From assembly GCA_027532775.1 (NCBI GenBank), contig JAPZTO010000002.1, positions 310,001 through 374,000 of the forward strand: DNA of 64,000 nt. Direction: 5' to 3'. Below, one piece after another: positions 1 through 64,000 of this stretch. The DNA is from Beijerinckiaceae bacterium (GTDB lineage: Bacteria > Pseudomonadota > Alphaproteobacteria > Rhizobiales > Beijerinckiaceae). The translations under genes were made by a program, and so were the position numbers. Every line of letters starts with the position of its first letter. Positions within the stretch are counted from its first letter, which is position 1. A model generated the notes under the pieces. The model searched no databases, had not been told where the DNA came from, and saw nothing but the letters and a program-made list of their open reading frames with translations.

Positions 1-2
1 TC

Positions 3-2795
3 CAGCTCGATGGCCGCATGGTGGAGGCGCGGCCGGGCGAGACGATCTGGCAGGTCGCGCAGCGCGAGGGCATCGCGATCCCGCATCTCTGCCATCTCGA
101 CCAGCCGGGTTACCGGCCGGATGGCAATTGCCGCGCCTGCCTCTGCGCCATTGAGGGCGAGCGGACCCTCGCTGCTTCCTGCATCCGCGCGCCACAGCCG
201 GGCATGGTGGTCGAGACCGGCGGCGAGCGCGTCGAGGCAGCACGGCGGATGGTGTTCGAATTGCTGGCGGCCGACATGCCGCCGCGCGAGGCCGCGCCGG
301 ACCCCGAAGCGCCTTTCTGGCAGTGGCACGAGGCCATGCAGCCCCGCGAGGGCCGCTTGCCGCGCCGGCAAGGCCATGGCAGCCCGCAGGAGGCCGGGCT
401 GGCGCTGCATGATGCCTCGCATGCCGCGATTGCCGTCAATCTCGATGCCTGCATCGCCTGCGGCCTCTGCGAGCGGGCCTGCCGCGAGGTGCAGGTCAAT
501 GATGTGATCGGCATGGGGTTTCGCGGCCATGCGGCGCGGCCCGTCTTCGATCTTGCCGATCTGATGGGCGATTCCACCTGCGTCGGCTGCGGGGAATGTG
601 TGCAGGCCTGCCCGACCGGCGCGCTCTATGAGAAATCCCTGATGGACCCGACCGCGACGCGCGGCGTGGTGGTTCCGGATCGCGAGGTCGATACGGTCTG
701 CCCCTATTGCGGCGTCGGCTGTCTGACGCGCGTGGCGGTGAAGGATGAGCGGATCGTGCGCGTGGATGGCCGCGACGGGCCGGCCAACGAGAACAGGCTC
801 TGCGTGAAGGGCCGGTTCGGGCAGGATTATGTCCGCCATCCGCACCGGCTCACCGTGCCGCTGATCCGCCGGAGCGACGCGCCGAAACGCGGCGAGGACC
901 GGGTCGACCCCGCCAATCCGTTCACGCATTTCCGCGAGGCGAGCTGGGAGGAAGCGCTCGAGCGGGCGGCCGGCGGCTTCCGCGCCGTGCTGGAGCACCA
1001 TGGCGGGCAGGCCTTTGCCGGGTTCGGTAGCGCGAAATGCTCGAACGAGGAGGCTTATCTCTTCCAGAAGCTGGTGCGGCAGGGCTTCGGCACCAACAAT
1101 GTCGATCATTGCACCCGGCTCTGCCATGCCTCTTCCGTGGCAGCGTTGATGGAGGGCGTGGGGTCCGGGGCGGTTTCGGCACCCTTCACGGCGGTAGCGG
1201 ATTCGGAATGCATCCTCGTGATCGGCGCCCGGCCGACCGAGAACCATCCGGTGGCCGCAACCTATTTCAAGCAGGCAGCCAAGGCGGGCAAGACGCTGAT
1301 CGTGATGGATCCGCGTGGCTCGGGCCTGATGCGCCATGCCACGCATGCGCTGCGCTTCAAGCCCGGCACGGATGTGGCTCTGCTGAATTCCATGCTGCAT
1401 GTCATTGTTTCGGAAGGTTTGTATGATTCGTCATACATTTCCCGAAACGTCGAGGGTTTCGAGGCGCTGAAGGCCCGTGTGGCGGAATTCTCGCCCGAGG
1501 CGATGGCGCCGGTTTCCGGGATTGCGCCGGAGGTCGTGCGCGAGGTCGCCCGGCTTTATGCCCGCTCCCGGGCCTCGATCATCTTCTGGGGCATGGGCGT
1601 GTCCCAGCATGTCCATGGTACCGACAATGCCCGCTGCCTGATCGCGCTGGCGCTCGTCACCGGGCAGGTTGGCCGCCCGGGCACCGGCCTTCACCCGTTG
1701 CGGGGCCAGAACAATGTGCAGGGCGCCTCCGATGCCGGGCTGATCCCGATGGTCTTCCCGGATTACCGATCGGTCGAGGATGCCTCGATCCGTGCCGGTT
1801 TCGAGGATGAATGGGGCCGGCCGCTCGATGCGAAACGCGGGCTGACGGTCGTGGAGGTGATGGATGCGATCCATGCCGGCACGATCCGCAGCATGTTCAT
1901 CATGGGCGAGAACCCGGCCATGTCCGATCCGGACCAGCACCATGCCCGCGAGGCACTGGCGAAACTGGAGCATCTGGTGGTGCAGGACATTTTCCTCACC
2001 GAAACAGCCTGGCATGCCGATGTGGTGCTGCCGGCCTCGGCCCATGCCGAGAAGCTGGGCACCTACACCAATACCAACCGTCAGGTGCAACTCGGCCGTC
2101 CTGCCCTGCCCTTGCCGGGTGCCGCGCGGCAGGATGTCGATTTGCTGGTCTCGCTGGCAAACCGGCTCGGACTCGGCTGGGATTATGGCCAGTGCCTGCA
2201 GCCGGATGGCGTGGAGACCGGCGCGGAGATCGGGCGGATCTACGAGGAAATGCGCCATCACATGGCCTCGCTTTCCGGCCTGCCCTGGACCCGGATCGAG
2301 CGGGATGGCAGCGCCACCTATCCTGCGCCCTCGCCGGAGGCACCGGGCGAGGACATCCTGTTCCGCACAGGCTTCCCGCGTGCCGGCGGCAAGGGGCGCA
2401 TCGTGCCGGCCGGGCTGGTGCCGCCGGATGAGCTTCCCGACGGGGAGTTTCCGCTGGTCCTGACGACAGGCCGCCTGCTCGAGCATTGGCATACAGGGGC
2501 GATGACGCGCCGCTCCACCGTGCTCGACCGGATCGAGCCGGAGGGGCTTGCGGCGCTTCACCCGGCGGAAATCGCGCGGCTGGGGCTGGAACCGGGCGGG
2601 GTGATCGAGGTGGAGACGCGGCGCGGGACCATCCGGGCGCGGCTCCGCGCGGATCGTGATGTGGCCGAAGGTATGGTTTTCGTGCCCTTCGCCTTCGAGG
2701 AAGCCGCCGCCAACCGGCTGACCAACCCGGCGCTCGACCCCTACGGCAAGATCCCGGAATTCAAGTTCGCTGCTGCAAGGGTCCGGGCGGTGTAA
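3..2795 (+). CDS. fdhA: NAD-linked formate dehydrogenase, molybdopterin alpha subunit (5' partial)
   Basis: Catalytic subunit of a soluble Mo/W formate dehydrogenase that oxidises formate to CO2 and passes electrons through Fe-S clusters to an NAD-reducing partner. The frame is open to the left edge (QLDGR precedes the first Met at 18), so the true start is outside the window. Counting from that Met, the domains are a 2Fe-2S ferredoxin domain (Cys 25, 38, 41, 55), two 4Fe-4S clusters (Cys 145-155 and 188-198), the molybdopterin Fe4S4 domain (Cys 228, 231, 235, 262) and the molybdopterin domains. The RLCHASS motif places the metal-binding Cys at 369, where E. coli FdhF has selenocysteine. There is no Cys between 55 and 145, so the His/Cys3 NuoG-type cluster of FdsA-type enzymes is absent. 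The beta subunit would be expected upstream, out of view. Family is certain; the exact subclass is inferred. Confidence 0.93.
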   Translation, partial: QLDGRMVEARPGETIWQVAQREGIAIPHLCHLDQPGYRPDGNCRACLCAIEGERTLAASCIRAPQPGMVVETGGERVEAARRMVFELLAADMPPREAAPDPEAPFWQWHEAMQPREGRLPRRQGHGSPQEAGLALHDASHAAIAVNLDACIACGLCERACREVQVNDVIGMGFRGHAARPVFDLADLMGDSTCVGCGECVQACPTGALYEKSLMDPTATRGVVVPDREVDTVCPYCGVGCLTRVAVKDERIVRVDGRDGPANENRLCVKGRFGQDYVRHPHRLTVPLIRRSDAPKRGEDRVDPANPFTHFREASWEEALERAAGGFRAVLEHHGGQAFAGFGSAKCSNEEAYLFQKLVRQGFGTNNVDHCTRLCHASSVAALMEGVGSGAVSAPFTAVADSECILVIGARPTENHPVAATYFKQAAKAGKTLIVMDPRGSGLMRHATHALRFKPGTDVALLNSMLHVIVSEGLYDSSYISRNVEGFEALKARVAEFSPEAMAPVSGIAPEVVREVARLYARSRASIIFWGMGVSQHVHGTDNARCLIALALVTGQVGRPGTGLHPLRGQNNVQGASDAGLIPMVFPDYRSVEDASIRAGFEDEWGRPLDAKRGLTVVEVMDAIHAGTIRSMFIMGENPAMSDPDQHHAREALAKLEHLVVQDIFLTETAWHADVVLPASAHAEKLGTYTNTNRQVQLGRPALPLPGAARQDVDLLVSLANRLGLGWDYGQCLQPDGVETGAEIGRIYEEMRHHMASLSGLPWTRIERDGSATYPAPSPEAPGEDILFRTGFPRAGGKGRIVPAGLVPPDELPDGEFPLVLTTGRLLEHWHTGAMTRRSTVLDRIEPEGLAALHPAEIARLGLEPGGVIEVETRRGTIRARLRADRDVAEGMVFVPFAFEEAAANRLTNPALDPYGKIPEFKFAAARVRAV

Positions 2796-2797
2796 GG

Positions 2798-2918
2798 CCC
2801 CCTCACCCGCCGCCGCTGTGCGGCGTCGGCCTCTCCCCCGAGGGGAGAGGCGGGCGGCTGGCTGGAGGCGCGTTGGCGAGAGCGGCGGTGCGCTTCCCCT
2901 CTCCCCGCCGGGTGAGGG
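2798..2918. repeat. palindromic intergenic repeat
   Basis: This spacer between the convergent fdhA and tgt genes is largely self-complementary. CCCTCACCC near the left end matches GGGTGAGGG at the right end, and inside lies a perfect hairpin at 2830-2850 (CCTCTCCCC, loop CGA, GGGGAGAGG). The same CCCTCACCC...CCTCTCCC signature recurs at 11875-11918, so this is a dispersed element rather than a gene-specific site. It may also act as a terminator for the two converging genes, but there is no T-tract. Confidence 0.7.
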
Positions 2919-2929
2919 TCTCGCCTCGT

Positions 2930-4072
2930 TCACCCCTCGCCGCGGCGCCAGCCTTCCTTGGTCTGGCCAAGAAAATCGGCATAGCGGCCGGAGCGGATGG
3001 CGGCGCGGGCCTCATTCATCAGCCATTGGTAATAGCCGATATTGTTCCAGGTCAGCAGCATCTGACCCAGCATCTCGTCGGCCTTGGTCAGGTGATGCAG
3101 ATAGGCGCGGGAATAGTCCCGCGTGGCCGGGCATGGCGATTCCGCGTCAAGCGGGCGCGTATCCTCGGCGAATTTCGCGTTGCGCAGGTTGAACTTGCCG
3201 AAGCGCGTATAGGCCGTGCCATGCCGGCCGGCGCGGGTGGGCATCACGCAATCGAACATGTCGATGCCGCGGGCAATGCTCTCGATCAGATCGTCAGGCG
3301 TGCCGACGCCCATCAGGTAACGCGGCTTGTCCGCCGGCAGGAAAGGCTCGGTCGCCTCGATCGTGCGCAGCATGTCGGCCTGCGGTTCGCCAACGGCGAG
3401 GCCGCCGACAGCGTAGCCCGGCAGGTCGAGGCTCGCGAGAGCTTCCGCACTCCGCTGGCGCAGATCCGGCTCGGTGCCGCCCTGCACGATGCCGAACAAG
3501 GCTCGGCCTTCGCCTGGCTTGACCAGCGTATGGAAGGCGTCGCGCGAGCGTTCCGCCCAGCGCAGCGAGAGTTCCATCGCGCGTTCGGTTTCCGCATGGC
3601 TGGCAGGCAGACGGATGCATTCATCCAGTTGCATGATGATGTTCGAATCCAGCAGGACCTGGATCTCGACCGAGCGTTCGGGCGTCAGTTCGTGTTTCGA
3701 ACCGTCGATATGCGACTGGAAGGTCACGCCATTTTCGGTCAGCTTGCGCAGGGCCGCGAGTGACATCACCTGGAAGCCGCCGGAATCGGTGAGGATCGGC
3801 TCGGACCACGTGGTCATGGTGTGCAGCCCGCCCAGCCGCGCGACGCGTTCGGCACCGGGGCGGAGCATCAGGTGATAGGTATTGCCGAGGATGATATCCG
3901 CCCCGGTCGCCCGGACCTGATCCATATAGAGGCCCTTCACCGTGCCGGCAGTGCCGACCGGCATGAAGGCGGGTGTGCGGATCTCGCCGCGCGGCATGGT
4001 GATGGTGCCCTGCCGGGCCTTGCCATCGCGGGCATGGATATCGAAGCGGAAATCGGGCGTCTCGTTGCTCAT
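2930..4072 (-). CDS. tgt: tRNA-guanine transglycosylase with degenerate zinc site
   Basis: Exchanges guanine-34 for the queuosine precursor preQ1 in tRNAs with GUN anticodons. The 380-residue TIM-barrel protein has the catalytic Asp 96 (TDSGGFQ) and the nucleophile Asp 274 ([10 protein letters not shown]). Start taken at MSNETP; an in-frame upstream Met would add 20 residues with no family resemblance. The C-terminal zinc motif, normally C-x-C-x2-C...H, reads S312-P-C314-P-A-T317 with Asn 343 in place of the His, so only one of four ligands remains. Upstream of it by transcription, 81 bp away, is queA, the next enzyme of the pathway, so the pair probably forms one unit. The function call is secure; how this variant is stabilised without zinc is open. 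Confidence 0.96.
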
Positions 4073-4153
4073 GCCCGGCTTCCTAGCCCAAGCCGGCGGG
4101 AAGGCCAACGGGAAGTGGGAAGGGCCCCTCACCCGGTGATGCCGGTCGGTGCT

Positions 4154-5248
4154 TCACGCCCGCGCCGGAAACAGCAGCGAGCCGTCGCCGTAGGAATAGA
4201 ACCGATAGCCCGAGGCGATGGCATGGGCATAGGCCGCGCGCATCGTTTCCATGCCGGCAAAGGCCGAGACCAGCATCAACAGGGTGGATTTCGGCAGGTG
4301 GAAATTGGTGATCAGCCCGTCAATGACCTGAAACCGGAAACCCGGCCGGATGAAGATATCGGTCTCGCCGAGCCAGCTCTCGACATGGCCGGAGCGGCCG
4401 GCGCTTTCGAGCAAACGGCAGGCTGTGGTGCCGACCGCGATCACACGCTTGCCGGCGGCCTTGGCGGTGCGGATCCGGTCCCGCGCGGCCGGGGTGATCT
4501 CGCCCCATTCGGCATGCATGCGGTGTTCGTCGAGATTGTCGGTCTTGACCGGCAGGAAGGTGCCGGCGCCGACATGGAGGGTGACGAAGCAATGCTCCAC
4601 CCCGCGTGCGGCGAGACGTTCCATCAGCGCGGGCGTGAAATGCAGCGAGGCTGTCGGCGCGGCAACGGCGCCGTCTCGCTCGGCGAAGATGGTCTGGTAA
4701 TCGGTGCGGTCATCCGCGTCGGCCGTATCGCCGAGGCGGCGGCGGGCTTCAAGGATGTAGGGCGGCAACGGCATGGCGCCGACCAGAGCAAGCGCTTCGT
4801 CCAGAGCCGGGCCCGAAAGGTCGAAGCGGAAGGTGACAAGGCCCTCCTCGCCCTTCGCGACGACCTCGCCCTCGAGCCTGCCCTGCTGGCAGGCCGGGTT
4901 GGCGCTGCCGAAGGCCACGCGGTCGCCCGGTGCGAGCCGCTTGCCGGGTTTGGCGAAGCCCTCCCAGCTGGCCTCGTCGAGGCGTCGGATGAGCAAAGCC
5001 TCGATCGTGACGATGTTCTCGCCGCGGATACGCCGGCCGAGCAGGCGCGTCGGCAGGACGCGGGTATTGTTGAAGACCAGCAGGTCGCCGGGCGCCAGCG
5101 CGTCTGGCAGGGCGCTGAACCGGCTGTCGGCCAGCGGGGGCTGCCCGCCGGGGCGGACAACCAGCATGCGGGCCGAATCCCGCGGGGAAACGGGATGGAG
5201 CGCGATCCGGTCTTCCGGGAGCTCGAAATCGAAATCCGAGAGCTTCAC
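4154..5248 (-). CDS. queA: SAM:tRNA ribosyltransferase-isomerase
   Basis: Transfers and isomerises the ribosyl part of S-adenosylmethionine onto preQ1-tRNA to give epoxyqueuosine, the step after Tgt. The 364-residue product has the full family length, begins [16 protein letters not shown], which is the classic QueA opening, and ends with the conserved YSYGDGSLL segment. It lies between a cyclophilin gene (15 bp upstream by transcription) and tgt, all leftward, so co-transcription is likely. Nothing unusual was seen in the reading frame. Confidence 0.97.
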
Positions 5249-5263
5249 GCGCCCTGCCCGGCT

Positions 5264-5731
5264 TCAGGCCTGATCGGCGGCGATGGTCGCCTTGTTGATC
5301 CGGTCCGGGTTGCGGACGGGTTCGCCACGGGCAAACTGGTCCACCGCCTCCATGCCCGAGGTAACCTTGCCCCAGACCGTGTATTGGCCATCAAGGAACG
5401 AGGCATCGTCGAAGCAGATGAAAAACTGCGAGTTGGCCGAATTCGGGCTCCGCGCGCGGGCCATCGAGCAGACGCCACGGACATGGGGCTCGTCGTTGAA
5501 CTCGGCCGGCAGGTCCGGATGGTCCGAGCCGCCGGTGCCGGTGCCATGCGGGCAGCCGCCCTGGGCCATGAAGCCGTCGATCACCCGGTGGAAGGTGACG
5601 CCGTCATAGAAGCCCTCACGGACCAGAAGCTTGATGCGTTCGACATGCTTCGGGGCGAGATCCGGGCGGAGTTCGATGGTGACGACACCTTTGGTGGTGT
5701 CGAGGATCAGGGTGTTCTCGGCGGTCGTCAT
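5264..5731 (-). CDS. peptidyl-prolyl cis-trans isomerase, cyclophilin type (cytoplasmic)
   Basis: Catalyses proline isomerisation during folding. The 155-residue protein is a single cyclophilin domain with FHRVIDGFMAQGG carrying the catalytic Arg, plus NSANSQFFIC. There is no signal peptide, so it should act in the cytoplasm. Start at MTTAEN is chosen because AAAGGA lies just upstream; a Met nine codons earlier would sit inside the tandem repeat. The neighbouring gene at 5924-6472 is a close paralogue with a signal peptide, so a local duplication has given cytoplasmic and exported versions. A 91-bp repeat occurs twice between them. PpiB-like by length; the gene symbol is left blank because the pair cannot be told apart by name. 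Confidence 0.95.
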   Translation of the reverse strand: MTTAENTLILDTTKGVVTIELRPDLAPKHVERIKLLVREGFYDGVTFHRVIDGFMAQGGCPHGTGTGGSDHPDLPAEFNDEPHVRGVCSMARARSPNSANSQFFICFDDASFLDGQYTVWGKVTSGMEAVDQFARGEPVRNPDRINKATIAADQA

Positions 5732-5736
5732 GGTTT

Positions 5737-5918
5737 TTTCCTTTGTTGTCCCTCGCAACGGGCCGCTGGACGGCCCTGCTCGGCGTCGAATTCGCTCCTC
5801 GGCTTCGGCTATGCCGAAACCGGGGTCTTTCCTTTGTTGTTCCTCGCAACGGGCTGCTGGGCAGCCCTGCTCGGCGTCGCATTCGCTCCTCGGCTTCGGT
5901 TATGCCGAAACCGGGGTC
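5737..5918. repeat. 91-bp tandem repeat, two copies, each with two hairpins
   Basis: Copies at 5737-5827 and 5828-5918 are nearly identical and a third copy begins (TTTCCT) before the next gene. Each copy holds two inverted repeats. The first is GGGCCG-CTGGA-CGGCCC in copy 1 and GGGCTG-CTGGG-CAGCCC in copy 2, a paired C-to-T and G-to-A change that keeps the stem. The second is TTCGGC-TAT-GCCGAA, with a C-to-T change in copy 2 that leaves a wobble pair. The block separates the two leftward cyclophilin genes. It might be a terminator or attenuator, or a mobile palindromic element; the sequence does not decide. Confidence 0.85.
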
Positions 5919-5923
5919 TTTCC

Positions 5924-6472
5924 TTACTTGATGTCGGCGAGAAGACGGACGCGGACCATCTTGTCGGGATTGGTCACCGCGCCGTTGTTGTTGCGGTCGC
6001 CGCGCTTGATGCGGTCGACGAATTCCATGCCCTGAACGACTTTGCCGAAGACCGTGTACTGGTTGTTCAGGAACTGGGCATCGGCAAAGCAGATGAAGAA
6101 CTGCGAATTGGCCGAATTGGGGTTCTGCGAGCGTGCCATGCCAAGCGTGCCGCGCACGAAGGGTTCGCGCGAGAATTCGGCCGGCAGGTCCGGCAGGTCG
6201 GAGCCGCCGGTGCCGTTGCCGCGCGGATCGCCGGTCTGGGCCATGAAGCCCTCGATGACGCGGTGGAAGACGATGTTGTCATAGAAGCCGCGCTTGGCGA
6301 GCGTCTTGATGCGCTCGACATGTTTGGGCGCGAGATCGGGCCGGAGCTGGATCAGCACGCGGCCATCCTTCAGGTCGATGGCGAGCGTGTTGTTGGGGTC
6401 GAGGCCGGCCTGCGCCAAGGCGAGGCCCGGGACAAGGCCGGCAAGACCGGCGAGCAGCGTACGGCGAAGCAT
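5924..6472 (-). CDS. peptidyl-prolyl cis-trans isomerase, cyclophilin type (exported)
   Basis: Cyclophilin-type isomerase, 182 residues, with an N-terminal signal peptide (MLRRTLLAGLAGLVPGLALAQA, probable cleavage after ALA) that the neighbouring cyclophilin lacks, so it should fold periplasmic proteins. The core motifs FHRVIEGFMAQTG and NSANSQFFICF are intact. It is about two thirds identical by eye to the downstream gene at 5264-5731 over the common domain and is separated from it by the 91-bp tandem repeat, consistent with gene duplication. It follows coaD by 36 bp in the same direction. Confidence 0.94.
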   Translation of the reverse strand: MLRRTLLAGLAGLVPGLALAQAGLDPNNTLAIDLKDGRVLIQLRPDLAPKHVERIKTLAKRGFYDNIVFHRVIEGFMAQTGDPRGNGTGGSDLPDLPAEFSREPFVRGTLGMARSQNPNSANSQFFICFADAQFLNNQYTVFGKVVQGMEFVDRIKRGDRNNNGAVTNPDKMVRVRLLADIK

Positions 6473-6508
6473 GGGATCTCCTCGGGTTTTCTGGGATTGG
6501 GCGCCGGA

Positions 6509-7003
6509 TCAGGGCCGGCTGAACTTGGCCGCCAGCGCGGCGCGCACCTGTTCGGGCACGAAACTGCTGACATCGCCGCCCATACCCGCGATCTGGCGGA
6601 CAAGCGTGGCGGTAATCGGGCGGACATTCGGTGAGGCCGGCAGGAACACGGTCTGGATATCCGGCGCCATCTGGCCGTTCATGCCGGCGAGCTGCATCTC
6701 GTAATCGAGATCGGTGCCGTCGCGCAGGCCCCGGATCAGCATGGTGGCGCCATGGCGGCGGGCGGCATCGACCGTGAGGTCATTGAAGGTAGTGATCGTC
6801 AGTGGCTTGCCCATGGCCAGCGGCGCGGCCACGGCCTGAAGCATCGAGATGCGCTCCTCTGCCGTGAAGATCGGCGCCTTGCCGGGATGCGTGCCAATGG
6901 CGATGACCAGTTCGTCCGCGATCGCGCAGCTGCGGCGGATGACATCGAGATGCCCGTTGGTGGGCGGGTCGAAGGAGCCGGCATAGAAGGCGATATGGGG
7001 CAT
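6509..7003 (-). CDS. coaD: phosphopantetheine adenylyltransferase
   Basis: Adenylates 4'-phosphopantetheine to dephospho-CoA, the penultimate step of coenzyme A synthesis. The 164-residue protein matches the usual length and has the nucleotidyltransferase signature near the N terminus ([10 protein letters not shown], with the T/HxGH motif at TNGH) and the later [12 protein letters not shown] segment. It reads leftward into the two cyclophilins and queA/tgt. The CoA pathway gene panC lies 2.6 kb to the right but in a separate unit. Confidence 0.97.
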
Positions 7004-7075
7004 GGGATGCGATCCGCAGGGCGATCAAGCCAGCTATCGGGAAATCCGGGGAAACTCAAGCCAAACCGCGCGCGC

Positions 7076-7747
7076 TCAGCGCGGCGTCCGCAGCACGGCC
7101 TCGACCGCATCCGGCAGGCTGGCCATATGCCGGATGACCGAGACGGCCCCGGCCTGTTCGAGCCTGTCCTGCAGATCGCCGATGCCGTTGCTGGCCCCGG
7201 AAAAGCCGATCACCCGCATTCCCGCCCGCCGGGCGGCCATCACGCCGGCCACCGAATCCTCGATCACGATAGCGTGGTGCGGATCGACGCCGATCTGGCT
7301 CGCCGCGAAGAGAAAGACATCCGGCGCCGGCTTGCCGCGCGCCACCTGTGTCGCCGAATAGATATGCGGTTCGAAGAGATCCGCGAGACCGGTCTTGCGA
7401 AGGTTGCGCCAGAGGGGCTCGATGCTCGTCGAAGACGCGACCGCGCGGTTGCCGCCGATCGTGGAGATCGCCTCGGCGGCGCCCTCGATGGGCTTCAGCT
7501 CGAGGGCCATGCGGCGATAGATCTCGGCATTGATGGCCTCGTTGAAGCCCTCGGGCAGCGGCCGGCCGATCTCGGCGCGCAGCATTGCCCAGGTTGCCGC
7601 AACCGGGATGCCGTTGAAGCGGCTGTTGAAGGCTTCCATCGTGATCGGGTAGCCGATCGAGCTCAGCGCCTCGGCGCAGACCGACCCGGCAATATGCTCG
7701 CTGTCGATCAATGTGCCGTCACAATCGTAGATGATCGCATGTTCCAT
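7076..7747 (-). CDS. HAD-superfamily hydrolase, beta-phosphoglucomutase-like
   Basis: A 223-residue HAD phosphatase. Motif I is D8-C-D10-G-T-L, giving the nucleophile and the general acid Asp; VIEDSVAGVMAARRAGM is motif IV. The helical cap between residues 15 and 85 is of the beta-phosphoglucomutase/phosphoglycolate phosphatase type. The substrate cannot be told from sequence: GPP-, Gph- or YqaB-like enzymes all look like this. It is divergent from the PPK2 gene, with about 110 bp between them, and follows coaD's start by 72 bp on the opposite side. Confidence 0.9.
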   Translation of the reverse strand: MEHAIIYDCDGTLIDSEHIAGSVCAEALSSIGYPITMEAFNSRFNGIPVAATWAMLRAEIGRPLPEGFNEAINAEIYRRMALELKPIEGAAEAISTIGGNRAVASSTSIEPLWRNLRKTGLADLFEPHIYSATQVARGKPAPDVFLFAASQIGVDPHHAIVIEDSVAGVMAARRAGMRVIGFSGASNGIGDLQDRLEQAGAVSVIRHMASLPDAVEAVLRTPR

Positions 7748-7857
7748 GCGGGTGCCATATTCGACTCCCCGCCGGTTTCAAAGCCAAAAGACCATGCGGT
7801 CCGGGCTTGCCTTTTGCCGCGAAGGCCCGTGAACTGCGGAAAACGGGGGAGGTTCCG

Positions 7858-8760
7858 ATGCCGATCGACAATGCCGCAAAGTTCGTCGCGCCGTTCCGGG
7901 TGACGAATGGCCGGAAATTCTCGCTTGCCGACCATGCCTGTGACAGCCTCGGCGGGCATGAGATCGACAAGGAGGAAAGCAAGGCGCTGCTTGAGGAAGG
8001 CAAGGTCAAGCTCAAGAAGCTGCAGGAATTGCTCTATGCCGCCGACCAATGGTCGGTGCTGATGATTCTCCAGGCGATGGATGCGGCCGGCAAGGATTCC
8101 ACGATCGAGCATGTGATGAGCGGGGTGAACCCGCAGGGCTGCCAGGTGCATTCCTTCAAGGCGCCCTCGCCCGAGGAACTCGACCATGACTTCCTCTGGC
8201 GCACGGCCAAGGCGCTGCCCGAACGCGGTCGGATCGGCATCCATAACCGCTCCTATTACGAGGAGGTGCTGGTGGTGCGCGTGCATCCGGAATTCCTCGG
8301 GGCGCAGCGCCTGCCGGAAAACGGCTTCGGGAAGAAGGCGGGTTCGGAGAAATTCTGGGAAGAACGGCTCGAAGCGATCGCCGATCACGAGCGCCATCTG
8401 GCGCGGGCCGGTACGCGGATCATGAAGTTCTTCCTGCATGTCTCGAAGGACGAGCAAAAGGAACGCCAGCTCGAACGCATCGACGATCCGGCAAAGAACT
8501 GGAAATTCAACGCCCGCGACGTGGCCGAGCGCGCCCATTGGGACGAATACATGGCCGCCTATGAAGCGGCGATCCAGGCAACGGCGGCCCCGCATGCGCC
8601 GTGGTATGTGATTCCGGCGGACCGGAAATGGTTCATGCGTCTGGCCGTGATGCAGGCGATCATCGCCGAAATGGAAAGCCTCGATCTCGCCTTCCCGACC
8701 CTCTCCGCCGAGGCCACGAAGAAGCTTGCCGAGGCCAGGAAAGCCCTGCTGGCCAACTGA
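7858..8760 (+). CDS. polyphosphate kinase 2 family protein (class III-like)
   Basis: Transfers phosphate between polyphosphate and nucleotides. The 300-residue protein has the PPK2 Walker A motif at residues 75-82 (DAAGKDST), the following HVMSGVNPQGCQV segment and the lid/Walker B-like NRSYYEEVLVVRVHPE. The SGVNPQG and FKAP wording resembles class III enzymes, which can phosphorylate both AMP and ADP; that assignment is inference. Start chosen at MPIDNAAK because GGGGAGG lies a few bases upstream; an in-frame Met 17 codons earlier has no such site. It converges with panC, 7 bp apart. Confidence 0.92.
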   Translation: MPIDNAAKFVAPFRVTNGRKFSLADHACDSLGGHEIDKEESKALLEEGKVKLKKLQELLYAADQWSVLMILQAMDAAGKDSTIEHVMSGVNPQGCQVHSFKAPSPEELDHDFLWRTAKALPERGRIGIHNRSYYEEVLVVRVHPEFLGAQRLPENGFGKKAGSEKFWEERLEAIADHERHLARAGTRIMKFFLHVSKDEQKERQLERIDDPAKNWKFNARDVAERAHWDEYMAAYEAAIQATAAPHAPWYVIPADRKWFMRLAVMQAIIAEMESLDLAFPTLSAEATKKLAEARKALLAN

Positions 8761-8767
8761 TCCGGCC

Positions 8768-9622
8768 TCAGCCGGCGGCGATATTGTCGATGAGCCGTGT
8801 CCGGCCGAGTTTGGCCGCGACGAGGATGCGGAGCGCCTGCCCGGGCTGTGGCTCGTCAACCGGCGCCAGGCTCGCAGCATCGCGGATGGCGATGTAATCC
8901 ACCTCGAACCCGGCAATGGCGAGTTCGGTCCGGCCCCATGTCTCGGCAGCGAGGATCGCCGCGCCCGAGCGGATCTTCGCGGCGCAGCCTTCGAGAACCT
9001 GATGGATCTTCGGCGCCAGCGCCCGTTCCTCGGGCGAGAGATAGACATTGCGCGACGACATGGCGAGGCCGTCCGCCTCGCGCACCGTCAGGCCAGCAAG
9101 GATCTCGACCGGGATATCAAGGTCGCGCACCATGTGGCGGATGACGGCGAGCTGCTGGTAATCCTTCTCGCCGAAGATCGCGCAATCCGGCAAACCCTGC
9201 AGCAGCAATTTGCTTACCACTGTCGCCACCCCGCCGAAATGCGTCGGACGGAAGGCATCTTCCAGCCCGACCTTGGCAGGTCCTGCCACCGTGACCGTGG
9301 TGGCGAAACCATCCGGATACATTTCCGGCACGGTCGGCGCAAAAACGGCATCCGCACCGATTTCAGAAAGTTGTTGAAGATCGCGTTCGAAAGTTCTCGG
9401 ATATTTCGAGAAATCCTCATTCGGTGCGAATTGAGTCGGGTTAACAAAGATCGAAACAACCGCGCGGTCTGCTTCCTGACGAATGCGGTTCACGAGGCTC
9501 AGATGGCCGACATGAAGCGCGCCCATCGTGGGCACGAGACCCACGGTCTCGCCGGCACGGCGGCATTGCTGCCGCCAGGCCCGCAGGGCGGCCACACTAC
9601 GCAGGACCAAAGGCTGTCCCAT
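8768..9622 (-). CDS. panC: pantothenate synthetase
   Basis: Joins pantoate and beta-alanine with ATP to make pantothenate. The 284-residue protein has VPTMGALHVGH (the HIGH-type nucleotide-binding motif), IFVNPTQFAPNED and the KMSK-like SSRNVYLSPEER. Start at MGQPLV is supported by GGGGAGACAGGA immediately upstream; an earlier Met would add 13 residues. Bases 9355-9475 are markedly more AT-rich than the rest of the gene, and within them lies the inverted repeat TTCTCG-N7-CGAGAA at 9394-9412. panB is not nearby. Confidence 0.97.
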   Translation of the reverse strand: MGQPLVLRSVAALRAWRQQCRRAGETVGLVPTMGALHVGHLSLVNRIRQEADRAVVSIFVNPTQFAPNEDFSKYPRTFERDLQQLSEIGADAVFAPTVPEMYPDGFATTVTVAGPAKVGLEDAFRPTHFGGVATVVSKLLLQGLPDCAIFGEKDYQQLAVIRHMVRDLDIPVEILAGLTVREADGLAMSSRNVYLSPEERALAPKIHQVLEGCAAKIRSGAAILAAETWGRTELAIAGFEVDYIAIRDAASLAPVDEPQPGQALRILVAAKLGRTRLIDNIAAG

Positions 9623-9693
9623 TCCTGTCTCCCCGGCTGGTGGGGCATGCCCTTGCCGCATTTCACGGCAAAAGGCCAGCCCCTCCCGCGCCG

Positions 9694-11679
<1,986 letters not shown>

Positions 11680-11715
11680 TCACACAGGAAAGGAAAAGCG
11701 GTGTTGCAGCACCAG

Positions 11716-11808
11716 ACCCGTCCCTTCGCCGGCATGACCCGGATCAGGTTCTAAGGGTGCTTGGGTCCATTCCCCCAATCTCAGCCGCCGATGCGACGCC
11801 CCTCGGAT
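11716..11808 (-). promoter_or_regulatory. TPP riboswitch (thiC leader)
   Basis: Read on the minus strand, the leader contains the thi-box landmarks in order: GAGGGGCG, GGCTGAGA, ACCCTTAGAACCTGATC, GGGTCATGCCGGCGAAGGGA. The closing P1 stem is formed by ATCCG at 11808-11804 and CGGGT at 11720-11716. The aptamer lies about 160 bases before the thiC start. The stretch between (11557-11715) holds GC-rich inverted repeats around 11604-11625 (GGCCG...CGGCC) that could be the expression platform, but I cannot tell whether control is by transcription or by translation. Confidence 0.96.
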
Positions 11809-11871
11809 GCGAAAAAGCTTATCGGAATTTGTGGCCGGGGCAAGGGGGAGCCATTCGGGTGCTATGGGTTT

Positions 11872-11919
11872 CACCCTCACCCGCCCTTCGGGCACCCTCT
11901 CCCGCGAGGGGAGAGGGAA
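11872..11919. repeat. palindromic intergenic repeat, CCCTCACCC type
   Basis: Contains CCCTCACCCGCC, a small GCCC-TTCG-GGC hairpin and the larger CCCTCTCCC-GCGAG-GGGAGAGGG hairpin. It shares the CCCTCACCC and CCTCTCCCC core with the element at 2798-2918. It lies in the 271-bp stretch between the thiC riboswitch and the end of gyrA, where no gene is seen. Confidence 0.65.
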
Positions 11920-12016
11920 ATCTGGAAGGGCGTTGGGCATGTTGGTTGCCTGAGGCCAATGCGTCTGGCGTGCCTTTCCTTCTCCCCTTGCGGGCGCAGC
12001 AGCGGAGGCGGTGGTG

Positions 12017-12075
12017 CCTTTCCTTCTCCCCCTGCGGGAGAAGGTGGCGCGAAGCGCCAGATGAGGGGGAAGGGT
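12017..12075. repeat. palindromic intergenic repeat, CCTTCTCCC type
   Basis: Two adjoining hairpins: CCTTCTCCC (12022-12030) with GGGAGAAGG (12036-12044), then TGGCGC-GAA-GCGCCA (12045-12059), followed by GATGAGGGGGAAGGG. A degenerate half copy (CCTTTCCTTCTCCCCTTGCGGG) precedes it at about 11972-11993. This two-hairpin form, ending in GATGAGGGG, is a familiar dispersed repeat of rhizobial-type genomes. It abuts the gyrA stop codon, so it probably lies in the 3' end of the gyrA transcript. Confidence 0.7.
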
Positions 12076-12079
12076 CGCC

Positions 12080-14836
12080 TCAGCCTTCGCTGTTCCCGGC
12101 CTCGCCTTCACCCTCGCCGTCGCCTTCGTCACCCTCCGGCTCGGTGACACGCTCGACCGAGACGACCTTTTCGCCATCGGCCGTGTCGAACACGATCACG
12201 CCCTGCGTGCCGCGTCCTGCGACGCGGATGCCGTTGACCGGGCAGCGGATGAGCTGGCCGCCATCGGTGACAAGCATGATCTGGTCCGTCTCCTCGACCG
12301 GGAAGGACGAGACAAGATGGCCGTTCCGCTCGTTGACGGCCATGGCGACGATGCCCTTGCCGCCGCGTCCGGTGACGCGATACTCGAACGAGGACGTGCG
12401 CTTGCCATAGCCGTTCTCGGAGATGGTCAGGACAAACTGTTCCTGCGCGCTCATCTCGATATAGCGCTCGTTCGGCAGGGCGAAGCCGGCATTGGCCTCG
12501 ACCTCGCCATCGGTGGCTTCATCCGGGCCGACGTCGCCGTTCATCGCCCGGCGCATCTTGAGATAGGCCGCGCGTTCATCCGAGGAGGCCTCGGCATGGC
12601 GCAGGATCGTGAGCGAGATCACGCGGTCCTTGCTGCCGAGATTGATCCCGCGCACGCCGGTGGAATCGCGGCCCTTGAAGACGCGCACCTCGTCCACCGA
12701 GAAGCGGATACACTGGCCAAGGGCCGTGGTCAGCAGCACGTCATCCGCTTCCGAGCAGGTCGCCACATCGACGATGTGATCGCCCTCGTCGAGTTTCATC
12801 GCGATCTTGCCGTTACGGTTGACCTGGATGAAATCCGACAGCTTGTTTCGGCGGACATTGCCGGATTCGGTGGCGAACATCACGTCCAGGGCTTCCCAGG
12901 TCGTCTCGTCCTCGGGCAGCGGCATGATCGTGGTGATGCGCTCGTCCTTGTCGAGCGGCAGCATGTTGATCAGCGCCTTGCCGCGGCCGTTGGGCGGCGC
13001 GATCGGCAGCCGCCAGACCTTCTCCTTGTAGACCTGCCCGGCCGAGGAGAAGAACAGGATCGGCGTATGCGTCGAGGCGACGAAGAGCCGCGAGACGAAA
13101 TCCTCGTCGCGCGTGGACATGCCGGAACGGCCCTTCCCGCCGCGCCTCTGGGCGCGGTAGGTCGAAAGCGGGACGCGCTTGATATAGCCGGAATGCGAGA
13201 AGGTGACGACCATGTCCTCGCGGGCGATGAGGTCTTCGTCCTCCATATCCGAGTCCGAATCCGTGATCTCGGAGCGGCGCGGCGTGGCGAAGGCATCGCG
13301 GATCTGGGTCAGCTCGTCGCTGATGATGCTGTGGATGCGCAACCGCGACGAGAGGATGTCAAGGAAATCGCGGATCTCGGCCGCGATCTTTTCCAGTTCG
13401 CCGGCGATTTCCTCACGTCCGAGGGCCGTGAGGCGGTTGAGGCGCAGTTCGAGGATGGCATTGGCCTGCCGCTCCGAGAGCCGGTAGGTGCCGCTCTCTG
13501 AAACGCGATGGACCAGATCATCGATCAGCGCGATCAGCGAGGCGACCTGTTCGGCCGGCCAGTCACGCGTCATCAGGCGCTCGCGCGCCGTCGGCGTGTC
13601 CGGCGAGGTGCGGATCGTGGCGATGACCTCATCGATATTGGCGACCGCAATGGCGAGGCCGACAAGGACATGCGCCCGGTCCCGTGCCTTGTTGAGGCGG
13701 AACTTGGTCCGGCGGCTGATCACCTCCTCGCGGAAGGCGATGAAGGCCGAGAGCAGGTCCTTCAGGTTCATCAGCTCCGGCCGGCCGCCATTGAGCGCGA
13801 CCATGTTGACGCCGAAGCTCGATTGCAGCGCCGTGTAGCGGTAGAGCTGGTTGAGCACGACATCGCCGACCGCATCGCGCTTGAGCTCGATCACGATGCG
13901 CATGCCCTGCCGGTCGCTCTCGTCGCGCAGGTCGGCAATGCCTTCGAGCTTCTTCTCGCGCACCAGTTCGGCGATCCGCTCGATGAGCGTGGACTTGTTC
14001 ACCTGATACGGGATCTCGCTGACGATGATCGCCTCGCGGTCCTTGCGGATCTCCTCGATCGTCGCGCGCGCGCGCATCACCACCGAGCCGCGTCCCGTAT
14101 GGTAGGCCGAGCGGATGCCCGAGCGCCCGAGAATATAGCCGCCGGTCGGGAAATCCGGGCCGAGGATGATCTCGTTGAGATCCTCGACCTCGAGTTCGGG
14201 ATTGGCCATCAGGGCCAGGGCGGCGTTGATCACCTCGCCGAGATTGTGCGGCGGAATGTTCGTGGCCATGCCGACGGCGATGCCGCCCGCGCCGTTGACC
14301 AGCAGGTTCGGGAAGCGCGCCGGCAGCACCGTCGGCTCACGCTCCGAGCCATCATAGTTCGGCTGGAAATTGACGGTGTCCTCGTCGAGATCCTCGAGCA
14401 GGGTCACGGCCGGCTTGGACAGACGCGATTCCGTGTAACGCATCGCCGCTGGCGGATCGCCGTCGACCGAGCCGAAATTGCCCTGCCCGTCGATCAGCAT
14501 CAGGCGCATGGAGAAATCCTGCGCCATCCGGACCATGGCGTCGTAGATCGACTGGTCGCCATGGGGGTGATATTTACCGATCACGTCACCGACGACGCGG
14601 GCCGATTTGCGATAGGCCTTGTCCGGCGTGTAGCCGTTTTCGTGCATCGAGAAGAGGATGCGGCGATGCACGGGTTTCAGTCCGTCGCGCGCATCCGGCA
14701 GCGCGCGGCTCACGATGACGCTCATCGCGTAATCGAGATAGGAGCGCTTCATCTCGTCCGTAATCGAGATCGGACGGATATCGGAGCCGTCTCCGGAAGG
14801 AAGGCCGGGTTTTTTGTCGTTCTGGTCGTCGGACAA
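12080..14836 (-). CDS. gyrA: DNA gyrase subunit A
   Basis: Breaks and rejoins DNA in the A2B2 gyrase that introduces negative supercoils. The 918-residue product has the winged-helix/tower domain with catalytic Tyr 134 (AAMRYTES), the GyrA box QRRGGKG in the C-terminal beta-pinwheel, and an acidic Glu/Gly/Asp tail. In the quinolone-resistance region the motif is HGD-Q95-SIYD99, so the position of E. coli Ser 83 is Gln while Asp 87 is kept as Asp 99. The gene runs leftward on its own; the DUF2306 gene upstream is 131 bp away. Confidence 0.98.
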
Positions 14837-14967
14837 GGATGATTCCCAGGTTCAGAGAGGCAGGTCGTCGGCATGGTCGGGCCAGGCAAGACCCGGATAC
14901 ATGCCTGTCTGCCGTCTTCTAGGCGATTCCACGGCGAGATGCGAATTCGGCATGGGGATAAGTCCCC

Positions 14968-15369
14968 TCACCCGGCGATGATCCGGTGCATGATCCGCCC
15001 GGGGAGAAAGGTGAAGGCGCCGGCGACGAAGAAGCTCAACGTCAGCAGCACAAGCGTCAGCCGGTGGCGGGTGATCTCGTGGCGGCGCGCGGCCTGCCAG
15101 GCCCAGAAGCAGGAGGCCAGCGTCAGCAGCGACAGCAGATGGATCGGCCCGAACCCGCCGATCGACAGGTGGAAGCGCGAGGTCATTGTCAGCGATGTCA
15201 GCGCAACGGCGACCATGGCGAGGAGCCACAGCGTGCCGGTCGTCCGATGCGCCGGGCTTCCCTTCGAAAATCCGAGGAATTGCACCGGTGTCAGCGCAAC
15301 GACGAGCAGTGCCGCGAGGATGTGGAGCTTGACAAAGAGCGGTGCAGCATAAAAAGGCGCTAGGGTCAT
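14968..15369 (-). CDS. DUF2306-type membrane protein
   Basis: A 133-residue protein with about four hydrophobic helices: an N-terminal KLHILAALLVVALTPVQFLG segment, GTLWLLAMVAVALTSL, IHLLSLLTLASCFWAW and the C-terminal LTLVLLTLSFFVAGAFTFLPGR. The pattern and the HRxTGxLWL motif fit the DUF2306 family, whose function is unknown. Start at MTLAPFY follows AGGA with about nine bases spacing; an earlier Met would add 27 residues without resemblance. It is divergent from marC, with about 75 bp between the starts. Confidence 0.8.
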   Translation of the reverse strand: MTLAPFYAAPLFVKLHILAALLVVALTPVQFLGFSKGSPAHRTTGTLWLLAMVAVALTSLTMTSRFHLSIGGFGPIHLLSLLTLASCFWAWQAARRHEITRHRLTLVLLTLSFFVAGAFTFLPGRIMHRIIAG

Positions 15370-15443
15370 CACGCGCGATCCTGTCGCCGGGTGTGAAATG
15401 TAAGGCCGGTTTACATTGATTTTCAGCGCCGGCAAGGCGGGAG

Positions 15444-16082
15444 ATGGCAATGAGTGCAGCGGTCACCGAGTATTTTCTCGCCGCCCTGACCACGTTGATG
15501 GTCACGGTCGATCCGCCGGGCCTGGCGCCGATCTTCCTGAGCCTGACGGTCGGGCTGACGCCGGCCGAGCGGCGGAATGTTGCTGTCCGCGCGACGATCA
15601 TCGCGGGGGCGATCATGCTCGGCTTCGCCTTTTTCGGGCAACCGGTCCTCGGCGCACTCGGGATCGGCTTCCCGGCTTTCCGGATCGCCGGCGGGCTGCT
15701 GTTGTTCTGGATCGCGTTCGAGATGATCTTCGAGCTGCGTGGTCGCCGGAAGAACAATGTGGCGCGTACGGCCATCGACGAGGACCATATCCGCAACATC
15801 GCCGCCTTCCCGCTGGCGATTCCGCTGATGGCGGGGCCGGGAACGATCACGGCGACCATGCTGATCGCAGGTTCGGCCGGCGGCGACGGGATGAAGCTCG
15901 GCGCGCTGGTGGCGGTGATCGCGCTGGTCTCGATCTCCTGCCTCTTGGTCTTCCTGATCGCCGACCGGTTGTCGAAGCTTCTCGGCGTAACGGGCAATCT
16001 CGTGCTGACGCGCCTGCTCGGGGTGATCCTGGCCGCGCTGGCGGTGCAGTTCGTGATCGACGGGATCAAGGCAGTCCGCTGA
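15444..16082 (+). CDS. MarC family integral membrane protein
   Basis: A 212-residue membrane protein with about six hydrophobic segments. The N-terminal TVDPPGLAPIFLSLT and the mid-protein AFPLAIPLMAGPGTITATM motifs are diagnostic of the MarC/YhgN family. The family was once linked to multiple antibiotic resistance, but its transport role is unproved. The start follows GGGAGATGGCA closely; a second Met two codons later is an alternative. It converges with the lrp-type regulator, 10 bp apart. Confidence 0.92.
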   Translation: MAMSAAVTEYFLAALTTLMVTVDPPGLAPIFLSLTVGLTPAERRNVAVRATIIAGAIMLGFAFFGQPVLGALGIGFPAFRIAGGLLLFWIAFEMIFELRGRRKNNVARTAIDEDHIRNIAAFPLAIPLMAGPGTITATMLIAGSAGGDGMKLGALVAVIALVSISCLLVFLIADRLSKLLGVTGNLVLTRLLGVILAALAVQFVIDGIKAVR

Positions 16083-16092
16083 GCGGGCAGCC

Positions 16093-16584
16093 TTATTTCA
16101 GCGTCTTTTTCCGGGCCTTGAAGACCGGCGACTGCTCGAGCGGCAGCGCCGTCGTCGCCTTGATCTTTTCCATCGCGAAGCGCGACGTCACGTTCTTGAG
16201 CGGGACGGCCTTGATCAGCCGGCGATAGAAATCGTCATAGGCATCGATACCGGGCACGACCACGCGCATCATGTAGTCGACATCGCCGGACATGCGGTAC
16301 ACATCGACCACCTCCGGCATTTCCTTCACGGCCTCGGCGAAACGCGCGAGCCAGCCTTCCGAGTGATCCGATGTCTCGATCGAGACGAAAATGGTCACGC
16401 CGAGACCGAGTTTCGCGGCATCCAGAATGGCGACGCGGCGGGCAATGATGCCCGTCTCCTCCATCTTGCGGATGCGGTTCCAGCACGGGGTCGGCGAAAG
16501 CCCGACGCGGGACGCGATTTCGTTAAGGGGAAGCGAGCCGTCTGCCTGGATCAGCGACAGGATCGCCCGATCGAAAGAATCCAT
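16093..16584 (-). CDS. Lrp/AsnC family transcriptional regulator
   Basis: A 163-residue regulator with the Lrp-type winged helix-turn-helix at residues 3-60 (DRAILSLIQADGSLPLNEIA, then GLSPTPCWNRIRKME) and the ligand-binding RAM domain at about 70-150. It is divergent from the exported rhodanese gene. The AT-rich stretch between them includes AGATTTTTCT at 16702-16711, a candidate operator. Likely targets are itself and the rhodanese gene, by position only. The ligand is unknown; sulfur amino acids would fit the neighbour but this is inference. Confidence 0.93.
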   Translation of the reverse strand: MDSFDRAILSLIQADGSLPLNEIASRVGLSPTPCWNRIRKMEETGIIARRVAILDAAKLGLGVTIFVSIETSDHSEGWLARFAEAVKEMPEVVDVYRMSGDVDYMMRVVVPGIDAYDDFYRRLIKAVPLKNVTSRFAMEKIKATTALPLEQSPVFKARKKTLK

Positions 16585-16762
16585 TCCGCGTCTCCAGAAA
16601 CCCTTTTGCTTCTTCTGCCCTGAAACGGTCGACCCTTCCTCAAGCCGATCCGAATTTGGAAGGATTTCCCTATATCAAATGCCGTGATTGTCAATGGAAG
16701 AAGATTTTTCTAAATCAGCATCCATGTCGGGCTGCCAGAGCCAGCCCCGAGAGGATCGCCTC

Positions 16763-17707
16763 ATGTTCCTTCATCGTCGCTTCGTCCTGGCTTCCCTCGT
16801 TGCCGGCGCCCTGCTGGCGCCGCTGCCTGCCGCCTTTGCCGGCACGCCGTTGCGCGGCCTGATCGATGCCGGCGGTCTTTCGGCCCGCCTCGGCGACCGG
16901 AACCTCGTTGTCGTGGATATCCGCTCCGGTGAAACGCGGGACAAGGGCCGTGCCCTGTTCCAGGCCGGGCATATCCCCGGTTCGGTCCATGCCGATTACG
17001 GCCATGCCAGCTGGCGGCTGCCGCGCGAGAACACCTCGCTTTACCTGCCCGAGCCGGCGCAGTTCGAGGCGCTGGCCGGCGATCTCGGCATCGCACCGGA
17101 ATCGGATGTGGTGATCGTGCATGAAGGCACTGACAGCAGCAGCTTCGGGGCCGCTGCCCGCGTCTACTGGTCGTTCAAGGCGATGGGGCATGCCTCGATC
17201 GCCATTCTCGACGGCGGCTACAAGGGTTGGACCGACGACAAGGCCCGCCCGGTTGCGACCGGTGATGCAACGCCGGTTCCCGCCATCTACGAAGCCCGCC
17301 CTGATGAAAGCCTGCGTGCCCGGCTGGGTGACGTGCTGAAGGCGCGTGAATCCGGCACCCTGCTGGTCGACAGCCGGCCGGAAAGCTTCTTCAGCGGCAA
17401 GGAAAAGCACAAGGCCATCCCGGTGGCCGGCCATATTCCCGGTGCCGTCAACATTTCGCATGCCCGTGCCTTCACGGCGGATAACCGGCTGAAAGACAAG
17501 GCCTCGCTCGCCCGCGAATTCAGTGCGGCGGCCAATGCGAGCGGCGCGATCGCCTATTGCAATACCGGCCATTGGGCCGCGACCGACTGGTTCGTAATGA
17601 GCGAAGTGCTCGGCCTGCCCGGCGTGAAGCTCTATGACGGCTCGATGCTGGAATATTCGCTCGAAAAGAAGGGCCCGGTCGAGAAGCCCGCAGGCTCGGG
17701 CTCCTGA
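16763..17707 (+). CDS. exported tandem-rhodanese sulfurtransferase
   Basis: A 314-residue protein with a signal peptide (FVLASLVAGALLAPLPAAFA, cleavage near AFA|GT), then two rhodanese domains at about 35-165 and 185-305. The active-site Cys is in the second domain, in AIAYCNTGHWA; the first has no Cys in the loop, as usual for the two-domain family. It probably transfers sulfane sulfur in the periplasm; donor and acceptor are unknown. Start chosen at MFLHRRF, which follows GAGAGG; a Met 25 codons upstream would bury the signal peptide. It is divergent from an Lrp-type regulator that may control it. Confidence 0.9.
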   Translation: MFLHRRFVLASLVAGALLAPLPAAFAGTPLRGLIDAGGLSARLGDRNLVVVDIRSGETRDKGRALFQAGHIPGSVHADYGHASWRLPRENTSLYLPEPAQFEALAGDLGIAPESDVVIVHEGTDSSSFGAAARVYWSFKAMGHASIAILDGGYKGWTDDKARPVATGDATPVPAIYEARPDESLRARLGDVLKARESGTLLVDSRPESFFSGKEKHKAIPVAGHIPGAVNISHARAFTADNRLKDKASLAREFSAAANASGAIAYCNTGHWAATDWFVMSEVLGLPGVKLYDGSMLEYSLEKKGPVEKPAGSGS

Positions 17708-17782
17708 GAGAGAATACTAGGCCTTCGGGAGAACAGTTCCCGTTTCGATCCGGCCGCTGTTGAGCCGGATCAGCCCCAGAAG

Positions 17783-17817
17783 CCCGTCCTGTCCCTGCAG
17801 GGCGGGTTTCGCTTTTT
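17783..17817 (+). terminator. Rho-independent terminator of the rhodanese gene
   Basis: CCCGTCCTG (17783-17791), a six-base loop and CAGGGCGGG (17798-17806) form a nine-pair stem with one G-T pair, followed by TTTCGCTTTTT. It lies 75 bp after the rhodanese stop. The rest of the interval to the ssb stop (17818-17905) shows nothing further. Confidence 0.75.
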
Positions 17818-17905
17818 GTAACGGCCACCGGGCCCGGATCCGTGTTGCGGGTCCAGATCCGGCAGTACCTGATCTGACGCTTCCCGATCCGGGGGATCCT
17901 GCAGC

Positions 17906-18409
17906 TCAGAACGGGATGTCGTCATCCATGTCCGGGCGACCGCCGCTCCCGGACGGGCGCGCCCCGCCACCGCCACCGCCGCCGCTGCCCATGCGCGGCG
18001 CGGAATAACCGCCGCCGCCCATATCATCGACCTCGCGCGGGGCGCTGCCACCGCCCTCACGCCCATCGAGCAGGGTCAGTTCGCCGCGGTAACGCTGCAG
18101 GACGATCTCGGTCGAATAGCGCTTCTGGCCGTCCTTGTCCTGCCATTCGCGGGTCTGGAGCTGGCCCTCGACATAGATCTTCGAGCCCTTGCGGAGATAT
18201 TGCTCCGCCACCTTGGCGAGGTTCTCGTTGAAGATCACGACCGAGTGCCACTCGGTCTTCTCGCGGCGCTCGCCCGACTGCTTGTCGCGCCAGCTTTCCG
18301 ACGTGGCGATCCGGAGATTGACCACCGGGTCGCCATTGGCCAGGCGACGGGTTTCCGGGTCCCGCCCGAGATTGCCCACCAAGATTACCTTGTTCACGCT
18401 ACCGGCCAT
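17906..18409 (-). CDS. ssb: single-stranded DNA-binding protein
   Basis: Binds single-stranded DNA in replication and repair. The 167-residue protein has an OB fold at residues 4-110 ([17 protein letters not shown] and [24 protein letters not shown]), a Gly-rich linker and the acidic tip DMDDDIPF that recruits partner proteins. Start at MAGSVNKV; the longer in-frame extension of 35 residues is not family-like. It lies next to uvrA as in E. coli and many alphaproteobacteria, but here a small secreted-protein gene stands between the two. Confidence 0.97.
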
Positions 18410-18702
18410 GGCCTGCTCCCGAATGCTGCCGTTCCATCCAACTCCGCCGCACCTTAGTGAGGTGCCGCCTCCGGGGACAGAAGGTCGTTGTCCTTGTCCA
18501 CAGCGCCCCTGCACGAGGTCGGAAACAAAAAATTAACCATCTGTCCCATAGCCTGTCCCAATGGTGGGCTGCCGCTGCTTTGCCTTTTCCCGGCAGGCTC
18601 CCCCAACAATCAGAAGACGAAGTGAAGCTGTCTCCACGGCGCGCACCCCGCGCGCCGCACGTCCTGCCGTTGTCTTGAACGTCAAGCGCCCCGGAGGTTC
18701 TG

Positions 18703-18996
18703 ATGAAGCTTGGTTCTGCTCTTCTCGTTTTGCTTGTTCCGACCGCTGCCCTTGCCCATAGCTGGTACCCTTATGAATGCTGCTCGGACCGTGATTGCTA
18801 CCCCGTGGCGGTGGAACAGGTGAAGTCTACCACCGGGGGCTGGATGCTCGTCGATGGCACCTTCATCGGCCACCGGGAAGCCCGCCCCTCTCCCGACGGC
18901 CGGTTCCACATCTGCCGTCACGAGGACGGCAAGGGAAAGATGATCTCGATTCCCGGGAAACCGGCCTGTTTCTGGGCCCCGATCGGCGCCTCCTGA
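18703..18996 (+). CDS. small secreted cysteine-rich protein, function unknown
   Basis: A 97-residue protein with a signal peptide (MKLGSALLVLLVPTAALA, cleavage before HSWYPYE). The mature part has five Cys residues in ECCSDRDCYPV, FHICRHEDG and KPACFWAP, suggesting disulfides in the periplasm or outside the cell. I recognise the HSWYP-ECCSDRDC pattern as a small conserved hypothetical of this bacterial group, without known function. GGAGG precedes the start. It sits between divergent ssb and uvrA; the 293-bp stretch on its left holds an AT-rich patch near 18525-18540 and nothing else seen. Confidence 0.8.
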   Translation: MKLGSALLVLLVPTAALAHSWYPYECCSDRDCYPVAVEQVKSTTGGWMLVDGTFIGHREARPSPDGRFHICRHEDGKGKMISIPGKPACFWAPIGAS

Positions 18997-19007
18997 CGAT
19001 GCTGCGG

Positions 19008-19036
19008 GGATTGCTGACACGATATGTCAGCAATCC
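19008..19036. repeat. perfect 12-bp inverted repeat upstream of uvrA
   Basis: GGATTGCTGACA (19008-19019), loop CGATA, then TGTCAGCAATCC (19025-19036), with all twelve positions paired. It begins 12 bp after the small secreted-protein stop and ends 9 bp before the LexA box. There is no T-tract directly after it (CGTGAAG follows), so it is either a weak terminator of the small gene or a dimeric operator. Confidence 0.8.
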
Positions 19037-19044
19037 GTGAAGTT

Positions 19045-19059
19045 GTTCTCTTTTTGTTC
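19045..19059 (+). promoter_or_regulatory. LexA binding site (alphaproteobacterial SOS box)
   Basis: GTTC at 19045-19048, seven bases, then GTTC at 19056-19059: an exact match to the alphaproteobacterial LexA direct repeat GTTC-N7-GTTC. It lies 131 bp before the uvrA start codon. uvrA is a known SOS gene in this group, so control by LexA after DNA damage is expected. Confidence 0.85.
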
Positions 19060-19189
19060 TAGACGGATGCATCGGCTTGTGCAAGGGTTCTTTTACAGGA
19101 AGGCGTGGTCGGGAATGACGATTCCCGGTTGAAGCCCCCTGCCCCGCGCCTTACTTGAGCAGGAACGCCCTCTCCCGAGCCGGTTTGTC

Positions 19190-22141
19190 ATGACGCAAGC
19201 GAAATCCACCCGCCGCAAGGAAGCGGCGCAGGTCGAAGCCCTGTTCGACGACGCTGCCCTCAGCTTTCCGGGGGAACGCGTGATTGCGGTCCGCGGCGCG
19301 CGCGAGCACAATCTCAAGAATGTCGATCTCGTCATTCCGCGCGACAAGCTGGTGGTTTTCACCGGGCTGTCGGGCTCCGGCAAATCGTCGCTCGCCTTCG
19401 ACACGATCTATGCCGAGGGGCAGCGCCGCTATGTCGAGAGCCTTTCGGCCTATGCGCGGCAATTCCTCGAGATGATGCAGAAGCCCGATGTCGACCAGAT
19501 CGACGGGCTCTCGCCGGCTATCTCGATCGAGCAGAAGACGACGTCGCGCAATCCGCGCTCGACCGTCGGCACGGTGACCGAGATCTATGACTACATGCGC
19601 CTGCTCTGGGCGCGCGTCGGCGTGCCCTATTCCCCGGCGACGGGCCTGCCGATCGAGAGCCAGACTGTCAGCCAGATGGTGGATCGCGTGCTGGCCCTGC
19701 CGGAGAAGACGCGCGCCTACCTGCTCGCGCCGGTCATCCGGGGCCGCAAGGGCGAATACCGCAAGGAGCTGGCGGATTTCCTCAAGCGCGGCTACCAGCG
19801 CGCCAAGATCGACGGCGAGTTCCATGAACTGGCCGAGGCGCCTGCCCTCGACAAGAAGCTCAAGCACGATATCGACATCGTCATCGACCGGATCGTCGTC
19901 CGGCCGGATATCGGCTCGCGGCTGGCGGAAGGGTTCGAGGCCGCGCTGGAAATGGCCGACGGGATCGCGATCCTCGAATGGGCAGACGAGAAGGACGATA
20001 GCGGCCAGCCGCGCCGCATGACCTTCTCGTCGAAATTCGCCTGCCCGGTTTCCGGCTTCACCATTTCGGAGATCGAGCCCCGGCTGTTCTCGTTCAACAA
20101 TCCGTTCGGGGCCTGCCCGTCCTGCGGCGGGATCGGCCACGAGATGCGCGTCGATGCCGGGCTCATCGTGCCGGAGGAAAGCCTGAGCCTGAAGAAGGGT
20201 GCCATCGCGCCCTGGGCCAAATCCTCCTCGCCCTATTACGGCCAGACGCTGGAGGCGCTCGCGGCGCATTACGGCTTCTCGATGACGAAGCCCTGGAAGG
20301 ACCTGCCGGACAGTGTGAAGCTTGTGATGCTCTACGGCTCCGGGCAGGAGCCGATCCGCTTCGCCTACAGCGACGGCACGCGCGCCTACGAGGTGAGGAA
20401 GCCCTTCGAGGGGATCATCACCAATCTCGAGCGGCGCTACAAGGAGACCGAAAGCGACTGGTCGCGCGAGGAAATCCAGCGCTACATGTCCGAGACGCCG
20501 TGCTCGGACTGCCATGGCCACCGGCTGAAGGCCGAGGCGCTGGCGGTGAAGATTGCCGGGAAGCATATCGGCGAGATTGCGCGGCTCTCGGTCCGGGATG
20601 CGGGCGAATGGTATGAGTCCCTGCCCGGCAGCCTGACGCCGAAACAGAACGAGATTGCCGGCCGCGTGCTGAAAGAAATCCGCGACCGGCTGCGTTTCCT
20701 CAATGATGTCGGGCTCGATTATCTCACCCTGTCGCGCGGCTCCGGCTCGCTTTCGGGCGGGGAAAGCCAGCGCATCCGCCTCGCCTCGCAGATCGGCTCC
20801 GGCCTGACAGGCGTGCTCTATGTTCTGGACGAGCCCTCCATCGGCCTACACCAGCGCGACAACGAGCGTCTGCTCGGCACGCTCAAGCGCCTGCGGGATC
20901 TCGGCAATTCGGTCATCGTCGTCGAGCATGACGAGGATGCCATCCGCGAGGCGGATTATGTGGTCGATATCGGGCCCGGTGCCGGCATCCATGGCGGCCG
21001 GATCATCGCGCAGGGCCGACCCGAGGAGGTGATGGCCCATCCGAAATCGCTGACGGGCGATTACCTCACCGGCCGCAAGCAGGTGCCGGTTCCGGCGAAA
21101 CGGCGTACGCCGCAGAAGGGGCGGATGCTCCGGCTGATCGGGGCGCGGGGCAACAATCTCAAGCAGGTCGATGTCGATATCCCGCTCGGGCTCTTCACCT
21201 GCGTGACCGGGGTTTCAGGCGGCGGCAAGTCCACGCTTGTCATCGAGACGCTGTACAAGGCCGTAGCCCGCCGTCTCAACGGGGCAATGGACCACCCGGC
21301 CCCGTTTGACCGGATCGAGGGGCTCGAACTGCTCGACAAGGTGATCGATATCGATCAATCGCCGATCGGCCGGACGCCGCGCTCCAACCCGGCCACCTAT
21401 ACCGGCGCCTTCACGCCGATCCGCGAATGGTTCACCAACCTGCCGGAAGCGAAGGCGCGCGGCTATTCCGCCGGGCGCTTCTCCTTCAACGTCAAGGGCG
21501 GCCGTTGCGAGGCCTGCCAGGGTGACGGTGTCGTCAAGATCGAGATGCACTTCCTGCCGGATGTCTATGTCACCTGCGATGTCTGCAAGGGAAAGCGTTA
21601 CGACCGCGAGACGCTGGAGGTGAAATTCCGCGACAAGTCTATCGCCGATGTCCTCGACATGACGGTCGAGGAAGCGGCCGACTTGTTCAAATCCGTGCCG
21701 TCGATCCGCGAGAAGATGGAGACGCTGGCGCGTGTGGGCCTTGGCTATGTCAAGGTCGGCCAGCAGGCCACGACCCTGTCGGGCGGCGAGGCGCAGCGGG
21801 TGAAGCTCTCGAAGGAACTCTCCCGCCGCTCGACCGGGCGCACGCTCTATATCCTCGACGAGCCGACGACTGGCCTGCATTTCCATGACGTGGCCAAGCT
21901 GCTCGAAGTGCTTCACGAGTTGGTCGAACAGGGCAACAGCGTCGTCGTCATCGAGCACAATCTCGAGGTCATCAAGACTGCGGACTGGGTGATCGATATG
22001 GGGCCGGAAGGCGGCGATGGCGGCGGCCGGGTGGTGGCCCAGGGCACGCCGGAAGAGATTGCCCGCCATCCCGACAGCCATACCGGGCGTTTCCTGGCCG
22101 ATGTGCTGAAGCGCCGGCCGCTCAAGGGCGGCGCGGCATAA
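19190..22141 (+). CDS. uvrA: excinuclease ABC subunit A
   Basis: Damage-recognising ATPase of nucleotide excision repair. The 983-residue protein has two ABC modules: Walker A at residues 59-67 (GLSGSGKSS) and a second GVSGGGKST, signatures LSGGESQR and LSGGEAQR, each with a Walker B. The second zinc finger (CEACQGDG...CDVCKGKRY) is intact. In the first, the motif is C285-P-V-S288...C309-x2-C312, so one Cys is Ser, which I believe is usual in alphaproteobacteria. A LexA box lies upstream. The start at MTQAKSTR gives the usual short N-terminal extension. Confidence 0.98.
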
Positions 22142-22552
22142 TCCTCCCCGGATTGTCATCCGATTCCGCTTCTCCTCGCTGCAGGGAAGGAAGGCGAAAG
22201 ACTGAGCGGGCGTTCGGGGCTTCCGAACCCGGCTTTCGGCTGGCTCCATGCCCCCTGCTTGATCCCGCGGGGAGGTATCAAGGCTTCAAGAAGCGGAAAT
22301 CGCTGGGGAAATCGCCCTGTCATGCTCCGCGTCGGCCGTCCGGTGCGAGATCGGACCACGCGCAATTGTTAAAGTTTTATCAAACAGCCATGCAATATGC
22401 GCATATCTGATGGCCGCTGAGGCGCCAGCTCTGCCTAGACTTTGCCTTTTTTGCACTGCACATAAGCACCCATGCCCAAGACGACGGCAGCGTCCCCCAC
22501 GGTGATGCAGCGGCAGTCGGCGGGTCACGAAATTCAAATCTGGAGAAGACCC
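22142..22552. other. 411-bp intergenic stretch upstream of the DUF1127 gene
   Basis: No gene is seen on either strand. The right half is AT-rich for this genome (about 22364-22410) and contains the perfect 12-bp palindrome ATATGCGCATAT at 22395-22406, about 150 bp before the DUF1127 start. TTGTTA at 22366-22371 could be a -35 element, but no convincing -10 is placed at the right distance. Confidence 0.5.
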
Positions 22553-22708
22553 ATGATCCTGACCCACATTATCGCCCGCATCCAGTCTTGGCTGCGTTTC
22601 CGCCGGAATGTCGAGATCCTCTCGCAGCTTTCCGATCGCGAGCTCGCCGATATCGGCCTGAACCGCGGCAGCATCGAACAGGCGGCCCGCCAGGCTGTCG
22701 GCGCCTGA
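22553..22708 (+). CDS. DUF1127 small protein
   Basis: A 51-residue protein of the DUF1127 (YjiS-like) family: a basic N-terminal helix ([18 protein letters not shown]) followed by the conserved [14 protein letters not shown] motif. Start at MILTHI follows GGAGA; the frame extends 27 codons upstream without family resemblance. In Rhodobacter, DUF1127 proteins such as CcaF1 take part in RNA turnover under stress and lie upstream of CcsR small RNAs. Here too a series of C-rich hairpins follows directly, so mRNA and small RNA may come from one transcript. The function is inferred from those relatives. Confidence 0.9.
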
Positions 22709-22712
22709 GACA

Positions 22713-22883
22713 ACAGGCAGGCCCGGATGTTCTCCCCGTCCGTGCCTGCCTGTTTTCCCTCTTCACGCGGGTCAGGCGGCAGACCTCTCCCACCTGGCGC
22801 CTGACCTCGCGTGTTCCCTCTACGCGTATCGGCTAACTCCCGGCCCTTACGTGCGAATGGCCCGCTTCGGCGGGCCTTTTTTT
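22713..22883 (+). ncRNA. candidate small RNA with C-rich-loop hairpins (CcsR/cuckoo-like)
   Basis: Three hairpins and a terminator follow the DUF1127 stop by four bases. Hairpin 1 (22713-22753): ACAGGCAGGC with GCCTGCCTGT, a one-by-one mismatch, CGGA with TCCG, loop TGTTCTCCCCG. Hairpin 2 (22764-22813): a 15-pair stem with one bulge, a one-by-one mismatch, CAG with CTG, loop ACCTCTCCCAC. Both loops are 11 bases with TCTCCC at positions 4-9. Hairpin 3 (22823-22853) is weaker, with loop TAACTCCCG. Each stem is followed by a TTCCCTCT-like linker. The position after DUF1127 and the anti-Shine-Dalgarno loops match the family described in Rhodobacter. Not tested by covariance search. Confidence 0.65.
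22859..22883 (+). terminator. strong Rho-independent terminator
   Basis: GGCCCGC, loop TTCG, GCGGGCC, then seven T residues: a perfect seven-pair stem with a stable tetraloop. It closes the DUF1127 and hairpin-array transcript, about 46 bp before the trmFO start. Confidence 0.95.
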
Positions 22884-22928
22884 ATGCGCCCTCTCGCCTC
22901 CAGCCGCCCAAACGATTATCTACCGGGC

Positions 22929-24362
22929 ATGACCCGAAACCTTTCTCCGATCCATGTTGTCGGCGGCGGCCTTGCCGGCAGCGAGGCGGCCTGGCAGATC
23001 GCGCAGGCCGGCGTGCCTGTCGTGCTTCATGAAATGCGGCCAAACCGCATGACCGAGGCGCACAAATCGCAGGGGCTGGCCGAACTGGTCTGTTCCAATT
23101 CCTTCCGGTCCGATGATTCGGATCTCAATGCCGTCGGGCTGATCCATCACGAGATGCGCCGCCTGGGCTCGCTGATCATGCATGCGGCTGACCGGCATCA
23201 GGTTCCGGCCGGCTCAGCGCTGGCGGTGGATCGCGATGCCTTTTCGGCCGATGTCACGGCCCGGCTCGAGGCCCATCCGCTTGTCACGATCGACCGGAAC
23301 GAGGTTGCAGGACTGCCGCCGGAGGAATGGGACAGCGTGATTCTCGCGACGGGGCCGCTGACCTCGCCGGCGCTGGCGGAAGCGATCCGTTCCCTGACAG
23401 GCGAGGATTCGCTGGCCTTTTTCGATGCGATCGCGCCGATTGTCCATCGCGAGTCGATCAACATGGATGTCGCCTGGTTCCAGTCCCGCTATGACAAGGC
23501 GGGTCCCGGCGGCACCGGGGCGGATTACATCAATTGCCCCCTCGACAAGGCGCAGTACGACGCCTTTGTCGCGGCCCTGATCGAAGGGGAGAAGGCTGAA
23601 TTCCGCGAATGGGAGAAGGATACGCCGTATTTTGATGGCTGCCTGCCCATCGAAGTGATGGCCGAACGCGGTGTCGAGACGCTCCGGCACGGGCCGATGA
23701 AGCCGGTCGGGCTGACGAATCCGCATGATCCGACCGTGAAGCCCTATGCCGTCGTCCAGCTCCGGCAGGACAACAAGCTCGGCACGCTCTACAATATGGT
23801 CGGCTTCCAGACGAAACTGAAATATGGGCCGCAATCGACGATCTTCCGGATGATTCCCGGGCTCGAACAGGCCGAATTCGCCCGCCTCGGTGGCATCCAT
23901 CGCAACACCTACCTCAATTCGCCGCGTCATCTCGATTCCGCGCTGCGCCTCAAGGCGCAGCCGCGCCTGCGCTTTGCGGGGCAGGTCACCGGGTGCGAGG
24001 GCTATGTCGAGAGCGCGGCAATCGGGCTCTTGGCCGGCTTGCTGGCCAGCGCGGAGCGGCTCGGCCGTACTCTGGCTGTTCCGCCGCCCGAAACGGCGCT
24101 CGGCGCGCTGCTCAACCACATTACCGGCGGGCATATCGAGACCATCGATACAGGGCCGAAATCATACCAGCCGATGAATATCAATTTCGGCCTCTTCCCG
24201 CCGATCGAGGCGGCGCCGCGTGACGAGAACGGCAAAAGGTTGCGCGGCAAGGACAAGGCGGTCGCCAAGAAGCGCATGATCACCGCGCGGGCCAAGGCTG
24301 CACTGGCCACCTGGATGGCGGACCATGCGCTCGCGCCGGCCCTGTCCGAAGCGGCGGAGTGA
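22929..24362 (+). CDS. trmFO: methylenetetrahydrofolate-tRNA-(uracil-5-)-methyltransferase
   Basis: FAD and folate-dependent enzyme that makes 5-methyluridine-54 in the T-loop of tRNA. The 477-residue protein has the N-terminal dinucleotide-binding motif [14 protein letters not shown], the HEMRPxRMTEAH and [11 protein letters not shown] segments typical of TrmFO (the latter with the catalytic Cys), and the C-terminal [13 protein letters not shown] motif. Start at [10 protein letters not shown] gives the normal N terminus; there is no strong ribosome-binding site in front of it. It converges with the synthase-like gene, 6 bp apart. It is one of three tRNA-modifying enzymes in the window. Confidence 0.97.
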
Positions 24363-24368
24363 AGCCGG

Positions 24369-25271
24369 TCAGCGGTAGCGCTTGGCCTTCCAGGCCGAGC
24401 GGCCGATAATCCACCACTTCCTGAGCGGGTTGAGATCGACCAGCGTCTCGAAGGGGCGGTAATCCGCCCGCTCCATCTTGCCGAGATAGGCCGGCACAAG
24501 GCAGCAGGCGAGGAAGGCCGGCCTGATCCGCGCATCGATCTCGCCGATCCGGCTGCGCAGGGTTTCGAAATGGCCCCTCGCGCGCTGCCGCACTTCGTGC
24601 AGCGCGGCCCGCAGGCTGTCGCTGTCCCTGCCCTCCGCGATGTCATCCAGCGAGACACCGCAGGAGATGAGCATTTCGTGCGGCAGGAAGCATTGCCGCC
24701 GGCGGGCATGGATCGGGAAGGCCCGGAGCAGGCCCGTCATGGCATAGGAGACTCCGGCATAGCCGCAGAGATCGGCGCTGCCGGGCTCCTCGCCCCCCGC
24801 GAGAATCAGTGAAGCGAGCCGGACCAAAGCAGACGAGGTTTCGCCGCAATAGCCCTCGAGGTCCTGCCAGGTCGGCATCGGATCATCGTAAAGGTCGAAG
24901 CTGCGCGCCTCGATCAGCGCCAGCAAAGGGTCGGGCGGCAGGGCATAGCGCCGGAGCGTTTCGAGGACAGCAAGGGCAACCGGGTTCTGCCGTCCCGCTT
25001 CCGCCCCCTTGCAGGACAGGGCCTCGCGCCACCATTGATGGCGCAGTTCGCCCGGCATCGGTTCCGACACGATGTCCCGGATCCGGGCGATCTCGCTGCT
25101 GAAGGCATAGAGGGCGAAAAGGCCGGGCTGGGCCTCGCGCGGTGCGAACAGGCAGGCCAGATACCGGTCCGGATCCAGAGCCCGCACCTGCGCCATGCAG
25201 ATCGCGAAAGCCGCGTCCAGATCCTGGCCCTGTCGATCCGCAAGGCCGGGCATGGCGAGTGGCGAATTCAT
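24369..25271 (-). CDS. squalene/phytoene synthase family protein (NDUFAF6-like)
   Basis: A 300-residue protein with the trans-isoprenyl diphosphate synthase fold: RYLACLFAPREAQPGLFALYAFSSEIARIRD near residues 35-65 and YAGVSYAMTGLLRAFPIHARRR later. The Asp-rich substrate motifs of true synthases are weak: SSEIARIRDIV replaces DDxxD, and no second DxxxD is clear. It resembles the mitochondrial complex I assembly factor NDUFAF6 rather than a carotenoid enzyme, and no carotenoid genes are near. It lies after secD-secF-Mth938; the NDUFAF3 homologue is its upstream neighbour, 94 bp away. Start at MNSPLAM is preferred, with GGGAGGAAAGG upstream. Confidence 0.8.
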   Translation of the reverse strand: MNSPLAMPGLADRQGQDLDAAFAICMAQVRALDPDRYLACLFAPREAQPGLFALYAFSSEIARIRDIVSEPMPGELRHQWWREALSCKGAEAGRQNPVALAVLETLRRYALPPDPLLALIEARSFDLYDDPMPTWQDLEGYCGETSSALVRLASLILAGGEEPGSADLCGYAGVSYAMTGLLRAFPIHARRRQCFLPHEMLISCGVSLDDIAEGRDSDSLRAALHEVRQRARGHFETLRSRIGEIDARIRPAFLACCLVPAYLGKMERADYRPFETLVDLNPLRKWWIIGRSAWKAKRYR

Positions 25272-25365
25272 CCAGCCTTTCCTCCCAGTCCCGGATATGG
25301 AGCAGGACCGGGCCAAGGAAAGCGGTCCGCCCCCATTCCCTCATCCTTGGCTGTGGATAGGTGGT

Positions 25366-25731
25366 TCAAACGGCGATGAGCGCGGCGCCGACGCGGCGCC
25401 CCTCTTCGAACAGGACATTATAGGTGCGCGCGGCGGCGGCCGTATCCATCACCTCGACATTGAATCCGAGCTGGCGAAGCGCCTGGGCAAAGGGGGAATC
25501 CTGCGGCAGGGCCTTCTCGCCGGTGCCGATCAGAAGCATGTCGAGCTGGTTCATCTCGACGATCACCGGCGTCAGCGAGGACACGTCGATCCGGTTCGGA
25601 GAGGTGACGGCCCACGACTGGATGCCGGTCGGCAGCGCGATGATGGAGCCCTGATGGGACATGCCGGCAAAGCGGAAACCGCCATTGCCGTAGGACTCGA
25701 TCTGGTGTCCGCCGGGGACGTAGCCGCTCAT
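25366..25731 (-). CDS. Mth938/DUF498 domain protein (NDUFAF3-like)
   Basis: A 121-residue single-domain protein: the central TPVIVEMNQLDMLLIGTGEK and the C-terminal AARTYNVLFEEGRRVGAALIAV are typical of the Mth938/DUF498 family, which includes the human complex I assembly factor NDUFAF3. The ATG overlaps the secF stop as ATGA, so translation is probably coupled to secF. A link of this family to secDF has been noted in other alphaproteobacteria. The bacterial function is not established. Confidence 0.88.
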   Translation of the reverse strand: MSGYVPGGHQIESYGNGGFRFAGMSHQGSIIALPTGIQSWAVTSPNRIDVSSLTPVIVEMNQLDMLLIGTGEKALPQDSPFAQALRQLGFNVEVMDTAAAARTYNVLFEEGRRVGAALIAV

Positions 25732-26684
25732 TTGGTTGCTCCGGAATTGACTGCCTTGTCGGCATTGCCCGCGGCCACGCCCACACCCTCGCCGACGCGG
25801 ACACCAAGATAGATCAGAATCGGTGCGGCCACAAAGATGGACGAATAGGTGCCGACCACGATCCCGAACAGCATCGCGAGGCAAAAGCCCCGAATGGTAT
25901 CGCCGCCAAACACGGCCAGCGCGATCAGGGCGAGGATCGCGGTGATCGACGTGATGATGGTGCGCGAAAGCGTGGAATTCATCGAGAGGTCGAGCAGTTC
26001 GTGCAGCCCGATCTTCTTGTATTTGCGCAGCAATTCCCGCACCCGGTCGTAGACGACGACGGTATCGTTGAGCGAGTAGCCGATGATGGTCAGGATCGCC
26101 GCGATCGAGGTCTGGTCAAACTGGATCTGGGTGACGGCATAGAAGCCGATGGTCAGCACAAGGTCATGCATGGTGGCGATGACGGCGCCGACGGCGAACT
26201 GCCATTCGTAACGGAACCAGAGGTAGATCAGGATGACCATGATCGCGAGCAGCACGCCGATCGTGCCGTTCTGCACGAGTTCCTGCGACACGCGCGGGCC
26301 GACGACCTCGACGCGGCGGAACTCATGCGTGGCCTCGAAAGCCGTGCGCAGCTTGATCACAACCTGGGCCTGCGCGGCATCGCCGCCTTCCTGCAGGCCG
26401 ACGCGCAGGATCACGTCACGCGGGGATCCGAATTCCTGGATCTCGACCTCGCCAAGCCCGAGCTTCGAAGCCTCTTCGCGGATCTGGGCGATGTTGGCCC
26501 TGTCAGCGCGGGCTTGCAGTTCGACAACCGTGCCGCCCTTGAAATCGATCCCGACATTCATGCCGAGCCACAAGAAGGTGACGACCGAGACAATCGACAG
26601 GAGCGCCGAAAGCGGGAACGTCACGCTGCGGAACCGCATGAAGCCGAAGCGGGTATTGTCGGGAACGAGGCGAAGGAGCTTCAT
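25728..26684 (-). CDS. secF: protein translocase subunit SecF
   Basis: With SecD forms the proton-driven accessory complex that helps pull proteins through SecYEG. The 318-residue protein has an N-terminal helix (SALLSIVSVVTFLWLG), a periplasmic domain to about residue 130, and five further helices with YSLNDTVVVYDRVRE and the C-terminal NSTLSRTIITS and GGDTIRGF motifs. It follows secD by 43 bp and overlaps the Mth938 gene by four bases. Confidence 0.98.
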   Translation of the reverse strand: MKLLRLVPDNTRFGFMRFRSVTFPLSALLSIVSVVTFLWLGMNVGIDFKGGTVVELQARADRANIAQIREEASKLGLGEVEIQEFGSPRDVILRVGLQEGGDAAQAQVVIKLRTAFEATHEFRRVEVVGPRVSQELVQNGTIGVLLAIMVILIYLWFRYEWQFAVGAVIATMHDLVLTIGFYAVTQIQFDQTSIAAILTIIGYSLNDTVVVYDRVRELLRKYKKIGLHELLDLSMNSTLSRTIITSITAILALIALAVFGGDTIRGFCLAMLFGIVVGTYSSIFVAAPILIYLGVRVGEGVGVAAGNADKAVNSGATK

Positions 26685-26727
26685 CGGGATTTCCGGTCAG
26701 GACGGGAGAACGGGCGCTTCGACATCA

Positions 26728-28326
26728 TCAGATCGGAACGGATTTCGGCTTGAACCAGCGATACCAGGCCGCCACCATCATCCGTGTGAGCGTGAAGGCG
26801 GTGAAGATCGTCGTGCCGAGGCCAAGGCAGGTCGTCACAGCAAAGCCCTTCACCGCGCCGGTGCCGACGAAATACAGAATCGCATGGGCCAGGAAGCCGG
26901 TGATGTTGGCATCGAGAATGGTGGCCAGCGCCCGGGTAAAGCCGGAATCCAGAGAGGAGATGGCCGAGCGGCCCGCCGCCTGCTCCTCGCGGATGCGCTC
27001 GTAGATCAGCACATTGGAATCGACCGCGATGGCCAATGTGAGCACGATGCCGGCAATGCCCGGCAGGGTGAGTGTCGAGCCGATCAACGCCATCAGGGCG
27101 ACAAGCAGCAGGAAGTTGACCGCCAGAGCGACAAGGGCGATCACACCGAAGACGCCGTAGGTGGCGAGGGTGAAGATCGAGATCGCCACCAGCGACACGA
27201 TGGATGCAAGGATGGCGGCATCGATCGAATCCGCGCCGAGGCCGGCGCCGACGGTGCGCTCTTCCACCAGCGTGAAGCTGGCCGGCAGCGCGCCGGAGCG
27301 CAGCAGGATCGACAGCGCATTCGCGCGTTCCACCGTGAAGCGGCCCGAAATCTGGCCCTGCCCCTGCGTGATCGGCGAGATGATCCGGGGCGCCGAGATC
27401 ACCTTGTTGTCAAGGATGATGGCGAAGGGCTTGCCGACATTCTCGGTCGTGACCTTGGCAAAGGCCTGCGCGCCCTTCACGTTGAAGCGGAAGCTGACCA
27501 CGGGTTCGCCGGTCCGCTGGTCGAAAGTCGGTTCGGCGGAGGTAAGATCCTCGCCGCGGACCAGCACGCGCCGTTCGACCTGGATCGTCCCGCCGCCCTC
27601 ATCCGTGTAAGGCAGCGTCTCGATTTCCGCCGGGTTGGCACCGGGCTCGGCAACCATACGGAATTCGAGCTTGCCCGGCTGGAGAACGTCGGTGATTTCC
27701 TTGGAATTCTGCGCGCCCGGCACCTGGACGACGATCCGGTCGAGGCCCTGGCGCTGGATCGACGGTTCCTTCACGCCCTCCGGATCGATACGGCGGCGGA
27801 AGATCTCGATCGATTGGTCGACGGCGCGGCGGATGCGCTCGTTGAGTTCGGCATCGGTGATGACAAGCTGGATCAGCCCATCGCCGAGATCGACAACCTC
27901 GAGGCTGCGCTGGCCGGTATTGCCGAGGACGGCATTGCTGACAGGAACGGAGAGTTCCTGGATCTTCGGCATGATGCGCGTGCGGGCGGCGGCATCGGCC
28001 ACGCGGAAGCTGACCCCGCGGTTCTGGGCGACAATGCCGCCTGTCGGGGCAACGCGCTCCGTGCGGAGCACACGGCGGACATCTTCCTGAAGCTGGCGCA
28101 CCAGATCCCTGGCCAGGCCGGCCTTGTCGGTTTCCAGCATCACATGGACGCCGCCCCGCAGATCCAGCCCGAGCTTGATGGCGCCCTTCGGAACCAGGAA
28201 GGACGGCAACATCCCGGTGATGGCTTTCATGCGGTCCGGGCCGAGCATCGTCGGCAGCGACACATAGGCCGCGAAGAACAGCGTGAAAGCGATCAGGACG
28301 GTTTTCAGGGTGGATTGTCTGAACAT
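26728..28326 (-). CDS. secD: protein translocase subunit SecD
   Basis: Partner of SecF in the inner membrane. The 532-residue protein has one N-terminal helix, the GLDLRGGVHVMLE motif at the start of the periplasmic region, the P1 domain, and a C-terminal block of five helices with AVDSNVLIYERIREE and TLATYGVFG... features. yajC lies 60 bp upstream and secF 43 bp downstream, the standard yajC-secD-secF unit. Confidence 0.98.
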   Translation of the reverse strand: MFRQSTLKTVLIAFTLFFAAYVSLPTMLGPDRMKAITGMLPSFLVPKGAIKLGLDLRGGVHVMLETDKAGLARDLVRQLQEDVRRVLRTERVAPTGGIVAQNRGVSFRVADAAARTRIMPKIQELSVPVSNAVLGNTGQRSLEVVDLGDGLIQLVITDAELNERIRRAVDQSIEIFRRRIDPEGVKEPSIQRQGLDRIVVQVPGAQNSKEITDVLQPGKLEFRMVAEPGANPAEIETLPYTDEGGGTIQVERRVLVRGEDLTSAEPTFDQRTGEPVVSFRFNVKGAQAFAKVTTENVGKPFAIILDNKVISAPRIISPITQGQGQISGRFTVERANALSILLRSGALPASFTLVEERTVGAGLGADSIDAAILASIVSLVAISIFTLATYGVFGVIALVALAVNFLLLVALMALIGSTLTLPGIAGIVLTLAIAVDSNVLIYERIREEQAAGRSAISSLDSGFTRALATILDANITGFLAHAILYFVGTGAVKGFAVTTCLGLGTTIFTAFTLTRMMVAAWYRWFKPKSVPI

Positions 28327-28386
28327 TGACCCTCCCGCCGGGTGCCCGGCGGTTCCAGCTTCATCAGGGGCGGAAGGCTCGTCCGG

Positions 28387-28728
28387 TCAGGACTGAACCG
28401 GCTCGCTCTTGTTCCGCACTTCCGCAACCATGCCGCGCACGAGGCGGACACGGACATTATCAGCGATCTCGACCTCGATCTCGGCATCATCGATCACCTT
28501 CGTGATCTTGCCGATCATGCCGGAGGTCATCACGACCGTGTCCCCCCGACGGAGGTTCTTGACCATTTCCTGATGGGCCTTCGCGCGCTTCTGCTGCGGG
28601 CGGATCAGCAGGAAATACATGATGATCAGCACGAAGACGAAGGGAAGCAGCTGCATGAACATGTCGTTCGCGCCGGGGGCGGCAGCCGCCTGAGCATAAG
28701 CAGGGGTAATGAACAAGGCCCACTCCAA
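28387..28728 (-). CDS. yajC: preprotein translocase subunit YajC
   Basis: Small single-helix membrane protein that associates with SecDF. Of 113 residues, MFMQLLPFVFVLIIMYFLLIRPQ (about 23-45) is the membrane segment, followed by the RPQQKRAKAHQEM signature and a cytoplasmic domain with LRRGDTVVMTSGMIGKI. It heads the leftward sec unit and is divergent from the DUF815 ATPase, with about 190 bp between them where the promoters must lie. Confidence 0.97.
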   Translation of the reverse strand: MEWALFITPAYAQAAAAPGANDMFMQLLPFVFVLIIMYFLLIRPQQKRAKAHQEMVKNLRRGDTVVMTSGMIGKITKVIDDAEIEVEIADNVRVRLVRGMVAEVRNKSEPVQS

Positions 28729-28920
28729 GACTGTCAGGCCCGAACCGCCGGCGCCCGCGTGATTTCGCGCCGGAATATAGTGATGGGGCCATGAAACGCA
28801 AATGCTCGTTGCGCTTTTCCCGCATCCGGGCGGAAGCTGGTGCGGAAACGACGCAGGAATATGGCGCGGGCGTGTGCGATCCGCTAAGCCGGAGGCAACT
28901 CAGCCGAAGGTCCTGCCCGA

Positions 28921-29784
28921 ATGTCGCTCGACAATCCTGCCCTCATGCCCCTCCTGACCCGCATCGCCGAAGCGCTGGAACGCATGGCGCCGCCCCCGCC
29001 GCCCGCGCCGGATTTTGCTGTCGCGGAAGGGTACCTCTGGCACGCCAAGGAGGACCGGCTGCAGCCTGTACCGAAGATCCAGCGCATTCCGCTCGCGCTG
29101 CTGGTGGGGATCGACCATATCCGCGACATCCTGGTCGAGAATACGCGCCGCTTCGCCGAAGGCCACAGCGCGAACAACGTGCTGATCTGGGGCGCGCGGG
29201 GCATGGGCAAGTCCTCGCTGGTCAAGGCCGCGCATGCCGAGATGGTGCGGCTTGGCCATCCGCTCAAGCTGATCGAGCTGCACCGCGAGGATATCGAGTC
29301 GCTCCCCGCCCTGATGAACCGGCTGCGGATCGCGCCGTTCCGCTTCATCCTGTTCTGTGACGACCTCTCCTTCGATGCCGGCGAGAATGCCTACAAGTCG
29401 CTCAAGGCGATTCTCGATGGCGGGATCGAGGGGCGCCCGGACAATGTGCTGTTCTACGCGACATCGAACCGCCGGCACCTGCTGCCGCGCGACATGATGG
29501 AGAACGAGCGCTCCACCGCGATCAATCCGAACGAGGCGGTCGAGGAGAAAGTCTCGCTCTCCGACCGGTTCGGCCTCTGGCTTGGCGTCCATAAATGCAG
29601 CCAGGACGAGTATCTGGCGATGATCGACGCCTATGCCGAGCATTTCGGCCTCGCCTTGCCGAAGGAGCAGCTGCATCACGAAGCGCTGGAATGGTCAACC
29701 ACCCGGGGCAGCCGGGCCGGCCGCGTGGCCTGGCAGTATATTTCCGACCTTGCCGGCCGGCAGGGCAAGCGCATCGAGGGCTGA
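28921..29784 (+). CDS. DUF815 family AAA+ ATPase
   Basis: A 287-residue ATPase with Walker A in GARGMGKSSL (about residues 91-100), Walker B FILFCDDLSFD and the arginine-containing ATSNRRHLLPRD region. The arrangement with NVLIWGARGMGKSSL and YKSLKAILDGGIEG is diagnostic of DUF815. The cellular role is unknown. It is the only gene read rightward within the long leftward block from 24.4 to 44.8 kb and stands between yajC and the nlpD-like gene, a place it also keeps in related genomes as far as I recall. Confidence 0.92.
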   Translation: MSLDNPALMPLLTRIAEALERMAPPPPPAPDFAVAEGYLWHAKEDRLQPVPKIQRIPLALLVGIDHIRDILVENTRRFAEGHSANNVLIWGARGMGKSSLVKAAHAEMVRLGHPLKLIELHREDIESLPALMNRLRIAPFRFILFCDDLSFDAGENAYKSLKAILDGGIEGRPDNVLFYATSNRRHLLPRDMMENERSTAINPNEAVEEKVSLSDRFGLWLGVHKCSQDEYLAMIDAYAEHFGLALPKEQLHHEALEWSTTRGSRAGRVAWQYISDLAGRQGKRIEG

Positions 29785-29798
29785 CCCCTGAAAGAAGA

Positions 29799-29834
29799 AA
29801 CCCCGCTGCCCCTTTCCTTGGAGGCAGCGGGGTT
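29799..29834 (-). terminator. Rho-independent terminator between converging genes
   Basis: AACCCCGCTGCC (29799-29810) pairs perfectly with GGCAGCGGGGTT (29823-29834) around a 12-base loop. On the minus strand the stem is followed by TCTTCTTTC, so it mainly ends the nlpD-like transcript. On the plus strand, where it follows the DUF815 gene, only a short T-run is present. Confidence 0.85.
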
Positions 29835-29885
29835 GTCCCGGTGGAGGTCAAGGTCTCGCGAGATCCCCACCGGATAATCGAATGG

Positions 29886-31307
29886 TCATTCCGTCAGATA
29901 CTTGTTCGGATCGACCGGCGTCGCACCCTTGCGGATCTCGAAATGGAGCTGCGGCGCGGTGACGTTGCCGGACTGGCCGGAACTGGCAATGACCTGGCCG
30001 CGCCGGACGCTTTCGCCCCGCTTCACCTTCAGATCGCTGTTATGGGCATAGACCGAGACATAGCCGCTCGGATGCCGGATCAGCACCAGCTTGCCATAGC
30101 CTTTCAGCGCGTCATCGGCATGGACCACCGTGCCACCTTCGGCCGCGCGCACGGGGGTACCTTCGGGCAGCGCGATGTTGATGCCGTCATTCGCGCCACC
30201 TGTGCCCCGGGCACCGAAGCCGGAGATCACGCGGCCACGGGCGGGCCACCGGAAGTTCGGTGTTTCGCTGGCCTCGGTCGTTGCGGCCGATTCCTTCTCC
30301 GGCATGGGCTGCGTGCGGGCCGGAACCGGCTTCGCTTCGGGGATCGAAGCCGTGGTTGCCGGCTCCTCGTCAGCCTTGCCCTTGCGACTGGCGACGAGGG
30401 CTTGTGCCTTGGCCTTCTCGGCTTCCGCCTTGGCCTTGCGCTCGGCTGCCCTGGCTTCGGCGAGCTTTTTCGTATTGGCGGCTTCGGCCTGCTGTTTCAG
30501 GCGGGCTTCCTCGTTCTGGCGGCGCATGGCCTCCAGCTTGGCCCCGGCGCGCTTTTCAGCCTCGCTCTGGCCGGCGGGCTGGACCTGACGCGCCGCCGGA
30601 GCGACACGCGCCGGATCGGCCGCCTTCGGCGCTTCGGCCACCCGCGCCGGGATGGCCGGCGCAGAGCGCGCGCTGGCCACCGGCATGGGCTGCGCCGCAG
30701 CCGGGCGCTGGATAACCGCGTTGGCGGCGGGCGCCCGCGCGGCGGAAACCGGGCTGTAGGCGGGAATCATGATCTGCTGGCCCGGGCGGGCCTGGTTGAC
30801 ATTCGAAATGCCGTTGACCGCCATGATGGCGTTGACCGGCACATTGTAGCGTGCGGACAGCGTGTTGAGGCTCTCGCCCTCGCGCAACACGACAGGCGTA
30901 CCCCCGACGGCAGACCAGCCGGTTGTCGGTGAAGCGGGGCCGAGCGCGGTTGCCGGACGCTCTGCGACGGGGGACAGCGGGGCGTAATTCGGCGCGCTGA
31001 CAGACCCCGTCGTCAGGGGCGCGGTCGTGCGCGACGGATTCGTGGCCATGATCGGCTGATTGGGCGGCGGCAAGGGCTGCGTCGTCGCGGCAGTCGGGCG
31101 AACCGGCTCGAGGCTGCGCGGCCCCGGCGTCTGCCGGTTGATCGAATTGGTCTGGACAGGATCGAAGGCGGCCCGGGAACGGAACGGATTCTTGAAAGGG
31201 TCGTTGTCAAACCGGGTGACGTCCGAGGAGCAGGCCCCGAGCAGGCCCGCTGCCATCACGGTCGCCAGAAGCTTGCGCTTCCCGCTAATCCATTGAAACT
31301 CACGCAT
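29886..31307 (-). CDS. LysM and LytM/M23 domain lipoprotein, NlpD-like
   Basis: A 473-residue envelope protein. The lipobox is LGAC (Cys 26 from MREFQW), then a Pro/Thr-rich linker, a LysM domain (VLREGESLNTLSARYNVPVN, about 142-190), an Ala/Lys/Glu-rich coiled-coil segment (about 245-310) and a C-terminal M23 domain. The metal ligands of M23 peptidases are lost: the H-x3-D site reads NDGIN and the final HxH site has only one His (QLHFEIR). It is therefore probably an amidase activator, like NlpD, rather than a peptidase. It follows surE-pcm, the usual context for nlpD. Confidence 0.9.
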   Translation of the reverse strand: MREFQWISGKRKLLATVMAAGLLGACSSDVTRFDNDPFKNPFRSRAAFDPVQTNSINRQTPGPRSLEPVRPTAATTQPLPPPNQPIMATNPSRTTAPLTTGSVSAPNYAPLSPVAERPATALGPASPTTGWSAVGGTPVVLREGESLNTLSARYNVPVNAIMAVNGISNVNQARPGQQIMIPAYSPVSAARAPAANAVIQRPAAAQPMPVASARSAPAIPARVAEAPKAADPARVAPAARQVQPAGQSEAEKRAGAKLEAMRRQNEEARLKQQAEAANTKKLAEARAAERKAKAEAEKAKAQALVASRKGKADEEPATTASIPEAKPVPARTQPMPEKESAATTEASETPNFRWPARGRVISGFGARGTGGANDGINIALPEGTPVRAAEGGTVVHADDALKGYGKLVLIRHPSGYVSVYAHNSDLKVKRGESVRRGQVIASSGQSGNVTAPQLHFEIRKGATPVDPNKYLTE

Positions 31308-31421
31308 TACTCGTCTCACCCGGTAACCATCAAAGGCGATGATCCGGAGTAAAGACGGATTCAGCTTAAGGTCCGGTTGAGCAGCAAGGTTACCCGAATG
31401 TGAATCGTGCCTGCCGACCGG

Positions 31422-32123
31422 TCAGAGGACGAGGGTCAAACCGCCCCGCAAAGGGCCGAGGCGCGAAGGCCCGACATCCTGCTCGGCGGCCTGTCCCGTC
31501 AGGTCCTTGCGCCATACGGCGAGGCGCGTTTCGAGGCCGCGCCGCCGATGGCCGACGAGGATTCCATGCGGATTGAGCCTGTCGAGGAAGGTTTGCGGCG
31601 GAAGTTCCAGCGCCCCGTTCAGGATGATGCGGTCGAAGCTGTCCGGCCGGTCGAGCCGGGCGAGGCCATCGCCCAGCATGGGCGTGACGCTGGTGATTCC
31701 CGCCTGCCTGCAGGCCTGCTCGGCCTGCCGGATCAGGCTGCGATAGCGCTCGTAGCTGGTGACGGAGGCCCCCAGCCGGGCCATGATCGCCGCCTGGAAG
31801 CCGGAGCCGAGGCCGATTTCCAGCACGCGATGCCCGGGTCGGATATCAAGCAGGGCGAGATGGCGGGCGATCGAGAACGGATCGGTGGCTTCCTCGCCAC
31901 AGGGGATCGGCAGGGAGACCGGGCTGTAGAGCCGCTCCGGTGGAAAGCCGGGAATAAAGAGATGTCGGGGCAACCGCTCGAAGGCGGTCAACATTGCTGA
32001 GTCTGTCTGGCCGCGCGAGCGGAGGTCGAGGATGAACCGCGCCAAAGCCGTATCGGCGGAAAGCGGGCCGCCGGGCTCCACCCCCTCCTCCTCCCGCCGG
32101 TCCGAGGCCGCGTCGCGGCTCAT
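31422..32123 (-). CDS. pcm: protein-L-isoaspartate O-methyltransferase family protein
   Basis: Class I SAM methyltransferase of the Pcm family, which repairs isoaspartyl residues in aged proteins. In 233 residues it has LPRHLFIPG and the SAM motif [19 protein letters not shown] (canonical EIGTGSGYQAA). The usual GQTIS-x-P substrate motif is changed to CGEEATDPF, so it is a divergent member and its substrate may differ. It overlaps surE by four bases (ATGA), the classic surE-pcm pair, with the nlpD-like gene following. Confidence 0.87.
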
Positions 32124-32884
32124 CCGTCGAGGGCCTCGGCAAGCCGCGTCAGGTTCGGCAGGTCCGTCAGATCCAGCCGGAGCGGCGTGACGGCAATCCG
32201 GCTATCGGCCAGCGCGTGAAGGTCTGTTCCCTCTGCGGGAACGACGCGCCCGCGCGCAAAAGCCAGCCAGTAATAGGGGTTGCCGCGCCCGTCGACCCGC
32301 CGCTCGACATCGAGCATGGCCTGGTTGCGCTGGCCCTGCACGCAGACCGCGAGGCCGGCCACGTCTTCCGGGGCGACGGCCGGGAAATTGACATTCATCA
32401 CGATGCCCGGCGGGATGCCGGCCTCGATCAGCCGGCGAACGACCCGGGCGCCATGCGTTTCCGCGCAATCCCAGCGGATGCTCTCGTGATCGCCGCGCGA
32501 ATAGGCCTGGCTCAGCGCGATCGACGGAACGCCCAGCAGGGTCCCCTCCATCGCCGCAGCGATAGTGCCGGAATAGGTGACGTCCTCTGCGACGTTCTGG
32601 CCGCGATTGACGCCGGACAGGACGAGATCGGGCCGGGTCTCGCGCAGGATGTGCTTGATGCCCATGATGACGCAATCGGTCGGCGTGCCCTTCACCGCGA
32701 AACGGCTCGGCGAGATCTCGCGCAGGCGCAGCGGGTCATTCAGCGACAGCGAATGCGAGACGCCGGATTGATCGGTTTCCGGGGCCACGACCACGACATC
32801 GTCGGACAGGCCGCGCGCGATGGTCTCGAGAACCTCCAGCCCGGGGGCGTGGATGCCGTCGTCGTTGGTGATCAGGATCCGCAT
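32120..32884 (-). CDS. surE: 5'/3'-nucleotidase SurE
   Basis: Metal-dependent nucleotidase of stationary phase. The 254-residue protein begins [15 protein letters not shown], with the metal-binding Asp pair at residues 8-9, has SGVSHSLSL with the ligand Ser near 40, and [18 protein letters not shown] with the ligand Asn near 95. It follows serS by 18 bp and overlaps pcm by four bases. Confidence 0.97.
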
Positions 32885-32902
32885 GTCTCTCCCCTGCCCG
32901 GC

Positions 32903-34336
32903 TCAGGCCGCGCGTTCGATCCGGGCGAGCCCGCCCATATAGGGCTTCAGCACGTCCGGAACCGTGATCGAGCCATCGGCATTCTGGTAGTTTTCCATGA
33001 CGGCGATGAGGCAGCGCCCGACCGCCACGCCGGAGCCGTTGAGCGTGTGGACGAAGCGGGTCGCCTTGTCGCCGGCGCCACGGAACCGCGCATCCATCCG
33101 CCGGGCCTGGAAATCACCGCAGACCGAGCAGGAGGAAATCTCGCGATAGGTGTTCTGGCCGGGCAGCCAGACTTCGATATCGTAGGTCTTCTGGCTGGCG
33201 AAACCCATATCGCCGGTGCAGAGCGTCATCGTACGGAAATGCAGGCCGAGCTTCTTCAGCACGGTCTCGGCGCAGGCAAGCATGCGCTCGTGCTCCTGCC
33301 TGGAGGTTTCCGGCGTGGTGATCGAGACCAGCTCGACCTTGTTGAACTGGTGCTGGCGAAGCATGCCGCGCGTATCGCGCCCGGCCGAGCCCGCCTCGGC
33401 GCGGAAGCACGGCGTCAACGCGGTGAAGCGCAGCGGAAGCTCCTCTTCGGAGAGGATTTTCTCGCGGACGAGATTGGTCAGCGGCACTTCGGCGGTGGGA
33501 ACGAGCCAGCGATCCTCACGTGAAGGCGCCCGGTTCAGCGTGCGCTCGACCAGCTTGGCGAGCGGCATCAGCCCTTCCCGGAAGACCTGCGCGTCTCCCG
33601 GAGAGACATGTTCCAGCGCGCCGGACAGCAGCTCGGTGCGGGTGCCCTCGCTCATGACCATGAACTGGTCCTCGCGGAACTTCGGCAATTGCGCCGTGCC
33701 GTACATGGCCTCGTCGCGGACGAGGATCGGCGGCTGGACCTCGGTATAGCCATGCTCGCCGGTGTGGAGGTCGAGCATGAACTGGCCGAGCGCGCGCTCC
33801 AGCCGGGCAAGGCCCTTTTGCAGCACGACGAAACGGCTGCCGGAGAGTTTCGCGGCCGTCTCGAAATCCATCATTCCCAGGGCTTCGCCGAGGTCGAAAT
33901 GCTCCTTCGGGGCGAAAGAAAGGTTCGGCACGGCGAGATGGCGGCGATATTCGACATTGCCATGCTCGTCGGCACCTTGTGGCACCTCGTCGAGCGGGAT
34001 GTTCGGCAGTGACGAGAGGATGTCGCGCAACTGAATTTCGAGGCTGCCGGCTTCGCCTTCGAGCAGGGCCAGCCTCTCCTTGCCGGCGGCGACTTCCGCC
34101 TTGAGCGCCTCGGCGCGGGCCATGTCCTTCTGGGCCATGGCCTGCCCGATTTCCTTCGAGGCGGCGTTGCGGCGCGCGAGCAGCGTTTCCTTCTCCGTCA
34201 GCGCAGCGCGAAACTGCTCGTCGAGCGCGAGCAGCGAGGCCAGCAGCGCCTCCACCTCGGCCGGCGGCTGCTGACGGCGCAGCAGCGCCTGTTTCAGCGG
34301 TTCGGGGTTGGCTCGGATGGCGCGGATGTCATGCAT
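32903..34336 (-). CDS. serS: serine--tRNA ligase
   Basis: Charges tRNA-Ser with serine. The 477-residue class II synthetase has the N-terminal coiled-coil arm (about residues 30-110, LAR-, LEA- and KE-rich heptads), the motif 2 region [24 protein letters not shown] and motif 3 [18 protein letters not shown]. Start at [12 protein letters not shown], the typical SerRS N terminus; an upstream Met would add 23 residues. It follows tatC in the leftward block. Confidence 0.98.
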
Positions 34337-34456
34337 CGGAGGGCTCGGACTTCGGGGCAGCGAATCGGCGAAAGGCAGGAAGCCTCGCCGGCCCGGCCAT
34401 CGCATGGATCATCGCTGTTTGGAAAGTCCGGACCGGCAGGTCAAGCCCTGCCGCGT

Positions 34457-35308
34457 TCAGTTTGCGGTTTCCTCGGCTGCCGCGCGCTTCTTCTCGACCA
34501 TGGAGACCGAGAGGATCGACAATTCGTAGAGCAGCAAGGTCGGGATCGCGAGGGTGAACTGGCTCAGGATATCCGGCGGCGTGAAGATCGCGGCGACCAC
34601 AAAGACCAGCACGATCGCATAACGGCGCTTGTCGCGCAGGAACTGCGCGTCGATGATCCCGATCCGGGCCAGCAGGGTCAGGATCACCGGCAACTGGAAG
34701 GTGATGCCGAAGGCGAAGACCAGCGTCATGATCAGGCTGAGATAATCATCGACCTTGCCGAGGAAGGTGATCGGGGCCTGCCCCTCGCTGGCGGTCTGCT
34801 GCATGGCGAGCGAGAATTTCATCAGCATCGGCATCGCGATCAGCATGACCACGGCAGCACCGAGCACGAAGAAGACCGGCGTGGCGATCAGGTAGGGCCG
34901 GAAGGCAGCCTTCTCGTCCTTGTAGAGGCCGGGCGCAACGAACTTGTAGATCTGCGTCGCGATGACCGGGAATGCGAGGAAGGCCCCGCCGAACACCGCC
35001 AGTTTCAGCTGGACGAAGAAGTATTCCAGCGGATGTGTGTAGATCAGCGGCGCGTTCTGCGGCCCGCCCGCCGCCCAGATATAGGGATAGACGAGGATCG
35101 CGTAGATGTGCTTGGCGAAGCCGAAGCACACGAACGTCATGACGATGAAGGCGACCACCGCCTTGATGATCCGTGAGCGCAACTCGACGAGATGCTCGAT
35201 CAGCGGTGCGCGCGAAGCCTCGATCTCGTCATGGCCATCCCGGGCGCCCGAAGGCGTCTCGACAGGCTTGGGATCGGGCGTAAGCGGAGCGGGAACCTGC
35301 GCATTCAT
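34457..35308 (-). CDS. tatC: Sec-independent protein translocase TatC
   Basis: Receptor subunit of the twin-arginine translocase that exports folded proteins. The 283-residue membrane protein starts with an extra Pro-rich cytoplasmic stretch of about 35 residues, then [15 protein letters not shown], the TatC signature, and six helices with [16 protein letters not shown]... in the first periplasmic loop. It overlaps tatB by four bases. There is a 120-bp gap to serS. Confidence 0.98.
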
Positions 35309-35751
35309 GATTTTGCAGCCTCGGGCGCAGGCGTGGCCGGCGCGGCAATGGCCGGCGGTTCGGGATTGGCGATCTCGGGTTTGGCAATCTCGGCCTCGAG
35401 GGCACGGGCATCGGCCTCGATGGATTGCAGTGCCTGGTTGGCTTCGGTCACCCCGGATGCACCCTCCGCACTGGCCTTGACTTCGTTCAGCACGGCACCG
35501 ACCGGGTTCGCGACGGCGCTGGCGGCAGATGTCGCCGCCTCGCCCATATCGGTGAAGGTCTTCTTGACCTCGTGCAGTTCGGCCTCGCGCATGGCATCGT
35601 CGAACTGCGTCCGGAACTCGCCGGCCATGGTCCGCAGTTTGGACACGGCCCGGCCGACCGACCGGATGACGCCGGGCAGCTCCTTCGGGCCGATCACCAC
35701 GAGGGCGACGACGCCGATGACGATCAACTCGCTCCAGCCGATATCAAACAT
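35305..35751 (-). CDS. tatB: Sec-independent protein translocase TatB
   Basis: Forms the substrate-binding TatBC complex. In 148 residues it has one N-terminal helix ([26 protein letters not shown], with the typical Glu and GPKELP hinge), an amphipathic helix and an Ala/Glu-rich tail. The stop overlaps the start of tatC. The FDIGWSELL-type beginning separates it from TatA. Confidence 0.97.
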
Positions 35752-35814
35752 CGGATACCACGCGCTTTCCTGCCCGCCCTGTCAAAACAGGCGGGCCCTG
35801 CCGAATTCCGGCCG

Positions 35815-36054
35815 TCAACCCGCCTTCGGCTCGGTCTTCGCGGCTTCGGCCGGCTTCACGACCTCGCCGGCCTTGGCCTCGATCTCCTTGGCAGGCTCGT
35901 CAGCCTTGGCGGCTTCCTCGTCCTTCATGCCGGCCTTGAAGGACTTGATGCCCTTGGCGACATCGCCCATCAGTTCGGGGATCTTGCCACGGCCGAACAG
36001 CAGCAGAACGATCACTGCTACCACCAGCCAATGCCAGATGCTCATGCTGCCCAT
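35815..36054 (-). CDS. tatA: Sec-independent protein translocase TatA
   Basis: Pore-forming subunit of the Tat exporter. The 79-residue protein is [21 protein letters not shown] followed by the [22 protein letters not shown] amphipathic helix and an acidic Ala/Lys/Glu tail. Start at MGSMSIW is supported by GGAGG five bases upstream; starts four codons earlier or three later are possible. A seven-pair hairpin (ACCGCGC-TTGCG-GCGCGGT, 36081-36099) lies just upstream, perhaps a weak terminator after the ABC gene. Confidence 0.96.
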
Positions 36055-36148
36055 CGACGCCTCCACACGCTTCCTGCAGGACCGCGCTTGCGGCGCGGTT
36101 CAAAGTTCGACCGGAAACTAGGGGGTCTTGCCGGCAAAAACAAGGACC

Positions 36149-37228
36149 TCAGAAGACCAGCACATCGTCCGCGCTGATTTCGACACCGACATCGAGTCCT
36201 GGCCGAAGTCCGGGCGTTTCCGCCGAGCGGGCCCGGAGCGGTTTTTCGAGGCCCTGGACCGCCAGATCGACCAGTTCGACCTCGCCGATGAAGCGATGAT
36301 CGATCACCCGGCCGGCCAGGCAGAACCCTGCCGGCTTGAGGCGCAGGTTCTGCGGCCGGATGGCGACGGTTGCGCGACTGCCTTCCGCCTTCCCCACGGC
36401 GGGGAAGCGCCCGACCGGTGTATCGACGGCGCCCTGCCGGACAAGGCCCTCGATCTCGTTGAGATCGCAAAAGAAGCGCGCAGCCTCGAGATCGACCGGA
36501 TGCCGGTAGATGTCCTGGCTGCTGCCGATCTGCACCAGCCGGCCATGCCGCATCAGTGCGATCCGGTCGGCGATGCGCATCGCCTCTTCCGGGTCATGCG
36601 TGACGATGAGTGCCGTTGCGCCGGTCTCCCGCAGGATCGCCACCGTATCCTCGCGCACCTGATCGCGCATGCGCCGGTCCAGGTTCGAGAACGGCTCGTC
36701 CATCAGCAGGACGCGGGGGCGCGGCACCACCGCCCGGGCAAGCGCGACACGCTGCTGCTCGCCGCCGCTCAACTCGTGTGGCATGGCGCGCATCCGATCA
36801 CCCAAACCGACACGGCGCAGGGCGGCATCGGCAATGACCAGCGCCTCGCGGCGCGGCAGATTCCCCAGCCCGAACATGACGTTCTCGAGCGCATCGAGAT
36901 GCGGGAACAGGGCATAATCCTGGAAGACGAGGCCGATGCCCCGGTGCTCCGGCTCGACGAACCGTTCCGGCCCCGCCACTTCCTTGCCATCGAGGAGGAT
37001 CCGCCCCGAACTCGGCACCTCGATGCCGGCCGCCAGCCGCAGAAGGGTGGACTTGCCGCAACCCGAGGCGCCGAGCAGGCAGATGACCTCGCCATTGGCC
37101 GCTGTGAAGGACACGTCCAGGACGGCTTCCTTGTCGCCGAACCGGCGCGTCAGGTTCTCGAAAGACAAGGATGCGGGAATGACGGCCGAGGCCCGCAACC
37201 GGCGGCCCGCACCATCAGGATTGACCAT
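36149..37228 (-). CDS. ABC transporter ATP-binding protein (iron(III)/spermidine type)
   Basis: A 359-residue ATPase of the CysA/PotA/FbpC group: Walker A LLGASGCGKSTLL near residues 52-64, signature ELSGGEQQRVALARA, Walker B VLLMDEPFSNLD, the His of the switch in IVTHDPEEAM, and a C-terminal TOBE-like domain (about 285-359). No permease or binding protein is nearby, so its transporter must be encoded elsewhere. It overlaps scpB by 14 bases and separates scpB from tatA, breaking an otherwise standard gene order. The substrate is unknown; iron or polyamine is the family's usual range. Confidence 0.92.
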   Translation of the reverse strand: MVNPDGAGRRLRASAVIPASLSFENLTRRFGDKEAVLDVSFTAANGEVICLLGASGCGKSTLLRLAAGIEVPSSGRILLDGKEVAGPERFVEPEHRGIGLVFQDYALFPHLDALENVMFGLGNLPRREALVIADAALRRVGLGDRMRAMPHELSGGEQQRVALARAVVPRPRVLLMDEPFSNLDRRMRDQVREDTVAILRETGATALIVTHDPEEAMRIADRIALMRHGRLVQIGSSQDIYRHPVDLEAARFFCDLNEIEGLVRQGAVDTPVGRFPAVGKAEGSRATVAIRPQNLRLKPAGFCLAGRVIDHRFIGEVELVDLAVQGLEKPLRARSAETPGLRPGLDVGVEISADDVLVF

Positions 37229-37967
37229 TCCGGTCTTCCGTTATCGGGGGGGTACCATCATCCGGATCGAGCGGCGGCTCTCCGGCAAGGGCGTCAAGGC
37301 GTTCCTCGGTCATGAGGTCGAACAGGTCGGGCTCCAGCGGATCCTCGTCACCGCGCAGGGCGGGATCGTCGCTCGGCAGCGGGAAATGCAGCCCGGCCGG
37401 AACCTGCCCCTCGACAAGGCCTGCTCCCGCGAGATCGTCGAGGCCCGGCAGATCGCCGATCCGGTTCAGGCCAAACTGGATCAGGAAGGTTTCGGTCGTT
37501 CCGAAGGTCACGGGCCGTCCCGGTGTGCGGCGGCGGCCGCGCAGGCGGACGAATCCCGCCTGAAGCAGGGTATCCAGCGTGCCTTTATGGGTCGAAACGC
37601 CGCGCAAGGCCTCGATCTCCGCCCGGGTGACCGGCTGGTGATAGGCGATGATCGCCAGCGTTTCCAGTGCCGCGCGCCCGAGCTTGCGCGGTTCCTCGCT
37701 GTCCCGCCGCAGCAGGTAGCCGAGATCCGGCGCGGTCCGGAACATCCATTTGCCCCCGGCGCGGATCAGGTTGACGCCACGCTGGCGGTAGAGCCGTTCC
37801 AGCTCGCCCAGAACGGCCTCGACCTCCACCCCGGCCGGCATCATCCGGGCGATATCCTCGGCCGCAAGCGGCTGGTCCGTGGCGAAGAGCAGAGCTTCGG
37901 CCACGCGGACGCCATGGGCAAAGCGGCGCTCGGTCTCGTGGTTCTCCTCGGTGACGATCCGCATCAT
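37215..37967 (-). CDS. scpB: segregation and condensation protein B
   Basis: Winged-helix kleisin-associated subunit of the SMC-ScpAB complex that compacts chromosomes. The 250-residue protein has VRVAEALLFATDQPL and ALETLAIIAYHQPVTRAEIEALRGV, the ScpB hallmark, then an acidic C-terminal tail of about 60 residues. Start at MMRIVTEEN has GGGGAGGGG upstream; a Met seven codons earlier would overlap the scpA stop as ATGA and is also possible. The long open frame upstream antisense to scpA is spurious. Confidence 0.95.
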   Translation of the reverse strand: MMRIVTEENHETERRFAHGVRVAEALLFATDQPLAAEDIARMMPAGVEVEAVLGELERLYRQRGVNLIRAGGKWMFRTAPDLGYLLRRDSEEPRKLGRAALETLAIIAYHQPVTRAEIEALRGVSTHKGTLDTLLQAGFVRLRGRRRTPGRPVTFGTTETFLIQFGLNRIGDLPGLDDLAGAGLVEGQVPAGLHFPLPSDDPALRGDEDPLEPDLFDLMTEERLDALAGEPPLDPDDGTPPITEDRNGQS

Positions 37968-37984
37968 CCCGGTGCCCCTCCCCG

Positions 37985-38794
37985 TCATCGCGCGTCCGGG
38001 GCCTTCCGGCCCGTGCGCAGGTAGAGCGGAGCGAAGGCGGTTTCCTGCCGCAATTCCAGCGCGCCCTCGCGCGCCAGTTCGAGCGCCGCCACGAAGGACG
38101 AGGCGCGGGCGCTGCGCGGTTCGGCCTCGGCGGGGCGGATCGCCGCCAGCAGGACATCGATCGGGCACCAGTCGCCCGCCTCGCCCACCAGCCGCATCAG
38201 GATGCTGCGGGCTTCGGGAATGGACAGCGTCTTCCGCGTTGCCACGGTATAGCGTGTCTTGATCGATGCGATCCGCCGTTCGGCATAGGCCGAGACCAGT
38301 TCGAGGAGGCTCAGCTCCCATGCGGGGCGCTGCTCGATCGTGATCGGCTCGATCGCGCCGCGCGGTGCCGTCTCCCGGGTGGTGGCGAGCCGCACGGAGA
38401 GCCATTCGCCGGCCTTGCGCAAGGTTTCCAGCCGCTGCAGGCGCAGGGCCAGATCCTCGACCAGTTCATCGGCTTCCGGCTCGCCCGAGGCGGATTTCTT
38501 CGGCAACAGCAGCCGTGATTTCAGGTAGGTCAGCCATGCGGCCATCACCAGATAGTCACCCGCCAGTTCCAGCCGCAGACGCTGCGCCTCGCGGATGAAG
38601 GCGAGGTACTGGTCGGCGATCGTCAGGATCGAAATCGAGCGCAGATCCAGCTTCTCGCGCCGGGCGAGATCGAGCATCAGGTCAAGCGGTCCCTCGAACC
38701 CGTCGAGGTCGAGAATCAGGCGCGGCTCGCCCTCGCCCGGCAAGGTATCGGGATCGATCTCGAACGTGTCGAAGGGTTCCGCAGGGTTGGCCAT
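37985..38794 (-). CDS. scpA: segregation and condensation protein A
   Basis: Kleisin subunit bridging the SMC heads. The 269-residue protein has LILDLDGFEGPLDLMLDLARREKLDLRSI near the N terminus, the classic ScpA segment, and a winged-helix C terminus with ARASSFVAALELAREG. It follows nagZ by 20 bp, and scpB starts right after it. Confidence 0.96.
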   Translation of the reverse strand: MANPAEPFDTFEIDPDTLPGEGEPRLILDLDGFEGPLDLMLDLARREKLDLRSISILTIADQYLAFIREAQRLRLELAGDYLVMAAWLTYLKSRLLLPKKSASGEPEADELVEDLALRLQRLETLRKAGEWLSVRLATTRETAPRGAIEPITIEQRPAWELSLLELVSAYAERRIASIKTRYTVATRKTLSIPEARSILMRLVGEAGDWCPIDVLLAAIRPAEAEPRSARASSFVAALELAREGALELRQETAFAPLYLRTGRKAPDAR

Positions 38795-38814
38795 CTAGCC
38801 TAGAGATCGGGCTT

Positions 38815-39828
38815 TCACCCGCGCATGGCAAGGAGCGCGTCCAGTCTCGCTTCGGCTTGTCCCCGGTCAAATGGCTTCCGGGCCTTGCCCATGGCCGTCA
38901 CCACGCGTTCGAGCCGGCGTGCAGCCGGAGCGGCGATGGCCGGACATCCGGCCGCGATCGGCTCCATTTCGTCCATCTCGCCGTTGCAATGGAGGACAAG
39001 GTCGCAGCCCTGGGCCAGAGCCGCATCGCGGCGGCCCGCGAAGCTCCCGGAGAGCGCCTTCATCGACAGGTCGTCGCACATCAGCACGCCGTCAAAGCCC
39101 ATTTCACCGCGGATGACGTCGCGGATCACGGTTTCCGATGTCGTGGCAGGATTTTCCCGGTCATAGGCTGTGAAGATCACATGCGCGGTCATCGCAAGGG
39201 GCATGTCACCCAGCGCGCGGAAGGGCGGAAAATCATGGCCGCGCAAGGCCGCGCGCGAGGCTTCGACTACCGGCAGTGCCAGATGGGAATCCGCCATGGC
39301 CCGGCCATGGCCGGGGATATGCTTGATGATGGGCATCACGCCGCCCTCCATCAGCCCGTCGGCGGCAGCGCGGCCCAGCGCCATCACGATATCCGGCGAG
39401 GTGCCATAGGCCCTGTCCCCGATGATGTTGTCGGCTCCGGGAACAGGAACATCGAGCACCGGCAGGCAATCGACATTGATGCCCAGCCGGATGAGATCGT
39501 CGGCAATCAGCCGGGCGCCGAGATAGGCGGCCTCACCGGCCAGATCCGGGTCGATCGGCCAAAGCGCCCCATAGGCTGCCGCGGGCGGGTATTCCCGCCA
39601 ATGCGGCGGTCGAAGCCGGGCCACGCGGCCGCCTTCCTGGTCGATCAGCACCAGCGCATCGGCGTTGTCGGCCGCGCGCTTCATCTCCTCGACCAGCGCG
39701 CGAACCTGATCGGGCGTGTCGACATTCCGCCGGAACAGGATGAACCCGGCCGGGCGATGCTCGGCAAAGAAGGCCGCCTCCTGATTGGAGAGGCGATGGC
39801 CTTTCGCCCCGAAGATCAGAGGCTTCAT
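38815..39828 (-). CDS. nagZ: beta-N-acetylhexosaminidase (GH3)
   Basis: Removes N-acetylglucosamine from recycled muropeptides in the cytoplasm. The 337-residue enzyme has ALVLIDQEGGRVARL, the catalytic loop KHIPGHGRAMADSH (with the His-Asp acid/base dyad) and the nucleophile Asp in GVLMCDDLSMKAL. Start at MKPLIFG overlaps the stop of the SPOR gene as ATGA; a Met six codons earlier is less likely. Released anhydromuropeptides often act as signals for beta-lactamase genes; none is in the window. Confidence 0.95.
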   Translation of the reverse strand: MKPLIFGAKGHRLSNQEAAFFAEHRPAGFILFRRNVDTPDQVRALVEEMKRAADNADALVLIDQEGGRVARLRPPHWREYPPAAAYGALWPIDPDLAGEAAYLGARLIADDLIRLGINVDCLPVLDVPVPGADNIIGDRAYGTSPDIVMALGRAAADGLMEGGVMPIIKHIPGHGRAMADSHLALPVVEASRAALRGHDFPPFRALGDMPLAMTAHVIFTAYDRENPATTSETVIRDVIRGEMGFDGVLMCDDLSMKALSGSFAGRRDAALAQGCDLVLHCNGEMDEMEPIAAGCPAIAAPAARRLERVVTAMGKARKPFDRGQAEARLDALLAMRG

Positions 39829-41786
39829 TGACGCGTCACGAAGCAATTGCCGCCGGCGGCTTTCACCTTGTTGCAGGCTTCGACAGCCGAAGCCTGGCTG
39901 TAGCCGCCGACCCGGACCCGATAGACCGTCTGGCCGTTGGCCGTACCCGAGACAACGCTCGGGGCCTTGCCGCCAAGTGCGGAGCTGAAGCGGCTGCGCA
40001 ACTGCGCGCTGGCGTTGCGGGCATCCTCCTCGGTCGGGCGCGAGGCCAGTTGTACCGCGAAAGCGCCCGAAGTCGGCTGGCTGGCCGGCGGCGTATCGCC
40101 ATCCGTGTTCGCCGCAGGAGCCGGGCGTGCCGCCGTGGCGGGCGCCGCCGGGCGCGAATTGGGCGAAAGGACCATCGGGGCATTGGCCGGCCGATTCGCC
40201 GGCGTTGTCGTGGGCGTGCCGGCGGGGGCTGTCGCAACGCGCGGCGCCGGCGGGGTGCCCGTTGGCGCGGTGGCGCTGGCCGGCGGACGCGGCGGCTGGG
40301 CCGTGGTCGGGCGGGTCTCGACCTTGGGCGGTGTTGCCTGCGCCGCAGCCGGCGGTTGTGCCGTCACCGAAGGAGGAGGATCGGTCCGGCCCGACGGCGC
40401 GATCGGCGGGATCGGCGCATTGACGGGCGTTTGCGGCACCGTCACGACAGGGCCTGTTGGCCGGGCCGGCGGCGCCACAGCGCTCTGTCCCGGTGCCGTG
40501 ACCGGGAATGACGGGGCGTTCACGCCGGGCGCAGTCGTGGTCGTCGTCGCGGCAGGAACTGCGCCGTCGCCGCCGACGGGGATTCGGACCGAGGTCACGC
40601 GGCGCGGCTCGAGATTGGGGTTCGCGGCGTCGCCTGCAGGTGCGCCGGCATTCTGGTACGGGCTCGGCGCGACAACACGGACGCCGTCACGCCGGGTGAC
40701 CTGGTTCAGGTCGAGCGGCTGCTCGGTATTGTTGACCACCTGTGCAGGCTGCGTATCGTTTGCATTGCGCGGCGACAGGACCTGCTTGTTCTGGTTGGGA
40801 ATTTCGATCCCGCCTGGATTGGCGGGCCGTTCCTTGGTCGGTTCCGGCCGCGCTGCGATGACCGGCACCGAGCCGGACGCGGTTTTGCGGTCCGATCCGC
40901 CGCCGAACAGCATCGAGCCGGCAAGGACAGCGCCGCCGGCCACCGCAAGGCCGCCAAGGGCAAGGAAAATCGTCCGGGAGCGCCCGGGGCCGGTCTGGCC
41001 CTGTGCGGCGGCAGCCGCCGCGGCAGCCTGCGCGGCAAGGCGCTCTTCCGCTGCATGGAGGGAGGCCTCGGCCTGGCTTTCGGCCGGGTTGACCGCCTGC
41101 TGCGCGCCCCAGCCCGCATCGGCCGCGGGCTCGGCATAGGCCTGCTGGCGATAATCATGCTCGGCATAGGCCGCCTGATCATAGCCGGTAGCCTGCGGGA
41201 TCGGTTCCTGCGCCGGGTAATCGGTGCGGAGATCGTCCTGTGTGGCCTTATGCTCCGCCATGCGGATCGCATCGAATCGTCGCAGTTCCTGCTCGAAAGC
41301 GGCGAGCGGATCGAGCGGTTCCGGCGCGGGCGCAGCGGGAGCCTCGGACGGCGCATACTGCACCGAGACCGGCGGGGCTTGATCCCAGCCGGGCGAAAGA
41401 ACGGCTTCCGCATGTCCTTCGATATGGGCTGCCTGGGAATGGGCGCCCTCGAGATGAGCAATTTGGGGATGCGCGGCTTCTTGCCTTTCCGGCGCCGGTG
41501 CGGCGGCGGGTGAAACAGGCGGTAGCGCAAAATCGACCGGCCGGTCGATCAATCGAGCCAGCTCTGCCATCGCGGCCTGGTCGGGCCCGAAGGAGGGCTC
41601 CACCCGTGCAGCACCGCCAGCCAGAGCAGCCGGTTGCTCAGGGGCAGCGGGCGGGGGTGTGAAGGAGGCAGCCGGTGCCGCCGGCTTGCCCGACGGGTCG
41701 GTCTGAAGACTTTCCCGCAGCAGTTTCTCGAAAGCCTCGAGATCTGCCAGTGTCGGTTCCTTGCGACCCTGATCATTGCGATCCAT
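39825..41786 (-). CDS. SPOR domain-containing membrane protein
   Basis: A 653-residue bitopic protein: an N-terminal cytoplasmic region rich in Ala, Pro and Glu (1-275), one membrane helix (TIFLALGGLAVAGGAVLAGSMLF, about 278-300), a long Pro/Ala/Thr-rich periplasmic linker and a C-terminal SPOR domain (about 575-653, GAFAVQLASRPTEEDA...YRVRVGGYSQASAVEACNKVKAAGGNCFV). SPOR domains bind denuded septal peptidoglycan, so it is probably a division protein. Its stop overlaps the nagZ start; argS is upstream by 58 bp. Confidence 0.93.
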   Translation of the reverse strand: MDRNDQGRKEPTLADLEAFEKLLRESLQTDPSGKPAAPAASFTPPPAAPEQPAALAGGAARVEPSFGPDQAAMAELARLIDRPVDFALPPVSPAAAPAPERQEAAHPQIAHLEGAHSQAAHIEGHAEAVLSPGWDQAPPVSVQYAPSEAPAAPAPEPLDPLAAFEQELRRFDAIRMAEHKATQDDLRTDYPAQEPIPQATGYDQAAYAEHDYRQQAYAEPAADAGWGAQQAVNPAESQAEASLHAAEERLAAQAAAAAAAAQGQTGPGRSRTIFLALGGLAVAGGAVLAGSMLFGGGSDRKTASGSVPVIAARPEPTKERPANPGGIEIPNQNKQVLSPRNANDTQPAQVVNNTEQPLDLNQVTRRDGVRVVAPSPYQNAGAPAGDAANPNLEPRRVTSVRIPVGGDGAVPAATTTTTAPGVNAPSFPVTAPGQSAVAPPARPTGPVVTVPQTPVNAPIPPIAPSGRTDPPPSVTAQPPAAAQATPPKVETRPTTAQPPRPPASATAPTGTPPAPRVATAPAGTPTTTPANRPANAPMVLSPNSRPAAPATAARPAPAANTDGDTPPASQPTSGAFAVQLASRPTEEDARNASAQLRSRFSSALGGKAPSVVSGTANGQTVYRVRVGGYSQASAVEACNKVKAAGGNCFVTRQ

Positions 41787-41844
41787 TGCCGCGGTCCTCC
41801 TCTAACGCAACGCGCTGAGCTGGCAGGTAATCAGGGCCGTGATG

Positions 41845-43602
41845 CTAGCGCATCTCGTCGGGAGCGGAGACGCCGAGGAGCCGAAGCCCGTTGGCAATCA
41901 CGATCCTGACAGCCGTGACGAGAGCCAGCCTCGCCATTGTTCCTTTTCGGTCATCGTTATTAATAAACCTCAAATCAGGCAAATCCTTGCCGCGGTTCCA
42001 CAAGCCGTGGAAGGCACTTGCGAGATCGTAGAGGTAGAAAACGACGCGATGCGGCTCGCGCGTGGACGCGGCCTGCTCGATCAGGCGGGGATATTGCGCG
42101 ATCATCCGCATCAGCGCGCGCTCGCCCTCGTCGCGCAGCACCGACAGGTCGGCGCCGTGAATTTCGGAAACGCTGATCGGATTGGAATCAAAGGCGGTTC
42201 TGGCCTGGCGATCCAGCACGGATGCGCAGCGCGCATGGGCATACTGGACATAGAAGACCGGGTTGTCCTTCGATTGCTCGATCACCTTGGCGAGGTCGAA
42301 TTCCAGTTCCGCGTCGTTCTTGCGATCGAGCATCATGAAGCGGATCGCGTCGCGCCCGACCTCGTCGATCACATCCCGGAGTGTGACAAAATCGCCGGCG
42401 CGCTTCGACATTTTCACCGGTTCGCCGTTCCGCATCAGCTTCACGAGCTGGCAGAGGCGCACCTCCAGGGCGCCTTTGCCGGCGGTCGCAGCCTTTACGG
42501 CGGCCTGCATCCGCTTGACGTAGCCGCCATGATCCGCGCCCCAGACATCGATCATCTCGGCGAAGCCACGGGCGAACTTGTTGGCGTGATAGGCGATGTC
42601 GGACGCGAAATAGGTGTAGCCGCCATCCGATTTCAGCAGCGGCCTGTCGACATCATCGCCGAAGGCCGTCGCGCGGAACAGCGTCTGCTCGCGATCCTCC
42701 CAATCCTCGTCCTTCTGGCCCTTGGGCGGTGGCAGGCGACCTTCATAGATCAGGTCACGCGCGCGGAAATCGGCAATGGTCGCGGCTACCTGGTCGACCG
42801 GTGCCTGCAATGAGGCCTCCGAGAAGAATACGTCATGCCGGATGTCGATCGCGGCGAGATCGTCGCGGATCATCGCCATCATCGCGTCGATCGCCGCCTT
42901 GCGGACGATCGGAAGCCATTCAGCTTCCGGCATCGATTCCAGCGCCGCGCCATGGGCTTCAGCCAGTGCCTTGCCGGCGGGGATCAGGTAATCGCCGGGA
43001 TAGAGCCCCTCGCCCACCGGGCCGACATCGCGGCCCAGAGCCTCGCGGTAGCGATGGAAGGCCGAACGGGCCAGCACGTCGACCTGTGCGCCGGCATCGT
43101 TGATGTAATATTCCCGCGATACCTTCCAGCCGGCGAAATCCAGCAGGTTGGCCAAGGCATCGCCATAGACGGCGCCGCGACCATGGCCGACATGCATCGG
43201 GCCTGTCGGATTGGCCGAGACATATTCGACATTGACGGCCCTGCCCTGCCCGAGCGGCGAGCGGCCGAAATCCGGGCCGGCCGCGATCGCCGCACGGAGA
43301 ACATCCTCGAAAGCCACGGGGGCGAGGCCGACATTGATGAAGCCGGGCCCGGCCACCTCGACACGCGGATAGCGACCGGATTCGCGCAGCTTCGCGGCAA
43401 TGCCCTCGGCAAGAGCGCGCGGATTGCTGCCAGCCTCCTTGGCAAGGACCATCGCGGCATTGGTCGACAGGTCGCCATGGGCCGGATCGCGCGGGGGCTC
43501 GACCGTGGCCCTGCCCCGGATCTCGGGCGAGAGAGCAGCAGTGGCCGGCAGATCGGCGAGCACGGCCTGAAGATCGGCCGAGAAGGCGTGGAAAATGTTC
43601 AT
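41845..43602 (-). CDS. argS: arginine--tRNA ligase
   Basis: Class I synthetase, 585 residues, with the N-terminal Add1 domain, the nucleotide motif [15 protein letters not shown] (HVGH at 137-140), a KMSK-equivalent in [15 protein letters not shown], and the C-terminal DALR anticodon-binding domain. Bases 41940-41990 near the 3' end, coding RFINNDDRK, are unusually AT-rich. It lies between dgt and the SPOR gene in the leftward block. Confidence 0.98.
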
Positions 43603-43638
43603 GGAACCCGCATCGCGAAAACAGCAGAGATGCTGGCC

Positions 43639-44838
43639 CTAGCGGAGGTCGGGCGTGACGTCAAACAAGGCCTGATGCTGGAGAATCGCGAAACGGTCGG
43701 TCATGCCGGCGATGTGATCGGCAACGGCGCGAGCCAGCTGGGCCTCGTTGCTCCGCCGGTTGGCCAGTTCCGGCACGAGGTCCGGCTCGGCGAGGTAACG
43801 GCCGAACAGGTCCCGGATAATGGTCGAGGCGGATTCCCGGAGCTGGAGCAGGTGCTTGTGGCGGTACATGCGCTCGAACAGGAAGCGCTTGAGATCCTGC
43901 TCGGCCGGCGCGATCGCATCCGAGAAGGCGATGACCGGGCCTTTCGCATGGCGGATATCGTCTGCCTGCCGCGGGTTGAGGGCCACAAGCCGCCGTTCGC
44001 TCTCGGCTGCGACATCCTCGACCAGCCGGGTGATGACGCGGCGCATGATCTCATGGGCCTTGCGCCCTTCATCGAGATCCGGCCAGAGGCGATCGATCTC
44101 CCAGAGGAGGGCCGCGAGGAACGGCACCTGCCGCAGTTCCGACGAGTGGAACAGCCCCGCCCGGAGCCCGTCATCAATGTCATGCGCATTATAGGCAATG
44201 TCATCGGCAATGGCCGCGACCTGCGCTTCGGCCGAGGCGTAGCTCGCGATTTCGAGCGGGAAGATCTGCTCGAACTCGACAATGGCCCCGGGAATGCCAT
44301 GGCGGGTATAGCGCTCGGTCGGCCGGCCGTCCGGCCCCAGCAGCGGCCCGTTATGCTTCACGAGCCCTTCCAGCATCTCCCAGGAAAGGTTGAGGCCGTC
44401 AAAGGCGGCATAGCGGCGCTCGAGCCGCGTCACGATCCGCAGGGTCTGGGCATTGTGGTCGAAGCCGCCATGTTCGGCCATCAATGCATCGAGTGCATCC
44501 TCGCCGGCATGGCCGAACGGCGTGTGGCCAAGATCGTGCGCGAGGGCCAAAGCCTCGGCGAGGTCCTCGTCGAGCCCGAGGATGCGGCTGATCGAGCGGG
44601 CGATCTGCCCGACCTCGATCGAATGGGTCAGACGGGTGCGGTAGTGATCACCTTCGTGTTCGACGAAGACCTGCGTCTTGTGCTTGAGCCGCCGGAAGGC
44701 ATTCGAATGGATGATCCTGTCTCGGTCGCGCTGGAAATCGCTGCGGGTCGGCGAGGCCGGTTCGGGAATCAGGCGGCCGCGGCTGCGCTTGTAGTCGACG
44801 GCAAAGGGCGAGAGCGGGCGGTCGCGGTGGAAGAGCAT
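43639..44838 (-). CDS. dgt: dGTPase-like HD-domain triphosphohydrolase
   Basis: Deoxyguanosinetriphosphate triphosphohydrolase-like protein, 399 residues. The HD-domain metal ligands are in RTRLTHSIEVGQIARS and LAHDLGHTPFGHAGEDAL. It cleaves dNTPs to nucleoside and triphosphate in characterised relatives; this one belongs to the type-2 (shorter) group by length. Start at MLFHRDRP with AAGGA upstream; the open frame continues far upstream, antisense to erpA, and is spurious there. It is divergent from erpA, an arrangement often seen in alphaproteobacteria. Confidence 0.95.
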   Translation of the reverse strand: MLFHRDRPLSPFAVDYKRSRGRLIPEPASPTRSDFQRDRDRIIHSNAFRRLKHKTQVFVEHEGDHYRTRLTHSIEVGQIARSISRILGLDEDLAEALALAHDLGHTPFGHAGEDALDALMAEHGGFDHNAQTLRIVTRLERRYAAFDGLNLSWEMLEGLVKHNGPLLGPDGRPTERYTRHGIPGAIVEFEQIFPLEIASYASAEAQVAAIADDIAYNAHDIDDGLRAGLFHSSELRQVPFLAALLWEIDRLWPDLDEGRKAHEIMRRVITRLVEDVAAESERRLVALNPRQADDIRHAKGPVIAFSDAIAPAEQDLKRFLFERMYRHKHLLQLRESASTIIRDLFGRYLAEPDLVPELANRRSNEAQLARAVADHIAGMTDRFAILQHQALFDVTPDLR

Positions 44839-45004
44839 CGCCGATTCCTTTCCCTGTGGGCGCCGCGCCATACTCCGGTCGAAACGGGCCGCAATGCGGC
44901 GGCTCGGCGATCGGACCGGGCATTGCCGGGCGCGGTTTTCGTCCTTACATTGGGGTGAACCCAAACGGAAGGCGGCCCGGGCCTTGAACCCCGGTCGATC
45001 AACG

Positions 45005-45397
45005 ATGGCGCTGAAATTCGCAGTCCAGAACGTGCCGGGCGGAGCACCGTCCCTCGGCCAGTCCAGCCCGGATGCCCCGCTGGCCGTGACAGCCCGGGCG
45101 GCAAGCCGCATTTTCAAGATCCTCGAGGGCGAGGCCGAGGGCTCATCCCTCCGCGTTTCGGTCGAAGGCGGCGGGTGTTCGGGCTTCCAGTACAAGTTTT
45201 CGATTGCCGGCACGCCTGAGGCCGATGATCTGGTCATCGAGCGCGATGGCGTCACCGTGCTGGTCGATTCGGTCTCCGCGCCGCTCCTCGCGGGGTCCGA
45301 GCTTGATTTCGTGACGGAATTGATGGGTCAGAGCTTCCAGATCCGGAATCCGAAGGCCACGGCCAGTTGCGGGTGCGGAACCAGCTTCGCACTTTAG
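45005..45397 (+). CDS. erpA: iron-sulfur cluster insertion protein (A-type carrier)
   Basis: Carries Fe-S clusters to target proteins. The 130-residue protein has the three conserved Cys residues of A-type carriers, one in SVEGGGCSGFQYKF and two in ASCGCGTSFAL. It has an N-terminal extension of about 25 residues before LAVTARAASRI compared with the shortest family members. Start at MALKFAVQ; upstream Mets are not family-like. Divergent from dgt, about 165 bp apart. Confidence 0.94.
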   Translation: MALKFAVQNVPGGAPSLGQSSPDAPLAVTARAASRIFKILEGEAEGSSLRVSVEGGGCSGFQYKFSIAGTPEADDLVIERDGVTVLVDSVSAPLLAGSELDFVTELMGQSFQIRNPKATASCGCGTSFAL

Positions 45398-45421
45398 ATC
45401 TTGTCTTGAGATCTTGTCTTG
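45396..45421. repeat. 13-bp perfect tandem repeat at the erpA stop
   Basis: AGATCTTGTCTTG occurs twice head to tail at 45396-45408 and 45409-45421, with a partial third unit (ATCT). The first copy overlaps the erpA TAG stop codon. The rest of the 195-bp gap to the next gene is ordinary apart from TTGCTTAACC near 45472. Confidence 0.85.
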
Positions 45422-45592
45422 ATCTGCGGTTTCTGATGCTCTGGGCCGGTTCTGGCAGACCTGCCGTCACCCTTGCTTAACCGACTTGTGCGTTGCCGCA
45501 CATTTTGAGTTGCGTTTCTGCCTAGTAGCGTATGTCTTGCCCGCGCCGGTGCAATCGGCACGCGTGGAAAACTGTCAGCGCAGGAGAGACCC

Positions 45593-47479
45593 TTGATCCG
45601 CCCGTCCCGAGCCATCCATTCCCCGCGCCTGCTCGCCGCAGGCCATCTTCGCGCCCTGCTGGTCGCCACCGCGCTCTCGCCCCTTGCCCTGCCGCTGATT
45701 CCCGATCAGGGCGCGATCGGCATCGTGGCCGCGCAGGCGCAGCAGAATGTGACGATCGACAAGCTCGAACTCCCGATGTCCGGCAGCACGCTGGTCCTCA
45801 ACGGGATCACCGTTACCGGATCGAGCCTCGGCAAGGCCGAGATCGAGGGGCTGTTCAAGGTCAAGACGCTGAATGCAGCGTCGGAGCTGTTGCAGCGCTT
45901 CAACGCGGACAAGCTGGCCATCGCTACGGTCGAGCTCCGTATCAAGTCCGATACGCAGGATGTCCTGACTGTCTATGAAGGCCTCGAAGCCACGCGGATA
46001 AAGGGCGGCGCGATCGAGAAGCTGGTGATGAAGGGTGGCCGTCAATCCGGAACGGTCAAGGCCGAGAAGGCGAGCCAGAAGCTCGAGACGCAGTTCGGCC
46101 GCCTGGCGATGGACACGTTCGATATGGCGGGCATGGTCCGCTGGATGCTCGATGCCGATCCGACCGGCAAGGCGCCGATGAAGACGCTGCACGGGCGCTA
46201 CGAACTGGCTTCGATGGACATGGTGATCGAGGATGTGAAGATCTCGATCGGCAAGATGACCGGTTCCGGCTTCCAGGCGCGCCTCGCGCGGAAGGCGCCG
46301 ATCGAGTTCCTTGCGCTCGCGGAAAAGTCGAACGCCAAACCGGGTGATCCGGCGGCCGCTTTGCCGCTGCTCGCCGCCGTCACCGATATGTATTCGGCCT
46401 TCTCGTTCGGCAATGGCGAGATCGACGGCTTCACGCTGACCGGGAAGGACAAGAGCACCGGCACCGATGTGAAGGGTTCCGGCGGCAAGATGACCTTTAC
46501 CGGTGGTGCGGCCCCGAGCTTCATCATGAATGAGTTCTCGATGGCTGCCGCCGATGGCTTCATGAAATTCAAGAAGCTCGGTTTCGAGGGCGATTTCTAC
46601 GCCTGGATGATCGGCGGCGCGATGCAGGCGATGCAGGGCGAAATGGCCGGCAAGCCCGGCGACAAGCCTCCGGCCGAGGCCGAAGAATTCCGTGCCCTGC
46701 TCGCTGAAGTCGGCAAGTCACTGCAGAACCGCGATGTGCGCATGGTGTTCGAGGGGCTCGATGCGGATCTCCCCCCCGGCAAGAACGCGAAATCCAAGGA
46801 TCGCGTGAAGCTGGCGCTCGGGGCCTTCGATGCCCGGATGGGCGGGTTCGTCGGCATGATCCCGACAAAGATCGACTATTCGCTCAACGGTTTCCGCATG
46901 CCGGTTCCTGCAAACAGCAAGGACCAGGGCCTGATGACCCTGCGCGAACTCGGGATCGATGTTGTCGACCTGTCGATGAAGATCAAGGGCACCTGGGACG
47001 AGGCCAAGACCCGCTTCGTCGTGGATGATGTCAATGCCGATATGGGCAAGATGGCCAAGGTCGGCTTCAAGGCGGAAGTCGGGAACATTCCCCGCCCGCT
47101 CTTCGAGAACCCGATGACCGCCTGGACCTACACGCTGCTCGGCGCGAATGCCCAGAGCCTGTCCTTCGCGGTCGAGAACCGGGGCGGCATCGACAAGCTG
47201 ATCGCCAAGGCCGCCAAGGACCAGAAGAAATCCGCCGACCAGTTCAAGATGGAGCTTTCCGCCATCGCCCCGGCGATGATCGGAATGTATCTCGGTGGCC
47301 ATCCGGATGGCCAGTCGCTGGCGGATGCGCTGACGAAGTTCGTCCGCACCCCGGGCACGCTGAATATCACCTTGCGGGCCAAGTCGCCCGGCGGGCTGAC
47401 GGCGATGGAACTGATGGCGGCGGGCGAGAACCCGGGTGCCTTGCTCCAGAAGGTCAAGATCGAGGCCGAAGCGAAGTAA
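45593..47479 (+). CDS. large exported protein of unknown function
   Basis: I do not recognise this 628-residue protein. It starts with TTG, placed by GGAGA seven bases upstream, and has a long signal-peptide-like N terminus (HLRALLVATALSPLALPLIP, with VAAQAQQ as the likely cleavage region near residue 49). The mature part lacks membrane helices and Cys, and shows repeated amphipathic strands with Gly/Asp turns, such as LPMSGSTLVLNGITVTGSSLGKAEIEG and related wording later, as in beta-rich periplasmic proteins of the AsmA or YdgA kind. It lies alone between erpA and a terminator, so it is probably monocistronic. Confidence 0.8.
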   Translation: MIRPSRAIHSPRLLAAGHLRALLVATALSPLALPLIPDQGAIGIVAAQAQQNVTIDKLELPMSGSTLVLNGITVTGSSLGKAEIEGLFKVKTLNAASELLQRFNADKLAIATVELRIKSDTQDVLTVYEGLEATRIKGGAIEKLVMKGGRQSGTVKAEKASQKLETQFGRLAMDTFDMAGMVRWMLDADPTGKAPMKTLHGRYELASMDMVIEDVKISIGKMTGSGFQARLARKAPIEFLALAEKSNAKPGDPAAALPLLAAVTDMYSAFSFGNGEIDGFTLTGKDKSTGTDVKGSGGKMTFTGGAAPSFIMNEFSMAAADGFMKFKKLGFEGDFYAWMIGGAMQAMQGEMAGKPGDKPPAEAEEFRALLAEVGKSLQNRDVRMVFEGLDADLPPGKNAKSKDRVKLALGAFDARMGGFVGMIPTKIDYSLNGFRMPVPANSKDQGLMTLRELGIDVVDLSMKIKGTWDEAKTRFVVDDVNADMGKMAKVGFKAEVGNIPRPLFENPMTAWTYTLLGANAQSLSFAVENRGGIDKLIAKAAKDQKKSADQFKMELSAIAPAMIGMYLGGHPDGQSLADALTKFVRTPGTLNITLRAKSPGGLTAMELMAAGENPGALLQKVKIEAEAK

Positions 47480-47508
47480 TCGCCGGATCCCCTCGCTGTT
47501 TCCACGAA

Positions 47509-47534
47509 AAAAGCCGGGCTCACGCCCGGCTTTT
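47509..47534. terminator. bidirectional Rho-independent terminator
   Basis: AAAAGCCGGG (47509-47518), loop CTCACG, CCCGGCTTTT (47525-47534): a perfect ten-pair stem with A and T ends, so it can work in both directions between the converging unknown exported gene and the malic enzyme gene. Confidence 0.93.
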
Positions 47535-47557
47535 GCATGTCAGGGGCTGGCGAAGGC

Positions 47558-49843
47558 TCAGGCCTTCCGGGCTTGCGCCTCGACAACCGCGAGGGCTGTC
47601 ATGTTGACCACGCCGCGCGCGGTGGTCGATGGCGGCAAGATATGGGCCGGCATCGCGGTGCCGAGCAGGATCGGGCCGACTGGCAGCGCGTCCGCCAGAA
47701 CCTTGGTGAGCTGGTAGGCGATGTTGGCCGCATCCAGATTCGGCATGACGAGCACGTTCGCCTCGCTCTTTAGGCGCGAATGCGGCAGCACACGCTCGCG
47801 GATGATATCCGACAGCGCTGTATCGGCCTGCATCTCACCGTCGACTTCCAGATCCGGTGCGCGTTCGGCAAGGATCCGGGCCGCCTCGCGCATTTTCCGG
47901 GCGCTGGCCCCATCATGCGAGCCGAAATCGGAATGCGAGACGAGCGCGATTTTTGGCTCGATGCCGAAGCGCCGCACTTCCGTGCCGGCCCGCAGGGCAA
48001 TCTCGACCAGCTGGGCCGGGTCCGGGTCCTCGTGGACATGCGTATCGGCAAGGAAGAAGGCACCCTTGTTGGTGATCATCAGGCTCATCGCCGCCAGTTC
48101 CTTGACGCCCGGGGCAAGGCCGATCACATCCCGCAGGATGCGCAGGCGGGACTGGAACCGGCCTTCGAGGCCGCAGATCATTGCATCGGCATCGCCGCGC
48201 CGGACGGCGATGGCAGCGATCACCGTATTGTTGGTGCGCACCATCGTGCGGGCGGCATCCGGCGTCACGCCCTTGCGGCCGGCCACTTCGAGATAGGTCT
48301 GCACATAGTCGCGATAGCGCGGGTCATCTTCCGGATTGACCAGCTCGAAATCACGGCCCGGCCTGATCGACAGGCCGAAACGCTGGAGTCGCTGCTCGAC
48401 AACCGACGGGCGGCCGACGAGGATCGGCAAGGCGACGCCTTCTTCCAGCACCGTCTGCGCGGCGCGCAGGCAGCGTTCATCCTCGCCTTCGGCATAGATG
48501 ACGCGCTTGGGTTCGGCCCTCGCCGCGCGGAAGATCGGCCGCATGATGAAGCCGGACCGGAAGACGAAGCGGTTCAGCCGTTCCTCGTATGCGGCGAAAT
48601 CATCGATCGGCGCGCGCGCCACGCCGCTTTCCATCGCCGCCTTGGCAACCGCCGGGGCAATGCGGAGGATGAGGCGCGGATCGAAGGGTGAGGGAATGAG
48701 CGATTCCGGCCCGAAATTCCGCGAAGCCCCGCCATAGGCGCGGGCGACGACGTCAGACGGGGCCTCGCGCGCCAGTTCGGCGATGGCGCGCACGGCGGCC
48801 ATCTTCATTTCCTCGTTGATCGTGGTGGCGGCACAATCGAGCGCGCCGCGGAAGATATAGGGGAAGCAGAGTACGTTGTTGACCTGATTAGGATAATCCG
48901 ACCGACCGGTGCAGATCATCGCATCAGGCCGCGCTTCCAGCGCCAGTTCCGGCATGATCTCGGGATTCGGGTTGGCCAGAGCCATGACAAGCGGCTTGGC
49001 GGCCATCTTCTTCAGGAGTTCCGGCTTCAAGACGCCGGCGGCCGAGAGGCCGAGGAAGATATCCGCGCCGTCGATGACCTCGGCCAGCGTGCGCTTGTCG
49101 GTTTCCTGCGCATAGACGGCCTTCCAGCGGTCCATCTGCGCTTCGCGGCCCTTGTAGGCCACGCCCTCGATATCCGTCACCCAGATGTTCGCGCGCGGGA
49201 TGCCGAGGCTGACCAGCAGGTTCAGGCAGGCAAGCGCCGCTGCGCCGGCACCGGAGGTCACGAGCTTGACCTGGTCGAGCTTCTTGCCCGCCAGTTCGAC
49301 CGCATTGAGAATGGCCGCCGCCACGATGATGGCCGTGCCATGCTGGTCGTCATGGAAAACCGGAATGTTCATGCGCTCGCGGCACATGGCCTCGACCTCG
49401 AAACATTCCGGGGACTTGATATCCTCGAGATTGATGCCGCCGAAGGTCGGCTCGAGCGAGGTGATGATATCCACCAGTTGCTCGACGCGCTTTTCCTTGA
49501 TCTCGATGTCGAAGACGTCGATCCCGGCGAATTTCTTGAACAGGACGGCCTTGCCCTCCATTACCGGCTTGGATGCCAGCGGGCCGATATCGCCGAGGCC
49601 GAGCACGGCCGTGCCGTTGGTGATTACAGCAACAAGGTTCTGCCGGGTTGTCAGGTTGGCGGCTTCAGCGGGATCGTCGACAATGGCCTCGCAGGCTGCA
49701 GCGACGCCGGGAGAATAGGCCAGGGCCAGGTCGCGCTGGTTACCCAGCGGCTTGGTGGCCACGATCTCCAGTTTTCCCGGCTTGGGCAGGCGATGATAGA
49801 CCAGTGCGCCCGACCGCAGATCCTTCGACATTTCTACCGGCAT
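47558..49843 (-). CDS. maeB: NADP-dependent malic enzyme with phosphotransacetylase-like domain
   Basis: Decarboxylates malate to pyruvate with NADP reduction. The 761-residue fusion has a malic enzyme domain at 1-430 (the [20 protein letters not shown] nucleotide-binding motif, and [12 protein letters not shown] near the N terminus) and a phosphotransacetylase-like domain at about 445-761 ([17 protein letters not shown] and later DAANIAYQL). In characterised MaeB proteins the C-terminal domain has no transacetylase activity and senses acetyl-CoA. Start at MPVEMSKD is supported by GGGAGG five bases upstream. Confidence 0.96.
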
Positions 49844-50026
49844 GATTCCTCCCCCCGAACGTCTTTGCCTGTCTGGTTATACGAAAGGTGCACGCGGCGC
49901 GAGGGGGGAGCGATGCGCCAGCGGCAGGAGCGCCCTTCCGCCCGGGCATGGCGGCGGGCGGCTTCCCTTCCGGCGCGTTTCGGCCTAATCGCGCAGGCTG
50001 GCCGCTGGCAGAAAAGGAATCGGCTC

Positions 50027-50239
50027 ATGGATGTGCGCGACTGCAATGGCACGCCGCTCAAGGAAGGCGACAACGTTCAGGTCATCAAGGACCTGAAGGT
50101 CAAGGGTACATCCTCGACCGTGAAGCGCGGCACCCTGATCAAGGGCATTCACCTGACGGATGACCCTGACCTCATCGAATGCCGGGTCGAGAAGATCAAG
50201 GGCCTCGTGCTCCGCACCGAGTTTCTCAAGAAAGCGTGA
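50027..50239 (+). CDS. short PhnA-like (YjdM C-terminal) protein
   Basis: A 70-residue protein matching the C-terminal half of PhnA/YjdM: VRDCNGTPLKEGDNVQVIKDLKVKGTSSTVKRGT and DLIECRVEKIKGLVLRTEFLKKA. The N-terminal zinc ribbon of the longer form is missing. PhnA was named for alkylphosphonate use, but that role is doubtful. GGAATCGG precedes the ATG. The next gene starts three bases after its stop, so the two are probably co-translated. Confidence 0.88.
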   Translation: MDVRDCNGTPLKEGDNVQVIKDLKVKGTSSTVKRGTLIKGIHLTDDPDLIECRVEKIKGLVLRTEFLKKA

Positions 50240-50242
50240 CCC

Positions 50243-50965
50243 TTGGCCGCCTTCAAGCCCTTCCGCACCTGGCTGGCGCGCCGGATCTTCCCGGATCGCG
50301 AGGCTTTCCGCCATCCGCCAGCGGATGCGGCGGCGCGGCGTGCGGCGTGGTTCGACTTCCTGTTTGTCGATTTCGGCATTCTCCGCCTGTTCTGGAAGAA
50401 CCGGGCCTGGGTGACGCCTCGTGTCCTGCGGATGAACCAGCCTTATCCCGGTGATATCGCCCGGGTCGCGCGGGCCGGCATCCGCACCATCGTGACAGCG
50501 CGGCACGACCCCCGCCATGGTGGCAATGCGCTGGTTGCAGAGGCGGCGCAAAGGCATGGGCTGACCTATCTCACCCTGCCGCTCTTCTCCCGCTCGGCGC
50601 CGTTCCAGCAGGCCATCCTCGATGCCGGTCGCGCGCTGCAGCAGGCCGAGTACCCGCTGCTGATCCATTGCAAATCCGGCGCGGACAGGGCCGGCTTTCT
50701 CTCGGCGCTCTATCTTGTCGTGGTCGAGGGGCGTCCGGTCCGCGAGGCGAAGGGCCAGCTCAGCCTCCGGCACCTGCATATCCGCGCTTCCCGCACCGGC
50801 GTGCTCGATACGGTGTTCGAGACCTATCTCAAGGCCTATCCGGACGAGTCCAAGCCCTTTCTCGATTGGGTTCGCGATGAGTATGACCCCGAAGCCATCG
50901 ACCGGGATTACCAGGCCCAAGGCATCGCGGATTTCATCGACCGGGTCATCCTGCGCCACGAGTAA
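50243..50965 (+). CDS. tyrosine/dual-specificity phosphatase family protein
   Basis: A 240-residue protein with the Cys-phosphatase loop H142-C143-KSGAD-R149, so Cys 143 is the nucleophile and Arg 149 binds phosphate. The general acid should be an Asp in the TARHDP region. The start is TTG at 50243, three bases after the PhnA-like stop; a ribosome-binding site is not obvious, so translation may be coupled. It is the first gene before the glycan island and could regulate it, as phosphatases do in capsule systems, but it is not a low-molecular-weight Wzb-type enzyme. Confidence 0.87.
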   Translation: MAAFKPFRTWLARRIFPDREAFRHPPADAAARRAAWFDFLFVDFGILRLFWKNRAWVTPRVLRMNQPYPGDIARVARAGIRTIVTARHDPRHGGNALVAEAAQRHGLTYLTLPLFSRSAPFQQAILDAGRALQQAEYPLLIHCKSGADRAGFLSALYLVVVEGRPVREAKGQLSLRHLHIRASRTGVLDTVFETYLKAYPDESKPFLDWVRDEYDPEAIDRDYQAQGIADFIDRVILRHE

Positions 50966-51025
50966 CTCTGTTGAACCCGTCCCGGGGCTCGATTAAACCG
51001 GCTGTCACCCTGCAAGGATCCATCG

Positions 51026-51967
51026 ATGCGCATTCTCGTCACCATCTGCACGCGCGCCCGGCCGAAAATGCTGGAGGCCTGCCTGCGCTCCGTGACGGCG
51101 CAGCAGGTGCCCGAGGGCGTGACCTGCGATATCGCGGTGATCGAGAATGACAGCGCCCTCCATTGCACGCCGATTGTCCGCAAGGTCGCTGAGGAGACGG
51201 GCAGAGTAATCCATGCCGTGCTCGAGACGGAGCTTGGCCTGCCTTTCGCTCGGAACCGCTGCGGCACCTTCGCGGTCGAGCAGGGCTATGACTGGGCGCT
51301 CTATATCGACGATGACGAAGTGGCCACGCCAGGCTGGCTCGCCACGCTCGTTGCCGCGGCTCGGCAGGACCCGGCCGATGTCTACTATGCCCGCGTTGTC
51401 TCGGTCTTCCCCGAGGGGACGCCCGAATGGATGGCTTTGCCCGAGGTCAACAAGCGGCCGACCGGCACGGTCCTCTCCAAGGCCGAGGGCCACAACACGA
51501 TGGTGCATCGCCGCGTTTTCGCCGAGGACGGGCTGAACCTCCGGTTCGATACCGCCCTGCGCTTTACCGGGGGCAGCGACACGGATTTCTTCAGCCGAGT
51601 TCACAAGGCCGGCGGCAGGATCATCTGGGTGGGTGAAGCGGTTGTCGAAGAGACAATCCCGGCCTCCCGCATGAACTTGCGCTGGCAGCTCAACCGCACC
51701 TTCCGCGTCGCCATCAACATCTCGGTGCTGCACGAAAAGCAACGCGGCAAGGCGGCTTCCTCGTGGCGGAGCCTCGCCAAGGGAACCGGCCGCGTGCTGG
51801 GTGGCATGCTGCAATTGCCGGTCGGTGTTGCCCTGTCACTGGTTGCGCCGCTCAAGGGCCGGATGTTCGCCTTCAAGGCCGCCAAACAGGTCGCTTCCGG
51901 CCTTGGTTCCTTCGCCTATCTGCTCGGCATCCGGCCGGAGCCTTACCGCAAGGTCGATGGCGGCTGA
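51026..51967 (+). CDS. glycosyltransferase family 2
   Basis: A 313-residue GT-A glycosyltransferase: MRILVTICTRARPKMLEACLRSV at the start, the DxD-type motif ALYIDDDEVATPGWL near residue 93, and GHNTMVHRRVFAEDG followed by the GGSDTDFFSRVHKAG acceptor/catalytic region. Residues after about 230 are Arg/Lys-rich and amphipathic (VLGGMLQLPVGVALSLVAPLK), so it may attach to the membrane. Donor and acceptor sugars cannot be told. It opens the island and converges with asnB. Confidence 0.92.
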   Translation: MRILVTICTRARPKMLEACLRSVTAQQVPEGVTCDIAVIENDSALHCTPIVRKVAEETGRVIHAVLETELGLPFARNRCGTFAVEQGYDWALYIDDDEVATPGWLATLVAAARQDPADVYYARVVSVFPEGTPEWMALPEVNKRPTGTVLSKAEGHNTMVHRRVFAEDGLNLRFDTALRFTGGSDTDFFSRVHKAGGRIIWVGEAVVEETIPASRMNLRWQLNRTFRVAINISVLHEKQRGKAASSWRSLAKGTGRVLGGMLQLPVGVALSLVAPLKGRMFAFKAAKQVASGLGSFAYLLGIRPEPYRKVDGG

Positions 51968-51979
51968 GGCCGCACCGGA

Positions 51980-53935
51980 TCAGGCCCTTCGCTCCTCGGC
52001 ATCAAGATAGAGCTGCGCAATGAAGAGCGTCCAGATCAGGTTCACCCGACGCTGGCCGCCGGCAAGGAAATCCGCCCAGATCGCCTGAACCAGCGTCGTG
52101 TCGAGCAGCCCCTGCCGGTTCAGCCGCTCTTTTGAGAACAGGTCCGAGGCGAGCGTACGGAATGGCCCGCGCAGCCAGTCTGCGGCGGGAATGCCGAAGC
52201 CCTGTTTCGGCCGATCCCAGAGGTTGCGCGGCACGTAGCGTCCCAGGACGGCGCGGAGCAACGCCTTGCGCTCGCGGCCCCGCATCTTCAGCTCGTCCGG
52301 CAAGGACCAGGCGAAGCGGATGATGTCCGGATCGAGCAGCGGAATGCGCGTCTCGAGACTGTGGGCCATGGCCGCGCGATCCACCTTCACCAGAATATCG
52401 TCCGGCAGGTAGCGGACCGCATCGAGCAATGTGGCCTGATCCAGCGCGGACCAATCGCCCCGGCCGGCCAGCGCACCGACCAGCGGCTCGAAAGCCGGCA
52501 TGGCGCCGCGCACCAGCCGATGCGCAGGGTCGATCACGGTGAAGCTCCGTTCATAGGACTCCACCACGTTGCCGGCGCCCATCGGCGCCTCGAGATCGGC
52601 AAGGCGGAGGTCAAGTGCGTGCAGCGAGCGCTTGCCCAGATGCGTCCGCCCCAGCATCAGGGCCGGGCGAACGAGCCCCAAGCGGATCATGCGGTAGTAC
52701 AGGCTCGCACCCAGCCGATGGGCCTGCCCTTTCAGGCCGCTATCCCATTTCCGTCTGAGGGAATGATAGCGTCCGTAGCCGGCAAATAACTCATCGCCGG
52801 CATCGCCCGACAGGGCAACCGTCACCTTGGTGCGGGCAAATTGCGTCACCAGCCAGGTTGGCAACTGGCTCGGATCGGCGAAGGGCTCGTCATAGGTGGC
52901 CGGCATGCGGGTGACCAGGTCGCAGGCATCCTGGCCCGAGAGCTGGATCTCGTTATGGGATGTGCCGAGATGCCGGGCAATGTCGCGTGCGAAGCGGGAT
53001 TCGTCGAATTCCGCTTCCTTGAAGCCGAGCGAAAAGGTCTCGATCGGTGTCGAGCGCTGCGCCTGCATGATGGCAGCGATGGTCGAGGAATCGATCCCGC
53101 CCGAGAGAAAGGCGCCGACCGGGACATCGGCGATCACTTGCCGCCGGATCGAGGCATTGAGCAGGCGGTCCAGCTCGTCCGTTGCCGCGTCGAAGGAGCC
53201 GGCGAAGCGATTGGCCTTGCTCGCGGTGGCGATGGTGACACTGTCCCAGTAGACGACCTCGCGCCCTGCTCCGCCCTCGCCGGGGCCGAACAGCCGATAG
53301 CTGCCTGGCCGGATCTTGTGGGCGGACCGGTAGAGCGTGGCCGGCGCGACGATGTAGCCGTGGCGGAGGAACTGCGTCAGGGCCGTCCGGTCGAGATCGC
53401 CGCGCCAGGCCGGGTGGGCCTTCAGCGCCTTGAGTTCGGAGGCGAAGGTCAGCGCACCGTCGATTTCGCTCCAGAAGAGCGGCTTCTCGCCCATCGGATC
53501 ACGGGCGAGCGCGATAGTGCCGCTCTGGTGGTCGTAGAGCGCGAAGGCGAACATGCCGCGCAGGCGTGGTAGCGCCCCGTCCAGCCCGAAGGCTTCGATG
53601 GCGGCCAGCGCCACCTCGGTATCGGAATGACCGCGCCAGGCCGGCGCCTTGCCAGCCTGTTCGAGTTCCGCCCGGAGATCGTGGAAATTGTAGATCTCGC
53701 CGTTGAGCGTGATCGCATAACGCCCGGAAGCCGAGAGCATTGGCTGGGCCCCGGCGGGCGAGAGATCCTGGATGGCGAGCCGCCTCTGGCCGAGGGCAAC
53801 GCCCCTTTGTTCGCTGGTCCAGATGCCTTCGTCATCCGGGCCGCGATGGCGGATGGCCTCGTTCATCCGTTTGAGCGCTGGCAGGTCCGACGGCGTCAGG
53901 CCGCCTTGCCGGAACAGTCCGGAAATGCCGCACAT
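51980..53935 (-). CDS. asnB: asparagine synthase (glutamine-hydrolysing) family amidotransferase
   Basis: A 651-residue protein with the N-terminal Ntn glutaminase domain (nucleophile Cys 2 in MCGISGLFRQGG, then LNGEIYNFHDLR) and the C-terminal ATP-pyrophosphatase domain (PVGAFLSGGIDSSTIAAIM, the PP-loop, and ALSGDAGDELFAGYGRY). MCGISG is the true start because the mature enzyme needs Cys at position 2; the frame is open for 53 codons upstream. Members within polysaccharide gene clusters often amidate sugar carboxyl groups rather than aspartate, and the neighbours here suggest that, but this is inference. Confidence 0.93.
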   Translation of the reverse strand: MCGISGLFRQGGLTPSDLPALKRMNEAIRHRGPDDEGIWTSEQRGVALGQRRLAIQDLSPAGAQPMLSASGRYAITLNGEIYNFHDLRAELEQAGKAPAWRGHSDTEVALAAIEAFGLDGALPRLRGMFAFALYDHQSGTIALARDPMGEKPLFWSEIDGALTFASELKALKAHPAWRGDLDRTALTQFLRHGYIVAPATLYRSAHKIRPGSYRLFGPGEGGAGREVVYWDSVTIATASKANRFAGSFDAATDELDRLLNASIRRQVIADVPVGAFLSGGIDSSTIAAIMQAQRSTPIETFSLGFKEAEFDESRFARDIARHLGTSHNEIQLSGQDACDLVTRMPATYDEPFADPSQLPTWLVTQFARTKVTVALSGDAGDELFAGYGRYHSLRRKWDSGLKGQAHRLGASLYYRMIRLGLVRPALMLGRTHLGKRSLHALDLRLADLEAPMGAGNVVESYERSFTVIDPAHRLVRGAMPAFEPLVGALAGRGDWSALDQATLLDAVRYLPDDILVKVDRAAMAHSLETRIPLLDPDIIRFAWSLPDELKMRGRERKALLRAVLGRYVPRNLWDRPKQGFGIPAADWLRGPFRTLASDLFSKERLNRQGLLDTTLVQAIWADFLAGGQRRVNLIWTLFIAQLYLDAEERRA

Positions 53936-53983
53936 TCCGTTTCTCCACGCCTGTCCGGCCAGCGAAAGCCTTCGGCCGGCGAG

Positions 53984-54011
53984 TTGACTTGTCCCCGCGT
54001 CCTTGTACCTA
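53984..54011 (+). promoter_or_regulatory. candidate sigma-70-type promoter of the methyltransferase-fucosyltransferase unit
   Basis: TTGACT (53984-53989), 16 bases, then TACCTA (54006-54011), in the region between divergent asnB and the methyltransferase gene. The -35 matches five of six consensus positions; the -10 is weak. It lies about 75 bp before the methyltransferase start. Confidence 0.35.
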
Positions 54012-54084
54012 GTCCGGCGTAAAGTAAAGCCGCGACGGATTGCGGCGGGGGCTCCCGCCGCATCTGACCGGTCAGGAAGAGCCG

Positions 54085-54813
54085 ATGACGACAAGCAGCG
54101 AAGAGCGCGCCCAGCACTATGACAAGGCCTTCTTCGAGGGCTTTGCCGAGGATTCTCAGCGCTCGGCGGGAATCGTCCTCGGCCATCTGCTCGAACTGTA
54201 TCGCCCGGCTGCGATCCTCGACGTCGGGTGTGGTGTCGGCACTTGGCTGCGCGCGGCGCAGGAACTGGGTATCGCCGGATTGCGCGGGCTGGACGGGCCC
54301 TGGGTCAGTTCTGACCAGCTGCGCATTCCTGCCGAAGCCTTCGAGCGGATCGATTTCGAGGCAGCCGACTGGCCGGAAATCCGCCCTGTCGATCTCGCGA
54401 TCTCGCTGGAAGTGGCCGAGCATCTCTCGCCGGAGGCCGGCGACCGGCTCGTGCGCTATCTCTGCCGTTCGGCGCCTGTGGTGCTGTTCTCGGCGGCCAT
54501 TCCGAACCAGGGCGGCGAAGGGCACCGGAACGAGCAATGGCAATCCTACTGGGCCGAGCGTTTCGCCCGCGAGGGCTATGTTCCGCGCACGGCGCTGCGA
54601 TCGGCGGTCTGGGCCGATGACCGGGTGGAGTTCTGGTACCAGCAGAACATGATCCTCTATGTCGCCGACAGTCATGCCGCCTATTTCCCGGCTGCGGCAG
54701 CGGATGCGATGGTCGATGCTGTCCATCCCCGGCTCTACCATATCCGGGTGATCAAGCGCGAAAAGCGCCGCAATCGCTGGAAGCGCTTCCTGCCCTTCCT
54801 CCGGCAGGGATAA
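54085..54813 (+). CDS. class I SAM-dependent methyltransferase
   Basis: A 242-residue protein with the SAM motif I ILDVGCGVGTWL (about residues 40-51), motif II-like ISLEVAEHLSPEAG, and a basic C terminus (KREKRRNRWKRFLPF). Start at MTTSSEER with AGGAAGAG upstream; an earlier Met would add 15 residues. The fucosyltransferase gene begins four bases after its stop, so the pair is one unit; a sugar hydroxyl is a likely substrate, by context. Confidence 0.87.
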   Translation: MTTSSEERAQHYDKAFFEGFAEDSQRSAGIVLGHLLELYRPAAILDVGCGVGTWLRAAQELGIAGLRGLDGPWVSSDQLRIPAEAFERIDFEAADWPEIRPVDLAISLEVAEHLSPEAGDRLVRYLCRSAPVVLFSAAIPNQGGEGHRNEQWQSYWAERFAREGYVPRTALRSAVWADDRVEFWYQQNMILYVADSHAAYFPAAAADAMVDAVHPRLYHIRVIKREKRRNRWKRFLPFLRQG

Positions 54814-54817
54814 GCCC

Positions 54818-55693
54818 ATGGCCATCATCCGCGTGGAACTTCTCGGAGGGCTCGGCAACCAGCTCTTTCAGGCCGCGGCCGGCTTCGCGCTGGCGCAGCG
54901 GACCGGCGCAGCGCTGGAATTCGACATTTCGCGCTTCCGTGCAGCTGGCAGCCGCGCCTATGCCCTCGAGGGGCTCGCGCATGGCGCCCGGGTTGTCGGC
55001 GGGCCGCGCGACGGTGCGGGGCGCCTGATCAACCGCGTCGGCCGTGCGCTGAGTTTCGGCCGGGCCAAAGCGCCGGTCGGCTGGCAGGGCAGCGCGTTCC
55101 GCGAGCGCGACTATGCCTATGACTCCCGATTCGAGACGCTGGCCGCGCCCTGCTATCTCTCGGGCTATTTCCACTCCGAGAAATACTTTGCGCCGGCAGC
55201 AGAGGAAGTCCGCCGCGCTTTCTCGCTCGAGCCGCAACTGGGCGATGCAGCCCGGGCTTTCGCGGCGTCGATGGCGCCGGAGAGCCTGGCCGTCCATCTT
55301 CGCGTCGGTGATTTCAAGGCCGCGCAGCATTTCAACGCGGTTCATGGCACGCTGGGCATGTCCTATTACCGGAATGCCATCGCGCTGGCGCGGGCGGCGC
55401 GGCCGATCGACGAGATCTATGTCTTCACCGACACACCGGAGGCCATTCCCGCGCTGATCCCGGCCGGCACGCCCTACCGGGCCGTGACAGGCCATTCCGC
55501 GCCGGAAGACCTCTACCTGATGAGCCGGGCGCGGGCGCATATCATGGCCAACAGCACGTTCAGCTGGTGGAGCGCGTGGTTCGATCCGCGGCCGGACAAG
55601 CTGGTCATCGCGCCGAGGGCCTGGCTGGCGCCGGAAGCCCTGCGCAAGACCTATATCGGTGATCTCTATCCCGAGGGGTGGGTGATGCTCTGA
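54818..55693 (+). CDS. alpha-1,2-fucosyltransferase (GT11)
   Basis: Transfers fucose from GDP-fucose to a galactose or similar acceptor in an alpha-1,2 link. The 291-residue protein has all GT11 motifs: GGLGNQLFQ at 10-18, the GDP-binding H160-x-R162-x-G-D165 in AVHLRVGDF, and N245-STFSWWSAWF. This is a strong match. Genes for GDP-fucose synthesis are not in the window. It lies in the glycan island directly after a methyltransferase gene. Confidence 0.92.
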   Translation: MAIIRVELLGGLGNQLFQAAAGFALAQRTGAALEFDISRFRAAGSRAYALEGLAHGARVVGGPRDGAGRLINRVGRALSFGRAKAPVGWQGSAFRERDYAYDSRFETLAAPCYLSGYFHSEKYFAPAAEEVRRAFSLEPQLGDAARAFAASMAPESLAVHLRVGDFKAAQHFNAVHGTLGMSYYRNAIALARAARPIDEIYVFTDTPEAIPALIPAGTPYRAVTGHSAPEDLYLMSRARAHIMANSTFSWWSAWFDPRPDKLVIAPRAWLAPEALRKTYIGDLYPEGWVML

Positions 55694-55708
55694 GTGCAGG
55701 GCCTCGCC

Positions 55709-56446
55709 TCAGGCACTCTTCTTCCGGTTGCGCCAGAAATAGAGCTTCCGTGCCACGCGATCCCGGAAGCGGACATCACGCCCGTCGAGATGCTGGACCG
55801 TTTTCGGCCAGCCGAGCGGGCCATAGAGCTGGCCGCCACCCATATAGCGGCAGAGCCCGCCCTCCAGCCCGATCCGGTCACCATCCGGCCGCCTCAGCAG
55901 CGGCACGACCTCGGCGAGATAGTAGCCGACATCAATGATCTGCGGGTTGTTCGACCGACCATTGATGCGGCAGAGCGGCACCTTGGTGCCCTCGACCGGC
56001 TCGAGGAACAGGTCATAGCCCTGCCGGATATTCCGGCGCTTGTTGAAGCGGATATAGTTGAAGCGATGCGCCCGCATATCCTCCACCATGTCCGGCAGGC
56101 CATGGGGGATGCGGTCACGCAGGAAGACGAAATCGTGTTCCAGCTGGACCGCATAGGGCGTGGTGGTCATCTCGACAGACTTCACGAAGCTGTCGATCAG
56201 GCCACGCGTCTCCACGATCTCGATCTCGAGCCCCGGCGTTCCCTGCCGGATCGCGTCGATCCAGGCGGTATGGTTCGCGCGGAAGGGCTTCGGATCAAGG
56301 AAGACGCGGATCGTCGTCTCACGGGCGCCCCGTTCACCATCAAAACAGGCGAAATAGGAGCGGATGGCTTCCGCAACGAGGCAATCCCCCGCATCCGCCG
56401 AAGCCACGTTCGAGAACACATTCAGGGTTATGGCCTCAAGCGCCAT
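55709..56446 (-). CDS. protein of unknown function in glycan island, possible GT-A glycosyltransferase
   Basis: I do not recognise this 245-residue protein with certainty. It has no signal peptide or membrane helix. The early AITLNVFSNVASADAG and the middle TTPYAVQLEHDFVFLRDRIP read like a nucleotide-sugar transferase core, where EHDF could be the metal-binding DxD variant; later come RINGRSNNPQIIDVGYY and GGLCRYMGGGQLYGPLG. The C terminus is basic (RVARKLYFWRNRKK). It reads leftward between the fucosyltransferase and another unknown gene, with a weak GGGAA before the start. Confidence 0.7.
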   Translation of the reverse strand: MALEAITLNVFSNVASADAGDCLVAEAIRSYFACFDGERGARETTIRVFLDPKPFRANHTAWIDAIRQGTPGLEIEIVETRGLIDSFVKSVEMTTTPYAVQLEHDFVFLRDRIPHGLPDMVEDMRAHRFNYIRFNKRRNIRQGYDLFLEPVEGTKVPLCRINGRSNNPQIIDVGYYLAEVVPLLRRPDGDRIGLEGGLCRYMGGGQLYGPLGWPKTVQHLDGRDVRFRDRVARKLYFWRNRKKSA

Positions 56447-56568
56447 CGCGGTTTCCCGGTTTAAGATTATCAGGCAATATATGCAGGATGAATAAATTCT
56501 GATGTTTTCATCTTGCGCCCTGAACTTTGCATGGCCTACACAGCGGCTGAATTCGTCATGAGAGGCCC

Positions 56569-57537
56569 ATGTCCGGTAGTCAAGCGCTGTTTCAGGCTGC
56601 CCTGCGGCTCTATTCGAGCCAGCCGGTGCGGGAATGGCGCTCGTATCTCAGCCGGGCGGCTTACCCGTTCTGGCCGCGCACAGACGCCTCCGGGCTCGTC
56701 AGTCAGGACATCTTGGAACGTGCCGACCCGGCTGCGTCGGACTGGCTCTGGCGGCGCCATGCCGGCGAAATCGATATTGATCCCGGCAGCGGCCAATTGC
56801 ACCGGCGCGGCAAGCGCCTGATCCTTCCCGCTGCCCTGCCCCATGAAGCGCCACGCGGTCTGCCCGACATCACCGCCTATCTCGGCGGGCGCATCATCGA
56901 ACGCGAACCGGCGCTCGTCCTCTTCGCAGATGCCGATTGCTCGTTCGGGGCCTTTGTGACGCGCCTGCTGCCGCGCTTCTTCGCGCTCGATGCACTGGGC
57001 GTTCACGCGGATACGTTGTTGCTGGTCACGCTCAATATGGGCCGGACGCTTGTTTTCCAGCATGCGATTTCCGATGGCGTGTTCCGCCATCGGCCCGTCG
57101 AACTGTTCCGGCCGGCTTCGATGATCCGGGTGACGCAGCTTGACGAAGTGTCGGTGCCGGCGCTCGCCCCGGCTGCTCTGACCAGGATGCAGGAGCGGCT
57201 GGCCCGCCTCTACCTGCAGGAACCGCCTGCCGAAACCGGGCCGGTGCTGATCTGCGAGGATGCCGCGCGCCGTGCGCCGGCTTTGCTGGCGAAGCTTGCC
57301 GCGGTGCGGCCCGATCTCGCCGGCGACATCACGGTCCTGGATCCCACACGGAACGCCCTGCGCGATCTCGTCCGCGCGGCGGCCCATGCGCCGGTGCTGG
57401 TTGTGTCTGACCATGGCGAGGTTGCCGCCACCCTGCTCGCTGTGAATCCCGCGCAGGACGTCATCATGCTCGGCAAAGCCGATCCCCAAGCGGACAAGCT
57501 GGTCCGGGCTGCCGGACGTTCCCTGACCGTCCTTTGA
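56569..57537 (+). CDS. protein of unknown function in glycan island, weakly GT61-like
   Basis: A 322-residue protein without signal peptide or membrane helices. The segment VLFADADCSFGAFVTRLLPRFFAL (near residues 117-140) recalls the region around the acceptor site of GT61-type glycosyltransferases, and the C-terminal half (VLICEDAARRAPALLAKLAA, then VLVVSDHGEVAATLLAVNPAQDVIML) looks like a nucleotide-binding Rossmann half. The resemblance is weak. Start follows GAGAGG. The 122 bp before it are AT-rich and divergent from the other unknown gene. Confidence 0.7.
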   Translation: MSGSQALFQAALRLYSSQPVREWRSYLSRAAYPFWPRTDASGLVSQDILERADPAASDWLWRRHAGEIDIDPGSGQLHRRGKRLILPAALPHEAPRGLPDITAYLGGRIIEREPALVLFADADCSFGAFVTRLLPRFFALDALGVHADTLLLVTLNMGRTLVFQHAISDGVFRHRPVELFRPASMIRVTQLDEVSVPALAPAALTRMQERLARLYLQEPPAETGPVLICEDAARRAPALLAKLAAVRPDLAGDITVLDPTRNALRDLVRAAAHAPVLVVSDHGEVAATLLAVNPAQDVIMLGKADPQADKLVRAAGRSLTVL

Positions 57538-57636
57538 TCATCCCGCGGGTCAAGCCCCGGCATTTCCTGTGGCAGGGCCGGCAATTTTCTGCTTTGAACG
57601 CCCCGAAGCCAGAGGGGCTGCGAAGGAAAGAGCGCC

Positions 57637-58398
57637 GTGCCGACGATCCACCTGCATGATTCCACCTTCGAGGTGTCCTCCGGTCCCCAGGATGCATTCT
57701 GGGGGCGCGTCAATGCTGGCATCTGGGAAGCCTCGACCTTCGAGGCGATCGCGCGGAACCTGACGCCGGAAACCACAGTGCTGGATTTCGGCGCCTGGAT
57801 CGGCCCGGTCTCGCTCTTTGCCGCGACACGTGCGCGGCAGGTCTTCTCGTTCGAGCCCGATCCGGTGGCTGCTGCCGAATTCAAGGCGAATATCGCGCTG
57901 AATCCAGCTCTGGGCCAACGTATCACCGTCATCGAAAAAGCGGTGTGGCCCGAGGCTGGTACCGTCCGGATGGGCGCGAAGACCGCACAGGGCGATTCGA
58001 TGTCGAGCGTGCACCACACGGGTTCGGCCGTGAACTGGGAAGTGCCCACCATCACGCCGGCCGAAATTGCTGCCCTCCTGCCTGCGGAAGGGCCGGTTTT
58101 CGTGAAAATCGATGTCGAGGGCGCCGAATATGCCATCGTCCCGACACTGGCTCCCCTGTTGGCGCGCGACAACCTGACCGCACTGGTCTCGTTCCATCCG
58201 CGCTTTGCCGCTGGCGGGCATCCGCGTTGGCACAAGACATTCCCGATGACCAAGCGGGTCTTCGACGTGTTCCGCGGCTTCCGGATCCATCGCGTCCACA
58301 AGAAAAGCGTGACCCCGGCGCCGTGGCTGGAATGGCTGAGCGCGCTGCCTTTCCCCGCTTTCGAAGCGAAGACCACCTATCTCTTCACGCGGGACTGA
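57637..58398 (+). CDS. FkbM family methyltransferase
   Basis: A 253-residue SAM-dependent methyltransferase of the FkbM type: TTVLDFGAWIGPVSLFAA (motif I; the common form is DVGANIG), VFSFEPDPVAAAEFKANIALN, and the diagnostic VFVKIDVEGAEYAIV. FkbM enzymes O-methylate sugars or polyketides. The start is GTG at 57637 with AAGGAAAG upstream. It ends 12 bp before the converging DUF268 gene. Confidence 0.93.
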   Translation: MPTIHLHDSTFEVSSGPQDAFWGRVNAGIWEASTFEAIARNLTPETTVLDFGAWIGPVSLFAATRARQVFSFEPDPVAAAEFKANIALNPALGQRITVIEKAVWPEAGTVRMGAKTAQGDSMSSVHHTGSAVNWEVPTITPAEIAALLPAEGPVFVKIDVEGAEYAIVPTLAPLLARDNLTALVSFHPRFAAGGHPRWHKTFPMTKRVFDVFRGFRIHRVHKKSVTPAPWLEWLSALPFPAFEAKTTYLFTRD

Positions 58399-58410
58399 CC
58401 GACCGGGCTT

Positions 58411-59136
58411 TCAGCCCGGCTTGCGGAACAGGAAGCAGCCACAGCCATAACGCTGGCGGGCGACGCGCGCCGGGTCGGCATCCATGACCAGCATCGCCCC
58501 ATCGCGCTTGTCGGTGATCAGGGCGAATTCAGCCAGTTCGAGCCCTTCGAACAGGGCCATTACCGCCTCGAAACTGTAGATCCGGTGGGCGTTGAAATGG
58601 ATTTCCGGCCGCCCGACCGGCGTGACGAAAAGCAGGTGACCGCCGGGCGCCAACACGCGCTTCAGTTCGGCGCAGGCCCGCGCGTCGCCGGCCGGATCCA
58701 GCGTGTCCCCGTAGCGGCCGAGACCGACATGTTCGATCACATGCATGCAGGACAACGAAGGGATGCTGCCATCAGCGAAGGACAGGGCAAGCAAGTCCGC
58801 AGCCCCGACTTCCGCGCCGGGAATGGCGAAGGCCGGCGGGCGGTAATCGTAATGCGTCATCGGCACGAAAGCCGAGACATTCGAGACGAAGAACAGCGAC
58901 GAGCCGATATCGACATGATGCGCCGGCTTCAGCCGGGCCAGCACACGGGCGGCCCAGCCCGTATGGTAGACGTAATGGGTATCGAAGCCGGTCGTGCCGG
59001 TGGCCTCGTTGATCGGGCGGATTTTCGAGAATTTCGGGACCGGGCGGCCCAGTTCGCGCGAGGTCCGGCGGAACCGGAACAGATCACGCAGATAGGAGGG
59101 GCTCAGGATCGCCCGGATGATCTGCTTGGGCTGCAT
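58411..59136 (-). CDS. DUF268-type SAM methyltransferase-like protein
   Basis: A 241-residue protein with the DIGSSLFFVSNVSAF motif (SAM motif I region), CMHVIEHVGLGRYGDTLDPAGD, and LAPGGHLLFVTPVGRPEIHFNAHRIYSFEAV, all typical of DUF268 methyltransferase-like proteins, which occur in surface polysaccharide clusters. The product modified is unknown. Its ATG lies two bases after the ABC exporter stop, so the two are probably one unit. Confidence 0.85.
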   Translation of the reverse strand: MQPKQIIRAILSPSYLRDLFRFRRTSRELGRPVPKFSKIRPINEATGTTGFDTHYVYHTGWAARVLARLKPAHHVDIGSSLFFVSNVSAFVPMTHYDYRPPAFAIPGAEVGAADLLALSFADGSIPSLSCMHVIEHVGLGRYGDTLDPAGDARACAELKRVLAPGGHLLFVTPVGRPEIHFNAHRIYSFEAVMALFEGLELAEFALITDKRDGAMLVMDADPARVARQRYGCGCFLFRKPG

Positions 59137-59138
59137 GG

Positions 59139-60890
59139 TCAGCGACCTCCCATCTGGAGCCGGAACAGGCTGGCATAGGTGCCCTGTTGCAAGAGCAGCG
59201 CGTCATGGCTGCCCTGCTCGACAACGCGGCCCTGTTCGATCACCACGATGCGATCAGCATGCATGATGCTGGCCAGTCGATGCGCCACCATCACGGTCGT
59301 GCGGTTTCGTGAAAGGTCAGCGAGGGTCTGGCGCAGGGCATCCTCGGATTGGGCATCGAGCGCTGCTGTCGGTTCGTCGAGCAGCAGGATGGGCGCATCG
59401 CGCAGGAAGGCGCGGGCAATGGCGATGCGCTGCTTCTGCCCGCCGGAAAGGCGGCCGGCAAGCTCGCCTACCGGGGTATCATAGCCGAGAGGCAGCCCCT
59501 CGATGAAGGCATCCGCCTGGGCGGCGCGGGCGGCGGCGCGGATTTCGTCCTCGGTTGCGCCGGCCTTGCCGATGGCGATGTTGTCACGGATCGAGCCGTC
59601 GAACAGGAAGGTATCCTGCCCGACATAGGCGATAACGCTGCGCAGGCTGGCAGCGTCGAGTTCCGCCAGTGGCTGGCCGTCCAGCGCCAGGCTACCGGCT
59701 TGCGGCTCCCAGAATTTCAGGATGAGGCTGAGCAAAGTCGATTTGCCCGAGCCGGAACCGCCGACAAGCGCGGTCGTCTGTCCTGCCGGAATGTCGAGCG
59801 TGACTTCGCGCAAAACCGGCCCGGCCTCGGGATGGTAGGCGAAGGTGACGTCCTTCAGGCTGATGGCGCAGGGGCCGGGGCGGACCGGGCGGCCCTGCCC
59901 TTCGGCCTGCTCGGGAACTTCGTCGATCATCTCGAAGAACAGGCGCAGCCCGACGAAGTGCTGCTCGAGCTGCAGCCGCGCGCTGGCCAGCCGCCGTGCC
60001 GGGTCGTAGGCCAGCAGAAGGGCCGTGATAAAGGAGAAGAAGGCACCCGGCGTCGCGCCGTGGCTGATCACGCGCCAGCCGCCATAGAGAATCACCAGCG
60101 CAACCGCGATCCCAGCCAGGGTCTCGACGATGGGTTGGGTACGGGCCATCAGTTTCGCAGCACGGTCGGCATTGGCCTGCTGGTCTGTGATGACGCCATC
60201 GAGCCGCTCGCCCAGGCGCTGCTCGGCTCCGAAAGCTTTCACGACGCGGAAGCCCTGGATGATCTGCCGGAGCTGGTCGGCCAGTGTGACCCCGATCGAG
60301 ACCTGCTTTTTCTGCACCTTGCCGACGCGGACGCCGAGACCGGCAATGAAGATGGCCGCCACGGGCAAGGCCAGCAGGACAATCGACGAGACGAGCGGGT
60401 CCTGCACGATCATGACGCCGATCAGGCCGATCAGGGTCAGCAGATCGCGACCGACAACCGTCACGAGCAATTGCAGGATCTGCCGTGCTGCATCGGCAGA
60501 GAGGACCTGCTTGGCGATGACCTCGCTCGATGTGCGCTGCTGGATGCCGCGGACTTCCTGCGCCAGCAACGACGAGACGAGGCGCTTCTGGCCATCGGCG
60601 ACGATGGCATTGCCGATCTGGGCGAGGATGACGCCCTGCCCGTAGGAAGCGGCGCCCCGCGTGACATAGATCACCAGGACAGCCGTGGCGACGAAGATCA
60701 ACGCCGACTGGCTCTTGGCGATGAAGATGTCATTGATCACATCCTTCATCAGCCAGGCGGTCGCGGCCGTCGTGGCGGAGACGATCCCGAGCATCAGGAA
60801 GGCGAGTACATAGCGCCAGACGAAACGGCGGCCGGTCTCGGAGACCAACCGCCGGAGATCGGCATAGCGCTGGTTTTTCGGCTCTTCCAT
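59139..60890 (-). CDS. ABC exporter, fused membrane and ATPase domains (MsbA-like)
   Basis: A 583-residue half transporter: six membrane helices (about 25-320) and an ATPase domain with Walker A LVGGSGSGKSTLLS, Q-loop AYVGQDTFLFDGSI, signature RLSGGQKQRIAIARA and Walker B ILLLDEPTAALD. It should dimerise to export a lipid-linked substrate; next to glycan genes a lipid-linked oligosaccharide is plausible. It follows aspS by 23 bp and is followed at two bases by the DUF268 gene, an unusual joint of a tRNA synthetase with a glycan exporter. Confidence 0.92.
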   Translation of the reverse strand: MEEPKNQRYADLRRLVSETGRRFVWRYVLAFLMLGIVSATTAATAWLMKDVINDIFIAKSQSALIFVATAVLVIYVTRGAASYGQGVILAQIGNAIVADGQKRLVSSLLAQEVRGIQQRTSSEVIAKQVLSADAARQILQLLVTVVGRDLLTLIGLIGVMIVQDPLVSSIVLLALPVAAIFIAGLGVRVGKVQKKQVSIGVTLADQLRQIIQGFRVVKAFGAEQRLGERLDGVITDQQANADRAAKLMARTQPIVETLAGIAVALVILYGGWRVISHGATPGAFFSFITALLLAYDPARRLASARLQLEQHFVGLRLFFEMIDEVPEQAEGQGRPVRPGPCAISLKDVTFAYHPEAGPVLREVTLDIPAGQTTALVGGSGSGKSTLLSLILKFWEPQAGSLALDGQPLAELDAASLRSVIAYVGQDTFLFDGSIRDNIAIGKAGATEDEIRAAARAAQADAFIEGLPLGYDTPVGELAGRLSGGQKQRIAIARAFLRDAPILLLDEPTAALDAQSEDALRQTLADLSRNRTTVMVAHRLASIMHADRIVVIEQGRVVEQGSHDALLLQQGTYASLFRLQMGGR

Positions 60891-60913
60891 CGTACCGGGC
60901 GCCGGCCCGCTCC

Positions 60914-62686
60914 TTATTTCTCAGGCAGGTTCAGGCGGAGATGCAACTCGCGCAGCTGCTTGTTGGTGGGCGGCGTCGGCGCGCCCATCAGCAAATCCTC
61001 GGCGCGCTGGTTCATCGGGAACAGGGCGACCTCGCGCAGGTTCTGCGCATCGCAGAGCAGCATCACGATGCGGTCAACGCCGGCTGCCATGCCGCCATGC
61101 GGTGGCGCACCATACTGGAAGGCGCGATACATGCCGCCGAAGCGCTCGATCACCGTCTCCTCGCCATAGCCGGCAATCTCGAAGGCCTTCACCATCGCTT
61201 CCGGCTTGTGGTTCCGGATGCCGCCAGAGGCCAGTTCGTAGCCATTGCAGGCGATGTCGTACTGGAAGGCCTTGATGGTCAGCGGGTCCTGCGAGGTCAG
61301 CGCATCGAGGCCGCCCTGCGGCATCGAGAACGGGTTGTGGCAGAAGTCGATCTTCTTCTCGTCCTCGTTCCATTCGAAGAACGGGAAATCGGTGATCCAG
61401 GCGAATTCAAACCGGTTTCTGTCGGTCAGGTTCAGATCCTCGCCGACCTTGAGGCGGGCCGAGCCGGCGAATTTCACGAACTTTTCCGGGTTGCCGGCGA
61501 CGAAGAAGGCGGCGTCGCCATCCTTCAGCCCGAGCTGCGCGCGGATCTGCTCGGCCTTGCCCGGGCCGATATTGTTCGCAATCGGACCGGCGCCCTGCCC
61601 GTCCTTCCACATGATGTACCCGAGCCCCGGCTGGCCTTCGCCCTGGGCCCAGCTGTTCATGCGGTCGCAGAAGGCGCGGCTGCCGCCGCCCGGCGCGGGA
61701 ATGGCCCAGACGCGGTTCTTCGGCTCCTCGAGGATGCGTGCGAAGACCTTGAAGCCGCTGTCCCGGAAGACATCGGAAACGTCCTGCATCACGATCGGGT
61801 TACGCAGGTCGGGCTTGTCCGAACCATATTTGGCCATGGATTCAGCATAGGGAATGCGCGGCCAGGGCGACGGCGTGACCGGGCGGCCGCCACCGAATTC
61901 CTCGAAAATGCCCCGGATGACCGGCTCCATGGTCGTGAAGACATCGTTCTGCTCGACGAAGCTCATCTCCACGTCGAGCTGGTAGAACTCGCCGGGCAGC
62001 CGGTCCGCCCGCGGGTCCTCGTCGCGGAAGCAGGGTGCGATCTGGAAATAGCGGTCGAAACCGGCCATCATCAGCAACTGCTTGTACTGCTGCGGCGCCT
62101 GCGGCAGCGCGTAGAACGTGCCGGGATGGATGCGGCTCGGGACCAGGAAGTCGCGCGCGCCTTCCGGCGAAGAGGCCGTGAGAATCGGCGTGGCGAATTC
62201 GTTGAAGCCCGCCGCCTTCATGCGCTGGCGCATCGAATCGACCACCTTCACGCGCATCATGATGTTGCTGTGCAGCTTTTCGCGGCGCAGATCGAGGAAG
62301 CGGTATTTCAGCCGGGTTTCCTCGGGGAAATCCGTGTCACCGAAGACCTGAAGCGGCAATTCGGCCGCCGCGCCGAGCACTTCCAGCGATGTGACGAACA
62401 TTTCCACCGCGCCGGTCGGCAGGTTCGGGTTCTCGGTGCCGCCCGGGCGCTGGCGGACCTTGCCATCGACACGGATCACCCATTCCGAACGCACCTTCTC
62501 GGCGGCGTTGAAGGCGGGGCTGTCCGGATCGACGACGATCTGGGTCATACCGTAATGATCGCGCAGGTCGATGAAGAGCACGCCGCCATGGTCACGGATG
62601 CGATGGCACCAGCCGGACAGGCGGGCCTCTGTGCCGATGTCGGAAGCGCGGAGCGCGCCGCAGGTATGGGTGCGATAACGATGCAT
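60914..62686 (-). CDS. aspS: aspartate--tRNA ligase
   Basis: Class II synthetase, 590 residues, with the N-terminal OB-fold anticodon domain ([22 protein letters not shown]), class II motif 2 ([30 protein letters not shown]) and the bacterial GAD insertion domain. Motif 3 lies in [16 protein letters not shown]. Bacterial length. Divergent from rnd (163 bp apart), a neighbour it usually has in this group. It should also lead transcription of the ABC exporter and DUF268 genes. Confidence 0.98.
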
Positions 62687-62849
62687 GATGGTGTGTCTTC
62701 GGCTCGATCGTGCTGGAACGCCGCGGGCAACTGCAGGCCTTCCGTCGGGCGCGACAAGAGCGGCGACCGGTGCGGATTGTCAAGCGCGAACCGGGGAAAG
62801 CCGTCGGGACGGGCGCGACAAACGCTCGGAATTCGGATAAGGGCCGAAT

Positions 62850-64000
62850 ATGGCTCATCCTTCCGCGCTTCCTCTTCCGCCCCTGACCATCACCAGTGCC
62901 GATCTCGCCGCCGCCTGCGAACGGCTGGCGCAGCATGCCTTCGTGACCGTCGATACCGAGTTCCTACGCGAGACGACGTATTATCCGAAGCTCTGCCTGA
63001 TCCAGATGGCCAGCGCCGACGAGATCGTGCTGGTCGATCCGCTGGCCAGCAATCTCGATCTCGCGCCGTTCTTCGCGCTGATGGTCAACCCGGAAGTGAT
63101 GAAGGTCTTCCATGCCGCGCGGCAGGATATCGAAATCATCTGGAACCTCGGCCGGGTGATCCCTGCGCCACTTTTTGATTCGCAGGTGGCGGCCATGGTC
63201 TGCGGCTATGGCGAGCAGGTCTCGTATGAGAGCCTCGCGGCCGGCCTCGCCCAGGCAAAGATCGACAAATCCTCGCGCTTCACCGACTGGTCGCGCCGGC
63301 CTCTGACGGATGCCCAGCTGGCCTATGCAGCGGCGGATGTGACGCATCTGCGCGTGGTGTACGAGAAACTGATGCAGCGGATCGACAAGAACAACCGGCT
63401 TGGCTGGGTGGCCGACGAGATGGCGGTCCTCGCGAATCCACGCACCTACGAGGTTGATCCCGCCGATGCGTGGATGCGGATCAAGGCGCGGATCCGCAAG
63501 CCGGTCGAGCGGGCGGTGCTGATGGAACTGGCGGCGTGGCGGGAGCGTGAGGCGCAGAACCGCGACGTGCCGCGCGGCCGGATCCTCAAGGATGACGGGC
63601 TGGTCGAGATCGCCGTGGCGCAGCCGAAATCCGTCGAGGATCTTGCCCGCCTCCGCGCGGTGCCGAACGGGTTCGAGCGCTCGCGCGCCGGACAGGACAT
63701 TCTCGAGGCTGTGGGGCGCGGCAAGGCGCGCGATCCGGAGACGGTCCCGCCCTTCGAGCAGGAGCGACCGGGCGGGAACGGCGCGCTGGTCCAGCTGCTC
63801 AAGGTGCTGTTGCAATCCGTCTCGGAGCGGAACCAGGTGGCCGCGCGGCTTGTTGCCTCGTCGGAGGATATCGACCGCTTGGCGGCAAACCCTGCTCCCG
63901 ATCAGCCCATTCTGCAAGGCTGGCGCGGCGAGATTTATGGCCAGCTCGCGATGCAGCTGATCCGCGGCGAGGTGCTGATCGGCCTCGAGAAGGGGCGCGT
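62850..64000 (+). CDS. rnd: ribonuclease D (3' partial)
   Basis: 3'-5' exoribonuclease for tRNA maturation. The frame is open from ATG at 62850 to the right edge with no stop, so about 383 residues are visible. The DEDDy exonuclease motifs are present: Asp and Glu in FVTVDTEFLRETTYYPKLCLIQ, Asp in VFHAARQDIEIIW, and the Tyr/Asp pair in LAYAAADVTHLRVVYE. An HRDC domain follows (about 210-295, KPVERAVLMELAAWREREAQNRDVPRGRIL). The end of the protein lies outside the window. Confidence 0.96.
   Translation, partial: MAHPSALPLPPLTITSADLAAACERLAQHAFVTVDTEFLRETTYYPKLCLIQMASADEIVLVDPLASNLDLAPFFALMVNPEVMKVFHAARQDIEIIWNLGRVIPAPLFDSQVAAMVCGYGEQVSYESLAAGLAQAKIDKSSRFTDWSRRPLTDAQLAYAAADVTHLRVVYEKLMQRIDKNNRLGWVADEMAVLANPRTYEVDPADAWMRIKARIRKPVERAVLMELAAWREREAQNRDVPRGRILKDDGLVEIAVAQPKSVEDLARLRAVPNGFERSRAGQDILEAVGRGKARDPETVPPFEQERPGGNGALVQLLKVLLQSVSERNQVAARLVASSEDIDRLAANPAPDQPILQGWRGEIYGQLAMQLIRGEVLIGLEKGR

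Follow-up and report, generated by a model that had tools for sequence, protein, structure and literature searches.

A conserved array of C-rich-loop hairpins behind a DUF1127 gene in a Beijerinckiaceae bacterium, a probable divergent variant of the ar14/cuckoo kind

The locus described here lies in a 64,000-nucleotide stretch (the window) of a 3.8 Mb Beijerinckiaceae genome (G000) and has the gene order uvrA, DUF1127, three hairpins, terminator, trmFO. The DUF1127 gene (22553-22708, plus strand) encodes a small protein of 51 aa, and its match to PF06568 (E 1.7e-13) upholds the gene call of an earlier note that had been made from the sequence alone. It is followed on the same strand by hairpin unit 1 (22712-22754, loop motif UUCUCCC), unit 2 (22764-22813, CUCUCCC within the loop ACCUCUCCCAC) and unit 3 (22823-22853, AACUCCC). 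An intrinsic terminator at 22859-22883 closes the array, and the perfect UUCG hairpin with seven T residues read there previously is borne out (GGCCCGC-UUCG-GCGGGCC, then T7). The trmFO gene (22929-24362, plus strand; PF01134, 1e-98) is a conserved downstream neighbour and serves as the synteny anchor. The nearest relatives of its product are those of a MAG titled 'Proteobacteria bacterium isolate BEIJ4' (85%), a Methylobacterium MAG (84%) and Microvirga (77%), from which the bacterium is assigned to the Hyphomicrobiales. DUF1127 genes with CcsR-like sRNAs have already been described as the CIN1 locus (PMC10253847), and the short DUF1127 gene directly upstream of hairpins on the same strand, a trait of that locus, is present in the window. 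The window also contains a TPP riboswitch on the minus strand (11704-11813; RF00059, 73.1 bits).

Folding of the region 22700-22890 together with its terminator yields -106.1 kcal/mol (z -8.95), a value that none of 200 shuffles equals. Both strands of the 64 kb hold 71 CTCCC sites, of which 50 fall within the loop of a predicted hairpin and 43 within a loop no longer than 14 nt. Among these 43 hairpins unit 2 is the most stable (-35.3 kcal/mol) and unit 1 the second (-31.7), the next reaching -23.9, and unit 3 ranks 21st (-13.4 kcal/mol). The segment 22709-22853 contains three hairpins of 8 bp or more with CTCCC in the loop, and 1000 dinucleotide shuffles of it gave none in 919 cases, one in 81 and never more. 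The hairpins of the array thus exceed chance expectation, which is counted in favour of an anti-Shine-Dalgarno (aSD) sRNA reading. The common design that the earlier note had seen in the first two units, an outer stem, a one-by-one mismatch and a short inner helix, is found in both, and the linkers it had called repeated are real (81% identity over 16 nt). Unit 2 has exactly the 11-nt loop described there, with UCUCCC at positions 4-9, but in unit 1 the minimum-energy fold adds pairs so that the loop shrinks to the 7 nt UUCUCCC.

Seventeen genomes of the genus were searched for DUF1127, giving 34 matches in 16 of them and none in G011 (78% complete). Thirty matches were inspected, 15 short and 15 long, the remaining four being without a fetched locus. 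The short 51-aa form occurs in 15 of the 17 genomes; in G005 (83% complete) one long form was inspected and the other match lies outside the fetched loci. All 15 short loci carry CTCCC in a local hairpin 19-23 nt 5' of the terminator, against a shuffle expectation of 5.8 of 15 for CTCCC of any kind. In G003, G007 and G008, where the terminator was not recognised, the first 60 nt were taken as the region, in G001 the hairpin is visible in the local fold, and the terminator-proximal stem of G010 is weak (-4.3 kcal/mol). Since this hairpin is found at all 15 loci, unit 3 is the shared unit. The description of unit 3 as the weaker of the three therefore stands, but it is a genus-wide unit rather than a weak extra copy. 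The loops of the genus range from TTCTCCTCCCT (G014, full motif) through TTCTCCC and CTCTCCC to CCTCCCT and AACTCCC, and the full CTCCTCCC is found behind DUF1127 in a single genus member (L114/L033). Units 1 and 2 are confined to five close genomes (G000, G002, G012, G013 and G015), the last four being 92-96% identical to G000 over the region, and in G012 the motif of unit 1 is lost. The comparison of relatives proposed earlier thus shows a C-rich-loop hairpin conserved in 15 of 15, but neither the first two units nor the UCUCCC form is universal. The restriction of units 1 and 2 to five close genomes suggests that they are an addition rather than a remnant.

Other hairpins accompany DUF1127 genes of the genus. 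The sole other DUF1127 match of G000 (L032, C15:347366-347455, plus strand) encodes 113 aa beside a divergent LysR gene, and 3' of it lie hairpins with the loops TCCCCC and GTTTCTCCCCTCCACA. Behind the long DUF1127 genes of G004, G005, G007 and G008 there is an early hairpin with TCTCCC in its loop, followed by a T-rich stretch that is perhaps a terminator. At L126 (G008:C13) a terminator 3' of DUF1127 is present in at least four tandem copies with a spacing of about 47 nt.

The stems of the terminator-proximal unit vary between relatives and still pair. When loop borders were optimised alike for eleven stem versions, own arms paired at 6.73 of 8 and mixed arms at 6.03 of 8, and only 2 of 2000 permutations reached the observed sum. 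An earlier arm comparison had given 5.0 of 6 against 2.9 of 6, values biased towards own arms because the borders had been optimised for these only. In the sequences compared, the covariation is hence weaker with equal optimisation and still significant within the genus. Inside the five close genomes, where the array varies too little, it is non-significant, 77 of 500 shuffles matching the observed score.

The position of the array was compared with 80 named trmFO loci. A DUF1127 ORF lies upstream of trmFO in 68 of these, its stop codon 100-1935 nt from trmFO, and is absent from the other 12. At least two copies of CTCCTCCC follow the DUF1127 gene in 32 of the 68, a count that, like the motif and GGAG counts over named loci given below, ignores phylogeny and over-represents Mesorhizobium. 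Genera with such canonical arrays include Brucella, Mesorhizobium, Phyllobacterium, Kaistia, Roseibium, Oryzibacter, Nitratireductor and Aurantimonas. No CTCCTCCC array was found at the Methylobacterium, Microvirga, Chelatococcus and Bradyrhizobium DUF1127 loci among the 68, although C-rich hairpin loops nevertheless occur in three array-less loci (L035, L039 and L047). Within 400 nt after the DUF1127 stop, 117 of 121 copies of CTCCTCCC lie inside a hairpin; elsewhere in these loci 27 of 38 do so. The Rfam model ar14 (RF02344) scores above its cut-off in six of seven scanned loci, those six having been picked for their arrays, and the seventh, the genus member L033, falls below it. The window shares with recognised cuckoo/ar14 members their genomic position and the three hairpins with an unpaired loop motif and variable yet pairing stems. 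Because of its synteny with arrays that match ar14, the window array is taken to be their syntenic counterpart.

The ar14 model itself does not see the window array. A permissive Rfam scan of 1.5 kb (E up to 5) showed no match to it, a genus search (E up to 10) that scored 115 of 207 G000 candidates listed none, and no Rfam family attains its gathering score at the array. The covariance check suggested beforehand therefore leaves the array undetected while detecting its syntenic counterparts. The 13 permissive matches in the 1.5 kb, all below gathering scores, were taken as chance; they included eukaryotic microRNA models on the hairpins (both strands), sRNA models round the terminator and others. 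The loops of the window lack the CCUCCUCCC-type aSD motif required of an ar14/cuckoo RNA, and the array is without CUCCUCCC. As ar14 misses the array and the full motif is absent, it is filed as a divergent variant and not as an ar14 member.

A further covariance model was built from 39 canonical units, namely those with one pairing register among 61 aligned units, which were drawn from 65 left after redundancy reduction of 119 hairpin-folding units. Covariation in the canonical units was 1.008 compared with 0.216 in shuffles, a figure inflated by the one-register selection; the hairpin counts of 117/121 and 27/38 serve as the selection-free control. Over 1.5 kb this model gives units 1, 2 and 3 scores of only 11.9, 9.1 and 5.4 bits, and the unit 1 minus strand also scores 9.0 bits. 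In the genus it produced 19 matches at E up to 1 (best E 0.015). Fifteen of them were inspected, many being coding-like by eye, and those retained were the amtB-linked hairpins L214, L216 and L224 and the DUF1127 hairpin L212.

An amtB-linked hairpin is a second anti-SD hairpin of the G000 genome. There (L206, C13:99909-100021, minus strand) a single hairpin with a CTCCTCCC loop lies after an ammonium transporter gene and before a terminator, and the ar14 model gives it 33.7 bits, below the cut-off. The amtB-linked CTCCTCCC hairpin is also present at L200, L202, L205 and L207, the transporter assignment (PF00909) having been checked in G000 only. At L201, L204 and L208 (G008, G004 and G005) a terminator-like hairpin with TTCCTCCCA in its loop comes after a CTCCTCCC or GTCCTCCC hairpin.

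Two conserved motifs precede the DUF1127 gene of the window. The first is a 25 bp palindrome, CAGCCATGC-N7-GCATATCTG (22385-22409, plus strand), which forms a footprint in 15 genus members and is a candidate box for the LysR-type regulator VtlR/LsrB. The VtlR box is GCAT-N3-TG-N3-T (PMC7486931). GCAT-N3-TG half-sites in the promoter, a trait of the VtlR/LsrB regulon, can be recognised in the window, where the palindrome comprises two such putative half-sites and the final N3-T of the published box is missing. The window box also has the 10-mer CAGCCATGCA in common with the Brucella VtlR motif (PMC12595884). A half-site at -230 to -70 is found for 40 of 85 named-locus DUF1127 genes compared with 443 of 17000 random windows, most of them coding. 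Within the genus the exact half-site is present in 8 of 15 loci, seven times at the aligned place, and the rest retain only the TGC...CA core. The second motif is a core-promoter block (22431-22462, plus strand), again a genus footprint, that ends in the PhaR/AniA-like TGCACTGCA (22452-22460). The PhaR/AniA motif is defined as YGCRNYGCR (PMC12542648), and this pattern occurs upstream of all 15 short DUF1127 genes of the genus and at 60 of 83 named loci, compared with 835 of 8300 random, mostly coding windows. In array-bearing loci YGCRNYGCR often overlaps the LysR box, and the two motifs are inseparable there. The pattern of box plus TTTGCC is found at three places in the genome, that of the window included.

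The genome encodes a PhaR-family gene as well as a LysR gene that adjoins trxB (TIGR01292, 414.5 bits, cut-off 343). The latter reached no NCBIfam cut-off among the 25 families listed. As lsrB adjoins trxB in Rhizobiales (PMC11975290), this LysR gene is a candidate for LsrB because of its place. From the promoter motifs it may be inferred that LsrB or PhaR regulates the locus. The available portions of the literature, whose coverage leaves the key cuckoo/CcsR papers outside, contained no link between this promoter and the trmFO-linked DUF1127-ar14 operon.

The loops of the CcsR RNAs carry an anti-Shine-Dalgarno motif. In Rhodobacter sphaeroides the four RNAs CcsR1-4 form one operon with the DUF1127 gene ccaF1 and a terminator (PMC10253847, PMC8625941), a layout that recurs in the gene, hairpin run and terminator of the window with its three units, CcsR having been compared by description only. 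CcsR1-4 are cut from the ccaF1 3'UTR with RNase E and CcaF1 (PMC8625941). The ccaF1-CcsR promoter depends on RpoHI/RpoHII (PMC10253847), whereas the footprint upstream of the window gene brought out a LysR-type box and the palindrome TGCACTGCA. NfeR1/ar14, of the cuckoo family, silences several mRNAs via redundant aSD loops (PMC10746234, PMC7143759) and is activated by LsrB (PMC10746234). Like the window array it has hypervariable stems and an unpaired aSD loop motif (PMC7143759, PMC10746234), an LsrB-type box upstream (PMC10746234) and, in other Hyphomicrobiales, a position after DUF1127 and upstream of trmFO. Unlike it, ar14 has CCUCCUCCC loops, while the window has UCUCCC, in unit 3 only CUCCC, and lies below ar14 detection. 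In several of the canonical arrays among those listed the last motif hairpin looks by eye to be the terminator, whereas the window has a separate UUCG hairpin. VtlR/LsrB activates DUF1127 genes (PMC12595884), and those of Brucella and Agrobacterium resemble the window in the short gene and the related upstream box; the available text of these reports treats them as protein genes and mentions no hairpin array (PMC12595884, PMC7486931). Opinion is divided on whether DUF1127 proteins act by binding RNA or by binding other proteins (PMC12501420).

Judged from its sequence and that of its relatives, the window array is a real, conserved and divergent variant of the ar14/cuckoo kind. The CcsR/cuckoo kinship first suggested in the earlier note finds support in synteny, in the loop motif, in the design of the hairpins and in their conservation across the genus, and is weakened by the blindness of the ar14 model and the absence of CUCCUCCC. 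Its idea of a divergent branch with a shortened motif and three tandem units agrees with the UCUCCC loops and the ar14 result, except that only unit 3 is genus-wide. It is proposed, as the probable explanation, that the locus is a protein-plus-sRNA operon with a 3'UTR-derived anti-Shine-Dalgarno sRNA, a divergent counterpart of ar14/cuckoo. One transcript, probably activated by LsrB/VtlR, would encode the DUF1127 protein and carry the three C-rich aSD-loop hairpins in its 3'UTR, which would probably be released by cleavage in the U-rich linkers, similar to the RNase E processing of ccaF1-CcsR. By analogy with NfeR1/ar14 and CcsR1-4, the freed loops would base-pair with ribosome-binding sites of the GGGAG type in other mRNAs and lower their translation, with a motif shortened from CCUCCUCCC to UCUCCC relative to other Hyphomicrobiales ar14/cuckoo arrays. 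The 15 of 15 CTCCC hairpins, the full CTCCTCCC at L114, the arm pairing, the 32 of 68 arrays and the trxB-adjacent LysR gene are counted for this reading. Counted against it are the absence of CTCCTCCC arrays in Methylobacterium, Microvirga, Chelatococcus and Bradyrhizobium, the non-detection by ar14, the low unit scores, the flat covariation in the close genomes, the loss in G012 and the weak stem of G010.

The high stability of the stems and their place immediately between the stop codon and the terminator would also suit mere 3'UTR stability elements or terminator helpers of the DUF1127 mRNA, in which C-rich loops would be incidental, and several related lineages manage without the motif. 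This explanation is nonetheless unlikely, as the loop motif is retained at 15 of 15 genus loci while the stems vary, and as ar14, the family to which the syntenic arrays match, consists of aSD sRNAs that have been studied by experiment (PMC10746234). A decaying array, the relic of a canonical ar14 locus whose work now falls to the canonical hairpin behind amtB, is quite improbable. Such a relic would account for the shortened motifs, the unit 1 motif gone in G012, the lack of CTCCTCCC arrays in Methylobacterium and relatives and the canonical CTCCTCCC hairpin elsewhere in the genome, but units 1 and 2 are the two most stable CTCCC hairpins of the 64 kb, their restriction to five close genomes suggests addition, and the terminator-proximal motif is kept at all 15 loci.

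Possible targets of an aSD sRNA were examined by computing duplex energies with 32 window genes, whose starts were predicted by a simple rule. The best energies were mostly with G-rich leaders such as GGGAGG, and the ribosome-binding site of the DUF1127 gene itself ranked 14, 21 and 18 of 32 for units 1, 2 and 3, so self-regulation is not favoured. GGAG precedes the start of only 1 of 47 DUF1127 genes with canonical arrays compared with 15 of 36 array-less ones, and of both genes with a single motif (2/2, three matches skipped). Among other long genes it occurs in 21 of 71 at array loci and 17 of 77 at array-less loci. The contrasts give p values of 5e-6 and 8e-5, which make the case look stronger than it is, the sequences being related and the starts assigned by rule. 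Cis feedback, by which the loops would pair UCUCC with the GGAGA of their own DUF1127 Shine-Dalgarno, is very unlikely given these ranks and the rarity of GGAG in array-bearing genes, even though GGAGA precedes the start in all 15 genus genes inspected and in the window GGAGAA is perfectly complementary to the UUCUCC of unit 1.

Within the sRNA reading it may be hypothesised that the motif was shortened and that ribosome-binding sites are possibly avoided. In a more speculative extension, considered doubtful, the ar14/cuckoo operon would have been retuned in this genus, its motif shrinking to UCUCCC, so that the loops would suit GGGAGA-like instead of GGGAGGAGG-like ribosome-binding sites, and its array growing from one to three units in the five close genomes. 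Redox control by LsrB and carbon-storage control by PhaR may meet at its promoter, and order-wide the array-bearing DUF1127 mRNAs would have been selected to lack their own GGAG, avoiding self-silencing.

The locus, placed by trmFO synteny, extends the association of DUF1127 with anti-Shine-Dalgarno RNAs to a lineage where the Rfam model fails, and its upstream motifs yield a concrete regulatory hypothesis. That array-bearing DUF1127 genes seem to avoid GGAG would, on evolutionary grounds, speak for an in vivo action of the loops on ribosome-binding sites. Should DUF1127 genes share their transcripts with aSD arrays, the RNA could be the cause of some effects credited to the small proteins.
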